Program-made: the position numbers and the translations under genes | Source of the DNA: a virus | Length of the DNA: 31,482 nucleotides | Direction: 5' to 3' (one strand) | IMG/VR virus record: IMGVR_UViG_3300036466_000037 | Coordinates: 1-31,482 of that record | The notes under the pieces: generated by a model | Databases searched by the model: none | Seen by the model: the letters and a program-made list of their open reading frames with translations, nothing else | What the model was told of the DNA's origin: nothing | Part shown: positions 1-31,482 of the stretch, one piece after another | How the letters are laid out: each line of letters opens with the position of its first letter | How positions within the stretch are numbered: position 1 is the stretch's first letter

Positions 1-3000
1 TCCCCTTGTGCTTGTCTAATGTGGAGCTTATCTAACCTCTCCATAGCATTTACAATAATCTTAAAAGGGGTGGCTATAGGGTCGAAACCTTTATATACCC
101 AGTAGCTACCATCATCCATCTTAATGGAATACTTAGGTGCTCTAGGGCTATCATCCCCAGCTCCTCCTATCTTATAATTATCATAGGCTCCATCCCCTGT
201 GATTCTTCCTTGACTCATTAGGTTGAATACTTGACCAACCACTGCCATTGAGACAGTAGCTTCAGCTTTAGCCTTAAGCATTCTTGCAGTGCCATTCTTA
301 CCAGCTAAGTCAGCTACAAAGTTTGGGGCTAATAAGTTAAGAACAGGGGTTATGCGAATTGCTTCTTCAAACACTCGTATAGGTGTTCTAAAGAATAGTT
401 GTCCACATAGAAATCTCCAAGAAGGAACACCATTCGTAAAGCTTTCATAACTCTTAGCCATAAAAGAAGCAGTGCCCTCACCAGAGAACCTGCGCTTATA
501 GAGCATATCCTGAGCTGCATTCATTGCTTCTTTATCAGAACCATGCCTAAGAGAAGCTGTTCCATTACTAGCTACTTCTTTAGTTACATACTTAGTAAGA
601 GCCTCTCCTGTTAAACCTAAGTTTCTACCCTTGATGATAATGGGTTGTATTAAGGCTTCAGAAGCTTCTGGAGTGAAAGCATCCTTAAGAGCTTTTTCTA
701 CTTGTTCTTTAATGAAGGTATCAAAAGCTTTACCCTTAAGACCTTTCTCAAGACCATCTAAGGCTGCAAGTGCTCCTGCTTTACCTGCTACAAAGCCACG
801 ATAATTGACCTGTGTCAGTAGCTCATCTGTCATATTTAAGATTCTTGGGTATATGCGAATTACTCCAGCGAACCTACCAGTGATAGCCATCTCACCTTCT
901 AAGAGTCTCATGCCATCCCTTGTTAAGAGAGATTGCTCATACTTAGCTGAAGCCCACATTGCAGCCCAAGCACTTTCTTTAGAGAACTTTAGGGAAGAAA
1001 GCATTGCTGAGTAGGTTGCCATTATCTCAACTCTTGAGGCTTTCTGTAGAGGGTCTGCATGAATACCTTTGAGGAAAGGTAAGAACATAGTTTTTACTAA
1101 AGAAGGGATAATGTTAATTAGGACTGTGGTTGTTGTGAAAACCATAGAGATTGCCCACTCATTTAATTTTCTCCAGAACCCAGCACCTTCTTTAACCACA
1201 TCCCCAGCAAGTATCTGGGAGTGTGTGAACTTCTCTACTGCAATCTTTCCAGCACCTTCCATATCACCTGCAAGCATTGCCTTATCATATTTAGCTTCAT
1301 AAGAATCAAGGAGGTGTTGTGCATCCTTAGCTTTCATCTCATCTTCTATCATCTTAACTAGGGTTGCCTGAGCTTCTTCTTTAGTTAGTTTAGGCTCTGC
1401 TGCCATTAGGGACTCAACGGATTCTTTAACGGTAGATACCATCTTTAAATCATTAAGTGCAGAACCATAGTAAGAACCATAAGCATCACTAGCAAGATAT
1501 AAAGGTCGATATACTTCAAGGTGTCCATCTATCTGTTGTTGAATAGATATTTTCTCAAGAGGGTCTGAGGTTCTTTCTAGGGATAATTCAAGTTTCTTAA
1601 GGACTAGATTCTTTTCACCACTATACATACGAATTGCTAAGGAGATAATCCGCTGCTCTTCAAGGGTGTAACCCCCCTGTCCTGTTCTTAACTGCTCCAT
1701 TACTTTACCCAAGTCTTCTGGGATAAGCTTTGATAGCTGTGCTGTAATAGTCTTTGCAGCACCTTCTAATTCAAAGTTAGTCGGAGTAGTTGAACGAAGC
1801 CCTGTGTTCATCTCAGGGACTTCCAGCTTCACTGGTTCCCCTGTATGTGTTGGGACTATGTTATCTTCTGGTAATCTTCCAGCTTGCTTACGAGAGAGTG
1901 CTGCTTGTTGCTCTTCTATCGTAAGGTTAATATCCTCTTTAGGCAAAGGTTCCCCAAATGGGTCTGTATGCTCTGTAGTAGCCTCTGGTGAGGCTTTAGG
2001 TTCTTCCCCTACTACTTGTATAGGCTCATCTACTTTAGGAGATTGTGGAGCTTCTGTGGAAGAAGTTTCATTTAATATAGGAGAGTCTGTGGGCTTTACA
2101 GTTGTTTCCTTAGGGGTAACAAGAGGTTCTCCATGAGGAGTTACTACAGGCTCAACCTTAGGGTTTGGCACTGCTTCAGGTTTAGGTTTAATACCTAAGT
2201 CTCTAAAGAAACCATTGAATTTATTAACTACCCAATCTTTACCAGAACCCAGTATTACACTACCCTTACTAATACCAAAGTCTAGTCCAGTACCTAAGAC
2301 TACACCAGCAGTAGCAGCCAAAGCTGTCTCACCAGCAAAGTGTTCATAACTAAAGTCTCGTCTATCCCCTACAGAAACTTCAACATTCTGTGTAATAGAG
2401 TTTCTAGTAGCGCCCTGAACACCACCAACTACACCTCCAACAATACCTGTGCGACCTAAGGATTTCAATATGGAAATCTCTACTGCTTTCTTGGCTGCAA
2501 GACCTGCTGCTAACTTACCGAAACCTAAGGTCTCAGCACCTGCATAGGTTAAAGGGTCAGTTAGAACACCTTTAACAAATCTGCCTGTACCTGCCCACGA
2601 GTAGTTAGTATTGGGATAGGTTCTCATCATATAAAGAAAAGCTTCTTTATCTTGTTTAGTACCTATGGTGGCTAGTTCGGCTCCATACTGTGCCATAGCA
2701 GCTGTATTGGATTCAAACCAACCCATGTGATTCTTACCCCATTCAGCAAGCTCAGAATTATTACCTTCAAACTTCTTGCTTGACTGCATTGAGTAAAGTT
2801 GAGCACTGGCTCGTATCCAATCAGCATCATCATTAAGAGTCTTATGGTCAATATCTTTTCTTACTGTTGCCCAAGGTGTATAGGTAGGGTCTATAGGAGG
2901 AGCATCCACTCCCTTCTTAGCTTCTGCATAAGCGTTTTCTGCCTGAGCAGCTGGGGTAAGGGGAGTAACTGGAGAAGGAGGTGGAGCTGCCTGAGCAGTG

Positions 3001-3527
3001 TTAATACCTAGTATCTTTTCCACATAGTTATTAGTTTCAGGATTATTCCACTTAGCCTTGTCCCACCCAGAGTTATAAGCTCTTAAGGCATCTTGAGGAT
3101 TACCATACTTATTATTGTTCTCAACCATTAAGGCTCTATGAAGAAACAAAGAGTCTTTATCATTGGTTAAATCAAAGGTACGACCATATCTCTTCTCTAA
3201 TGCTGCAAGGGTAGTAGGCATTACCTGTGCAATACCTTTGGCTCCTCTTCCAGCATCTTTAGGATTACTGTTGAAACTACTCTCTTGCTGAATCTGAGCA
3301 GCTGAGGTTCCCTTAGGATAACCTAAGATAGAATCAGTTTCTGCAAGGTAAGCAAGAGCATCTGGTTTATTAACTCCTACTGGAGCCTTAGGTGTAACTG
3401 TTGGAGGAGCTGAAGGACTACTTTGATTAGGTAAGTCAGATAGTTGTTGGAGAGCTTTCGTTAAGTCAGCTCCTTGGATACCATCTGATAATTCATAGGA
3501 GCTACCCTTTATTTCATAAATAGCCAT
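1..3527 (-). CDS. Internal virion protein D (T7 gp16-like), N-terminal lytic transglycosylase; partial
   Basis: The reading frame opens at an ATG at 3527, with AAGGA a few bases upstream, and stays open to the left edge, so at least 1,175 residues are present and the C-terminus is missing. Spot translations at 3400-3527, 2040, 1440 and 60 are all in one frame. The N-terminal 130 or so residues hold a soluble lytic transglycosylase domain: QQESSF (catalytic Glu near residue 82) followed by AGRGAKGIAQVMPTTL. A proline-rich, acidic linker lies near residue 500. In T7, gp16 is ejected from the capsid core, cleaves peptidoglycan and helps form the DNA ejection conduit with gp14 and gp15. It directly follows the gp15-like gene, as in T7. 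The family assignment rests on the SLT domain, great length and position; the rest of the protein shows no motif I recognise. Confidence 0.85.
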   Translation of the reverse strand, partial: MAIYEIKGSSYELSDGIQGADLTKALQQLSDLPNQSSPSAPPTVTPKAPVGVNKPDALAYLAETDSILGYPKGTSAAQIQQESSFNSNPKDAGRGAKGIAQVMPTTLAALEKRYGRTFDLTNDKDSLFLHRALMVENNNKYGNPQDALRAYNSGWDKAKWNNPETNNYVEKILGINTAQAAPPPSPVTPLTPAAQAENAYAEAKKGVDAPPIDPTYTPWATVRKDIDHKTLNDDADWIRASAQLYSMQSSKKFEGNNSELAEWGKNHMGWFESNTAAMAQYGAELATIGTKQDKEAFLYMMRTYPNTNYSWAGTGRFVKGVLTDPLTYAGAETLGFGKLAAGLAAKKAVEISILKSLGRTGIVGGVVGGVQGATRNSITQNVEVSVGDRRDFSYEHFAGETALAATAGVVLGTGLDFGISKGSVILGSGKDWVVNKFNGFFRDLGIKPKPEAVPNPKVEPVVTPHGEPLVTPKETTVKPTDSPILNETSSTEAPQSPKVDEPIQVVGEEPKASPEATTEHTDPFGEPLPKEDINLTIEEQQAALSRKQAGRLPEDNIVPTHTGEPVKLEVPEMNTGLRSTTPTNFELEGAAKTITAQLSKLIPEDLGKVMEQLRTGQGGYTLEEQRIISLAIRMYSGEKNLVLKKLELSLERTSDPLEKISIQQQIDGHLEVYRPLYLASDAYGSYYGSALNDLKMVSTVKESVESLMAAEPKLTKEEAQATLVKMIEDEMKAKDAQHLLDSYEAKYDKAMLAGDMEGAGKIAVEKFTHSQILAGDVVKEGAGFWRKLNEWAISMVFTTTTVLINIIPSLVKTMFLPFLKGIHADPLQKASRVEIMATYSAMLSSLKFSKESAWAAMWASAKYEQSLLTRDGMRLLEGEMAITGRFAGVIRIYPRILNMTDELLTQVNYRGFVAGKAGALAALDGLEKGLKGKAFDTFIKEQVEKALKDAFTPEASEALIQPIIIKGRNLGLTGEALTKYVTKEVASNGTASLRHGSDKEAMNAAQDMLYKRRFSGEGTASFMAKSYESFTNGVPSWRFLCGQLFFRTPIRVFEEAIRITPVLNLLAPNFVADLAGKNGTARMLKAKAEATVSMAVVGQVFNLMSQGRITGDGAYDNYKIGGAGDDSPRAPKYSIKMDDGSYWVYKGFDPIATPFKIIVNAMERLDKLHIRQAQG

Positions 3528-3538
3528 TCATGTTCCTT

Positions 3539-5233
3539 TTATTTATATTTATACACAGCCTCTCCATTTATAAGAAGAGGTGTTCCATCAATATTAAGTA
3601 CCTGTGTTTTACCTGTTGAAGCTTTAGGAGACTTAGATACTGCTGGCTTAGCTGTAGCTGCTGGTTTAGGGGTTACTACTGCTGGAGCTGGTTTAGCTGG
3701 GACTGCTGGGGATGTATGCTCATATATATAATGTTGCATATTCTCAATCTTAGCTTTCTCAGTTAAATCTAACTCAGCCTTAGCTACCTGTTTCTCAACC
3801 ATTTCCATTTTAGCTTTACCTATTGGGAAAGACCCATGCTCAGCATAGAAAGCTTGGAAGTCAGCATTAAGCCCTGCTCTAAAGGAGGTTGTTACTTCTG
3901 TTCTTAAGCTTCTACCTGCAAGTAACCTTGTGATTTCTGCTGTAGGAGACTGTTCGAGAGGAGCTAACCTAGGATTAATACGAGCATTAAGAACATCTGT
4001 AACCACAGGGTCTCTTAAGGCTTGGTAACCTTCCATAAGCTTAGGAACTTCTGCGAGTAGAGCTACCTTATCATTAGGGTTAATCTTCATGTTATTGAGG
4101 ATTTCCTTATTTAAGTTCTCCTGTCCTGAAGAATAGTTAAAGGTGGCATCTGTCATCATTCTATTAACTAGCAGGGCTTTATTAGAGGCAGACTCCGCAG
4201 CAGATACTGGAGGTGTCTCCCTCATCTTTACTGCAAAATCAAATAGCTCTGGATTACCTGCATAAGCATTCGGATTAAAAGAGTTACCTTTGGTTACAGA
4301 ATCTAATATTTCATTCTTTCCTTTCTTGACATACTCTTTTTCAGCAGCTGTGTTTACAGACTGTTGGTGGTTAAACTCAGCATAACGAGCCTGTGTAATC
4401 TGCTGTTTAACACCTTGAATATCTTTGATTGCTTCTGCATTAAGAAACCTGTTAGGAATCCTATCCATCATCTCAGGGTCAAAGGTTGCAAAGGCAGTCT
4501 TAGTGACTGTATCGACAACAATCTTATTCCTCTCTAAGTTATTTAAAGAAGAACTTGAACCCCAAGCAGCATCAAGACCTACCGCTAATCCTTCTTTATT
4601 ACCTAAGAAGAGCTGCTCAATCTTTTTAGAGAAATCATCAGCTTGAACCTTCTGGTGGAATTGAGCCGTAGCTTGTGCATACTGACCTTGATATTGATTC
4701 ATACCATTGTCAAAGGCTGTGATATATCCAGAAGAGAAAAAGTCATTCTCTTTACCTGCATACTGACTCATGTGCTCTTGTCTTTGCTGGTCAATGTATG
4801 CAGTACGAGCGACTGTATCAAGCTTTAATGAGTCATCACTGAGGATATGCTCATTGATAGCAGCAGCATGTTTCTGTGCCTCATCCCCACCCATAATCTC
4901 TGCAACTCTAGCTGCAATTACTGGGACTGTTTCAGGAAATCTAGCTCTTACCTGTGCTTGCGTTACTGCCCCACCTTCAGGCATATCCTGTTTAAAGAGG
5001 TCTGCATAGTAAGGAAGTTTTCTTTGCTGTGATTCAGTCTTTAACTTATCTTGTTCTTCATTCCACTTCTGTAGCTGTAATGTACCGCTTCCTAACACCT
5101 CAGCTAATCTATAAGCATTATTACCACTTTGGATAACCTCCGCAGATTGTGGTTGAACCATCTGGAAGTTTGGCGATACTGTAGTAGCTAATGCTTCAGG
5201 GCGTGGGTCATACCCAACCTGTTCTCTTGCCAT
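3539..5233 (-). CDS. Internal virion protein C (T7 gp15-like)
   Basis: This 564-residue protein lies between the gp14-like and gp16-like genes, the T7 position of gp15, a core protein ejected into the cell to build the periplasmic DNA channel. It is shorter than T7 gp15 (about 747 residues). It is mostly polar and predicted helical, with many Gln/Lys/Glu-rich segments, no signal peptide and no catalytic motif. The C-terminal 60 residues are rich in Ala, Pro and Lys (repeated PKPA/AKPA units), a flexible tail. The start ATG follows AAGGAATAACT. The stop lies 12 bases from the start of the next gene, whose ribosome-binding site is in that gap. The assignment is by order and size more than by sequence motif. 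Confidence 0.75.
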   Translation of the reverse strand: MAREQVGYDPRPEALATTVSPNFQMVQPQSAEVIQSGNNAYRLAEVLGSGTLQLQKWNEEQDKLKTESQQRKLPYYADLFKQDMPEGGAVTQAQVRARFPETVPVIAARVAEIMGGDEAQKHAAAINEHILSDDSLKLDTVARTAYIDQQRQEHMSQYAGKENDFFSSGYITAFDNGMNQYQGQYAQATAQFHQKVQADDFSKKIEQLFLGNKEGLAVGLDAAWGSSSSLNNLERNKIVVDTVTKTAFATFDPEMMDRIPNRFLNAEAIKDIQGVKQQITQARYAEFNHQQSVNTAAEKEYVKKGKNEILDSVTKGNSFNPNAYAGNPELFDFAVKMRETPPVSAAESASNKALLVNRMMTDATFNYSSGQENLNKEILNNMKINPNDKVALLAEVPKLMEGYQALRDPVVTDVLNARINPRLAPLEQSPTAEITRLLAGRSLRTEVTTSFRAGLNADFQAFYAEHGSFPIGKAKMEMVEKQVAKAELDLTEKAKIENMQHYIYEHTSPAVPAKPAPAVVTPKPAATAKPAVSKSPKASTGKTQVLNIDGTPLLINGEAVYKYK

Positions 5234-5256
5234 AGTTATTCCTTAATTGTAAGTGC

Positions 5257-5775
5257 TTATAAATCCCACATGGCACCACCAGACTTAGTGTTATAAGCAT
5301 CTGCTGCTGTACCAATCTTTAAAGCAGCTCCTAAATAGTCTGGCATTGTTGGAGCCTTAAGACTGTTAATACTGCTCTTCATACTGTTATAACTATTAAC
5401 CCTATCCCAATCGTTAGCCATATAGCTACTCTTTAGGTTCTCTGCTACTGCTGTGTCATATCGACCCTGTGAAGAGCCTATGGATGACAATAGAGAATCT
5501 ACAGACAACCCTGAGATACCAGCAGAACCAGCAGCTACTTGAGCTGTGGCAGAAGCTTTCTGTGCATCTATACTATTCTGGAATACCTTCTGAGTACCAG
5601 CATCTCTCTCTTGTACTTGCTTCTGGTTTATCTGAGCATTCCGTTGGTTATCTGCTGTAATAGCATTAACCCTTGCTTGCTCATTTGCTTGGCTTTGAGC
5701 ATCAGCAGCCTGTGACTGCTGGACTACTCCAAAGACACTACTAGCAATAGCAAGCCCTGTCATTACATCACACAT
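5257..5775 (-). CDS. Internal virion protein B (T7 gp14-like)
   Basis: This 172-residue protein begins MCDVMTGLAIASSVFGVV, a hydrophobic N-terminal helix, followed by a long Gln/Ala/Asn-rich coiled-coil-like stretch. That is the usual form of gp14-type ejection proteins, which insert in the outer membrane at infection. The start overlaps the stop of the upstream gp13-like gene by 8 bases and has an AAGGTG ribosome-binding site, so the two are translationally coupled. A glycine/serine-rich segment (GSAGISGLSVDSLLSSIGSS) occupies the middle. It is followed by the gp15-like gene 23 bases downstream. Position and composition support the call; there is no enzymatic motif. Confidence 0.78.
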   Translation of the reverse strand: MCDVMTGLAIASSVFGVVQQSQAADAQSQANEQARVNAITADNQRNAQINQKQVQERDAGTQKVFQNSIDAQKASATAQVAAGSAGISGLSVDSLLSSIGSSQGRYDTAVAENLKSSYMANDWDRVNSYNSMKSSINSLKAPTMPDYLGAALKIGTAADAYNTKSGGAMWDL

Positions 5776-6250
5776 GATTGTTCACCTTATAAAATTCATA
5801 GAATAGTTCTCCATCCATACCTTTTGGTTTAGCTGGTAGAAAGCTAAAGCCAAGCCACCTTAACCATTGGATGTGAATGGTATTCTTTGACCATGCAGAG
5901 TTAGCAAGGAGTGTGTAGCCCTGAAACATCTGTTCCAGATAATCTTTAGATTCTTTAAGGAAAGACTTGCGTATTTTCTTTAAGTCATCTGAAGCTAGCA
6001 TCCAAGGTATTCCCACAAGTTCATCCTTGCGAGAGACCCCAAATATAGCGACTACTCTACCTTCCCACTCAACACTCCAGCAGATATCACTGTAGTTAAT
6101 ACCCATCTTTAGAGCAGCTAAAGGAAGTTTTCTGGATGAATGCCATATCTCCTCCTTATCTTCTGCTCTCATGGTAGAGGCTAACTCAATGCAATCTGCT
6201 GGTACTGTAGTCCGAACAAAGGGTTTAGACTTGTTTACTTCTCTTGACAT
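5768..6250 (-). CDS. Internal virion protein A (T7 gp13-like, acetyltransferase-like fold)
   Basis: The frame opens at 6271, but the internal ATG at 6250 (MSREVNKSKPF) is preceded by GGGAGG at good spacing, so I take 160 residues. The start lies inside the end of the tail tubular B gene, giving a 26-base overlap. The sequence (RTTVPADCIELASTMRAEDK, then a WSVEWEGRVVAIFGVS strand region and a hydrophobic C-terminal half) resembles the GNAT-like gp13 proteins of T7-type phages, needed in T7 for a functional virion though not abundant in it. No convincing acetyl-CoA loop is visible, so enzymatic activity is not implied. The position between gp12 and gp14 is diagnostic. Confidence 0.75.
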   Translation of the reverse strand: MSREVNKSKPFVRTTVPADCIELASTMRAEDKEEIWHSSRKLPLAALKMGINYSDICWSVEWEGRVVAIFGVSRKDELVGIPWMLASDDLKKIRKSFLKESKDYLEQMFQGYTLLANSAWSKNTIHIQWLRWLGFSFLPAKPKGMDGELFYEFYKVNNHV

Positions 6251-8873
6251 ACATACCCTCCCAATCTGCACTTAAGAGTGCACAAGGTAGTGGTGTATCG
6301 TTCTTTACTGAGATTTTAACGGTGGTATTTCTACTTATCACTGGCACTGTAAACTTGCCTAAGCTTGAGGTAGTAAGTCCTATGCTTCCTGAGGTTTGTC
6401 CTAAGACTTTACCTGAGTATGTATAGGTGTTTACATCTCTACCTATGGGCTGTACTGAAACTGTAAAGAAGCTTGTATCTGAGAAGACAAAGGATATCTT
6501 ACGAACCTGTAGTCTTCCCTCTGAGTCACTCTTCTGTGAAGCTACAGAGGTAGCTGCCATTTTCATTACAATAGGAGATAGCTGATAGTTAAAGGTATAG
6601 GCTTGACCTAAGGTAGCTGTGGCTCCTGTGAAGTTACCTAGTACCTTAGCGGTAGTCCCATCCCATAGAACATCCACAATAGTTGAAGGTGTAAGACCTG
6701 CTCCTGTCTTAATGACTAACTTGTTTACACCATACTGAGGAGCATACCCTAAGGTAGTCTGATTAATAATTGTGTAGCCATTAGAGTAAGTTAAAGCTGA
6801 AGAAGGTAACTGTACCTTGCGGTCTAAGTGGATATGGAAAGGCTCATCACTATCTAGTGCTCCTAAAGCCATATTCATAGTTTCTAAGTAAACACCATCT
6901 GGTCTCTTTACCACTAGCAATAAGTTAGAGAGTAAGAAGTCAGCATTAAGAATTGAAGCATTAGAATCTAAAGTAAACTTAGACCATGAGCTTTGTAACT
7001 TCTCTGTGTTTGACCAGAAGAACTTATAGACATATATAGCATTAGGCTCTTTATTAGTCAGGGCAATCAGCATATCCTCATTAGGAGCTGCGGTAATCTT
7101 ATAGACACCTGAAGGAATGTACTTAGGTAGGTGTGAAGTAATATCTAAAGAGTCATAGTTAAAGTTATTTGAATCAGGGTAATACTCTCTAAATTGAGAC
7201 CACTCATCTTTATCAGCAACGAAATAAATATTTTTACCTACTCCTACAGGTCGAGCTACAGTATTACAAGGGAACTCTGTAACTACTTTAACTGTAATAG
7301 TTTTAGGAGTTAAGATACCTGTATCCTCAATGAGGAACTGTGTTTGCTCAGAAAAGATTAAGAGCTGTTTATTGAAGTTCACAGCATGTTTTAGATTAGC
7401 TACCTTAGTATGAGCTGTGGTGACATCAATACGCTCTGAGTCCAATAAGCTAATAATAGTAATTGGATAGTAGTTAAAGAACTCTCCATCTTGGCTCATT
7501 GAAATAGACTCATCACATAGAAAACCTAAGCGGTTCCTATAGAAGAATATGTCTGAAATCTTCTTACCAACAAAGGAAGGGTCTCTAGCAGACTTACGGT
7601 CACCTACAGTTCTACCTGTCCATGAAGGAGAGTAGAAGTTAAATGTTCCATCTGAAGTTCTAACCAGTGTCCAAGGCATAGAGTTATCATAGACACCTGT
7701 AGATATGTCAGGAGCTACGGATTCTTTCCATACATTAGTAGTGGTTGAATACTCTGCATAGTAGTTATCTGAAGCATTATCAGGACTACCAGCTACTTGA
7801 ACTTTAAAGCCATCAAAGCCCTTACCTGAGGGTAAGTCTGAGAAGTATTGGGTAGTACCCTTGATAGACACCATAGAGTTATTGTTGAAACCATCTTCTA
7901 CCTTAATGGTAAAGTCTGTGTTCCCATGAAATCTAATAGCAGAACCGTTCCTTTGAAGGATAATGGAACTTGAAGAGTTTAAAGAAGTTACGGAAGGTTG
8001 AGCTGTCCGTTCTGTGAATAAGGCTCTCCAGCGTGTGCCTGAGATATTCACAAAGGTTGCTGGTACTTTATCTAAGTACAGAGATGTGTTAGCTAAAGAT
8101 GCACCTGAGGGTAAGTCAAACTCTACACCATAGTAGTAGGTAAACATCTGTAGTGACTGTGTGTAGCCATAACCACCAAAAGCAGACCCAGAGTTATTAG
8201 AGCTTGTAACATATTTTTGTTTATTATAACTAAGCCAGACAAGCCCACTAACAGTCTGTCCTACATAGGTCTTGCCAAAGGAAGTCTCTAGCTGTGTAGC
8301 AATGTAGTCTGTAGATATCTGTGTAGAATGACTAGACACACTACCATCAGGAGTAGTAAATGAAGCTACAGAAACATCATTAAGATATATCACATAGGCT
8401 TTACCGTAGTTACCAGACTTAACATTCACTAATGCTTCATAAGGTCTCGCTGGAGTATGTAGGGTATTCTCTAATACGGTTACAGTCTTATTCACAATGA
8501 AGGTATAGTCAGCTACTGTAACAGCAGCGAAGTCTTTAGAAGGAGCTGTGGAAGCTAAGTAACTCTTACCTTCTGGGAAGTTTACTGTCTTCTCGTTACC
8601 TGCTATATCAAAGACTTTAAGGTCACCACCAGCTACTACTACGACATATTGCTCAGAGAGGTCTCTGTTAATAGTGTGTAGGAAAGCATTGTCAGGTGTT
8701 GTGGTTAATATTTTCTTTACATGTTTGGTAGGCGGTCTCTTCTTCAACCCCTGAGCTACAGTGGACAAGCCGTTCTCTTGGAGTTCACCTTGTGAATTCA
8801 AGCGGAGTGTTGGGGGTTGCTGTGAGACACCTTGTGCAAAGTTAGGGAGTGTTTGGGAGATTAAGGCTTCCAT
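6225..8873 (-). CDS. Tail tubular protein B (T7 gp12-like tail nozzle)
   Basis: This 882-residue protein starts MEALISQTLPNFAQGVSQQP, the N-terminus typical of gp12-type nozzle proteins (LPNFxxGVSQQP, then GLKKRPPTKHV). It forms the distal tail tube through which DNA exits. The length is close to T7 gp12 (794), with extra material in the middle. The protein is rich in beta-strand-type Ser/Thr/Val segments, with no transmembrane segment or signal peptide. It follows the gp11-like gene with only 3 bases between stop and start, and AGGTAAACA precedes the ATG. The FFYRNRLGFLCDESISMSQ segment near residue 440 is a well-conserved part of this family. Confidence is high. Confidence 0.93.
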   Translation of the reverse strand: MEALISQTLPNFAQGVSQQPPTLRLNSQGELQENGLSTVAQGLKKRPPTKHVKKILTTTPDNAFLHTINRDLSEQYVVVVAGGDLKVFDIAGNEKTVNFPEGKSYLASTAPSKDFAAVTVADYTFIVNKTVTVLENTLHTPARPYEALVNVKSGNYGKAYVIYLNDVSVASFTTPDGSVSSHSTQISTDYIATQLETSFGKTYVGQTVSGLVWLSYNKQKYVTSSNNSGSAFGGYGYTQSLQMFTYYYGVEFDLPSGASLANTSLYLDKVPATFVNISGTRWRALFTERTAQPSVTSLNSSSSIILQRNGSAIRFHGNTDFTIKVEDGFNNNSMVSIKGTTQYFSDLPSGKGFDGFKVQVAGSPDNASDNYYAEYSTTTNVWKESVAPDISTGVYDNSMPWTLVRTSDGTFNFYSPSWTGRTVGDRKSARDPSFVGKKISDIFFYRNRLGFLCDESISMSQDGEFFNYYPITIISLLDSERIDVTTAHTKVANLKHAVNFNKQLLIFSEQTQFLIEDTGILTPKTITVKVVTEFPCNTVARPVGVGKNIYFVADKDEWSQFREYYPDSNNFNYDSLDITSHLPKYIPSGVYKITAAPNEDMLIALTNKEPNAIYVYKFFWSNTEKLQSSWSKFTLDSNASILNADFLLSNLLLVVKRPDGVYLETMNMALGALDSDEPFHIHLDRKVQLPSSALTYSNGYTIINQTTLGYAPQYGVNKLVIKTGAGLTPSTIVDVLWDGTTAKVLGNFTGATATLGQAYTFNYQLSPIVMKMAATSVASQKSDSEGRLQVRKISFVFSDTSFFTVSVQPIGRDVNTYTYSGKVLGQTSGSIGLTTSSLGKFTVPVISRNTTVKISVKNDTPLPCALLSADWEGMYVKRSKQV

Positions 8874-8876
8874 TGT

Positions 8877-9452
8877 TTACCTATTAAGAATTCGCATGAC
8901 AGCATAGTTTCCTGTCAGCATATTGTGGTCAGCAGTCTTAGATTCAAACCTGCGAAGGGCTACGAGTGCTCTCATCTCATCTTTTTCTGTGAAGGCTCCA
9001 AGGAGCTGAGAACCAACGACTCGCTGCTGGAAGACTCTTGAGGCTCTAATCGTAATGTAGTGTCTGGCTGCCTGAGGGATTTCCTCAAAAGGCATAAGGA
9101 GAACCAAGTTACATCTAAGTGTTTTGGCAAACTCATAGGTATGATTTATCCTGTCATATAAACGGTTGCCTCGCATAGAAACATCAATGCTAGTATCTTC
9201 TGCATCCACCTCAATACAATTTTCGGGGATAAAGATTTCCTTAGAAGGATAGGCTGGAGTTAAATCAAACTGTATTTCTGTATTGAAGTGCCAGCCATTC
9301 TCTTGTACTTCCATGCTAATCTCAGCGAGAATCTGCTTGGCAATAACAGCATCAGCAAACCCTGAGACAGCAGCTATTGAGTTGATAGGAGATTCACCAA
9401 TCGTACTCAACATAATATTTACAGCATCAAGCTCAGTAGTTTTTGTGAGCAT
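8877..9452 (-). CDS. Tail tubular protein A (T7 gp11-like gatekeeper)
   Basis: This 191-residue protein matches gp11-type head-to-tail joining proteins in length (T7 gp11 is 196). The N-terminus TELDAVNIMLSTIGESPINS and the region around QENGWHFNTEIQFDLTP are characteristic of this family. It forms the ring between portal and nozzle. It is the first gene after the strong terminator that closes the capsid gene, and has its own GAGGTG ribosome-binding site before the ATG at 9452. The next gene (gp12-like) follows after 3 bases, so the two tail tube proteins are co-translated. Confidence 0.92.
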   Translation of the reverse strand: MLTKTTELDAVNIMLSTIGESPINSIAAVSGFADAVIAKQILAEISMEVQENGWHFNTEIQFDLTPAYPSKEIFIPENCIEVDAEDTSIDVSMRGNRLYDRINHTYEFAKTLRCNLVLLMPFEEIPQAARHYITIRASRVFQQRVVGSQLLGAFTEKDEMRALVALRRFESKTADHNMLTGNYAVMRILNR

Positions 9453-9470
9453 ATATACACCTCAATTATT

Positions 9471-9504
9471 AAAAAAAAGGGAGACCCTAATTAAAGAGTC
9501 CCCC
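9471..9504 (-). terminator. Rho-independent terminator after the capsid gene (T7 T-phi equivalent)
   Basis: On the minus strand a 10-bp stem, GGGGGACTCT paired with AGGGTCTCCC, has a 6-base loop and is followed directly by eight T residues. It begins 20 bases after the capsid stop codon. T7 has its single major late terminator, T-phi, at the same place, just after gene 10, where it makes capsid transcripts exceed those for tail proteins. Confidence 0.92.
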
Positions 9505-9523
9505 TAGGTATTACTATTTATTA

Positions 9524-10312
9524 CTAAGCTGTTTTCAACTCTACAGCAGCTGCTGGGCGAAGAATGCCATGACCTACAGCATACTTAGCAACCATCAATG
9601 TACCTTGACGACGAAGGTCATATTCTGACTCCATTGCTAAGTCCATTAATTTCACTGTACCTACAGCTTCTTTGTGAGTTACAACACCTACAGTAGTTGT
9701 ACCTACTACAGCATATTTATCACTTGTACCTGCACCTACAGTACCTGTGGCTACAGTAGCACCGAATGGAGCATGGTTAGTCTTAACCACGTTGATACCA
9801 GCAATACGCAATACATTTGCACCTGCGTAATCACCTTCACCACCCCAGAAACGGTTCATGATTTTAGTATTTTGAGCAAGCAAGTAGTAAGCTGCTGGGT
9901 TCAAGAATACATAACGGTCATCTTCAGGAATGAATTTCTCATCCATTTTCTGAGCAGCTGCAAATAAAGCAGCAATCATTGCTTCACCAGTTGTATCTGT
10001 TAATAGTGTTGCTGAAGTAACAGAACCACCACCAGCTTCACCAGTTACAGGAGCTGAACCACGAGAAGCTAATACAGCCAATTGTAGTTTATGCTTATCC
10101 ATTTGGTATGCTAGTGCACGACCAATTTGCTCTGAGTACGGAGCACGTACATCATAGTGATTCATTGCTTCATCAATGTTAGCTAAGAATGCGTGGCTGA
10201 TTAACAAGTCATCAATAGTGATGATTTGCTCATTAGCTGGAACATTTAAGCCAGTGATTTCTGTACCAGCAACGTGGTACTCAGCAGCAATTTTACCAAT
10301 GATAGGGAACGA
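9524..10312 (-). CDS. Major capsid protein (T7 gp10-like), exon 2
   Basis: This is the 3' exon of the capsid gene: 262 codons plus stop, beginning SFPIIGKIAAEYHVAGTEIT and running without interruption to AAAVELKTA. It shares with T7 gp10 the NEQIITIDDLL region, the DEAMNHYDVRAPYSEQIG block and the C-terminal segments GTVKLMDLAMESEYD and MVAKYAVGHGILRPAA. No start codon with a ribosome-binding site lies at its 5' end; it begins at the predicted 3' splice site of the intron at 10313-10917. Joined to exon 1 it gives a 317-residue protein (T7 gp10A is 345). A reading that starts at the TTG at 10207 (227 residues) would discard conserved capsid residues and should be avoided. Confidence 0.93.
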   Translation of the reverse strand, partial: SFPIIGKIAAEYHVAGTEITGLNVPANEQIITIDDLLISHAFLANIDEAMNHYDVRAPYSEQIGRALAYQMDKHKLQLAVLASRGSAPVTGEAGGGSVTSATLLTDTTGEAMIAALFAAAQKMDEKFIPEDDRYVFLNPAAYYLLAQNTKIMNRFWGGEGDYAGANVLRIAGINVVKTNHAPFGATVATGTVGAGTSDKYAVVGTTTVGVVTHKEAVGTVKLMDLAMESEYDLRRQGTLMVAKYAVGHGILRPAAAVELKTA

Positions 10313-10917
10313 CTTCCCTAGTTGTTCATCTATAGGCGTTAGCTATAGACCGTCTTTCGACAGCTCATGGTTACCCATGAGAGCAGACTATCTCTTCAAC
10401 TCTTGAGTTATTTAAGTAGTTAATGGCAGATTGTAATCGCTCCGTAGAGTCTTTAAGCAATCCTATTGCCGTATTACAATTAGTGCAGAGGAGTCCTCTA
10501 ATCTTTTTTGTAGTATGACAGTGGTCAATGGCAAGTTTTGTATATCTACTGGAACCCATTAGACAATTACAAATTGCACAACAACCTCTTTGTTTCATTA
10601 ACATCTCTATGTAATCAGTATATCCAATCCCATGTGCAGTATAAATGCGCAGTTGTAATGTACACTTTTTACACTCAGCTCTTGGGGCATTAGAATCCTT
10701 ACGGAAATAAAACTCACTGACGGGCTTTTCAGTCCCACATAATTTACATTCTTTCATTTGAATCCTTTGAGTTGACTCCCGTTTCGCTTCACTTGAAGCT
10801 ACGCCTTTCGGCTAGTCGTTACACCTTCCTATCTTGCGATTAGGCTTGGCTCGGTATTTTCCTTATGGAAGTTCACCGAATTAGAGAGTTGTTTATTTAT
10901 AAGAGAACCCCGTTTTA
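10313..10917 (-). ncRNA. Group I intron interrupting the capsid gene
   Basis: A 605-nt insertion splits the capsid frame exactly between GKSA and SFPIIG. Exon 1 ends in T and the intron ends in G, the group I rule. The last exon 1 bases (ATAAGAGTGCT-like run read 3' to 5' from 10918) pair with a guide sequence at 10909-10899 (GGTTCTCTTAT) in a P1 helix with a U.G pair at the splice site and one mismatch. The AACGG just before it (10914-10910) pairs with the first five bases of exon 2 (TCGTT) as P10. P/Q/R-like core elements are visible at 10882-10872, 10855-10848 (ACCGAGCC) and 10822-10812 (GTAACGACTAG). GAAA-capped hairpins occur on both sides of the ORF and a CTATAG...CTATAG hairpin near the 3' end. 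An endonuclease gene lies inside. The subgroup is not resolved. Confidence 0.88.
10371..10757 (-). CDS. Intron-encoded HNH homing endonuclease, endonuclease VII type
   Basis: This 128-residue protein lies entirely inside the capsid intron. An N-terminal zinc site (CKLCGTEKPVSEF, then CKKC near residue 30) is followed by the endonuclease VII-like HNH: CAICNCLM at about 60-67, LAIDHCHTTKKIRGLLCTNC at about 75-95, and NTAIGLLKD after it. The IDHCH motif supplies the metal-binding and catalytic His. Related free-standing and intron enzymes cut intron-less alleles so that repair copies the intron in; here the expected target is the capsid gene. AAAGGA stands 6 bases before the ATG. The stop codon is 58 bases before the 3' splice site, so the ORF sits in a peripheral loop after most of the ribozyme core. 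Confidence 0.9.
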   Translation of the reverse strand: MKECKLCGTEKPVSEFYFRKDSNAPRAECKKCTLQLRIYTAHGIGYTDYIEMLMKQRGCCAICNCLMGSSRYTKLAIDHCHTTKKIRGLLCTNCNTAIGLLKDSTERLQSAINYLNNSRVEEIVCSHG

Positions 10918-11082
10918 AGCACTCTTACCATTAGCGATTGAACGCTCTTGGAATTTACCTTCAGTTACAGTTGTTTCTTTGAATGCAGTTAATACTTCAC
11001 CAGCGAAGACCTTAAGAAATAGAGCCTTTTTATCACCAGAAGTATTAATCTGACCAATGTTTGATACGTTAGCGTTAGCCAT
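10918..11082 (-). CDS. Major capsid protein (T7 gp10-like), exon 1
   Basis: The 5' exon has 55 codons: MANANVSNIGQINTSGDKKA, then LFLKVFAGEVLTAFKETTVT and finally ERSIANGKSA. This matches the T7 gp10 N-terminal region (GDKLALFLKVFGGEVLTAF and SGKSAQFPVLG). The ATG at 11082 has AAGG 8 bases upstream. Unspliced, the frame meets a TAA immediately after GKSA, which makes the intron's presence lethal to capsid synthesis unless it is removed. It is too short and lacks its own stop, so simple ORF calling misses it. The exon junction falls between two residues (A55 and S56) that are adjacent in the conserved GKSA-x-FP motif. Confidence 0.93.
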
Positions 11083-11288
11083 TATTTATTACCTTGTGTT
11101 AGTTTAAGAAAGTTATAGCAACCCTCCAGAACTGGACACACATGCACGAGATTATCTTCCTCAGAAGGTCAGGGTCGTGTTATCTATTCTTGAAATTTGC
11201 ATTACCACCGCAAAGAATGCAGTGTGGTATTTTCTAAACATAAACATAGGTAGCCTCCCCAGTATTACCTAGGGAGGTCTTGAGACTA
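11083..11288 (-). other. Capsid leader: 206-base spacer with hairpins and a possible 28-residue ORF
   Basis: This is the longest gap in the structural region. Just after the holin-like gene there is a hairpin at 11254-11277 (CCTCCCT with GGGGAGG) that lacks a T-run, so it looks more like a processing or stability structure than a terminator. Another hairpin begins with ACCAC and ends with GTGGT near 11190-11215. GGTTGCTATAAC at 11113-11124 recalls part of the TTCTAATTGTGCAAC-type repeats found upstream of other genes, but the match is short. The 3' arm of the first hairpin doubles as a strong GGGGAGG ribosome-binding site, 6 bases before an ATG that opens a 28-codon frame (11164-11250) beginning MFMFRKYHTAFFAVV. 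Whether that peptide is made is unclear. Confidence 0.4.
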
Positions 11289-11678
11289 CTATTTGTTACC
11301 AGCACCTTTAAGACCAAGGTACAGTCGTTCACCAAAGATAAAGCTGAATGGAGTACCAACTAAGGTAAAGCCAATATCAACAATGTTATCTGCATGGTTT
11401 GTAATACCTAAGTACAGAACTGCTGCACCAATCAAAATGATTAGAGCTGCTGCTACATATCTAAATGCACCACGTAGGTCAACAACCCATTGGTCAGGTG
11501 TACCATAAGGATTATCTAAAAGTGATAAAGCTTTAAGTTTTTCTACATCAGCATTCTGTATTTTGATTTGGTCATCTACAGACATACCAAAGTATTTGCG
11601 ACCAAGAGCTGAACCAGAACCTTTGATGAAGTCCAGAAGAGCTGGTAATACTGCACTTGCTAATAGGGTTGTAAACAT
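11289..11678 (-). CDS. Holin-like membrane protein (three hydrophobic segments)
   Basis: This 129-residue protein has an N-terminal hydrophobic segment (LLASAVLPALLDFI), a clear transmembrane helix near residues 72-92 (YVAAALIILIGAAVLYLGI) and a third hydrophobic stretch near 97-117 (IVDIGFTLVGTPFSFIFG). This pattern and the size resemble the 3-TM holin family found in gene-transfer-agent and phage lysis modules. A holin would permeabilise the inner membrane so that the gp3.5-like amidase at 23123-23596 reaches the cell wall. It sits between scaffold and capsid genes, not where T7 keeps its holin (gene 17.5), so expression should be high and late. Function is inferred from topology only; a virion membrane-associated role is possible. 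Confidence 0.6.
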   Translation of the reverse strand: MFTTLLASAVLPALLDFIKGSGSALGRKYFGMSVDDQIKIQNADVEKLKALSLLDNPYGTPDQWVVDLRGAFRYVAAALIILIGAAVLYLGITNHADNIVDIGFTLVGTPFSFIFGERLYLGLKGAGNK

Positions 11679-11687
11679 AGGGTTCCT

Positions 11688-12473
11688 TTAGAATACGTTA
11701 GAACGAGCCAGTTTACTTTGTACCTTATTACGGTATGCTGGGTCTGTCTTATAACGTGGGTCTCTCATAGCTACTGTAAGCTGGGCAGTGGACTCAAATA
11801 AGTCTTCACCACCAGCACCTTTTGCACCACCAACCATACGCTGTGGGTCACTACCATTCTCTTTAGAATATCTTGCAGATAATCCAAGGACAGCAAGTTT
11901 AGCTTGGTCAATGTTGCCAGAATTTACTGCTGTGTTATACGCATCAACCTCAGAAGTATTTAAACTTCCTTTAGCCCACTGCATTAACTCAGAGTATTTA
12001 TCATCACCTCCAATTTCGCTTTTCAGGTTAGTTTCAAATTGAGATGCACGAGCCTTCTGACCTTCAATAAACTGGTCAACCAAGTTGCGGTCATAGCCAG
12101 CTTTATCTAAACGGTCATAGCTATCTGTTGACAACTCACCCTTGTTTGAAAACTCTTGAGAGAATTCAGAGAGGTCTAAACCTTTACTTGCTAAAGCTTC
12201 CTTAGCATCATCTGGTGTAGCCTCAGGCTTTACTTCCTGTGATACTGGGGGTTTACCAATCTTAGTCTCTAACTCGCCATAGGCTTTAGCCATATCTTCA
12301 GCTGTCTTAAACTTTTCTGGTAACCACGTAGGTCTGTCTTCTGGTACTTCTGGAGTGTCATAAACTTCTGTTTGAATCTCAGCATTTTTATCTACCAAGT
12401 CAATCATCTTTTGGTCATGACCTTCAGGTGCTTCATTTGTCGGAGCACTTTTTATAACAATAGTATCTGTCAA
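11688..12473 (-). CDS. Capsid assembly scaffolding protein (T7 gp9-like)
   Basis: This 261-residue, strongly acidic, predicted helical protein lies between portal and capsid, as gp9 does in T7. Scaffold proteins guide prohead formation and leave before DNA packaging. It contains the phage scaffold/capsid assembly motif around RPTWLPEKFKTAEDMAKAYGEL (positions about 48-69) and a basic C-terminal tail ending RNKVQSKLARSNVF, consistent with the scaffold-coat binding helix-loop-helix. The start is a TTG at 12473 preceded by AAGGAAATAAA; no closer ATG gives the conserved N-terminus. The acidic N-terminal half resembles T7 gp9 in composition. Confidence 0.88.
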   Translation of the reverse strand: MTDTIVIKSAPTNEAPEGHDQKMIDLVDKNAEIQTEVYDTPEVPEDRPTWLPEKFKTAEDMAKAYGELETKIGKPPVSQEVKPEATPDDAKEALASKGLDLSEFSQEFSNKGELSTDSYDRLDKAGYDRNLVDQFIEGQKARASQFETNLKSEIGGDDKYSELMQWAKGSLNTSEVDAYNTAVNSGNIDQAKLAVLGLSARYSKENGSDPQRMVGGAKGAGGEDLFESTAQLTVAMRDPRYKTDPAYRNKVQSKLARSNVF

Positions 12474-12482
12474 TTTATTTCC

Positions 12483-12614
12483 TTAGTAATCCATAAGGAT
12501 GCAACCGTTCGCATATACACGAATTAGGGAAGCATTAGGGTCTGCAACAAATTTAACTTTGTCTGCACCTTCCCCAAAGTATTGAACTACTTGCTTTGAT
12601 TTCTCTACTGGCAC
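12483..12614 (-). CDS. 43-residue protein between portal and scaffold, GTG start
   Basis: A frame of 43 codons fills the whole gap between the portal stop (12616) and the scaffold start (12473). It begins at a GTG one base beyond the portal TAA; an ATG overlapping that stop leads to a stop after three codons in another frame, so coupled re-initiation at GTG is the only workable reading. The protein begins VPVEKSKQVVQYFGEGADKV and ends RVYANGCILMDY, a balanced composition that looks coding. It shows no known motif. Similar short genes occur near the portal in marine T7-like phages as far as I recall, but I cannot assign a function. Confidence 0.6.
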   Translation of the reverse strand: MPVEKSKQVVQYFGEGADKVKFVADPNASLIRVYANGCILMDY

Positions 12615-12615
12615 A

Positions 12616-14253
12616 TTACTGCCCAGTTTCGTTGGGTTGGCTGCTGCCATCTTGTGGTTGTCCTTGTGGTTGTTGTGCTTGCTGATTAGCCATGCCTTGC
12701 TTCATAAGTTGACCTGCCTGTGTAATGGCTGGGTTCATACCTTGTTGCATCATGGCTTGCTGTTGTGCTGCTTGTTGTTCTTGCTGGATTTGCTCTGGAG
12801 ATTTCACTAGACCCTTCATATCAATACCTAAAGAAGTACCTAAGCGTTTCAGGGCATCATCTTTATTAATCTCTGGAGGGAGCTGTGCTACTAGAGCTGC
12901 ACCTTGGAAGAACTGTTGTAACTTGGTCATATCATTACCACGACCTAAGGCTTCCATACCTGTAACAATCACTGGTTTAACTGTGCCTTTAGGAAGCACA
13001 GGAAGCTTCTTCTTACGCTCCATAGCAAACATGATACGTTGTACTAAGGGGAGCTGAAATTCAAGTGATAGGATAGAGTAGATACCCCCTAAGGCACTCT
13101 CTAGTTCACCAGCCATATAGCGTATCTCTTCTGCTGTTACTCGGTCACCACTGCGTTGAATAGCGGAGTTAAGGAGGAAGGCATAAGATAAGCGTTCGTT
13201 GATTGTGGTAATGGTTTCTAAGGCTACTCGGAAGTCATTGTATTTATTAAGTTGGAGCACTGAAACATCAGACTCTGTACCTTCTACGACTGCACCATTA
13301 TCAGCTTCTGCTAATGTTTGTTGGCTAGTGGTTCCATTAGGATTCACCATAAACAATACTTTAGCTGCTGCTGCGGAGCCTTCTACAATAGCCTGTGATA
13401 GACCTTCTAGGGACTTAACATCACCTAAGTATTCTTCTACATAACTACGACCATAGTTCTCACCATCAATCTTAGTGAAGCGTACTGGAATCCAAGGTGA
13501 CTTATCTTTTGGATAGGTACCTACAGAACCATCAATGACCATACCTTTAACTTCTTGGTAGGTTTCCCATTTACCTTCCTCTAAGTAGGTGCGTGTATAA
13601 ATATCTACAGTAGAGTTAGAGCCTGTGTTCTCATACTTGTCTGAACCTTTGTCATACCCTAGCATTTCTCGGATATCATCAGGTAGAGAACTAAGTGCAG
13701 AAGTCTCTTTAACAATAATGTCTAATACTTTACCCATAGGGTCACGCTGTACTACGAAGCGTTCTAAAGGAAACACTCGCATACCGCCTTCATCAGGTAG
13801 GTAGCATAGGACATTCCCAGCTACTACTAAATGTTTTAAAGCTTCAAAGGCTGATACTCGTATAGCACCTGATTCAACTTCAGACTGAACTGCACGTTCA
13901 ATCTTATTTAAACCTTCTTCTACATCTGCTCGCATACCTTGTTGCTTAGTTAATTGTTCGAGTGTGAAGTCATCAATCTGTAAGCGGAAGAATGGAGCAT
14001 TAGGTGGAAAGAGTGCTAACAGTAATTTAGATGAAAGGTTATTTACACCTCGTGCACCTACACCCTGAAATGGTGTGTAATACTTTGTAGCATTGGCATG
14101 ACCTGCTGGTGGGATAAGTGTAGGGATAGTATATTTTGAACAGTCCCTAGCTCTCATTAAGAATGACCAGCGGTCAGACACTAACTTCTCATATATGGAA
14201 GCAGCTGAACCTTCACTCTGTTCATGCTTTGCTTCATTCTTCTCTTCTTTCAT
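12616..14253 (-). CDS. Portal / head-to-tail connector protein (T7 gp8-like)
   Basis: This 545-residue protein equals T7 gp8 (536) in length and carries the family's features: YEKLVSDRWSFLMRARDCSK at the N-terminus, GARGVNNLSSKLLLALFPPN near 66-85, DGENYGRSYVEEYLGDVKSL in the wing/stem region, and RVTAEEIRYMAGELESALGG. It forms the dodecameric channel at the unique capsid vertex for DNA packaging and ejection. The C-terminal 60 residues are very Gln/Met/Pro-rich (QEQQAAQQQAMMQQG), a barrel-like or flexible extension. AAGGGTC precedes the ATG at 14253. The gene follows the gp7.3-like gene by 8 bases. Confidence 0.95.
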   Translation of the reverse strand: MKEEKNEAKHEQSEGSAASIYEKLVSDRWSFLMRARDCSKYTIPTLIPPAGHANATKYYTPFQGVGARGVNNLSSKLLLALFPPNAPFFRLQIDDFTLEQLTKQQGMRADVEEGLNKIERAVQSEVESGAIRVSAFEALKHLVVAGNVLCYLPDEGGMRVFPLERFVVQRDPMGKVLDIIVKETSALSSLPDDIREMLGYDKGSDKYENTGSNSTVDIYTRTYLEEGKWETYQEVKGMVIDGSVGTYPKDKSPWIPVRFTKIDGENYGRSYVEEYLGDVKSLEGLSQAIVEGSAAAAKVLFMVNPNGTTSQQTLAEADNGAVVEGTESDVSVLQLNKYNDFRVALETITTINERLSYAFLLNSAIQRSGDRVTAEEIRYMAGELESALGGIYSILSLEFQLPLVQRIMFAMERKKKLPVLPKGTVKPVIVTGMEALGRGNDMTKLQQFFQGAALVAQLPPEINKDDALKRLGTSLGIDMKGLVKSPEQIQQEQQAAQQQAMMQQGMNPAITQAGQLMKQGMANQQAQQPQGQPQDGSSQPNETGQ

Positions 14254-14261
14254 ATTGACCC

Positions 14262-14468
14262 TTATAGTGGAATGTTGAGACCACTACCTTGGCTACTACC
14301 ATCAAAGCCAGTAGTGCGGTCAATACGGAGTGAAGCCCTGCCTGTTTGACCAGTGAGACCATTCTGAGGATTAACCTTAGCTAACTGAAGAGGTGCCAGA
14401 GGTGCTGGAGGAGGTGGTGGAGCTGCTGGGGGTGGTGCTGGTTGTGGTTTGCTACCGCCTATACACAT
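14262..14468 (-). CDS. Small proline-rich virion protein (T7 gp7.3-like)
   Basis: This 68-residue protein begins MCIGGSKPQPAPPPAAPPPP and ends ASLRIDRTTG...GSGLNIPL. The C-terminal pattern of SLRIDR followed by a Gly/Ser stretch and (G/L)NI resembles the end of T7 gp7.3 (SLSVARSSGGGINI), and it lies directly before the portal gene as gp7.3 does. T7 gp7.3 is a small tail/connector-associated virion protein needed for tail assembly and adsorption. The proline-rich N-terminal half should be extended. The MC start followed by a Gly pair is common in such phage proteins; no lipoprotein signal is present. The assignment is by position and C-terminal similarity. Confidence 0.6.
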   Translation of the reverse strand: MCIGGSKPQPAPPPAAPPPPPAPLAPLQLAKVNPQNGLTGQTGRASLRIDRTTGFDGSSQGSGLNIPL

Positions 14469-14470
14469 AG

Positions 14471-14653
14471 TTAATTCTCCAAGATATTCGTTTGTTGTGA
14501 GTTGTATTGGGAGCGTAGGAATCTAATAACCAGAACACTGCCATAAGCCACCTTAGGACAAGCCACAGGGTCAGGCACTCGGTCTGGAAATCTCTTCTCT
14601 AACTCTTCTAATAATTCTTTTGAAACTGGAGGGAAGTGCTTGATATTCTTCAT
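14471..14653 (-). CDS. Hypothetical 60-residue protein upstream of the gp7.3-like gene
   Basis: A soluble, basic 60-residue protein (MKNIKHFPPVSKELLEELEK...) with a helix followed by PDRVPDPVACPKVAYGSVLV and a basic C-terminus. It is the first gene after the terminator that follows the ribonucleotide reductase and has an AGGAG ribosome-binding site. It ends 3 bases before the gp7.3-like gene, so it belongs to the morphogenesis operon. Its place corresponds to T7 gene 6.7 (a virion protein), but I see no sequence similarity that proves this. I do not recognise the family. Confidence 0.65.
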   Translation of the reverse strand: MKNIKHFPPVSKELLEELEKRFPDRVPDPVACPKVAYGSVLVIRFLRSQYNSQQTNILEN

Positions 14654-14656
14654 ATA

Positions 14657-14675
14657 GTTCTCCTAATGGGCAACC
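14657..14675 (-). promoter_or_regulatory. Diverged copy of the GTTGCACAATTAGAA block
   Basis: GGTTGCCCATTAGGAGAAC on the minus strand resembles the GGTTGCACAATTAGAA core of the three repeats at 23090, 24858 and 27627, after one gap and a GA insertion. It lies just after a terminator and before the first morphogenesis gene, where a late promoter would be expected. It overlaps that gene's ribosome-binding site, so chance similarity is possible. Confidence 0.3.
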
Positions 14676-14678
14676 TCT

Positions 14679-14700
14679 AAAAGAGGGTTATTAGCCCTCT
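14679..14700 (-). terminator. Rho-independent terminator after the ribonucleotide reductase gene
   Basis: On the minus strand a 6-bp perfect stem, AGAGGG with CCCTCT, has a 7-base loop and runs into TTT. It begins 9 bases past the reductase stop codon at 14709. The T-run is short, so read-through into the morphogenesis genes is likely. Confidence 0.7.
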
Positions 14701-14708
14701 TCTATAAG

Positions 14709-16682
14709 CTACTTAATTGGACAAGCCCCACTAGCACAATCTTGATTTTCCATCTCATCCATGCTGTTTGCTTTATCCATTTCTAATGGAACAATGCGTG
14801 ACACATACTCGTCATAAGCTTCTTTGGTTACTACCTCTTGTGGGAGATATAGGTATCCAAGGTCAGCTGCTGTCTTCGTTGGGTCTGCTCGGAATAAGAA
14901 TGAAACACCTACATAAATATCCCAGTTCTCTAATAGCCAAGCCTCAATTGCTGGGACTTCATCTATAGAGTAAGAGATAGTTGCAGATACATTCTGTTGA
15001 CACCAGTTCACCATGAGAACCTTGTAGCGTTCTAGTTGGCTAATAGCTGATTCAAGATTAACTTCCATAACTGTTTCTTTGCCATTGATAACTTTAGTTA
15101 CTTTGTCAAAAGGTACGTCATCCCATTTCACAGGGAAGGTAATTAAGACTGAGGTAACATCAGTTGGACTATCAATCACTCGGTAGCCAGCTGCTCGACA
15201 TAGTGGAACCAATGGGTCATGCTTAGAGAAGTTCACATTGTTAAAGATGTACTTACCTAAAGGTTTATGAAGACCTTCTGTGGTATCCATAATTTTACTT
15301 AGAGTACCTGAAGGTTTAACTGTAGTGACATTCTTAGGTCGTGGAAGACCTAACTCATCAGCCATTGAGTAAGCACCTGAGGTAGCTACTCGTTGTAAGT
15401 CTGAGTAGTCATAGCTTCCTAAGTCTGGTCTACGTACTAAGCCAGTAAGTCCTACACCACATAAGCGTAGGAACTCATTGTTTAGATGCCATGACTCTTG
15501 CAAGATACCATCCATAAGATTGACACAGGTTTGTCTATAGTTTGCACGAGAAGCTATATGAATAGCCCTGCGTAAACCTGAAGAGTCCCCTTTGAATTTA
15601 CCCACATCTACTTCTGTTAGGTTACAGAATGACTTATTACCTAATAAAATTTCTGCACATGGATTGCATCCTTTAAACCAAGGAGCACGTTTGGTGGCTG
15701 TCTGAGCATTAATGAATGCTGGTTCTGAACCACCAGACTCAACCATTAAGTCAAAGATATACTTAAGTTCCTCTGGATTAGGCTTGCTTTTAAAGAGTAG
15801 GGAGTTGTTTGACTGAGCACGTTGAGGGTTAGTTACCCACCAATCTTTCTTCGCTGTTGCGAACTCTTGCCACTCTTCTTCCCCATAGACAAAGAGTGCA
15901 ATCTCGGCTGACCTACGAGAACTAAGGACAGTCCCAAGCCAATTAACAACATCAAGAATATCAATGCGAGTAAGAAGAGTGCCAGACCTACGGTTAAGTA
16001 TTTCAGCAATTGCAGTATAGGCAGTAGCAATAGCTGTATCGCCAGAACTAATCCAGCCGTAACCTTTGAGGCGGTCTCCAGCAGGTCTAATCTCAGAGAA
16101 ATCCAAGACCAGTTTAGTAGCTGGATATTTATGTGACATAAGTTTACCCACTGACTTAGCCCATGCTTCAGCTGAGTCACCCACCTTAATAGTCCAGACA
16201 CCAGTTTCTTTATCATAAGTCTCAACATTCTCCTGTTCACCACCCTTGGTAGTTCTAGTACTCTTAACTACTTCAATCTTAAGAGGCTTAATGAATCCTG
16301 TGAGACTACCTACAATAGGACTGAAGCCTACACCACAGCCTTGTAGCAGTAGCCATAGAATATCTACACAGTCATACACAGTTTCTACATTGGTGAAGCT
16401 ACAGTTGAACTGTGAAGCTTCTCGTTTCTTTGCTACTTCTGTACCACCTAGCCATAAGGTTCTACCTGAGGTCAGTACCTTGCGGTCTAACATGAGTGAG
16501 CGTAGTTCTTCTAGCTCTGCTGTATCTGCTGTACCTGAGCGATTCCAAAGCCATTCTTGGTGACCAATGACTCGACCTACAGTTTCTTCCCAGCTTTCAA
16601 ACTCTTTACCAAGCTCATCCTTTGGTCGGTTGTAGGTTCGTCTTGTGATTAATTGAGCACGTAATGAAGGCTCTAGTTGCAT
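14709..16682 (-). CDS. nrdJ: Class II (adenosylcobalamin-dependent) ribonucleoside-triphosphate reductase, monomeric type
   Basis: This 657-residue enzyme converts ribonucleotides to deoxyribonucleotides for phage DNA synthesis. It matches the monomeric Lactobacillus leichmannii-type enzyme: FNCSFTNV holds the first reducible Cys (C94), GCNPCAEI holds the thiyl-radical Cys with its Asn and Glu neighbours, followed by SFCNLTEVD with the second reducible Cys. The C-terminal CASGACPIK supplies the Cys pair that shuttles electrons from thioredoxin. It is somewhat shorter than the usual 740 residues. AAGGAATAACC precedes the ATG. It is a single-gene unit, with a repeat-bearing upstream spacer and its own terminator. 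Its use of B12 implies a host or habitat where cobalamin is available. Class II enzymes are known in cyanophages and other marine podoviruses. Confidence 0.95.
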   Translation of the reverse strand: MQLEPSLRAQLITRRTYNRPKDELGKEFESWEETVGRVIGHQEWLWNRSGTADTAELEELRSLMLDRKVLTSGRTLWLGGTEVAKKREASQFNCSFTNVETVYDCVDILWLLLQGCGVGFSPIVGSLTGFIKPLKIEVVKSTRTTKGGEQENVETYDKETGVWTIKVGDSAEAWAKSVGKLMSHKYPATKLVLDFSEIRPAGDRLKGYGWISSGDTAIATAYTAIAEILNRRSGTLLTRIDILDVVNWLGTVLSSRRSAEIALFVYGEEEWQEFATAKKDWWVTNPQRAQSNNSLLFKSKPNPEELKYIFDLMVESGGSEPAFINAQTATKRAPWFKGCNPCAEILLGNKSFCNLTEVDVGKFKGDSSGLRRAIHIASRANYRQTCVNLMDGILQESWHLNNEFLRLCGVGLTGLVRRPDLGSYDYSDLQRVATSGAYSMADELGLPRPKNVTTVKPSGTLSKIMDTTEGLHKPLGKYIFNNVNFSKHDPLVPLCRAAGYRVIDSPTDVTSVLITFPVKWDDVPFDKVTKVINGKETVMEVNLESAISQLERYKVLMVNWCQQNVSATISYSIDEVPAIEAWLLENWDIYVGVSFLFRADPTKTAADLGYLYLPQEVVTKEAYDEYVSRIVPLEMDKANSMDEMENQDCASGACPIK

Positions 16683-16845
16683 TGGTTATTCCTTATAATT
16701 ATTTTGGTAACTGTTATCTTTGGTCAAGTATTTGAAACTACTTATTATTAATATTCTTTTCATTACCTATTGTTCACATTTTTAAACTTTCCACGTACCG
16801 TGAACATTTTCATTCGTAATACAAATTAGTTAGTGTTGAATGAAA
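16683..16845 (-). promoter_or_regulatory. Reductase upstream spacer with TTGACC repeat and a TGTTCAC inverted repeat
   Basis: This AT-rich 163-base spacer holds no ORF. At 16718-16740 the minus strand reads ...TTTCAAATACTTGACCAAAG, nearly the same as a segment upstream of the RNA polymerase gene (27556-27585). At 16771-16777 and 16800-16806 lies an inverted repeat, TGTTCAC and GTGAACA, 22 bases apart. If TTGACC were a sigma-70 -35 box, transcription would start only about 10 bases before the reductase ATG, too close for its ribosome-binding site. A phage-polymerase promoter or a regulatory site fits better. These are inferences. Confidence 0.4.
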
Positions 16846-17307
16846 CTATGTGTTCATCTCCTTTAACTTAGCTTCAATTATTCTGACAAAATCTCTAATA
16901 TTTGCTGTTCCACTTTCAGGAAAATCAATATTATTTATTTCATCATCACTCAGTCCTTGCCAAGCTACAGGCAACTTAGAGGAATTTCCAGTTGGTTGCT
17001 CTAATGCTTCAGCAGGGACTTTGTGTTCATGTGGTGATTCAAAACCTTCCCAATCATCCTTGACTACTGAATCTAATACTTCTCTAATTTCAGATATAAA
17101 AGCATTATTTTCTCCATATTTATCAAGTCGTTTTATTGAACCTTGTAACATCTCACGCAACTTCTCATTGTCGAGTTGTAGCTGTGCGGTTTCCTGTTCT
17201 AAATCTTGTATATTTAATTCAAGCATATCAATAGTCAACTCAGGATTACATTTTTGACAGCCATCTCCGACTAGCTTTTGAGTCATAGTGCAATTGCATT
17301 TAGTCAT
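16846..17307 (-). CDS. Hypothetical protein with Cys motif and coiled coil
   Basis: The frame opens at 17391, but the ATG at 17307 has GAGGTG upstream and overlaps the preceding gene's stop, so I take 153 residues starting MTKCNCTMTQKLVGDGCQKC. The N-terminal CxC...CxxC could bind zinc. A long acidic coiled coil follows (about residues 25-65, rich in Leu/Glu/Gln). The C-terminal part, PVAWQGLSDDEINNIDFPES and a final amphipathic helix, resembles a short motif shared by many phage proteins of unknown role (WQGLTDEEI type). It is the last gene of the operon before the reductase promoter spacer. Function is unknown. Confidence 0.75.
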   Translation of the reverse strand: MTKCNCTMTQKLVGDGCQKCNPELTIDMLELNIQDLEQETAQLQLDNEKLREMLQGSIKRLDKYGENNAFISEIREVLDSVVKDDWEGFESPHEHKVPAEALEQPTGNSSKLPVAWQGLSDDEINNIDFPESGTANIRDFVRIIEAKLKEMNT

Positions 17308-17557
17308 CTTGCACCTCGATTTTTCCAATGTAAGCAGAATTATTTTCAAATATATGAGATACTTTTGCGCCAAACCCCTCAACATAAACATACAAATACT
17401 TCGGCTGTTTTGGTTGTGGCTTTATGCGGTAAAAATAGTTTTCATTCCATTCGGGATTTGCAGTGTCATCCCAACCTAATTCAATAGTTCTTGTAAACTC
17501 AATCTCAGCACCACCAGCCCAAGCTACTATTTCGTCGTGCCAACGGTGTTTAGTCAT
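17300..17557 (-). CDS. Hypothetical phage protein, 85 residues
   Basis: A soluble 85-residue protein beginning MTKHRWHDEIVAWAGGAEIE and continuing with NPEWNENYFYRIKP. Proteins of this HxEIxAWAxGxxIE...W.....PxW......YRIKP form are widespread in phages, where they are uncharacterised. It has one domain, mainly beta-strand in appearance, and no catalytic signature. The start overlaps the stop of the gene upstream by 4 bases (ATGA) and its own stop overlaps the next start by 8 bases, so three genes in a row are translationally coupled. Confidence 0.78.
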   Translation of the reverse strand: MTKHRWHDEIVAWAGGAEIEFTRTIELGWDDTANPEWNENYFYRIKPQPKQPKYLYVYVEGFGAKVSHIFENNSAYIGKIEVQDD

Positions 17558-17781
17558 TTCGTTTCTCCTAGTTCATAAAGTTTTATATACAAACTTTCAT
17601 CGGCGATTTGTTCTTCAAAAAATAAATGTCCGTTTCTAGCATAAGCCACTGGCACTAACCCTGCCTTGTAGTTCTCAATAATTGCGGTGGCAAAGGCTTC
17701 TAATCCATTAATATCAAAGTAAAATCCATCACCGTCTGTAACTTCCCATCCTTCTTGTTTAGCTAATTCAATAATATTCAT
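17554..17781 (-). CDS. Hypothetical protein, 75 residues
   Basis: A 75-residue acidic protein (MNIIELAKQEGWEVTDGDGF...) with LEAFATAIIENYKAGLVPVA in the middle. The phrase 'A..IxxxxxAGLVPVA' followed by a tyrosine and aromatic residues is frequent in small accessory proteins of phages, usually unassigned. No transmembrane segment. AGGACTT precedes the ATG; the stop overlaps the next start (ATGA). The role is unknown. Confidence 0.72.
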   Translation of the reverse strand: MNIIELAKQEGWEVTDGDGFYFDINGLEAFATAIIENYKAGLVPVAYARNGHLFFEEQIADESLYIKLYELGETK

Positions 17782-17790
17782 TACAAGTCC

Positions 17791-18045
17791 TCAGTATCCA
17801 GTGTTTCCATTCTGTCCAATGATGTCCATGCGGTCTTCATCCCAGTCTTCGGTAGAGACCACAGGTTTATCGGAGGTAACACTAACCTCCCCCAATGGAG
17901 GGTTGACCCACCTCCAATTAAGAGGGGACTCATCTGGGTCTTCCTTATCTTTCTTTCGGAAAATAGCATCATAGTTATCCATGTATTCTTTGGTAGGAAT
18001 CTTAGTGATAATCTTATCTAAAGTAATATTATTGGTATTGCTCAT
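17791..18045 (-). CDS. Hypothetical acidic protein, 84 residues
   Basis: An 84-residue hydrophilic, acidic protein (MSNTNNITLDKIITKIPTKE...) with WRWVNPPLGEVSVTSDKP in the middle and an acidic C-terminus. Its start lies 17 bases inside the gp1.7-like gene, behind AGGAGTTCGAGC, so it is co-translated with it. I do not recognise the family. A competing frame on the same strand (17781-17972) has no ribosome-binding site and lies wholly within this gene. Confidence 0.65.
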   Translation of the reverse strand: MSNTNNITLDKIITKIPTKEYMDNYDAIFRKKDKEDPDESPLNWRWVNPPLGEVSVTSDKPVVSTEDWDEDRMDIIGQNGNTGY

Positions 18046-18469
18046 TTTGCTCGAACTCCTTTAACATTTGAATACAATGGATAGCTTTATCAAGGTCTGC
18101 CATTGGTGTACCTTTATCTCTGAAACGAGTAATGTACTTAATAGCTGTGTGTTGACAGGCATCTAACTTGTTAGCCATTGAGTATTCCATAGGCTGAATC
18201 TTTAGCTTAGAGTAGTGGTCACCACCTATTTGAGATAGTAGTGGGGAGGAGTAATCCTCATCCTCTTCTCCGAATACTGTATTGTCTTCAGTACCAAAGT
18301 GAAGTGCTGCATACTCTAAAGGTGTCAGCTTCTCTTCCCTAGCTTCCCAATGTATCTTAGAGGTAGTGCTATTACAGTCCCAGCACACAGAACTTACATT
18401 ATTTATAGAGACCAGTTCATCCCAGTTTAAACAGGTGAAACAAGCTCTATCTATACGGTTGGATTCCAT
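18029..18469 (-). CDS. DUF3310 protein (T7 gp1.7-like nucleotide kinase domain) with N-terminal Cys motif
   Basis: The C-terminal 60 residues hold the DUF3310 signature: QIGGDHYSKLKIQPMEYSMA then LDACQHTAIKYITRFRDKG and DLDKAIHCIQML. T7 gp1.7, which has this domain, is a nucleotide kinase acting on dTMP/dGMP-type substrates and confers dideoxythymidine sensitivity. The first 33 residues add two CxxC pairs (C10, C13, C29, C32), a probable zinc ribbon not needed for the kinase. AGTAATCC precedes the ATG, which overlaps the exonuclease gene by 19 bases. Placement next to exonuclease and polymerase fits nucleotide supply for replication. The domain is clear; the enzyme activity is by analogy. Confidence 0.85.
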   Translation of the reverse strand: MESNRIDRACFTCLNWDELVSINNVSSVCWDCNSTTSKIHWEAREEKLTPLEYAALHFGTEDNTVFGEEDEDYSSPLLSQIGGDHYSKLKIQPMEYSMANKLDACQHTAIKYITRFRDKGTPMADLDKAIHCIQMLKEFEQNEQYQ

Positions 18470-19188
18470 AGGATTACTTCCTTAGTATTAAAGTTATAGT
18501 CACTAGCTCTTAAGATACGAGCTACACGAGCTTGAACAAGAGCTTCTTCCTCACCTAGTCCAGCCTTGGCATAAGCACCAACCACTGCTTGCCACATCTG
18601 TTCTGGGGGAAGGTCTTGAAGTATCTTCTCTGCTGTCTTAATACCAATGCTTGGACACCCTTTGTATCCATCTGTGGTATCGCCTGTAAGTGTCTGAAGC
18701 ATGTGCCATTTATCAGCGGTAGCTTCATCTGTCTCAAAGAATTCCTTAGTACCAAAGTTATAGTGTTTACAAGGGATAGTCTTAAGGTCTTTATCTATGG
18801 TACATATCACATAGTCACCCTTAGGTTCTTTAGTAGCTATGATTCCTAGGACATCATCCCCTTCTAGTCCTTCCATAGTTTCACAGACATAACGGTCTTC
18901 AGCTGCACTTCGGATAAACCCAAGTAGCATAGGTTTACGAACACCAATACGGTTAGACTTATAGGTAGGGAGAACATCTTTACGGAAGTTCTTCTTATCT
19001 GAGAAGGCTAAGATGAAGGTACTTGTACCTACGGAATCTAAGGTGTTACTTAAGGCTGTTTGAAAAGCATTCCAAGCTTCTGCTTCTTCGGCATGAAGAG
19101 TCCAGAGACCATCACCCCAATCAGTAGCTTTCTCTGCTATAGCTGCTGCTTGATACGCTAAGATGTCACCATCAATTAAAGCTATCAT
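18451..19188 (-). CDS. 5'-3' exonuclease (T7 gp6-like, FEN family)
   Basis: This 245-residue protein has the acidic metal-site residues of FEN/5' exonucleases: MIALIDGDILAYQAA (Asp-6, Asp-8), YKSNR near 80-85, EGLEGDDVLGIIAT (Glu/Asp cluster), CTIDKDLKTIPC (TxDxD), and the helix-hairpin-helix region LTGDTTDGYKGCPSIGIKTA. T7 gp6 removes RNA primers, degrades host DNA and takes part in concatemer processing. The N-terminal arch region is longer than in T7, giving 245 residues against 300 overall. AAGAGGTACTAC precedes the ATG. Confidence 0.93.
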   Translation of the reverse strand: MIALIDGDILAYQAAAIAEKATDWGDGLWTLHAEEAEAWNAFQTALSNTLDSVGTSTFILAFSDKKNFRKDVLPTYKSNRIGVRKPMLLGFIRSAAEDRYVCETMEGLEGDDVLGIIATKEPKGDYVICTIDKDLKTIPCKHYNFGTKEFFETDEATADKWHMLQTLTGDTTDGYKGCPSIGIKTAEKILQDLPPEQMWQAVVGAYAKAGLGEEEALVQARVARILRASDYNFNTKEVILWNPTV

Positions 19189-19209
19189 GTAGTACCTCTT
19201 TATAATTTT

Positions 19210-19413
19210 TTATATTAAACATTCTTCAACTAGGAGTTCATAGCCTAAGGCTGTAACTCTCCACAGGCGACCATAAACATATCTTGCTTCCTTGGTACTT
19301 ATGTATCCAGAGGATGCCAATGCAGCTATGCTAGAAGCCTTCTCTCTACTAAAGTTAGCAGAGACAGCCTTGGGTCTTAGGTATATTTCATGTAGTATTT
19401 TAGTGAGTGTCAC
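19210..19413 (-). CDS. Small winged-helix-like hypothetical protein, GTG start
   Basis: A basic 67-residue protein starting at a GTG inside the end of the DNA polymerase gene (14-base overlap), with AGGGAAA upstream. Segments KASSIAALASSGYISTKEAR and GRLWRVTALGYELL look like a helix-turn-helix followed by a beta wing, as in small MarR-type or ArsR-type folds. This could be a DNA-binding regulator, but the similarity is only in pattern. It is co-translated with polymerase and exonuclease. Confidence 0.62.
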   Translation of the reverse strand: MTLTKILHEIYLRPKAVSANFSREKASSIAALASSGYISTKEARYVYGRLWRVTALGYELLVEECLI

Positions 19414-21199
19414 GCCATGTTTTCCCTATCTTAGATTCTCCTGCTAACTTACATCTGAAGTTAAAGTATTCCCCTGCTAGTGCTACAGACTTTGTAGCTA
19501 CATCAGCTACGATTGTAGCTATTTCGGAACTACGGCAAGCAATCTGGACTTCATCATGTGACCAAGCACAGAAGGCATAGTCTCCCTCCCAGCTGTGCTT
19601 AAGTCCTAGCTTCTGTAGTTCTTCCTCTAAGATGATTAACCACTTCTTGCATACTAGAGCACCTGCACTTTGTAGTAAGGTATTTAATGCACTATGTGAA
19701 GAACGAACATGTAGTCTTCGACCATCAAGTCCTGTGAGATAGCCTCTTCCAGCAGCTGCTTTGACAGCTTCGCTAAGTCTGCTGAGGGCAGGTAGTGAGC
19801 GAAGAAACTTAGCCTTGAGTTTTTTCCCCACACTTGCAGTTCCATTAACGATTGAACCAATTTTTCCATCCCCAGCTCCATAAAGGAATCCGTATATAAA
19901 TGTTTTTGCTTGTGGTCTTGAGGTAAGACCAGCAGCTAACATGTTGGTAGTGTGGATGTCTCCATTGAGCAAGGCTTCACCATAGGCACCACCATCATAT
20001 CGAGCCATGAAGTGTGCCAAGCAACGAAGTTCTAGCCCTGAAGCATCTGCTCCCATCAATGACCACCCAGCTGGTACTCCGAATAGTTCTCTACATTCAT
20101 TACCATAAGCGGATGCCCCTGAAGGAACCTGAGAAATATTTGGGTAAGAGTGGGTAGCCCTACCAGTAACAGCACCATTAGTATTAACACTTCCATGAAT
20201 CTTTCCTTTACGAGATAGTTTCATCCATGCTTGGTCTCCCTCAGATAGCTGAGAGATTCTCTTCTGTACCAACAAGTATTCTGTTAGTAATTTACAAGGA
20301 GGATAAGGGAGCTTACCTAAGATAACCTCGTCAACCTGAGGCTTACCACCTTCAGTAAACTCTACTGGTTCCCATGTATATAAGGTAATCAATCTGTTAG
20401 AGATGTGGTCTCTTGAAGAAGGATTAAACATAATCTCTTTCTCTTTAGGTACTGGTACATCTTTCTTATATCCTAAGGACTTGTTATCTCTCTTAGGGAT
20501 AAAGTCTGGAAGCTTTACAATCCATGAGCCAAAGTATTCCCTAAGCTCTGCATCAAGCTCACCTCTTCGTTTAGCTAGTAAAGTATAAAGTGCCACAGCA
20601 CCCTTCTCATTGAAGTAGAAACCATTGTGTTCCTGCTTTGCCATCAACCATGCAATCTGGTGTTCTAGTTCTATTGCCTGTTGAGGATTATCGTCTTTTG
20701 TCAAGTATAGCAGAAGGCTTTCAGTTACCTCAATGTCTTGAATACAATAGTCCAACATCTCTTGAGTGAAAACTTCCCATCCAGCACTATAGTCACCCTT
20801 GTAGTTACCCAAACGATAACCCCAAGCAGCTAGACTATGTGAACCATAGAGCTTACTTGGGAGCTTCTCAGCCTTCATTAGTTTGATGTCACTATCTTTA
20901 ATAGTAGTTTCTAATAGTCTGGATAATACTAAGGTGTCCACTACTCCATATTCTTGTATCTGGAACTGTGGGTAGAGCTTATGAATTACTGGGATGTCAT
21001 ACTTGATTACGTTGTGACCACAGAGGGATGCCCCCATGTTCTGAGCTTTCACTAGGAAGTCTAGTCCATATTCAATGGTATTCTCAGCACTGGTAAAGGT
21101 ATCAACCGTACCTGTGGTCGTATCTTTAACGACAATACAATGTATCTTTGTGACTTCATTAAGAAGACCATCTGTTTCTAAATCAAATAGTAGTGCCAT
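19400..21199 (-). CDS. DNA polymerase, family A (T7 gp5-like) with 3'-5' exonuclease
   Basis: This 599-residue replicative polymerase has exonuclease motifs FDLETDGLL (Exo I), GHNVIKYDIPVI (Exo II) and YCIQDIEVTE (Exo III). Its polymerase motifs are DASGLELRCLAHFMAR (motif A), AKTFIYGFLYGAGD (motif B) and WSHDEVQ (motif C, Asp-549). The thumb shares FNPSSRDHI and KIHGSVNTNGAVTGRATH with T7. The stretch between FGSW and FNPSSRDH, which in T7 contains the thioredoxin-binding insert, is only about half as long here, which accounts for much of the difference from T7's 704 residues. It works with the primase-helicase and SSB encoded just upstream. GGAGAG precedes the ATG. Confidence 0.96.
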   Translation of the reverse strand: MALLFDLETDGLLNEVTKIHCIVVKDTTTGTVDTFTSAENTIEYGLDFLVKAQNMGASLCGHNVIKYDIPVIHKLYPQFQIQEYGVVDTLVLSRLLETTIKDSDIKLMKAEKLPSKLYGSHSLAAWGYRLGNYKGDYSAGWEVFTQEMLDYCIQDIEVTESLLLYLTKDDNPQQAIELEHQIAWLMAKQEHNGFYFNEKGAVALYTLLAKRRGELDAELREYFGSWIVKLPDFIPKRDNKSLGYKKDVPVPKEKEIMFNPSSRDHISNRLITLYTWEPVEFTEGGKPQVDEVILGKLPYPPCKLLTEYLLVQKRISQLSEGDQAWMKLSRKGKIHGSVNTNGAVTGRATHSYPNISQVPSGASAYGNECRELFGVPAGWSLMGADASGLELRCLAHFMARYDGGAYGEALLNGDIHTTNMLAAGLTSRPQAKTFIYGFLYGAGDGKIGSIVNGTASVGKKLKAKFLRSLPALSRLSEAVKAAAGRGYLTGLDGRRLHVRSSHSALNTLLQSAGALVCKKWLIILEEELQKLGLKHSWEGDYAFCAWSHDEVQIACRSSEIATIVADVATKSVALAGEYFNFRCKLAGESKIGKTWRDTH

Positions 21200-21235
21200 G
21201 TGTTCTCTCCAACGAGTAACTGTTTTAATTATTTA

Positions 21236-21433
21236 CTATACCAATGTGTAACGAGCGTATCGTTGACCTGTCATTGGGTGGTGCTTATAGACTGTAATGA
21301 TATTCATTCCCATCTTGCGTAAGTCTGAGATACATTTAGTCAACGATTGGATTGAGTGGTCAACCATTGCTTCACGCTGTGTAATACTTTTGGTTGTCAT
21401 TAGGTGTTTCTTTAGTACGTTAAGTTGTGTCAT
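21236..21433 (-). CDS. Small helix-turn-helix protein, 65 residues
   Basis: A basic 65-residue protein (MTQLNVLKKHLMTTKSITQR...) with a predicted helix-turn-helix: LKKHLMTTKSITQREAM, then LTKCISDLRKMGMNIIT and a short wing HPMTGQRYARYTLV. The pattern 'L..HL.....IT..EA.......L...I..LR..G..I' is that of the HTH domain found in small phage and prophage proteins (HTH_39 type). Its ATG overlaps the primase-helicase stop (TAAATGA). It may regulate transcription or act in replication; the role is not known. Confidence 0.72.
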   Translation of the reverse strand: MTQLNVLKKHLMTTKSITQREAMVDHSIQSLTKCISDLRKMGMNIITVYKHHPMTGQRYARYTLV

Positions 21434-23035
21434 TTAAAAGTCTCCATTAGGTTCGGTTGTAAATACTGTTTGTTCTGTTTCAGTTAGTCTTCCAGTTTCT
21501 TTGTCATACCTGAGATACCCTGCTTCCCCTGTGTCCCCTGAAAACCTATTCTTTAATACTCGAATGGTTGTTAGGTTAGGGTCTTCAGATTGCTGGTCTC
21601 TCTCCAAGCCAATCACCATATCTGATAGCTGTGCAATTGCATGGCTACCACGTAGTTGACTTAAGGAAGTCTTAGCTCCCTCTTCATGCCCCTTACCTTC
21701 AGGTCTCTTAAGGTGTGATACAACGAATAGTCCTATGCCTGTCTCTTCTACAAGGGTACGAAGCATGGTCATAGCCTTGTCTATTAGCTTCCGCTCATCA
21801 CCGTCACCAAGACCAGAAACAACAATGCTGAGGTGGTCAAGGATAATCCAATCACAATTACATCCCCTTGCCATGAAACGGACTCTGGCAATAAGGTTTT
21901 CAATGTCTGAACTACCCCAATGGTCATAAAGAAAAAGCCTCCCAGAACCAACAGTAGCATCAAAGCTGTTACGATATAAGTCAACATCTATGTCTTCCTT
22001 GTTTAAATGTAATGGTCTATTCATGTGGATACCCATGATTCCTAAGGCAGTACGTTTAGGGTTCTCTTCTAGCATCAACATACCTACAGTCTCACCGCTG
22101 TTTAGAAGGTGGTAGGCAATCTCTCTAACTACTGCTGACTTACCTATGCCTGAGCCAGCTGTGATTGTTACAAGCTCACCTCGCCTAGCTCCTAAGGTCT
22201 TCTCGTTAAGAGCATCCCAAGGATACTTAACTGAATCAACCTTAACCTGTGTAGATACTTCTTCCCATAGGTCAGCACCTGAAATGATTCCGTCAGGTCT
22301 GTGTTCTCTAGCATTCCATAGAGAAGAGATAATCTCCTGCTCCTGTCCAGCCATAAGAAGCTCATTAGGGTCTTTCATTGATAGTGTTGCAATCTTTGCC
22401 TTACCACCTTCAAACATCTCAGCACATTCTCGTGCTGCTTTCTGTCCAACATCATCCATATCAAACATGAATACCACTTCTTCAAACTTATTGAGGTACT
22501 CAAGATTCTTCTGAATAGCTTTCTTAGCACCTTGTGCACCATTAGGTACACTCACTACTGCCCACTTATTGTTCTGTGCTTGGCTTACAGTTAGGCAATC
22601 TATTTCTCCTTCTGTAATAACTATCTTCTTACCTGAGTTCCAAAGCTTGGCTCCGAAGAGTTGTGCTTTCGATATATCCCCTAGAATCTTGAAGTCCTTA
22701 TTGGCAAAGCGTATCTTCTGTGCCACTAGCTCTCCGTCTTTTGAGTAGTACGGAGCTATTTGAACAGTCTTACCTTGATACTCACCTACTTGGTATCCAA
22801 ACTTTCTACAGGTATCCTCACGAATCTTGCGTTTGATAATGTCTTTATAAGAACCTGTGATTAATCCTAGGGCTGTCTTTTTATGGACTGACTCAGAGAT
22901 GTCTCCAGCTTCTTGTATTGTTATGCCACATGAAAAACAATGGCTGTGTCCGTCTGTATAAATACCGTTAGCATCACTGCTACCACATCCCTCACAGGGT
23001 ATATGTCTGATAAAGCTGCTCGATTGTTCTTCCAT
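21434..23035 (-). CDS. Primase-helicase (T7 gp4-like)
   Basis: This 533-residue bifunctional replication protein has a zinc-binding primase domain (C14, C17, C33, C36 in CEGCG...CFSCG). A TOPRIM core follows, with KIVITEGEIDCL and VVFMFDMDDVGQKAA. The C-terminal RecA-like helicase has Walker A TITAGSGIGKSAVVREI, Walker B CDWIILDHLSIVV, and FVVSHLKRP with SLSQLRGSHAIAQLSDM in the later helicase motifs. It primes lagging-strand synthesis and unwinds DNA ahead of the gp5-like polymerase. AGAGGATAT precedes the ATG. A strong terminator lies only 10 bases upstream of the start codon, which is odd (see findings). Confidence 0.96.
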   Translation of the reverse strand: MEEQSSSFIRHIPCEGCGSSDANGIYTDGHSHCFSCGITIQEAGDISESVHKKTALGLITGSYKDIIKRKIREDTCRKFGYQVGEYQGKTVQIAPYYSKDGELVAQKIRFANKDFKILGDISKAQLFGAKLWNSGKKIVITEGEIDCLTVSQAQNNKWAVVSVPNGAQGAKKAIQKNLEYLNKFEEVVFMFDMDDVGQKAARECAEMFEGGKAKIATLSMKDPNELLMAGQEQEIISSLWNAREHRPDGIISGADLWEEVSTQVKVDSVKYPWDALNEKTLGARRGELVTITAGSGIGKSAVVREIAYHLLNSGETVGMLMLEENPKRTALGIMGIHMNRPLHLNKEDIDVDLYRNSFDATVGSGRLFLYDHWGSSDIENLIARVRFMARGCNCDWIILDHLSIVVSGLGDGDERKLIDKAMTMLRTLVEETGIGLFVVSHLKRPEGKGHEEGAKTSLSQLRGSHAIAQLSDMVIGLERDQQSEDPNLTTIRVLKNRFSGDTGEAGYLRYDKETGRLTETEQTVFTTEPNGDF

Positions 23036-23044
23036 ATATCCTCT

Positions 23045-23073
23045 AAAAAATAAGGGAGAGCCGAAGCCCTCCC
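23045..23073 (-). terminator. Rho-independent terminator just before the primase-helicase gene
   Basis: On the minus strand an 8-bp stem (GGGAGGGC with GCTCTCCC, one G.U) is capped by a TTCG tetraloop and followed by TTATTTTTT. It lies between the lysozyme gene and the primase-helicase start at 23035, and 17 bases downstream of a conserved intergenic repeat. It is the best terminator in the replication region and should limit expression of replication genes. Confidence 0.88.
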
Positions 23074-23089
23074 AGTTATAAGTTTGTAT

Positions 23090-23131
23090 TTCTAATTGTG
23101 CAACTTGTGGTAATGGTTGCCTTTAGACAAC
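23090..23131 (-). promoter_or_regulatory. Intergenic repeat copy 3 (TTCTAATTGTGCAAC block with upstream hairpin)
   Basis: The plus strand reads TTCTAATTGTGCAACTTGTG at 23090-23109, with one difference from copies at 24858 and 27627. On the minus (transcribed) strand a hairpin, GTTGTC with GGCAAC, precedes the block and overlaps the lysozyme stop codon. ACAAACTTA follows it, as at copy 2. The position between genes, near-identity and orientation suggest a phage RNA polymerase promoter or an RNA processing site. Confidence 0.5.
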
Positions 23132-23596
23132 ATTATGTTTTAGCCAATCCTTTACTTCAAAACTAGGACACGCCTTAGCCACATTAGGAAAATCCTTGTG
23201 TCCCTGCACTATAGCCTTGGGATACATACCCTTAAGCTCCACTAATAAGTCATGGAGTTTTTCAAACTGTGTACTTGTGAAGTTGTTCTCAGCCTTAGTT
23301 ACATCATTGGCATCCACTCCTCCAACCATACATACACCCACAGAGTTAGAGTTATAGCCTTCAACATGTGCCCCAATGACATTCTTTGCACGACCACGTT
23401 CTATGGTTCCATCCCTGCGAATTACATAATGATAGCCAATACAGGCAAAACCTCGCTTCCTGTGCCATTCATTCAGCTCTACTGCACCTATATTCATCTT
23501 GTCTGTAGTCGCTGAACAGTGGATAGCAATCCAATCTGTAGTAGCTCTTACTTTAGTTTTAGAATCGTAGGCGGTTCCTACTACTGTTACTGTCAT
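23123..23596 (-). CDS. N-acetylmuramoyl-L-alanine amidase / lysozyme (T7 gp3.5-like)
   Basis: This 157-residue amidase cleaves the bond between muramic acid and the peptide stem at lysis. Zinc ligands are His-26 (AIHCSAT), His-133 (GHKDFPN) and Cys-143 (KACPSF). Tyr-55 (GYHYV) and Lys-141 match the catalytic Tyr and Lys of T7 lysozyme, and AHVEGYNSNSVGVCMVGG is the usual central block. In T7 the same protein also binds and inhibits the phage RNA polymerase, so dual function is possible but not shown here. Its ATG overlaps the endonuclease I stop (ATGA). Inner-membrane passage probably needs the holin-like protein at 11289-11678. Confidence 0.95.
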   Translation of the reverse strand: MTVTVVGTAYDSKTKVRATTDWIAIHCSATTDKMNIGAVELNEWHRKRGFACIGYHYVIRRDGTIERGRAKNVIGAHVEGYNSNSVGVCMVGGVDANDVTKAENNFTSTQFEKLHDLLVELKGMYPKAIVQGHKDFPNVAKACPSFEVKDWLKHNVV

Positions 23597-24039
23597 GATT
23601 TCTTTTCTTCCTTAAGCCATGAATCAGGAATGCTCTTGTCTGCATAAATGAATCCATGCTTGTTGCACCACATTCCATAGGTGGTTGTACTAAGTTTAGA
23701 GATGCGTGTTTTAGAATTACCAAAGACAAACCTAATGTCTATGTGTGGGTGTTGTGCTTTAACTAAGATATGTTTCTGCCTGTCAGAGGTCAGAAATCGA
23801 CCTTTGGACTCGACCACTATCCCATTCGGTAGCTCCCAATCTGGGTGGTACTTATGTTCTTTGGCTGGCTTGGTATATTTAATAACCATTCCCTCATAAA
23901 CAAAACTCACCCCCTTAGAGGTGAGTGATTTAGAGATTTCAAGTTCAAGCCCAGAGCGATAGCCCTGAGCCAGAGCTATCTTGTCTAGGTTATTGTAGGT
24001 GTTAGAAGTCTTCTGGGTTTTCTTCATCTGACTTTTCAC
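23593..24039 (-). CDS. Holliday-junction endonuclease I (T7 gp3-like)
   Basis: This 148-residue protein carries the catalytic residues of T7 endonuclease I at matching spacing: Glu-32 in RSGLELEI, Asp-67 in YHPDWELPNG, and Glu-77/Lys-79 in VVESKGRF. The T7 equivalents are E20, D55, E65 and K67, a constant offset of 12. The enzyme resolves branched DNA before packaging and helps degrade host DNA. The frame's first start is a GTG at 24039; an ATG at 24027 is an equally good start, and both overlap the SSB gene. The neighbours (SSB upstream, lysozyme downstream) follow T7 order 2.5-3-3.5. Confidence 0.94.
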   Translation of the reverse strand: MKSQMKKTQKTSNTYNNLDKIALAQGYRSGLELEISKSLTSKGVSFVYEGMVIKYTKPAKEHKYHPDWELPNGIVVESKGRFLTSDRQKHILVKAQHPHIDIRFVFGNSKTRISKLSTTTYGMWCNKHGFIYADKSIPDSWLKEEKKS

Positions 24040-24616
24040 TATTACTGAAAGGAGTATCTTCTACCTCTTGTTCAAAACCTTCTTCTTCCTTGAAGCCCAT
24101 AGCTTGTGCACTTAGACCACCAGTGAACTCCACAAGGTTAAGTACCTGCACTGCTTTTAAGCGTAGTGATACACCAGCACCAATCAAAGCTGTATAGAAG
24201 CCGAAGCATTCGTAATTAACCTTAACCACACTACCGCCACCTACGTTGATATCTTTAAGTGGGTGAAGTTTTGCATCAAAGATAGTTGGTCGTTGTTCAA
24301 AGCTGTCACCATTCTTCATGTTGACCTTAGCCTTCATCTTAAAGGTAACCTCTACCTCACCTGTTTCCTCATTAACTTTATACGGAGGGTCAGCCTCACG
24401 AACCTTCTTACCTACATTGTCTTTCTTTGCTTGTGCTACTGAAGCCTCTAGACGTTCATCCAAGAACTTAACAATAGGAGCTGCTGCTTCTGCACCTAAT
24501 ACGACAGTGATTTTGTAGTCACCATCTGGATTGAACTTTGTGTCTGGAGTGTTTAACCAAGGATACTTTGCGACTCCCTTAGGTGTTGTAAAGTTTGGTG
24601 TTTTAATTGTTGCCAT
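24002..24616 (-). CDS. Single-stranded DNA-binding protein (T7 gp2.5-like)
   Basis: This 204-residue protein starts MATIKTPNFTTPKGVAKYPW, typical of gp2.5-type SSBs, with an OB-fold core (VAKYPWLNTPDTKFNPDGDY, then VEVTFKMKAKVNMKNG and VVKVNYECFGFY). The C-terminal 30 residues are strongly acidic and end with Phe (...ENPEDF). In T7 such a tail with a terminal aromatic residue contacts the polymerase and the primase-helicase. AAGGAAACACGCAA precedes the ATG. It coats single-stranded DNA at the fork and promotes annealing. Confidence 0.94.
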   Translation of the reverse strand: MATIKTPNFTTPKGVAKYPWLNTPDTKFNPDGDYKITVVLGAEAAAPIVKFLDERLEASVAQAKKDNVGKKVREADPPYKVNEETGEVEVTFKMKAKVNMKNGDSFEQRPTIFDAKLHPLKDINVGGGSVVKVNYECFGFYTALIGAGVSLRLKAVQVLNLVEFTGGLSAQAMGFKEEEGFEQEVEDTPFSNSEKSDEENPEDF

Positions 24617-24630
24617 TTGCGTGTTTCCTT

Positions 24631-24828
24631 TTAGTGTGTGAAATATCTTGCTTCTAACATCTGTACGTCATAACCATCCTCAAGAAGCTCGTGGTACATA
24701 GTCAGAGGGATGTGATTTCCTTTCTGCCATATTGAGACTGCTCGACCTAATGCACTGCGATACTCTTCAATTGTTTCCATTTCATCTTCCTCATCAATAA
24801 GTTTATCTACCCAATCTGACTGTTCCAT
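24631..24828 (-). CDS. Hypothetical acidic protein after RNA polymerase, 65 residues
   Basis: The frame is open from 24915, but the ATG at 24828 is preceded by AAGAAGGG and gives MEQSDWVDKLIDEEDEMETI, while the upstream extension overlaps the RNA polymerase end and a conserved intergenic repeat. The 65-residue protein is acidic in its first third and resembles nothing I can name. It lies where T7 has genes 1.1-1.3, between RNA polymerase and SSB, and is the first gene after the presumed promoter repeat at 24858-24900. Confidence 0.68.
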   Translation of the reverse strand: MEQSDWVDKLIDEEDEMETIEEYRSALGRAVSIWQKGNHIPLTMYHELLEDGYDVQMLEARYFTH

Positions 24829-24857
24829 AACGACCCTTCTTAAGTTTGTGTTTCTGC

Positions 24858-24900
24858 TTCTAATTGTGCAACCTGTGGGGAATGGTTGACACTTGGCAAC
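24858..24900 (-). promoter_or_regulatory. Intergenic repeat copy 2 (TTCTAATTGTGCAAC block), just after RNA polymerase
   Basis: TTCTAATTGTGCAACCTGTG at 24858-24877 (plus strand) is identical over 20 bases to the copy at 27627. On the transcribed strand an imperfect hairpin (GTTGCC...GTCAAC) precedes the block and ACAAACTTA follows it, as in copy 3. T7 places its first class II promoter (phi 1.1A) at the corresponding point directly after gene 1, which supports a promoter reading. Confidence 0.52.
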
Positions 24901-24902
24901 AT

Positions 24903-27425
24903 TTAGGCAAAACAATAGCTACTATCTATAATATTAGATAAATCTAGTGTTCCCCTTGTTGGTAGTTCAGGCACTGCCTTCTTCTTAGCTGGTGACATAT
25001 AGCTAGTAATCTCATCCCTAAAGTTTTCTAATACATCTTGGTCATACATCTCAATGAATGTCTCACGGACAATACGGTAGAGTTCTTGAGCATCACCAGC
25101 GGTAGTCCCAAAGCTGTCATGAATCATGGCGAAGTTAGTCAGACCTTCTTGACTTGCTCTTACTACTGTAAGTCCCATGTGCGCTGCATCACAAGAATGG
25201 ATGTAATTTGGAGAAATGGCACTAGACATCTTAGACTTATTAAGTTTGTCCTTCTCTTTATACATAGTTAGATACACCAGCTTTCCACTAATAGAAGTCT
25301 TTACTCTTCTAAGTTGTAGGTCAGGGTAGCTTTGCATCACTGGGAAGCCAATAGGTGTAGTCCAGCGAACAGGAAGCTCTTCTGAAGCAGCGATAGAAGC
25401 AGCTGATTGTAGCCATTTCATTGCTTCACCAGCTTTCACCAATACTACATTCACTGACACCCATATAGCCTTGGCTAAGTAACAAGCTCCTTGATATCCA
25501 TCACCAGTGAAGGCAAAGGTTGTCCCTGCTCTTTGACAAGCTTGGTAAGCTGGTCTTAGTATGTCCTCCATCAATTGTGTTTTAAAGCCATACTCTTTAG
25601 AACCATAGGCTAGAGTCATGACAGGTCTCTTGGTTGTCTTGCGGTTAATACCAAAGACTAGCCACTGCTTTGCTAAGGTCTTTGTACCTGCTTTAACGTA
25701 AGCCGTTCCATCCTCATAATGTTTAACCTCATCCTCAGTACCGTGGATAACATCATGATTGACCTGCTCTAACACCTTGTCAGCCACTAGCTTATAGACA
25801 TCTTGAGGTGTATCCATAGGAATCAAGTTGACAGCAGAGCCACCTAGCTCATCTCTTAACTGACTTGAGAAGTGTTGGATACCTGAGCATGAACCATCAA
25901 AGGCTACTGAAATCTTAGATACAAAGCTGTCACCATGCTCAACATAGCCAGCCCACTCAAAGCAGAATGCTAAGAACTGCCAAGGCTTGTCTATCTCGAC
26001 ATCACCAATAGTACCTTGCCATCCTTTATTGTTATAAGGGTCATTAGCAATAGCGACTATCTCTTCTTCATGGTCTAGCACCCACTCAACTCTTTGCTCA
26101 AGTGTTACCTTGTCATAGCCAGCTACGTTAGCTCCTTGGAATGCTAACCACTTCCACCCCTCTTTACCTAAAGGTTTACCTACAGCAAAGCGAAGTAATG
26201 ATTTATGGAAGTCAGCACCCTGTGGATTCAGCTGGGGGACAGCATAGATACGACCACGGAAGTCCAGCTGATACGGAAAGTAAATCTTACGATACTTCTC
26301 GTACCTCTTAGCGATACCTAAAGCCATACTAAAGCTTACTCGTTGACCAGCAATAGATAGGTTCTGAACGTGCATCTTAGCTGCTTGTATTCTCCACTCT
26401 CTCTTAGCTTCTTCATTCGTAGCAATATCATGTGGTTTAGGTGGTAGCTCCATGCCATCTCTTGAAGGAAGACCTGCTACTTCCACCCCTGAATCCCATA
26501 AGACCTTCATCACTTCTAGTACCTGTGAATTAATCTGCCATGCTGTGTGTTGTAGTTTATTAACAGCTTCATAGACAATAGGCATATCAGTGTGGTTAAG
26601 CTCTTCAATATAGTTTCTATTGTCAGACTTAACTAACTGTAGAGGCTTAATGTTTGAACTAATATACCCACCATCATTAGGTGTAGTCCAATCCCTAGGT
26701 TTAACAACCATAGGCTCAAACACTGGTCTTAATGAAGCCATTACATCATTCTTCTTTTCTATCCATGCTAGTGTGCTAGGAAGAGCCTTCACATACTTGA
26801 TAGATTGGTTCTTATCTACTTTCTGGTGTGTAATCTCTACGATACCTATGGTCTCCACACAGACATCAAGCAGTTTAATACCTACATGTAGTCTATCTGT
26901 CCTTGTCCAGTTATCCCATGTAGAAAACTTATCAGCCTGTCTTAAGGCATAGACATGTTTGTAATGGTAGCTACTGCGCTTCTTAGCTCCGACCATAATT
27001 CTTTCATACCGCTGTCTTTCATCTTTACGAATACCTGCAAGACGAACCTCATCTTCTACAGCTGTACCTATAGCAACACCTACGAACTGTAAGGTTCTTA
27101 CACTAGAGATACCAGCCATTAGATTCTTAAGAGTTAAGAAAGCTAAGACATTACTAGGTATATCTTTAACTAGAGGGTAGCAAGCATACCTACGACCTGC
27201 ATTACCTAACGACATATCAAGTTTCCAAGCATCTATAGCTTGGGCAACTAAAGCTACTCTATGACTGACTAGAGTTTGACCATAGCTTGTACTGTCTTCT
27301 GCTCCTCTTTCTACTGAGCCTCTGCTGTTCTTAATGTACTTCTCAGCACCTCTTGAAGTCATCTCTTCTTCAAGTCTTACCTGAGTTGACATTAAGTCTT
27401 CTTCAGTTGTATCTATGGTCATCAT
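24903..27425 (-). CDS. Single-subunit DNA-directed RNA polymerase (T7 gp1-like)
   Basis: This 840-residue enzyme transcribes middle and late phage genes from phage-specific promoters. Motif A is VAFDGSCSGIQHFSS with Asp-510; motif B is RKTTKRPVMTLAYGSKEYGF with Arg-595, Lys-599 and Tyr-607; motif C is MIHDSFGT with Asp-770. These correspond to T7 D537, R627, K631, Y639 and D812. The C-terminus SSYCFA parallels T7's essential DFAFA foot. It is slightly shorter than T7 RNAP (883). AGGAATTATAAAA precedes two adjacent ATG codons at 27425. Upstream lie the attP region and two repeat elements, so its early expression may depend on promoters there or on read-through from the integrase operon. Confidence 0.97.
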   Translation of the reverse strand: MMTIDTTEEDLMSTQVRLEEEMTSRGAEKYIKNSRGSVERGAEDSTSYGQTLVSHRVALVAQAIDAWKLDMSLGNAGRRYACYPLVKDIPSNVLAFLTLKNLMAGISSVRTLQFVGVAIGTAVEDEVRLAGIRKDERQRYERIMVGAKKRSSYHYKHVYALRQADKFSTWDNWTRTDRLHVGIKLLDVCVETIGIVEITHQKVDKNQSIKYVKALPSTLAWIEKKNDVMASLRPVFEPMVVKPRDWTTPNDGGYISSNIKPLQLVKSDNRNYIEELNHTDMPIVYEAVNKLQHTAWQINSQVLEVMKVLWDSGVEVAGLPSRDGMELPPKPHDIATNEEAKREWRIQAAKMHVQNLSIAGQRVSFSMALGIAKRYEKYRKIYFPYQLDFRGRIYAVPQLNPQGADFHKSLLRFAVGKPLGKEGWKWLAFQGANVAGYDKVTLEQRVEWVLDHEEEIVAIANDPYNNKGWQGTIGDVEIDKPWQFLAFCFEWAGYVEHGDSFVSKISVAFDGSCSGIQHFSSQLRDELGGSAVNLIPMDTPQDVYKLVADKVLEQVNHDVIHGTEDEVKHYEDGTAYVKAGTKTLAKQWLVFGINRKTTKRPVMTLAYGSKEYGFKTQLMEDILRPAYQACQRAGTTFAFTGDGYQGACYLAKAIWVSVNVVLVKAGEAMKWLQSAASIAASEELPVRWTTPIGFPVMQSYPDLQLRRVKTSISGKLVYLTMYKEKDKLNKSKMSSAISPNYIHSCDAAHMGLTVVRASQEGLTNFAMIHDSFGTTAGDAQELYRIVRETFIEMYDQDVLENFRDEITSYMSPAKKKAVPELPTRGTLDLSNIIDSSYCFA

Positions 27426-27555
27426 TTTTATAATTCCTATTTAGTGGTAATTATTGGTTCAAATCTTAAGACACCTATAGATTCTTTAAGTCTTCTTTAG
27501 GTATTCCTAAGGTCAGTCTTATTTCTTTTATTACAGATATCGGATGTCGATTTAT

Positions 27556-27585
27556 CTATTGCCTTTGGTCAAGTGTTTGACACTA
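27556..27585 (-). promoter_or_regulatory. TTGACC-type repeat upstream of RNA polymerase
   Basis: The minus strand reads GTGTCAAACACTTGACCAAA followed by GGCAATAG. It matches the segment upstream of the ribonucleotide reductase (16718-16740) and more loosely those at 29404-29430 and 29525-29546. TTGACC resembles a -35 box but no good -10 lies 16-18 bases downstream. It may be a phage promoter or operator. Confidence 0.42.
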
Positions 27586-27626
27586 GATTGTGGCAGATTC
27601 GTCAACTACTCATCTTTTGGCTTTAC

Positions 27627-27659
27627 TTCTAATTGTGCAACCTGTGCCAGTTGGCAACT
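27627..27659 (-). promoter_or_regulatory. Intergenic repeat copy 1 (TTCTAATTGTGCAAC block)
   Basis: TTCTAATTGTGCAACCTGTG at 27627-27646 (plus strand) is identical to copy 2. On the transcribed strand it follows a short hairpin, TGCC-AACT-GGCA. It lies about 200 bases upstream of the RNA polymerase start, so it could allow autogenous transcription of that gene or mark an RNA processing site in the early transcript. Confidence 0.5.
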
Positions 27660-27758
27660 AATTATCTATAAAAAACAGGAAGTTATCGCTAAGTCCCTGT
27701 TGTTTATAGACAAGAGATTAATCACTGTCTTTTCTTACTGTTAATTTACTCTAAATCT

Positions 27759-27818
27759 TGGTGCCCGGAGCCGGAGTCGAACCGGCACACCCATAAGGCG
27801 AGAGATTTTAAGTCCTTT
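27759..27818 (-). other. Attachment site attP core: 3' half of a tRNA-Leu(UAA) gene
   Basis: The minus strand carries the 3' part of a leucine tRNA: anticodon loop CTTAAAA (anticodon TAA) at about 27812-27806, a long variable arm, the T arm GCCGGTTCGACTCCGGC and acceptor strand TCCGGGC with ACCA ending at 27759. The 5' half (acceptor and D arm) is absent, and the 5' anticodon stem strand does not pair with the 3' strand. That means identity to the host gene should begin at the anticodon loop. Recombination there would rebuild an intact host tRNA gene. The integrase gene ends about 100 bases away. GGACTTAAA is repeated 18 bases further upstream (27829-27837), as core-type sites often are. Not a functional tRNA by itself. 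Confidence 0.85.
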
Positions 27819-27861
27819 AACATGCTTTAAGTCCTTGTTTCCTATACACTAACTACTGTTT

Positions 27862-27923
27862 TATGCCACTATTATTGCCACTTCTACCACATCTACCACA
27901 TTTGTGGCACCTACTTTATGCCA
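27862..27923 (-). repeat. Integrase arm-type repeat cluster (TGCCAC / CTACCAC)
   Basis: The plus strand carries TGCCACT at 27864-27870 and 27876-27882. CTACCAC follows at 27884-27890 and 27893-27899, then an inverted TGCCAC (GTGGCA) at 27904-27909 and TGCCA at 27919. The cluster sits between the attP core and the integrase stop codon. Regularly spaced short repeats beside a core site are what arm-binding sites of a tyrosine integrase look like. The function is inferred from position. Confidence 0.55.
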
Positions 27924-28965
27924 ATTTAAGTCTTGGTTTAAAGTTTTCCCTGTAGTTATCTAAGGCAATTTTACCTTCTAATAACTTGTTTGGAGCCAAG
28001 TGCATGTACCTTGCTGTGGTCAATGGAGAGGCATGACCCATCCATTTCTGAATGAACTCCGCAGTCTTGTCCTGCATAGCCATTCGACTTGCACAGGTAT
28101 GTCTTAAGCTGTGCACAACAAACTGTGTATCTTCTAGTAGTCCTAAGGTTTCTCTTAAGAGTGCCCATTGGTCTCTAAGTTTTGATACAGTTAAATCATC
28201 AAATAACTTAGTGTTATTCCAGCGTTCCTCAATGATTGCCTCTACTCTGCTAGTAGCTGGTATAGCACGAGCCTTAGATGTCTTAGTTTCATCAGGGTGC
28301 AGCCCTAGCATACCATTACGATACTCTTTCACTTGGAAGTCTAGTAGCTCCATTCTTCTGAAGCCTGTATCAACCGCAACGACAATGAAATCTCTCAGGC
28401 TGTATAGCCCAAGTCTTTCACAGGTAGCCAATACCTTCAGCTCTTCACCTGCATCCATCCAGCGAATCCTATGAGTACCTGCTGACCTACGCTTCATGTA
28501 AGGGATACTGTCTATCCAGCCCTCACCTGCTGAAGTCTTAAGCATCATGGATAATGCGGAAATCTTTGCATTCACAGTTCCACCAGCATTACCATCATCC
28601 TCAAATTCTTCTACCATCTCACGAATCAAGACTGAGGTAATATTCTCCACAGGCATCTCGTTACCAAAGAACTTCAAGACTGAACCAGCTGTCTTTGTGT
28701 GAGCTGAAGACTTATTCTGTGACCAAGTGTCTTTCACAGTGATGTCATAGGCATCCTTTAATGAGTGACCCACACCTTTACCTATGCTAGTGGGTTTCAT
28801 GCGCTCCTGTAGTGATTGTGAAGACTTCACAGCACCCTTACGGATAGCTTCTTCAAGACTTAAGGCTTTCTCAGCTTCATCTCTTGATTTATAGCTCTTA
28901 CGGAAGCGATTCTCACCACTGCCGATACATACTTCAAAACTATTGCCTCTGTCATAGATAGGCAT
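27916..28965 (-). CDS. int: Tyrosine-family site-specific integrase
   Basis: This 349-residue recombinase has the full catalytic set: Arg-203 in DTGFRRMELLDF, a Lys in DETKTSKAR (228 or 231), His-285/Arg-288 in HSLRHTCASRM, His-311 in MGHASPLTTARYMHL, and nucleophile Tyr-320. The N-terminal 65 residues form an arm-binding-like domain (FRKSYKSRDEAEKAL), followed by a SAM-like core-binding domain (residues 68-155). It should integrate the phage into a host tRNA-Leu gene using the attP core 100 bases downstream. AAGGATAAC precedes the ATG, 7 bases after the regulator gene, so the two are one operon. No excisionase is recognised nearby, though any of the small genes could serve. Confidence 0.95.
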   Translation of the reverse strand: MPIYDRGNSFEVCIGSGENRFRKSYKSRDEAEKALSLEEAIRKGAVKSSQSLQERMKPTSIGKGVGHSLKDAYDITVKDTWSQNKSSAHTKTAGSVLKFFGNEMPVENITSVLIREMVEEFEDDGNAGGTVNAKISALSMMLKTSAGEGWIDSIPYMKRRSAGTHRIRWMDAGEELKVLATCERLGLYSLRDFIVVAVDTGFRRMELLDFQVKEYRNGMLGLHPDETKTSKARAIPATSRVEAIIEERWNNTKLFDDLTVSKLRDQWALLRETLGLLEDTQFVVHSLRHTCASRMAMQDKTAEFIQKWMGHASPLTTARYMHLAPNKLLEGKIALDNYRENFKPRLKLA

Positions 28966-28971
28966 GATTAG

Positions 28972-29295
28972 TTATCCTTTATCTTTTAACTTCTTGATAA
29001 ATGCTTGTCCACTAAAGGTAAGAGTAATAATCTTACGTCTACGCTCTAGTGGGTCTTCTACTGCCTCGACTAACTTAAAGCCAGCCTCATGATACCTGTT
29101 GATACTTCCTAAAGCCCCTATGTGGCGACTACAGGTAGAGATGCCGATACCAAGTTTTTCACTTAGGTCAGTCATGGTGATTCCATTCTCACCAGCCATT
29201 CCTACCGTTAGTAGAGCCATAATTTGTCCTAAGGGCATCTCAGTGTCTAACTCTCTAAATAGGTCTAGCACACCCATTACTACTCTTAATTCCAT
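28972..29295 (-). CDS. MarR-like winged-helix transcriptional regulator
   Basis: This 107-residue protein has a winged-helix domain: MALLTVGMAGENGITMTDLS, recognition helix ISTCSRHIGALG, and wing EDPLERRRKIITLTFSGQAF, the DPxxRRxKxxxLT pattern of the MarR family wing. It is shorter than full MarR proteins and lacks most of the N- and C-terminal dimer helices. AGGAGAAAGTT precedes the ATG. It is co-transcribed with the integrase and is the only visible candidate for a lysogeny or early-gene regulator in the window. Intergenic repeats at 29386-29430 just upstream could be its operators. The DNA-binding call is firm; its role is inferred. Confidence 0.85.
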   Translation of the reverse strand: MELRVVMGVLDLFRELDTEMPLGQIMALLTVGMAGENGITMTDLSEKLGIGISTCSRHIGALGSINRYHEAGFKLVEAVEDPLERRRKIITLTFSGQAFIKKLKDKG

Positions 29296-29546
29296 AACTT
29301 TCTCCTAATTTTTAGTTATTTAGGTTTTTCATAACACCAAACAATGTGTATTTTCCACACCCACACATGATTTTCCGTTAGGCTAAAATAATAGTCAAGC
29401 AATATTCCCCTACTGTCAACTATTTCAAACCAAAAACCCCTACAACAAATATTTAAATACATACTACCCCTTTTTGAGACTTATTGATTTTGTTTCTCTC
29501 GTTACTGCAAAGACTATGTTACTCTCTTATTGCCTGTTGTCAATAG
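29296..29546 (-). promoter_or_regulatory. Regulator/integrase upstream region with TTGACA-type repeats
   Basis: A 250-base AT-rich stretch without a convincing gene. On the minus strand it holds TTGACA at 29418-29413 in a TTTGAAATAGTTGACAG context and TTGACT at 29397-29392, followed by TATTAT. A further TTGACA lies at 29543-29538, followed by ACAGGCAATAA. The first resembles the segments upstream of RNA polymerase and the reductase. Either host sigma-70 promoters for the regulator-integrase operon or binding sites for a phage protein would fit. No terminator is apparent. Confidence 0.4.
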
Positions 29547-29663
29547 TTACCAGTGGTGAATTATGTTAATAATTAAAACTATATCTGCCAATGAAGCCAG
29601 AACTATTATCCACGCATCCTTACTTAGAAAATTCTTGGTAAGGTGTTTGTTATGTTCACGCAT
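29547..29663 (-). CDS. Possible 38-residue single-span membrane protein
   Basis: A 38-codon frame starts at the ATG at 29663 with AAAGGG about 10 bases upstream. The N-terminal third is basic and polar (MREHNKHLTKNFLSKDA) and is followed by one hydrophobic helix, WIIVLASLADIVLIINII, and a short HHW end. The charge bias predicts a cytoplasmic N-terminus. T7-like early regions often hold tiny membrane peptides, but there is no family match and the region is AT-rich, so a chance frame is possible. The plus-strand frame at 29563-29748 overlaps and is less credible. Confidence 0.4.
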   Translation of the reverse strand: MREHNKHLTKNFLSKDAWIIVLASLADIVLIINIIHHW

Positions 29664-29740
29664 CCTTTATGCACCCTTTAGTTACTGTAAAATTACAGCC
29701 AAAAATACCCTGAGAATGTGTACTCAAGATACTTTTAGAT

Positions 29741-29770
29741 TAATTTAGTCAGCCACGCACTAACGACTAT
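29741..29770 (-). repeat. Early-region 22-bp repeat, copy 1
   Basis: GTCAGCCACGCACTAACGAC followed by TA (plus strand, 29748-29769) recurs with two differences at 30530-30551, flanked by similar TTAA-rich bases. Copy 2 codes for the C-terminus of a small protein (SRLYVADINLI); in copy 1 the same frame has stop codons. It could be a remnant of a duplicated gene end or a regulatory site. Confidence 0.55.
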
Positions 29771-29826
29771 TTGATAGGTGGGTTGTTGAACCTGTTCATA
29801 CGCTCAAAGTATTCTTGTCTAGTCAT
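29767..29826 (-). CDS. Possible 19-residue peptide gene, coupled to the gene upstream
   Basis: The ATG at 29826 overlaps the end of the preceding gene (its stop TAG lies in ATGACTAG). It opens 19 codons, MTRQEYFERMNRFNNPPIK. The GGAGATACAACC before the ATG is nearly identical to the leader of the 55-residue gene at 30267 (GGAGCTACAACC) and close to that at 30503 (GGAGCTACACCC). That conserved start block is the main reason to believe it is translated. Its function is unknown. Confidence 0.42.
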   Translation of the reverse strand: MTRQEYFERMNRFNNPPIK

Positions 29827-30103
29827 GGTTGTATCTCCAAGGATTCATCACTTCATCTGTAATGTTTAGCTCATTGTCATAATCAATGTCTCCACCTACC
29901 ACCTCATAAAGAAAAATGGATAAGGGTTCGTCTTCTCCCTCTTGCCATATATTGATATCAAAACCATTAGCCTCATCTGTCATAACAGAATCCCAATGGT
30001 CTGCCCATTCATTGTTATGGTCTTTCAAGAATTCTAAGGACTTCTCAATAGCCTTAGCCTTGATTGTGTCAGTTACCTTTTCACGCATGGTTAAGGTGTT
30101 CAT
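29819..30103 (-). CDS. Hypothetical acidic early protein, 94 residues
   Basis: A strongly acidic 94-residue protein (MNTLTMREKVTDTIKAKAIE...) with NEWADHWDSVMTDEANGFDI and an Asp/Glu-rich second half (GGDIDYDNELNITDEVM). Small acidic early proteins of phages sometimes mimic DNA (T7 Ocr is the classic case), but nothing in the sequence proves that here. The start overlaps the stop of the 55-residue gene (ATGA) and GGGAG lies 9 bases upstream. The function is unknown. Confidence 0.7.
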   Translation of the reverse strand: MNTLTMREKVTDTIKAKAIEKSLEFLKDHNNEWADHWDSVMTDEANGFDINIWQEGEDEPLSIFLYEVVGGDIDYDNELNITDEVMNPWRYNHD

Positions 30104-30267
30104 TTTGCTTGCTCCCTTTTATAAGCCTTAATGATTGCATCAGCGAAAGCCTGTAACTCATCAGCACTAAAGATATATTCTCGGTAGTTGTCCGTAGGGC
30201 TATCGTCAAAGGTTTCTGTTGCTAGTGCTGTATTAACAGCCATACGTTTGATAGATTGAATATTCAT
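30100..30267 (-). CDS. Hypothetical early protein, 55 residues
   Basis: This gene fills the gap between two listed neighbours. The ATG at 30267 overlaps the upstream stop (ATGA) and is preceded by GGAGCTACAACC; its TGA overlaps the next ATG. The protein begins MNIQSIKRMAVNTALATETF and ends FSADELQAFADAIIKAYKRE plus QAK, with an amphipathic C-terminal helix. The phrase ELQAFADAII is common in small phage proteins of unknown role. Compact coupling on both sides makes it convincing despite its size. Confidence 0.7.
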   Translation of the reverse strand: MNIQSIKRMAVNTALATETFDDSPTDNYREYIFSADELQAFADAIIKAYKREQAK

Positions 30268-30503
30268 GGTTGTAGCTCCAAGTGGTATACACTTTCGTCA
30301 TAGTTATAGATTGGAAAATGATAAAGCTCAGGCACTAAGTATCCATCTTCGGTGTCCAAAAGCTCTTCGCATTGGTCAAGGATTTGGTCTTCAGTCCCAT
30401 AGAGGGAAACAGTCCTTGCCTCTTCTATAACTGCTTTCTCCTCCCCATCTCTGTTCTCCTCAAAAAAATCAAAAGTTCCCAGCAATACTGTCCATTGTTT
30501 CAT
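30264..30503 (-). CDS. Hypothetical acidic early protein, 79 residues
   Basis: A 79-residue acidic protein (MKQWTVLLGTFDFFEENRDG...) with alternating hydrophobic/charged strands and EDQILDQCEELLDTEDGYLV. No membrane segment or known motif. TTAGGAGCTACACCC precedes the ATG, matching the start block of neighbours. The stop overlaps the next start. It may be a host-takeover protein by location only. Confidence 0.7.
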   Translation of the reverse strand: MKQWTVLLGTFDFFEENRDGEEKAVIEEARTVSLYGTEDQILDQCEELLDTEDGYLVPELYHFPIYNYDESVYHLELQP

Positions 30504-30514
30504 GGGTGTAGCTC

Positions 30515-30679
30515 CTAAATTAAATTAATGTCAGCCACGTACAAACGACTAAAAAAAGAGTGTCTGTCACGCATCTTGTGTGCTTGCCTCCGTTGAGCGA
30601 GTAAGCTAGTGAAATCTTGCGGTAATTCTAAAGAATGACTTCTAGCCCACGCTAAGAGCGCACTGTGTTTACGTGCCAT
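30515..30679 (-). CDS. Hypothetical basic early protein, 54 residues
   Basis: The frame is open from 30739, but the ATG at 30679 has AAGGAATAAGG upstream and gives a compact 54-residue basic protein, MARKHSALLAWARSHSLELP and so on, ending SRLYVADINLI. It is arginine- and histidine-rich (LLAQRRQAHKMRDRHSFFSR) and might bind nucleic acid. Its last codons coincide with copy 2 of the early-region 22-bp repeat. The start lies 11 bases inside the gene upstream. Confidence 0.62.
   Translation of the reverse strand: MARKHSALLAWARSHSLELPQDFTSLLAQRRQAHKMRDRHSFFSRLYVADINLI
30521..30551 (-). repeat. Early-region 22-bp repeat, copy 2
   Basis: The core at 30530-30551 (GTCAGCCACGTACAAACGAC then TA, plus strand) differs at two positions from 29748-29769. 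Here it lies within the 3' end of the 54-residue gene and runs up to the ribosome-binding site of the next gene. Conservation in a coding and a non-coding context hints at a DNA- or RNA-level role, or at duplication. Confidence 0.55.
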
Positions 30680-30857
30680 AAGCCTTATTCCTTTCTTCTT
30701 CACTAATGTAACAACCCTCAACCGCATCAAGGTAGTCAATCACCGCATGAGGTATCGTTTCACCTGTGTAGGCGGTGGCTCTTATCTCTTTACAGTCATA
30801 GGTTGTAATCTCAACACCCAACGTGAGTGCATAGGCTTTTAGTTGGGCATTCTTCAT
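30669..30857 (-). CDS. Hypothetical early protein, 62 residues
   Basis: A soluble 62-residue protein (MKNAQLKAYALTLGVEITTY...) ending EGCYISEEERNKAYGT, mixed alpha/beta in appearance, with no recognised motif. GGAAGCTACAGC precedes the ATG, a variant of the local start block, and the ATG overlaps the stop of the 34-residue gene. It overlaps the next gene by 11 bases. Confidence 0.68.
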   Translation of the reverse strand: MKNAQLKAYALTLGVEITTYDCKEIRATAYTGETIPHAVIDYLDAVEGCYISEEERNKAYGT

Positions 30858-30958
30858 GCTGTAGCTTCCTTGTAAAAAGTAGTCTTTAAGCCCTCATACT
30901 CCAAGCAAATTGCATGGCATATAAGCTCATAAATAGTGTCGTTTAGTTGTTCGGTCAT
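30854..30958 (-). CDS. Small early protein, 34 residues
   Basis: A 34-codon frame exactly bridges two neighbours. Its ATG at 30958 overlaps the upstream TGA (ATGA) and its TGA overlaps the next ATG (ATGA). The sequence is MTEQLNDTIYELICHAICLE followed by YEGLKTTFYKEATA. Double start/stop coupling and the lack of any other use for this 100-base gap argue that it is real. The function is unknown. Confidence 0.62.
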   Translation of the reverse strand: MTEQLNDTIYELICHAICLEYEGLKTTFYKEATA

Positions 30959-31140
30959 TTGGCATACCCCTTTAGATGTGCCCTTGCTTTCTTAGTGAGT
31001 AGATGAATTTTATCTATAGTTGTATTAGCGTCTTGAGTCCAGCCAGCCCCTTGCAAGCTTAAATCTGAGGCTGTATAGCTAATAATTTCTAGCATGTGTT
31101 CCAGCTCAAATATGAGAATGTTTACTTCATGTGTATTCAT
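30955..31140 (-). CDS. Hypothetical early protein, 61 residues
   Basis: A 61-residue helical protein (MNTHEVNILIFELEHMLEII...) with a basic C-terminus (LLTKKARAHLKGYAK). GAGGAGATATCAGC precedes the ATG, which overlaps the upstream stop (ATGA). No known family. The predicted two-helix form with hydrophobic heptads could dimerise. Confidence 0.66.
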   Translation of the reverse strand: MNTHEVNILIFELEHMLEIISYTASDLSLQGAGWTQDANTTIDKIHLLTKKARAHLKGYAK

Positions 31141-31391
31141 GCTGATATCTCCTCTAAATCTCTATTGATAGCCTCTTGGCATTTGATAGGTAGGCTATTA
31201 AACGATATACGCTTACCAAGGTAGGTGCTGGGTGCTTGCAGTAGCTCCCCATGTTGCCCAAAGCCTTGAGGGTGTGTAGGGTCATCACTCATAGCAAGGA
31301 AAGTCCAAACACCATTTTCTTTAGGGTAAACAGCTGTATAACGGTCAAAACTAGCCCCTCCGTTGTCGTAACACTTGATTACTTTAGTCAT
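31137..31391 (-). CDS. Hypothetical conserved phage protein, 84 residues
   Basis: An 84-residue protein with the segments CYDNGGASFDRYTAVYPKEN, FLAMSDDPTHPQGFGQHGEL and LGKRISFNSLPIKCQEAI. Proteins with this GGxSxDRYT...MSxxPxxPxGFGQHGE...LGKRIxFxxLPxxxQxAI pattern recur in many phages and some bacterial genomes without a known role. The pattern is conserved enough to call the gene with confidence. It follows a partial gene at the window edge by 8 bases. Confidence 0.8.
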   Translation of the reverse strand: MTKVIKCYDNGGASFDRYTAVYPKENGVWTFLAMSDDPTHPQGFGQHGELLQAPSTYLGKRISFNSLPIKCQEAINRDLEEISA

Positions 31392-31399
31392 TAGATTGT

Positions 31400-31482
31400 C
31401 TACAGCTCTTCTATTTCAGGAATATCTAAGCACTCTTTAGTTAAGCATATTTGACGGCAACCATTCTCAAAGACTGAGTGTC
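31400..31482 (-). CDS. Partial early gene at the right edge (C-terminal 26 residues)
   Basis: One minus-strand frame enters from the right edge and stops at TAG (31402-31400), giving 26 complete codons: HSVFENGCRQICLTKECLDI then PEIEEL. The other frames close within the same stretch. The stop lies 8 bases before the next ATG, matching the packing of the operon. The N-terminal part is outside the window and the product cannot be named. Confidence 0.5.
   Translation of the reverse strand, partial: HSVFENGCRQICLTKECLDIPEIEEL

Follow-up and report, generated by a model that had tools for sequence, protein, structure and literature searches.

Promoters of phages T7, T3, SP6 and K11 are non-sigma motifs of ~20 bp that serve a single-subunit RNA polymerase (RNAP) and carry C−7 A−6 C−5 and a purine start. 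These four share a 'bac core', CACTATAG (PMC13029058). LUZ100, a T7-like phage with temperate features for which transcripts have been mapped, carries a phage promoter immediately upstream of its RNAP gene and a MarR-like gene that is cotranscribed with its integrase gene (PMC10134795). For Bordetella phage vB_BbrP_BB8 (Gyeongsanvirus), promoters are neither annotated in the record nor mentioned in the paper (PMC7073063).

We analysed a 31,482-nucleotide stretch of viral DNA (IMG/VR record IMGVR_UViG_3300036466_000037), here called the window. It is probably part of a genome of 40–43 kb. Its gene set is T7-like, with a replication part (RNA polymerase, SSB, endonuclease I, amidase, primase/helicase, DNA polymerase, exonuclease and ribonucleotide reductase) and a structural part (portal, scaffold, capsid, tail proteins and internal virion proteins). 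The features that bear on the argument are as follows.

24903–27425, minus strand: T7-type single-subunit RNA polymerase, 840 aa (phrog_414, E 7e-272; Pfam RNA_pol and RPOL_N; T7 RNAP, E about 1e-174)
27624–27647, minus strand: phi1, predicted promoter before the RNA polymerase gene; GCACAGGTTGCACAATTAGAAGTA; predicted +1 A at 27630; 17.4 bits with the relatives' profile
24855–24878, minus strand: phi2, predicted promoter just past the RNA polymerase gene; CCACAGGTTGCACAATTAGAAGCA; predicted +1 at 24861; 20.9 bits
23087–23110, minus strand: phi3, predicted promoter before gene 4 (primase/helicase); CCACAAGTTGCACAATTAGAAATA; predicted +1 at 23093; 15.7 bits
14657–14680, minus strand: phi4, predicted late-class promoter before the structural genes; TTAGAGGTTGCCCATTAGGAGAAC; predicted +1 at 14663; 20.2 bits
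27759–27814, minus strand: presumed attP core, formed by a tRNA-Leu(TAA) 3' half that runs from the anticodon stem to CCA; its counterpart in the HAI-2 prophage of P. putida is the 55-nt attL/attR repeat
27916–28965, minus strand: tyrosine integrase, 349 aa (PF00589, E 5.7e-16; phrog_1, E 9.7e-39)
28972–29295, minus strand: winged-helix protein beside the integrase, 107 aa, candidate regulator (PF13412 HTH_24, 27.4 bits against a cutoff of 21.9; MarR_2 below cutoff)

The sites in the window resemble the T7, T3, SP6 and K11 promoters in motif type, CAC and purine start, and have the same geometry as those of T7, T3 and SP6 once CAC is indexed at −7 to −5. They share GGT at −12 to −10 with SP6 (ATTTAGGTGACACTATA, PMC11617373), but read TG at −9 and −8, where SP6 has GA and T7 has CT. 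Unlike in all four phages, the three main copies are predicted to start with A and the core is CACAATT(A/G): from −7 to +1, phi1–phi3 read CACAATTA and phi4 reads CCCATTAG. Because this core is other than CACTATAG, we do not place phi1–phi4 in the T7/T3/SP6/K11 subgroup.

By architecture, the window is like LUZ100 in being T7-like, with an integrase before the RNAP, a promoter directly before the RNAP and a regulator with the integrase (MarR-like there, winged-helix here), although the two RNAPs are only 39.6% identical. The LUZ100 promoter motif is 17-bp, and it is likened to ours by position, not by motif letters (PMC10134795). Phage vB_BbrP_BB8 has a 61.7% identical RNAP, a tyrosine integrase before the RNAP and predicted promoters GGTTGCACATAAGGATA and GGTTGCACAATAGGATA at corresponding places, whereas its predicted starts are with G. 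In its record (MK984681), the predicted +1 positions are about 7070, 9763, 19082 and 41007.

Predicted promoters in the window and its relatives

The repeats had been proposed, from the letters alone, as possible promoters of the 840-residue polymerase. This reading is now strongly supported, because the profile search, the conserved synteny and the covariation between polymerase and promoter all point to it, and we regard it as very probable that the repeats are promoters of the phage's own T7-type single-subunit RNA polymerase. The polymerase is 39% identical to T7 RNAP, which already fixes its fold. The genome thus holds a cognate single-subunit RNAP together with a motif repeated between genes, always along transcription, at the RNAP, replication and structural blocks.

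Consistent with the original prediction, the 20-base repeat has three intergenic copies in the window at no more than one mismatch (23090–23109, with one mismatch, 24858–24877 and 27627–27646), all in one common orientation. The pattern TTCTAATTGTGCAACCTGTG, which is the repeat as searched, was found three times in the window and in none of 100 dinucleotide shuffles, so that zero copies were expected. The annotated genes of the region are all on the minus strand, and the functional reading of the repeat is therefore CACARGTTGCACAATTAGAA. The shared sequence that had been noticed downstream of two copies is ACAAACTTA. From its predicted start point, the repeat lies 205 nt ahead of the polymerase start codon, 42 nt past the polymerase stop and 58 nt ahead of gene 4; phi2 has a 33-nt leader to the ATG of a small ORF (24828), with the SSB gene next. 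We know of no such promoter directly before gene 1 in T7. Accordingly, the proposed match to T7 class II positions stands for the site after gene 1 but not for the one directly before it, which matches the temperate T7-like LUZ100 instead (PMC10134795).

With CAC set at −7 to −5 and a purine at +1, the consensus in T7 numbering is GGTTGC(A/C)CAATT followed by (A/G)GA, with a conserved block from −12 to +3; base by base it runs G−12 G−11 T−10 T−9 G−8 C−7 A−6 C−5 A−4 A−3 T−2 T−1. Closer relatives carry it as GGTTGC(A/C)CAATT(G/A)GA.

Relatives were collected as 46 loci from viral contigs with the polymerase as query, 80 with an alignment as query and 17 more from bacterial genomes. With the window and its nearest relative (G013) excluded, 52 sites from the relatives were used to build a profile, which held most of its information within −12 to +3. 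On the gene strand of the window, this profile gave exactly four sites, phi1–phi4 (20.9, 20.2, 17.4 and 15.7 bits; next best 1.3). Against the reading, the opposite strand held one site at 11.1 bits and one of 60 shuffles held a single site at 21.6 bits. The weaker version suspected near 14657 is thus real, with the second-highest score from a profile trained on relatives; its GGAG resembles the ribosome site of the next small ORF as well. In 15 records, the family motifs had 78 matches on the gene strand and 6 on the other, and the strand bias was alike with one common pattern and reversed-pattern controls.

The places of the motif recur in the relatives. A phi1 orthologue lies 85–240 nt upstream of the RNAP gene in nearly all of them, phi2 orthologues lie 10–60 nt past the RNAP stop, phi3 orthologues lie ahead of gene 4, and further sites are found before the structural genes ~12–15 kb on and at ~35 kb, the last directly past the large terminase gene in Bordetella phage BB8. 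We also searched for the best match between both flanks of the polymerase gene with no sequence assumed. This recovered the element in most relatives, each with its own copy before and after the RNAP gene, and other sequences at the same places in some, such as AGTCCTACAATTGGATA in G008 and ATTAACCCCCACTAATAG in Limnohabitans phage YIMV22061. In an exact 20-mer search of viral contigs, the nearest relative was joined by just two others, L006 and L007, which we took as chance matches because the stretches compared had no match to eleven window proteins.

In the window's group, base −6 is A at all phi1–phi3 sites, and C or T at the structural-gene sites (GGTTGCCCAATTGGAAG at the phi4 place in relatives) and right-end sites. 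Elsewhere, −6 is C throughout in G012 and A throughout in BB8, so this late-class rule holds for the window's group and not for all relatives.

Under the promoter reading, the purine of (A/G)GA is the predicted first base of the transcript. The first polymerase would come from host promoters in the early region; phi1 would then drive the polymerase gene itself, giving positive feedback, phi2 and phi3 would drive the replication genes and phi4 the structural genes. Together with the right-end promoter of the relatives, phi4 would form a late class in which C or T replaces A at −6.

Covariation between the polymerase and its predicted promoters

T7 RNAP contacts −10/−11 through N748, −9 through R756 and −8 through Q758 (PMC5937735). 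The specificity loop of the window's RNAP is RRVKTSISGKLVYL (residues 706–719). We asked which of 829 RNAP columns best predicts each promoter base, leaving out the clade with an LQG loop. Residue 718 ranked first of 829 for base −8, and residue 709, the counterpart of T7 Asn748, ranked first of 829 for base −11; residue 707, the counterpart of T7 R746, ranked fourth for base −7. Residue 718 is the likely counterpart of T7 Gln758, although the loop has a one-residue deletion and the pairing of Tyr718 with Gln758 is an alignment choice. The two first-ranked pairs are those in contact in T7, and this covariation is the strongest evidence for the promoter reading. It suggests that bases −12 to −7 are read by the specificity loop, through the matches of T7 residues 746, 748 and 758, with the LQG-loop clade deviating.

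At −8, an aromatic residue 718 goes with G, Lys or Arg with C, and Gln with T. This rule was first seen in a subset of relatives. From Lys718 in L045 it then predicted C−8, and the promoter found was GGTTCCACATACGGATAA. It was also applied to new loci, where promoters were called with no letter favoured at −13 to −8 and with a reward only for agreement between two copies (a few loci offered a single copy, or a single clear one). All 15 of the new loci of the same loop clade fitted the rule, including Gln718 with T−8, which is the T7 combination. Similarly, an acidic residue 709 (Asp in YIMV22061, Glu in L128) goes with C−11 C−10, as in the T3 promoter, and YIMV22061 has a T3-like promoter.

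On a tree built without the loop columns, all five independent pairs that differ at 718 also differ at −8 in the expected direction. Supported branches followed the expected direction in 4 of 4 cases without the LQG clade and in 3.8 of 4 on average with it. A tree-based sign test pointed in the right direction, with the 4–6 independent switches placing 0.05 out of reach. The −8 rule failed beyond the ING/ISG-loop clade: the more distant LQG-loop clade (G014, L163 and L164; about 51% identity) combines Lys718 with A−8 and Gln718 with G−8.

One relative, G007, has Lys718 and C−8 at most of its promoters, and its late promoter is still G−8. In this genome (L067–L069; polymerase at L023:3165–5675), the late promoter lies 14.2 kb past the polymerase start and reads GGTTGCCC. 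It seems either to have been caught mid-switch or to have exchanged its late genes.

We lean somewhat towards a combined picture in which the polymerase–promoter code of this lineage switched repeatedly through coupled changes at 718/−8 and 709/−11, with G007 between states, and in which late promoters with C or T at −6 and early/middle promoters with A−6 form a two-class system. Although the kind of promoter is known, the specificity (GGTTGCAC, lacking the CACTATAG core) and the switching of the code in nature, both read from sequence, appear to be new as far as the literature searched shows. A literature search for the motif letters found no phage paper, and neither TTGCAC nor GGTTGC was among the promoter sequences in the polymerase papers searched (including PMC13029058).

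The predictions thus provide a promoter consensus for a widespread T7-like group, many members of which bear an integrase (environmental phages, BB8 and Pseudomonas prophage relatives) and for which we found none described. A search for the CACTATAG core, as in recent polymerase mining (PMC13029058), would miss these predicted promoters. The group offers a natural experiment on joint changes of specificity in a polymerase and its full set of promoters, a problem that has mostly been tackled with engineered T7, and the polymerase–promoter pairs are candidate orthogonal expression tools.

Hairpins, operators and other readings of the repeats

T7 has RNase III sites between its early genes, and the repeats could in principle be such processing sites, with the conserved element lying within a stem-loop that is cleaved in a long transcript. 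The original prediction allowed for this, as it placed a small hairpin ahead of each copy. We folded 50 nt upstream and 60 nt downstream of each site, also in the relatives. The 50 nt upstream of the three copies folded no better than shuffles (z −0.19, −0.92 and −0.49), and no conserved stem-loop surrounds the element at these copies; a strong terminator-like hairpin lies upstream of phi4 (z −3.48), at only one of the four sites. The hairpins are thus not significant at the three copies, which makes RNase III sites an unlikely cause of the repeat. Short palindromes of the GTTGCCAnnTGGCAAC type near copies 1 and 2 would fit processing, as would the relatives' sites before and after the RNAP gene, where the upstream stretch has a modest folding advantage over shuffles (mean z −2.0 and −1.7), but their gene 4 sites show no average folding signal (mean z 0.12). 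Moreover, the conserved block is compact and single-sided, from −12 to +3, and folding leaves the covariation with specificity-loop residues unexplained. We therefore consider RNase III processing very improbable as an account of the repeats. In the relatives, the palindromes lie mainly just past the polymerase stop codon, and they may be a separate element, possibly a regulator site.

Two further terminator-like elements lie near the predicted promoters.

23045–23073, minus strand: strong terminator-like hairpin GGGAGGGCTTCGGCTCTCCC TTATTTTTT, between phi3 (copy 3) and gene 4; near-identical in the nearest relative G013, with one tail change
27671–27701, minus strand: terminator-like element AACAGG...CCTGTTTTTT, between attP and phi1; identical in G013

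The first is possibly an attenuator or a stop for the host polymerase. At the place of the second, hairpins ending in T runs are also found in the P. putida prophage (HAI-2), L040 and L041.

The phage has an integrase and a winged-helix gene, and operator-like inverted repeats such as GTGTCAAACAC occur downstream of phi1, so that the 20-bp repeats might be operators of a lysogeny regulator (the 107-aa winged-helix protein is one candidate), and the polymerase promoters would then have to lie at other places. However, the sites are asymmetric and directional, they occur across the genome as far as the structural genes, and their variable positions follow the polymerase loop, which leaves this explanation with very little probability. 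The inverted repeat GTGTCAAACAC itself, at 27570–27600 on the minus strand between phi1 and the polymerase gene, is a candidate regulator operator; G013 and L040 have the similar GTGTCAGACAC.

Another intergenic repeat (TAGTGTCAAACACTTGACCAAAGG; 27553–27585 and 16708–16740), with 33 nt common at 82% ahead of the polymerase and ribonucleotide reductase genes, was rejected as the true phage promoter and is the most improbable candidate, as it has only two good copies and its RNAP-side copy is not kept before the RNAP gene of G013 (RNAP 88% identical), where a 2-mismatch match lies elsewhere. This 33-nt repeat contains CAAACACTTGACCAAAG.

Presumed integration site and other genes

With an integrase and a presumed tRNA-Leu attP upstream, the phage is probably temperate. 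The tRNA-Leu 3' half sits between the integrase gene and phi1. Relatives are found integrated in Pseudomonas putida HAI-2 and in a Polynucleobacter genome, where the polymerase gene directly follows tRNA-Leu and the integrase lies ~36–39 kb on, so that in both prophages the RNAP and a phi1-type promoter occupy one end and the integrase the opposite one; HAI-2 has a 55-nt repeat of the tRNA 3' end at both junctions (attL/attR). Of the architecture expected for a LUZ100-like temperate phage, the window itself shows only the attP-like tRNA half and the integrase, and the relatives show RNAP and integrase at opposite prophage ends.

This layout implies that, on integration, the polymerase and its own promoter lose their link to the integrase side of the early region. 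In the relatives, integration at tRNA-Leu would part the polymerase and phi1 from the integrase, and phi1 would then give no transcript before some polymerase has appeared. This cut-off may keep the lysogen silent. A polymerase gene under its own promoter beside an attachment site raises the question of how the loop stays silent in the lysogen. In the window, G013, HAI-2, L040 and L041, the stretch from the tRNA end to phi1 contains terminator-like sequences. Between attP and phi1 (27645–27735, minus strand), about 60–70 nt are identical with G013, whose polymerase is 88% identical, unlike the rest of the intergenic region; the identical stretch may hold integrase or host factor sites.

In several relatives (for instance at L011:14404 and L018:8299), the predicted gene 4 promoter is directly preceded by letters (GTGGCTGAGTGGCTGAAGG) that look like the beginning (5' part) of a tRNA-Ser; this likeness may be chance or a remnant. 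A ribonucleotide reductase gene (14709–16682, minus strand; phrog_367, E 3.7e-168) lies between the replication and structural modules, and LUZ100 has one too. The major capsid gene holds a group I intron (10364–10951, minus strand; Rfam RF00028, 56.4 bits, E 6.2e-12) that carries an endonuclease VII-like ORF (10371–10757); exon 1 appears to start near 11098, with exon 2 within 10207–9524.
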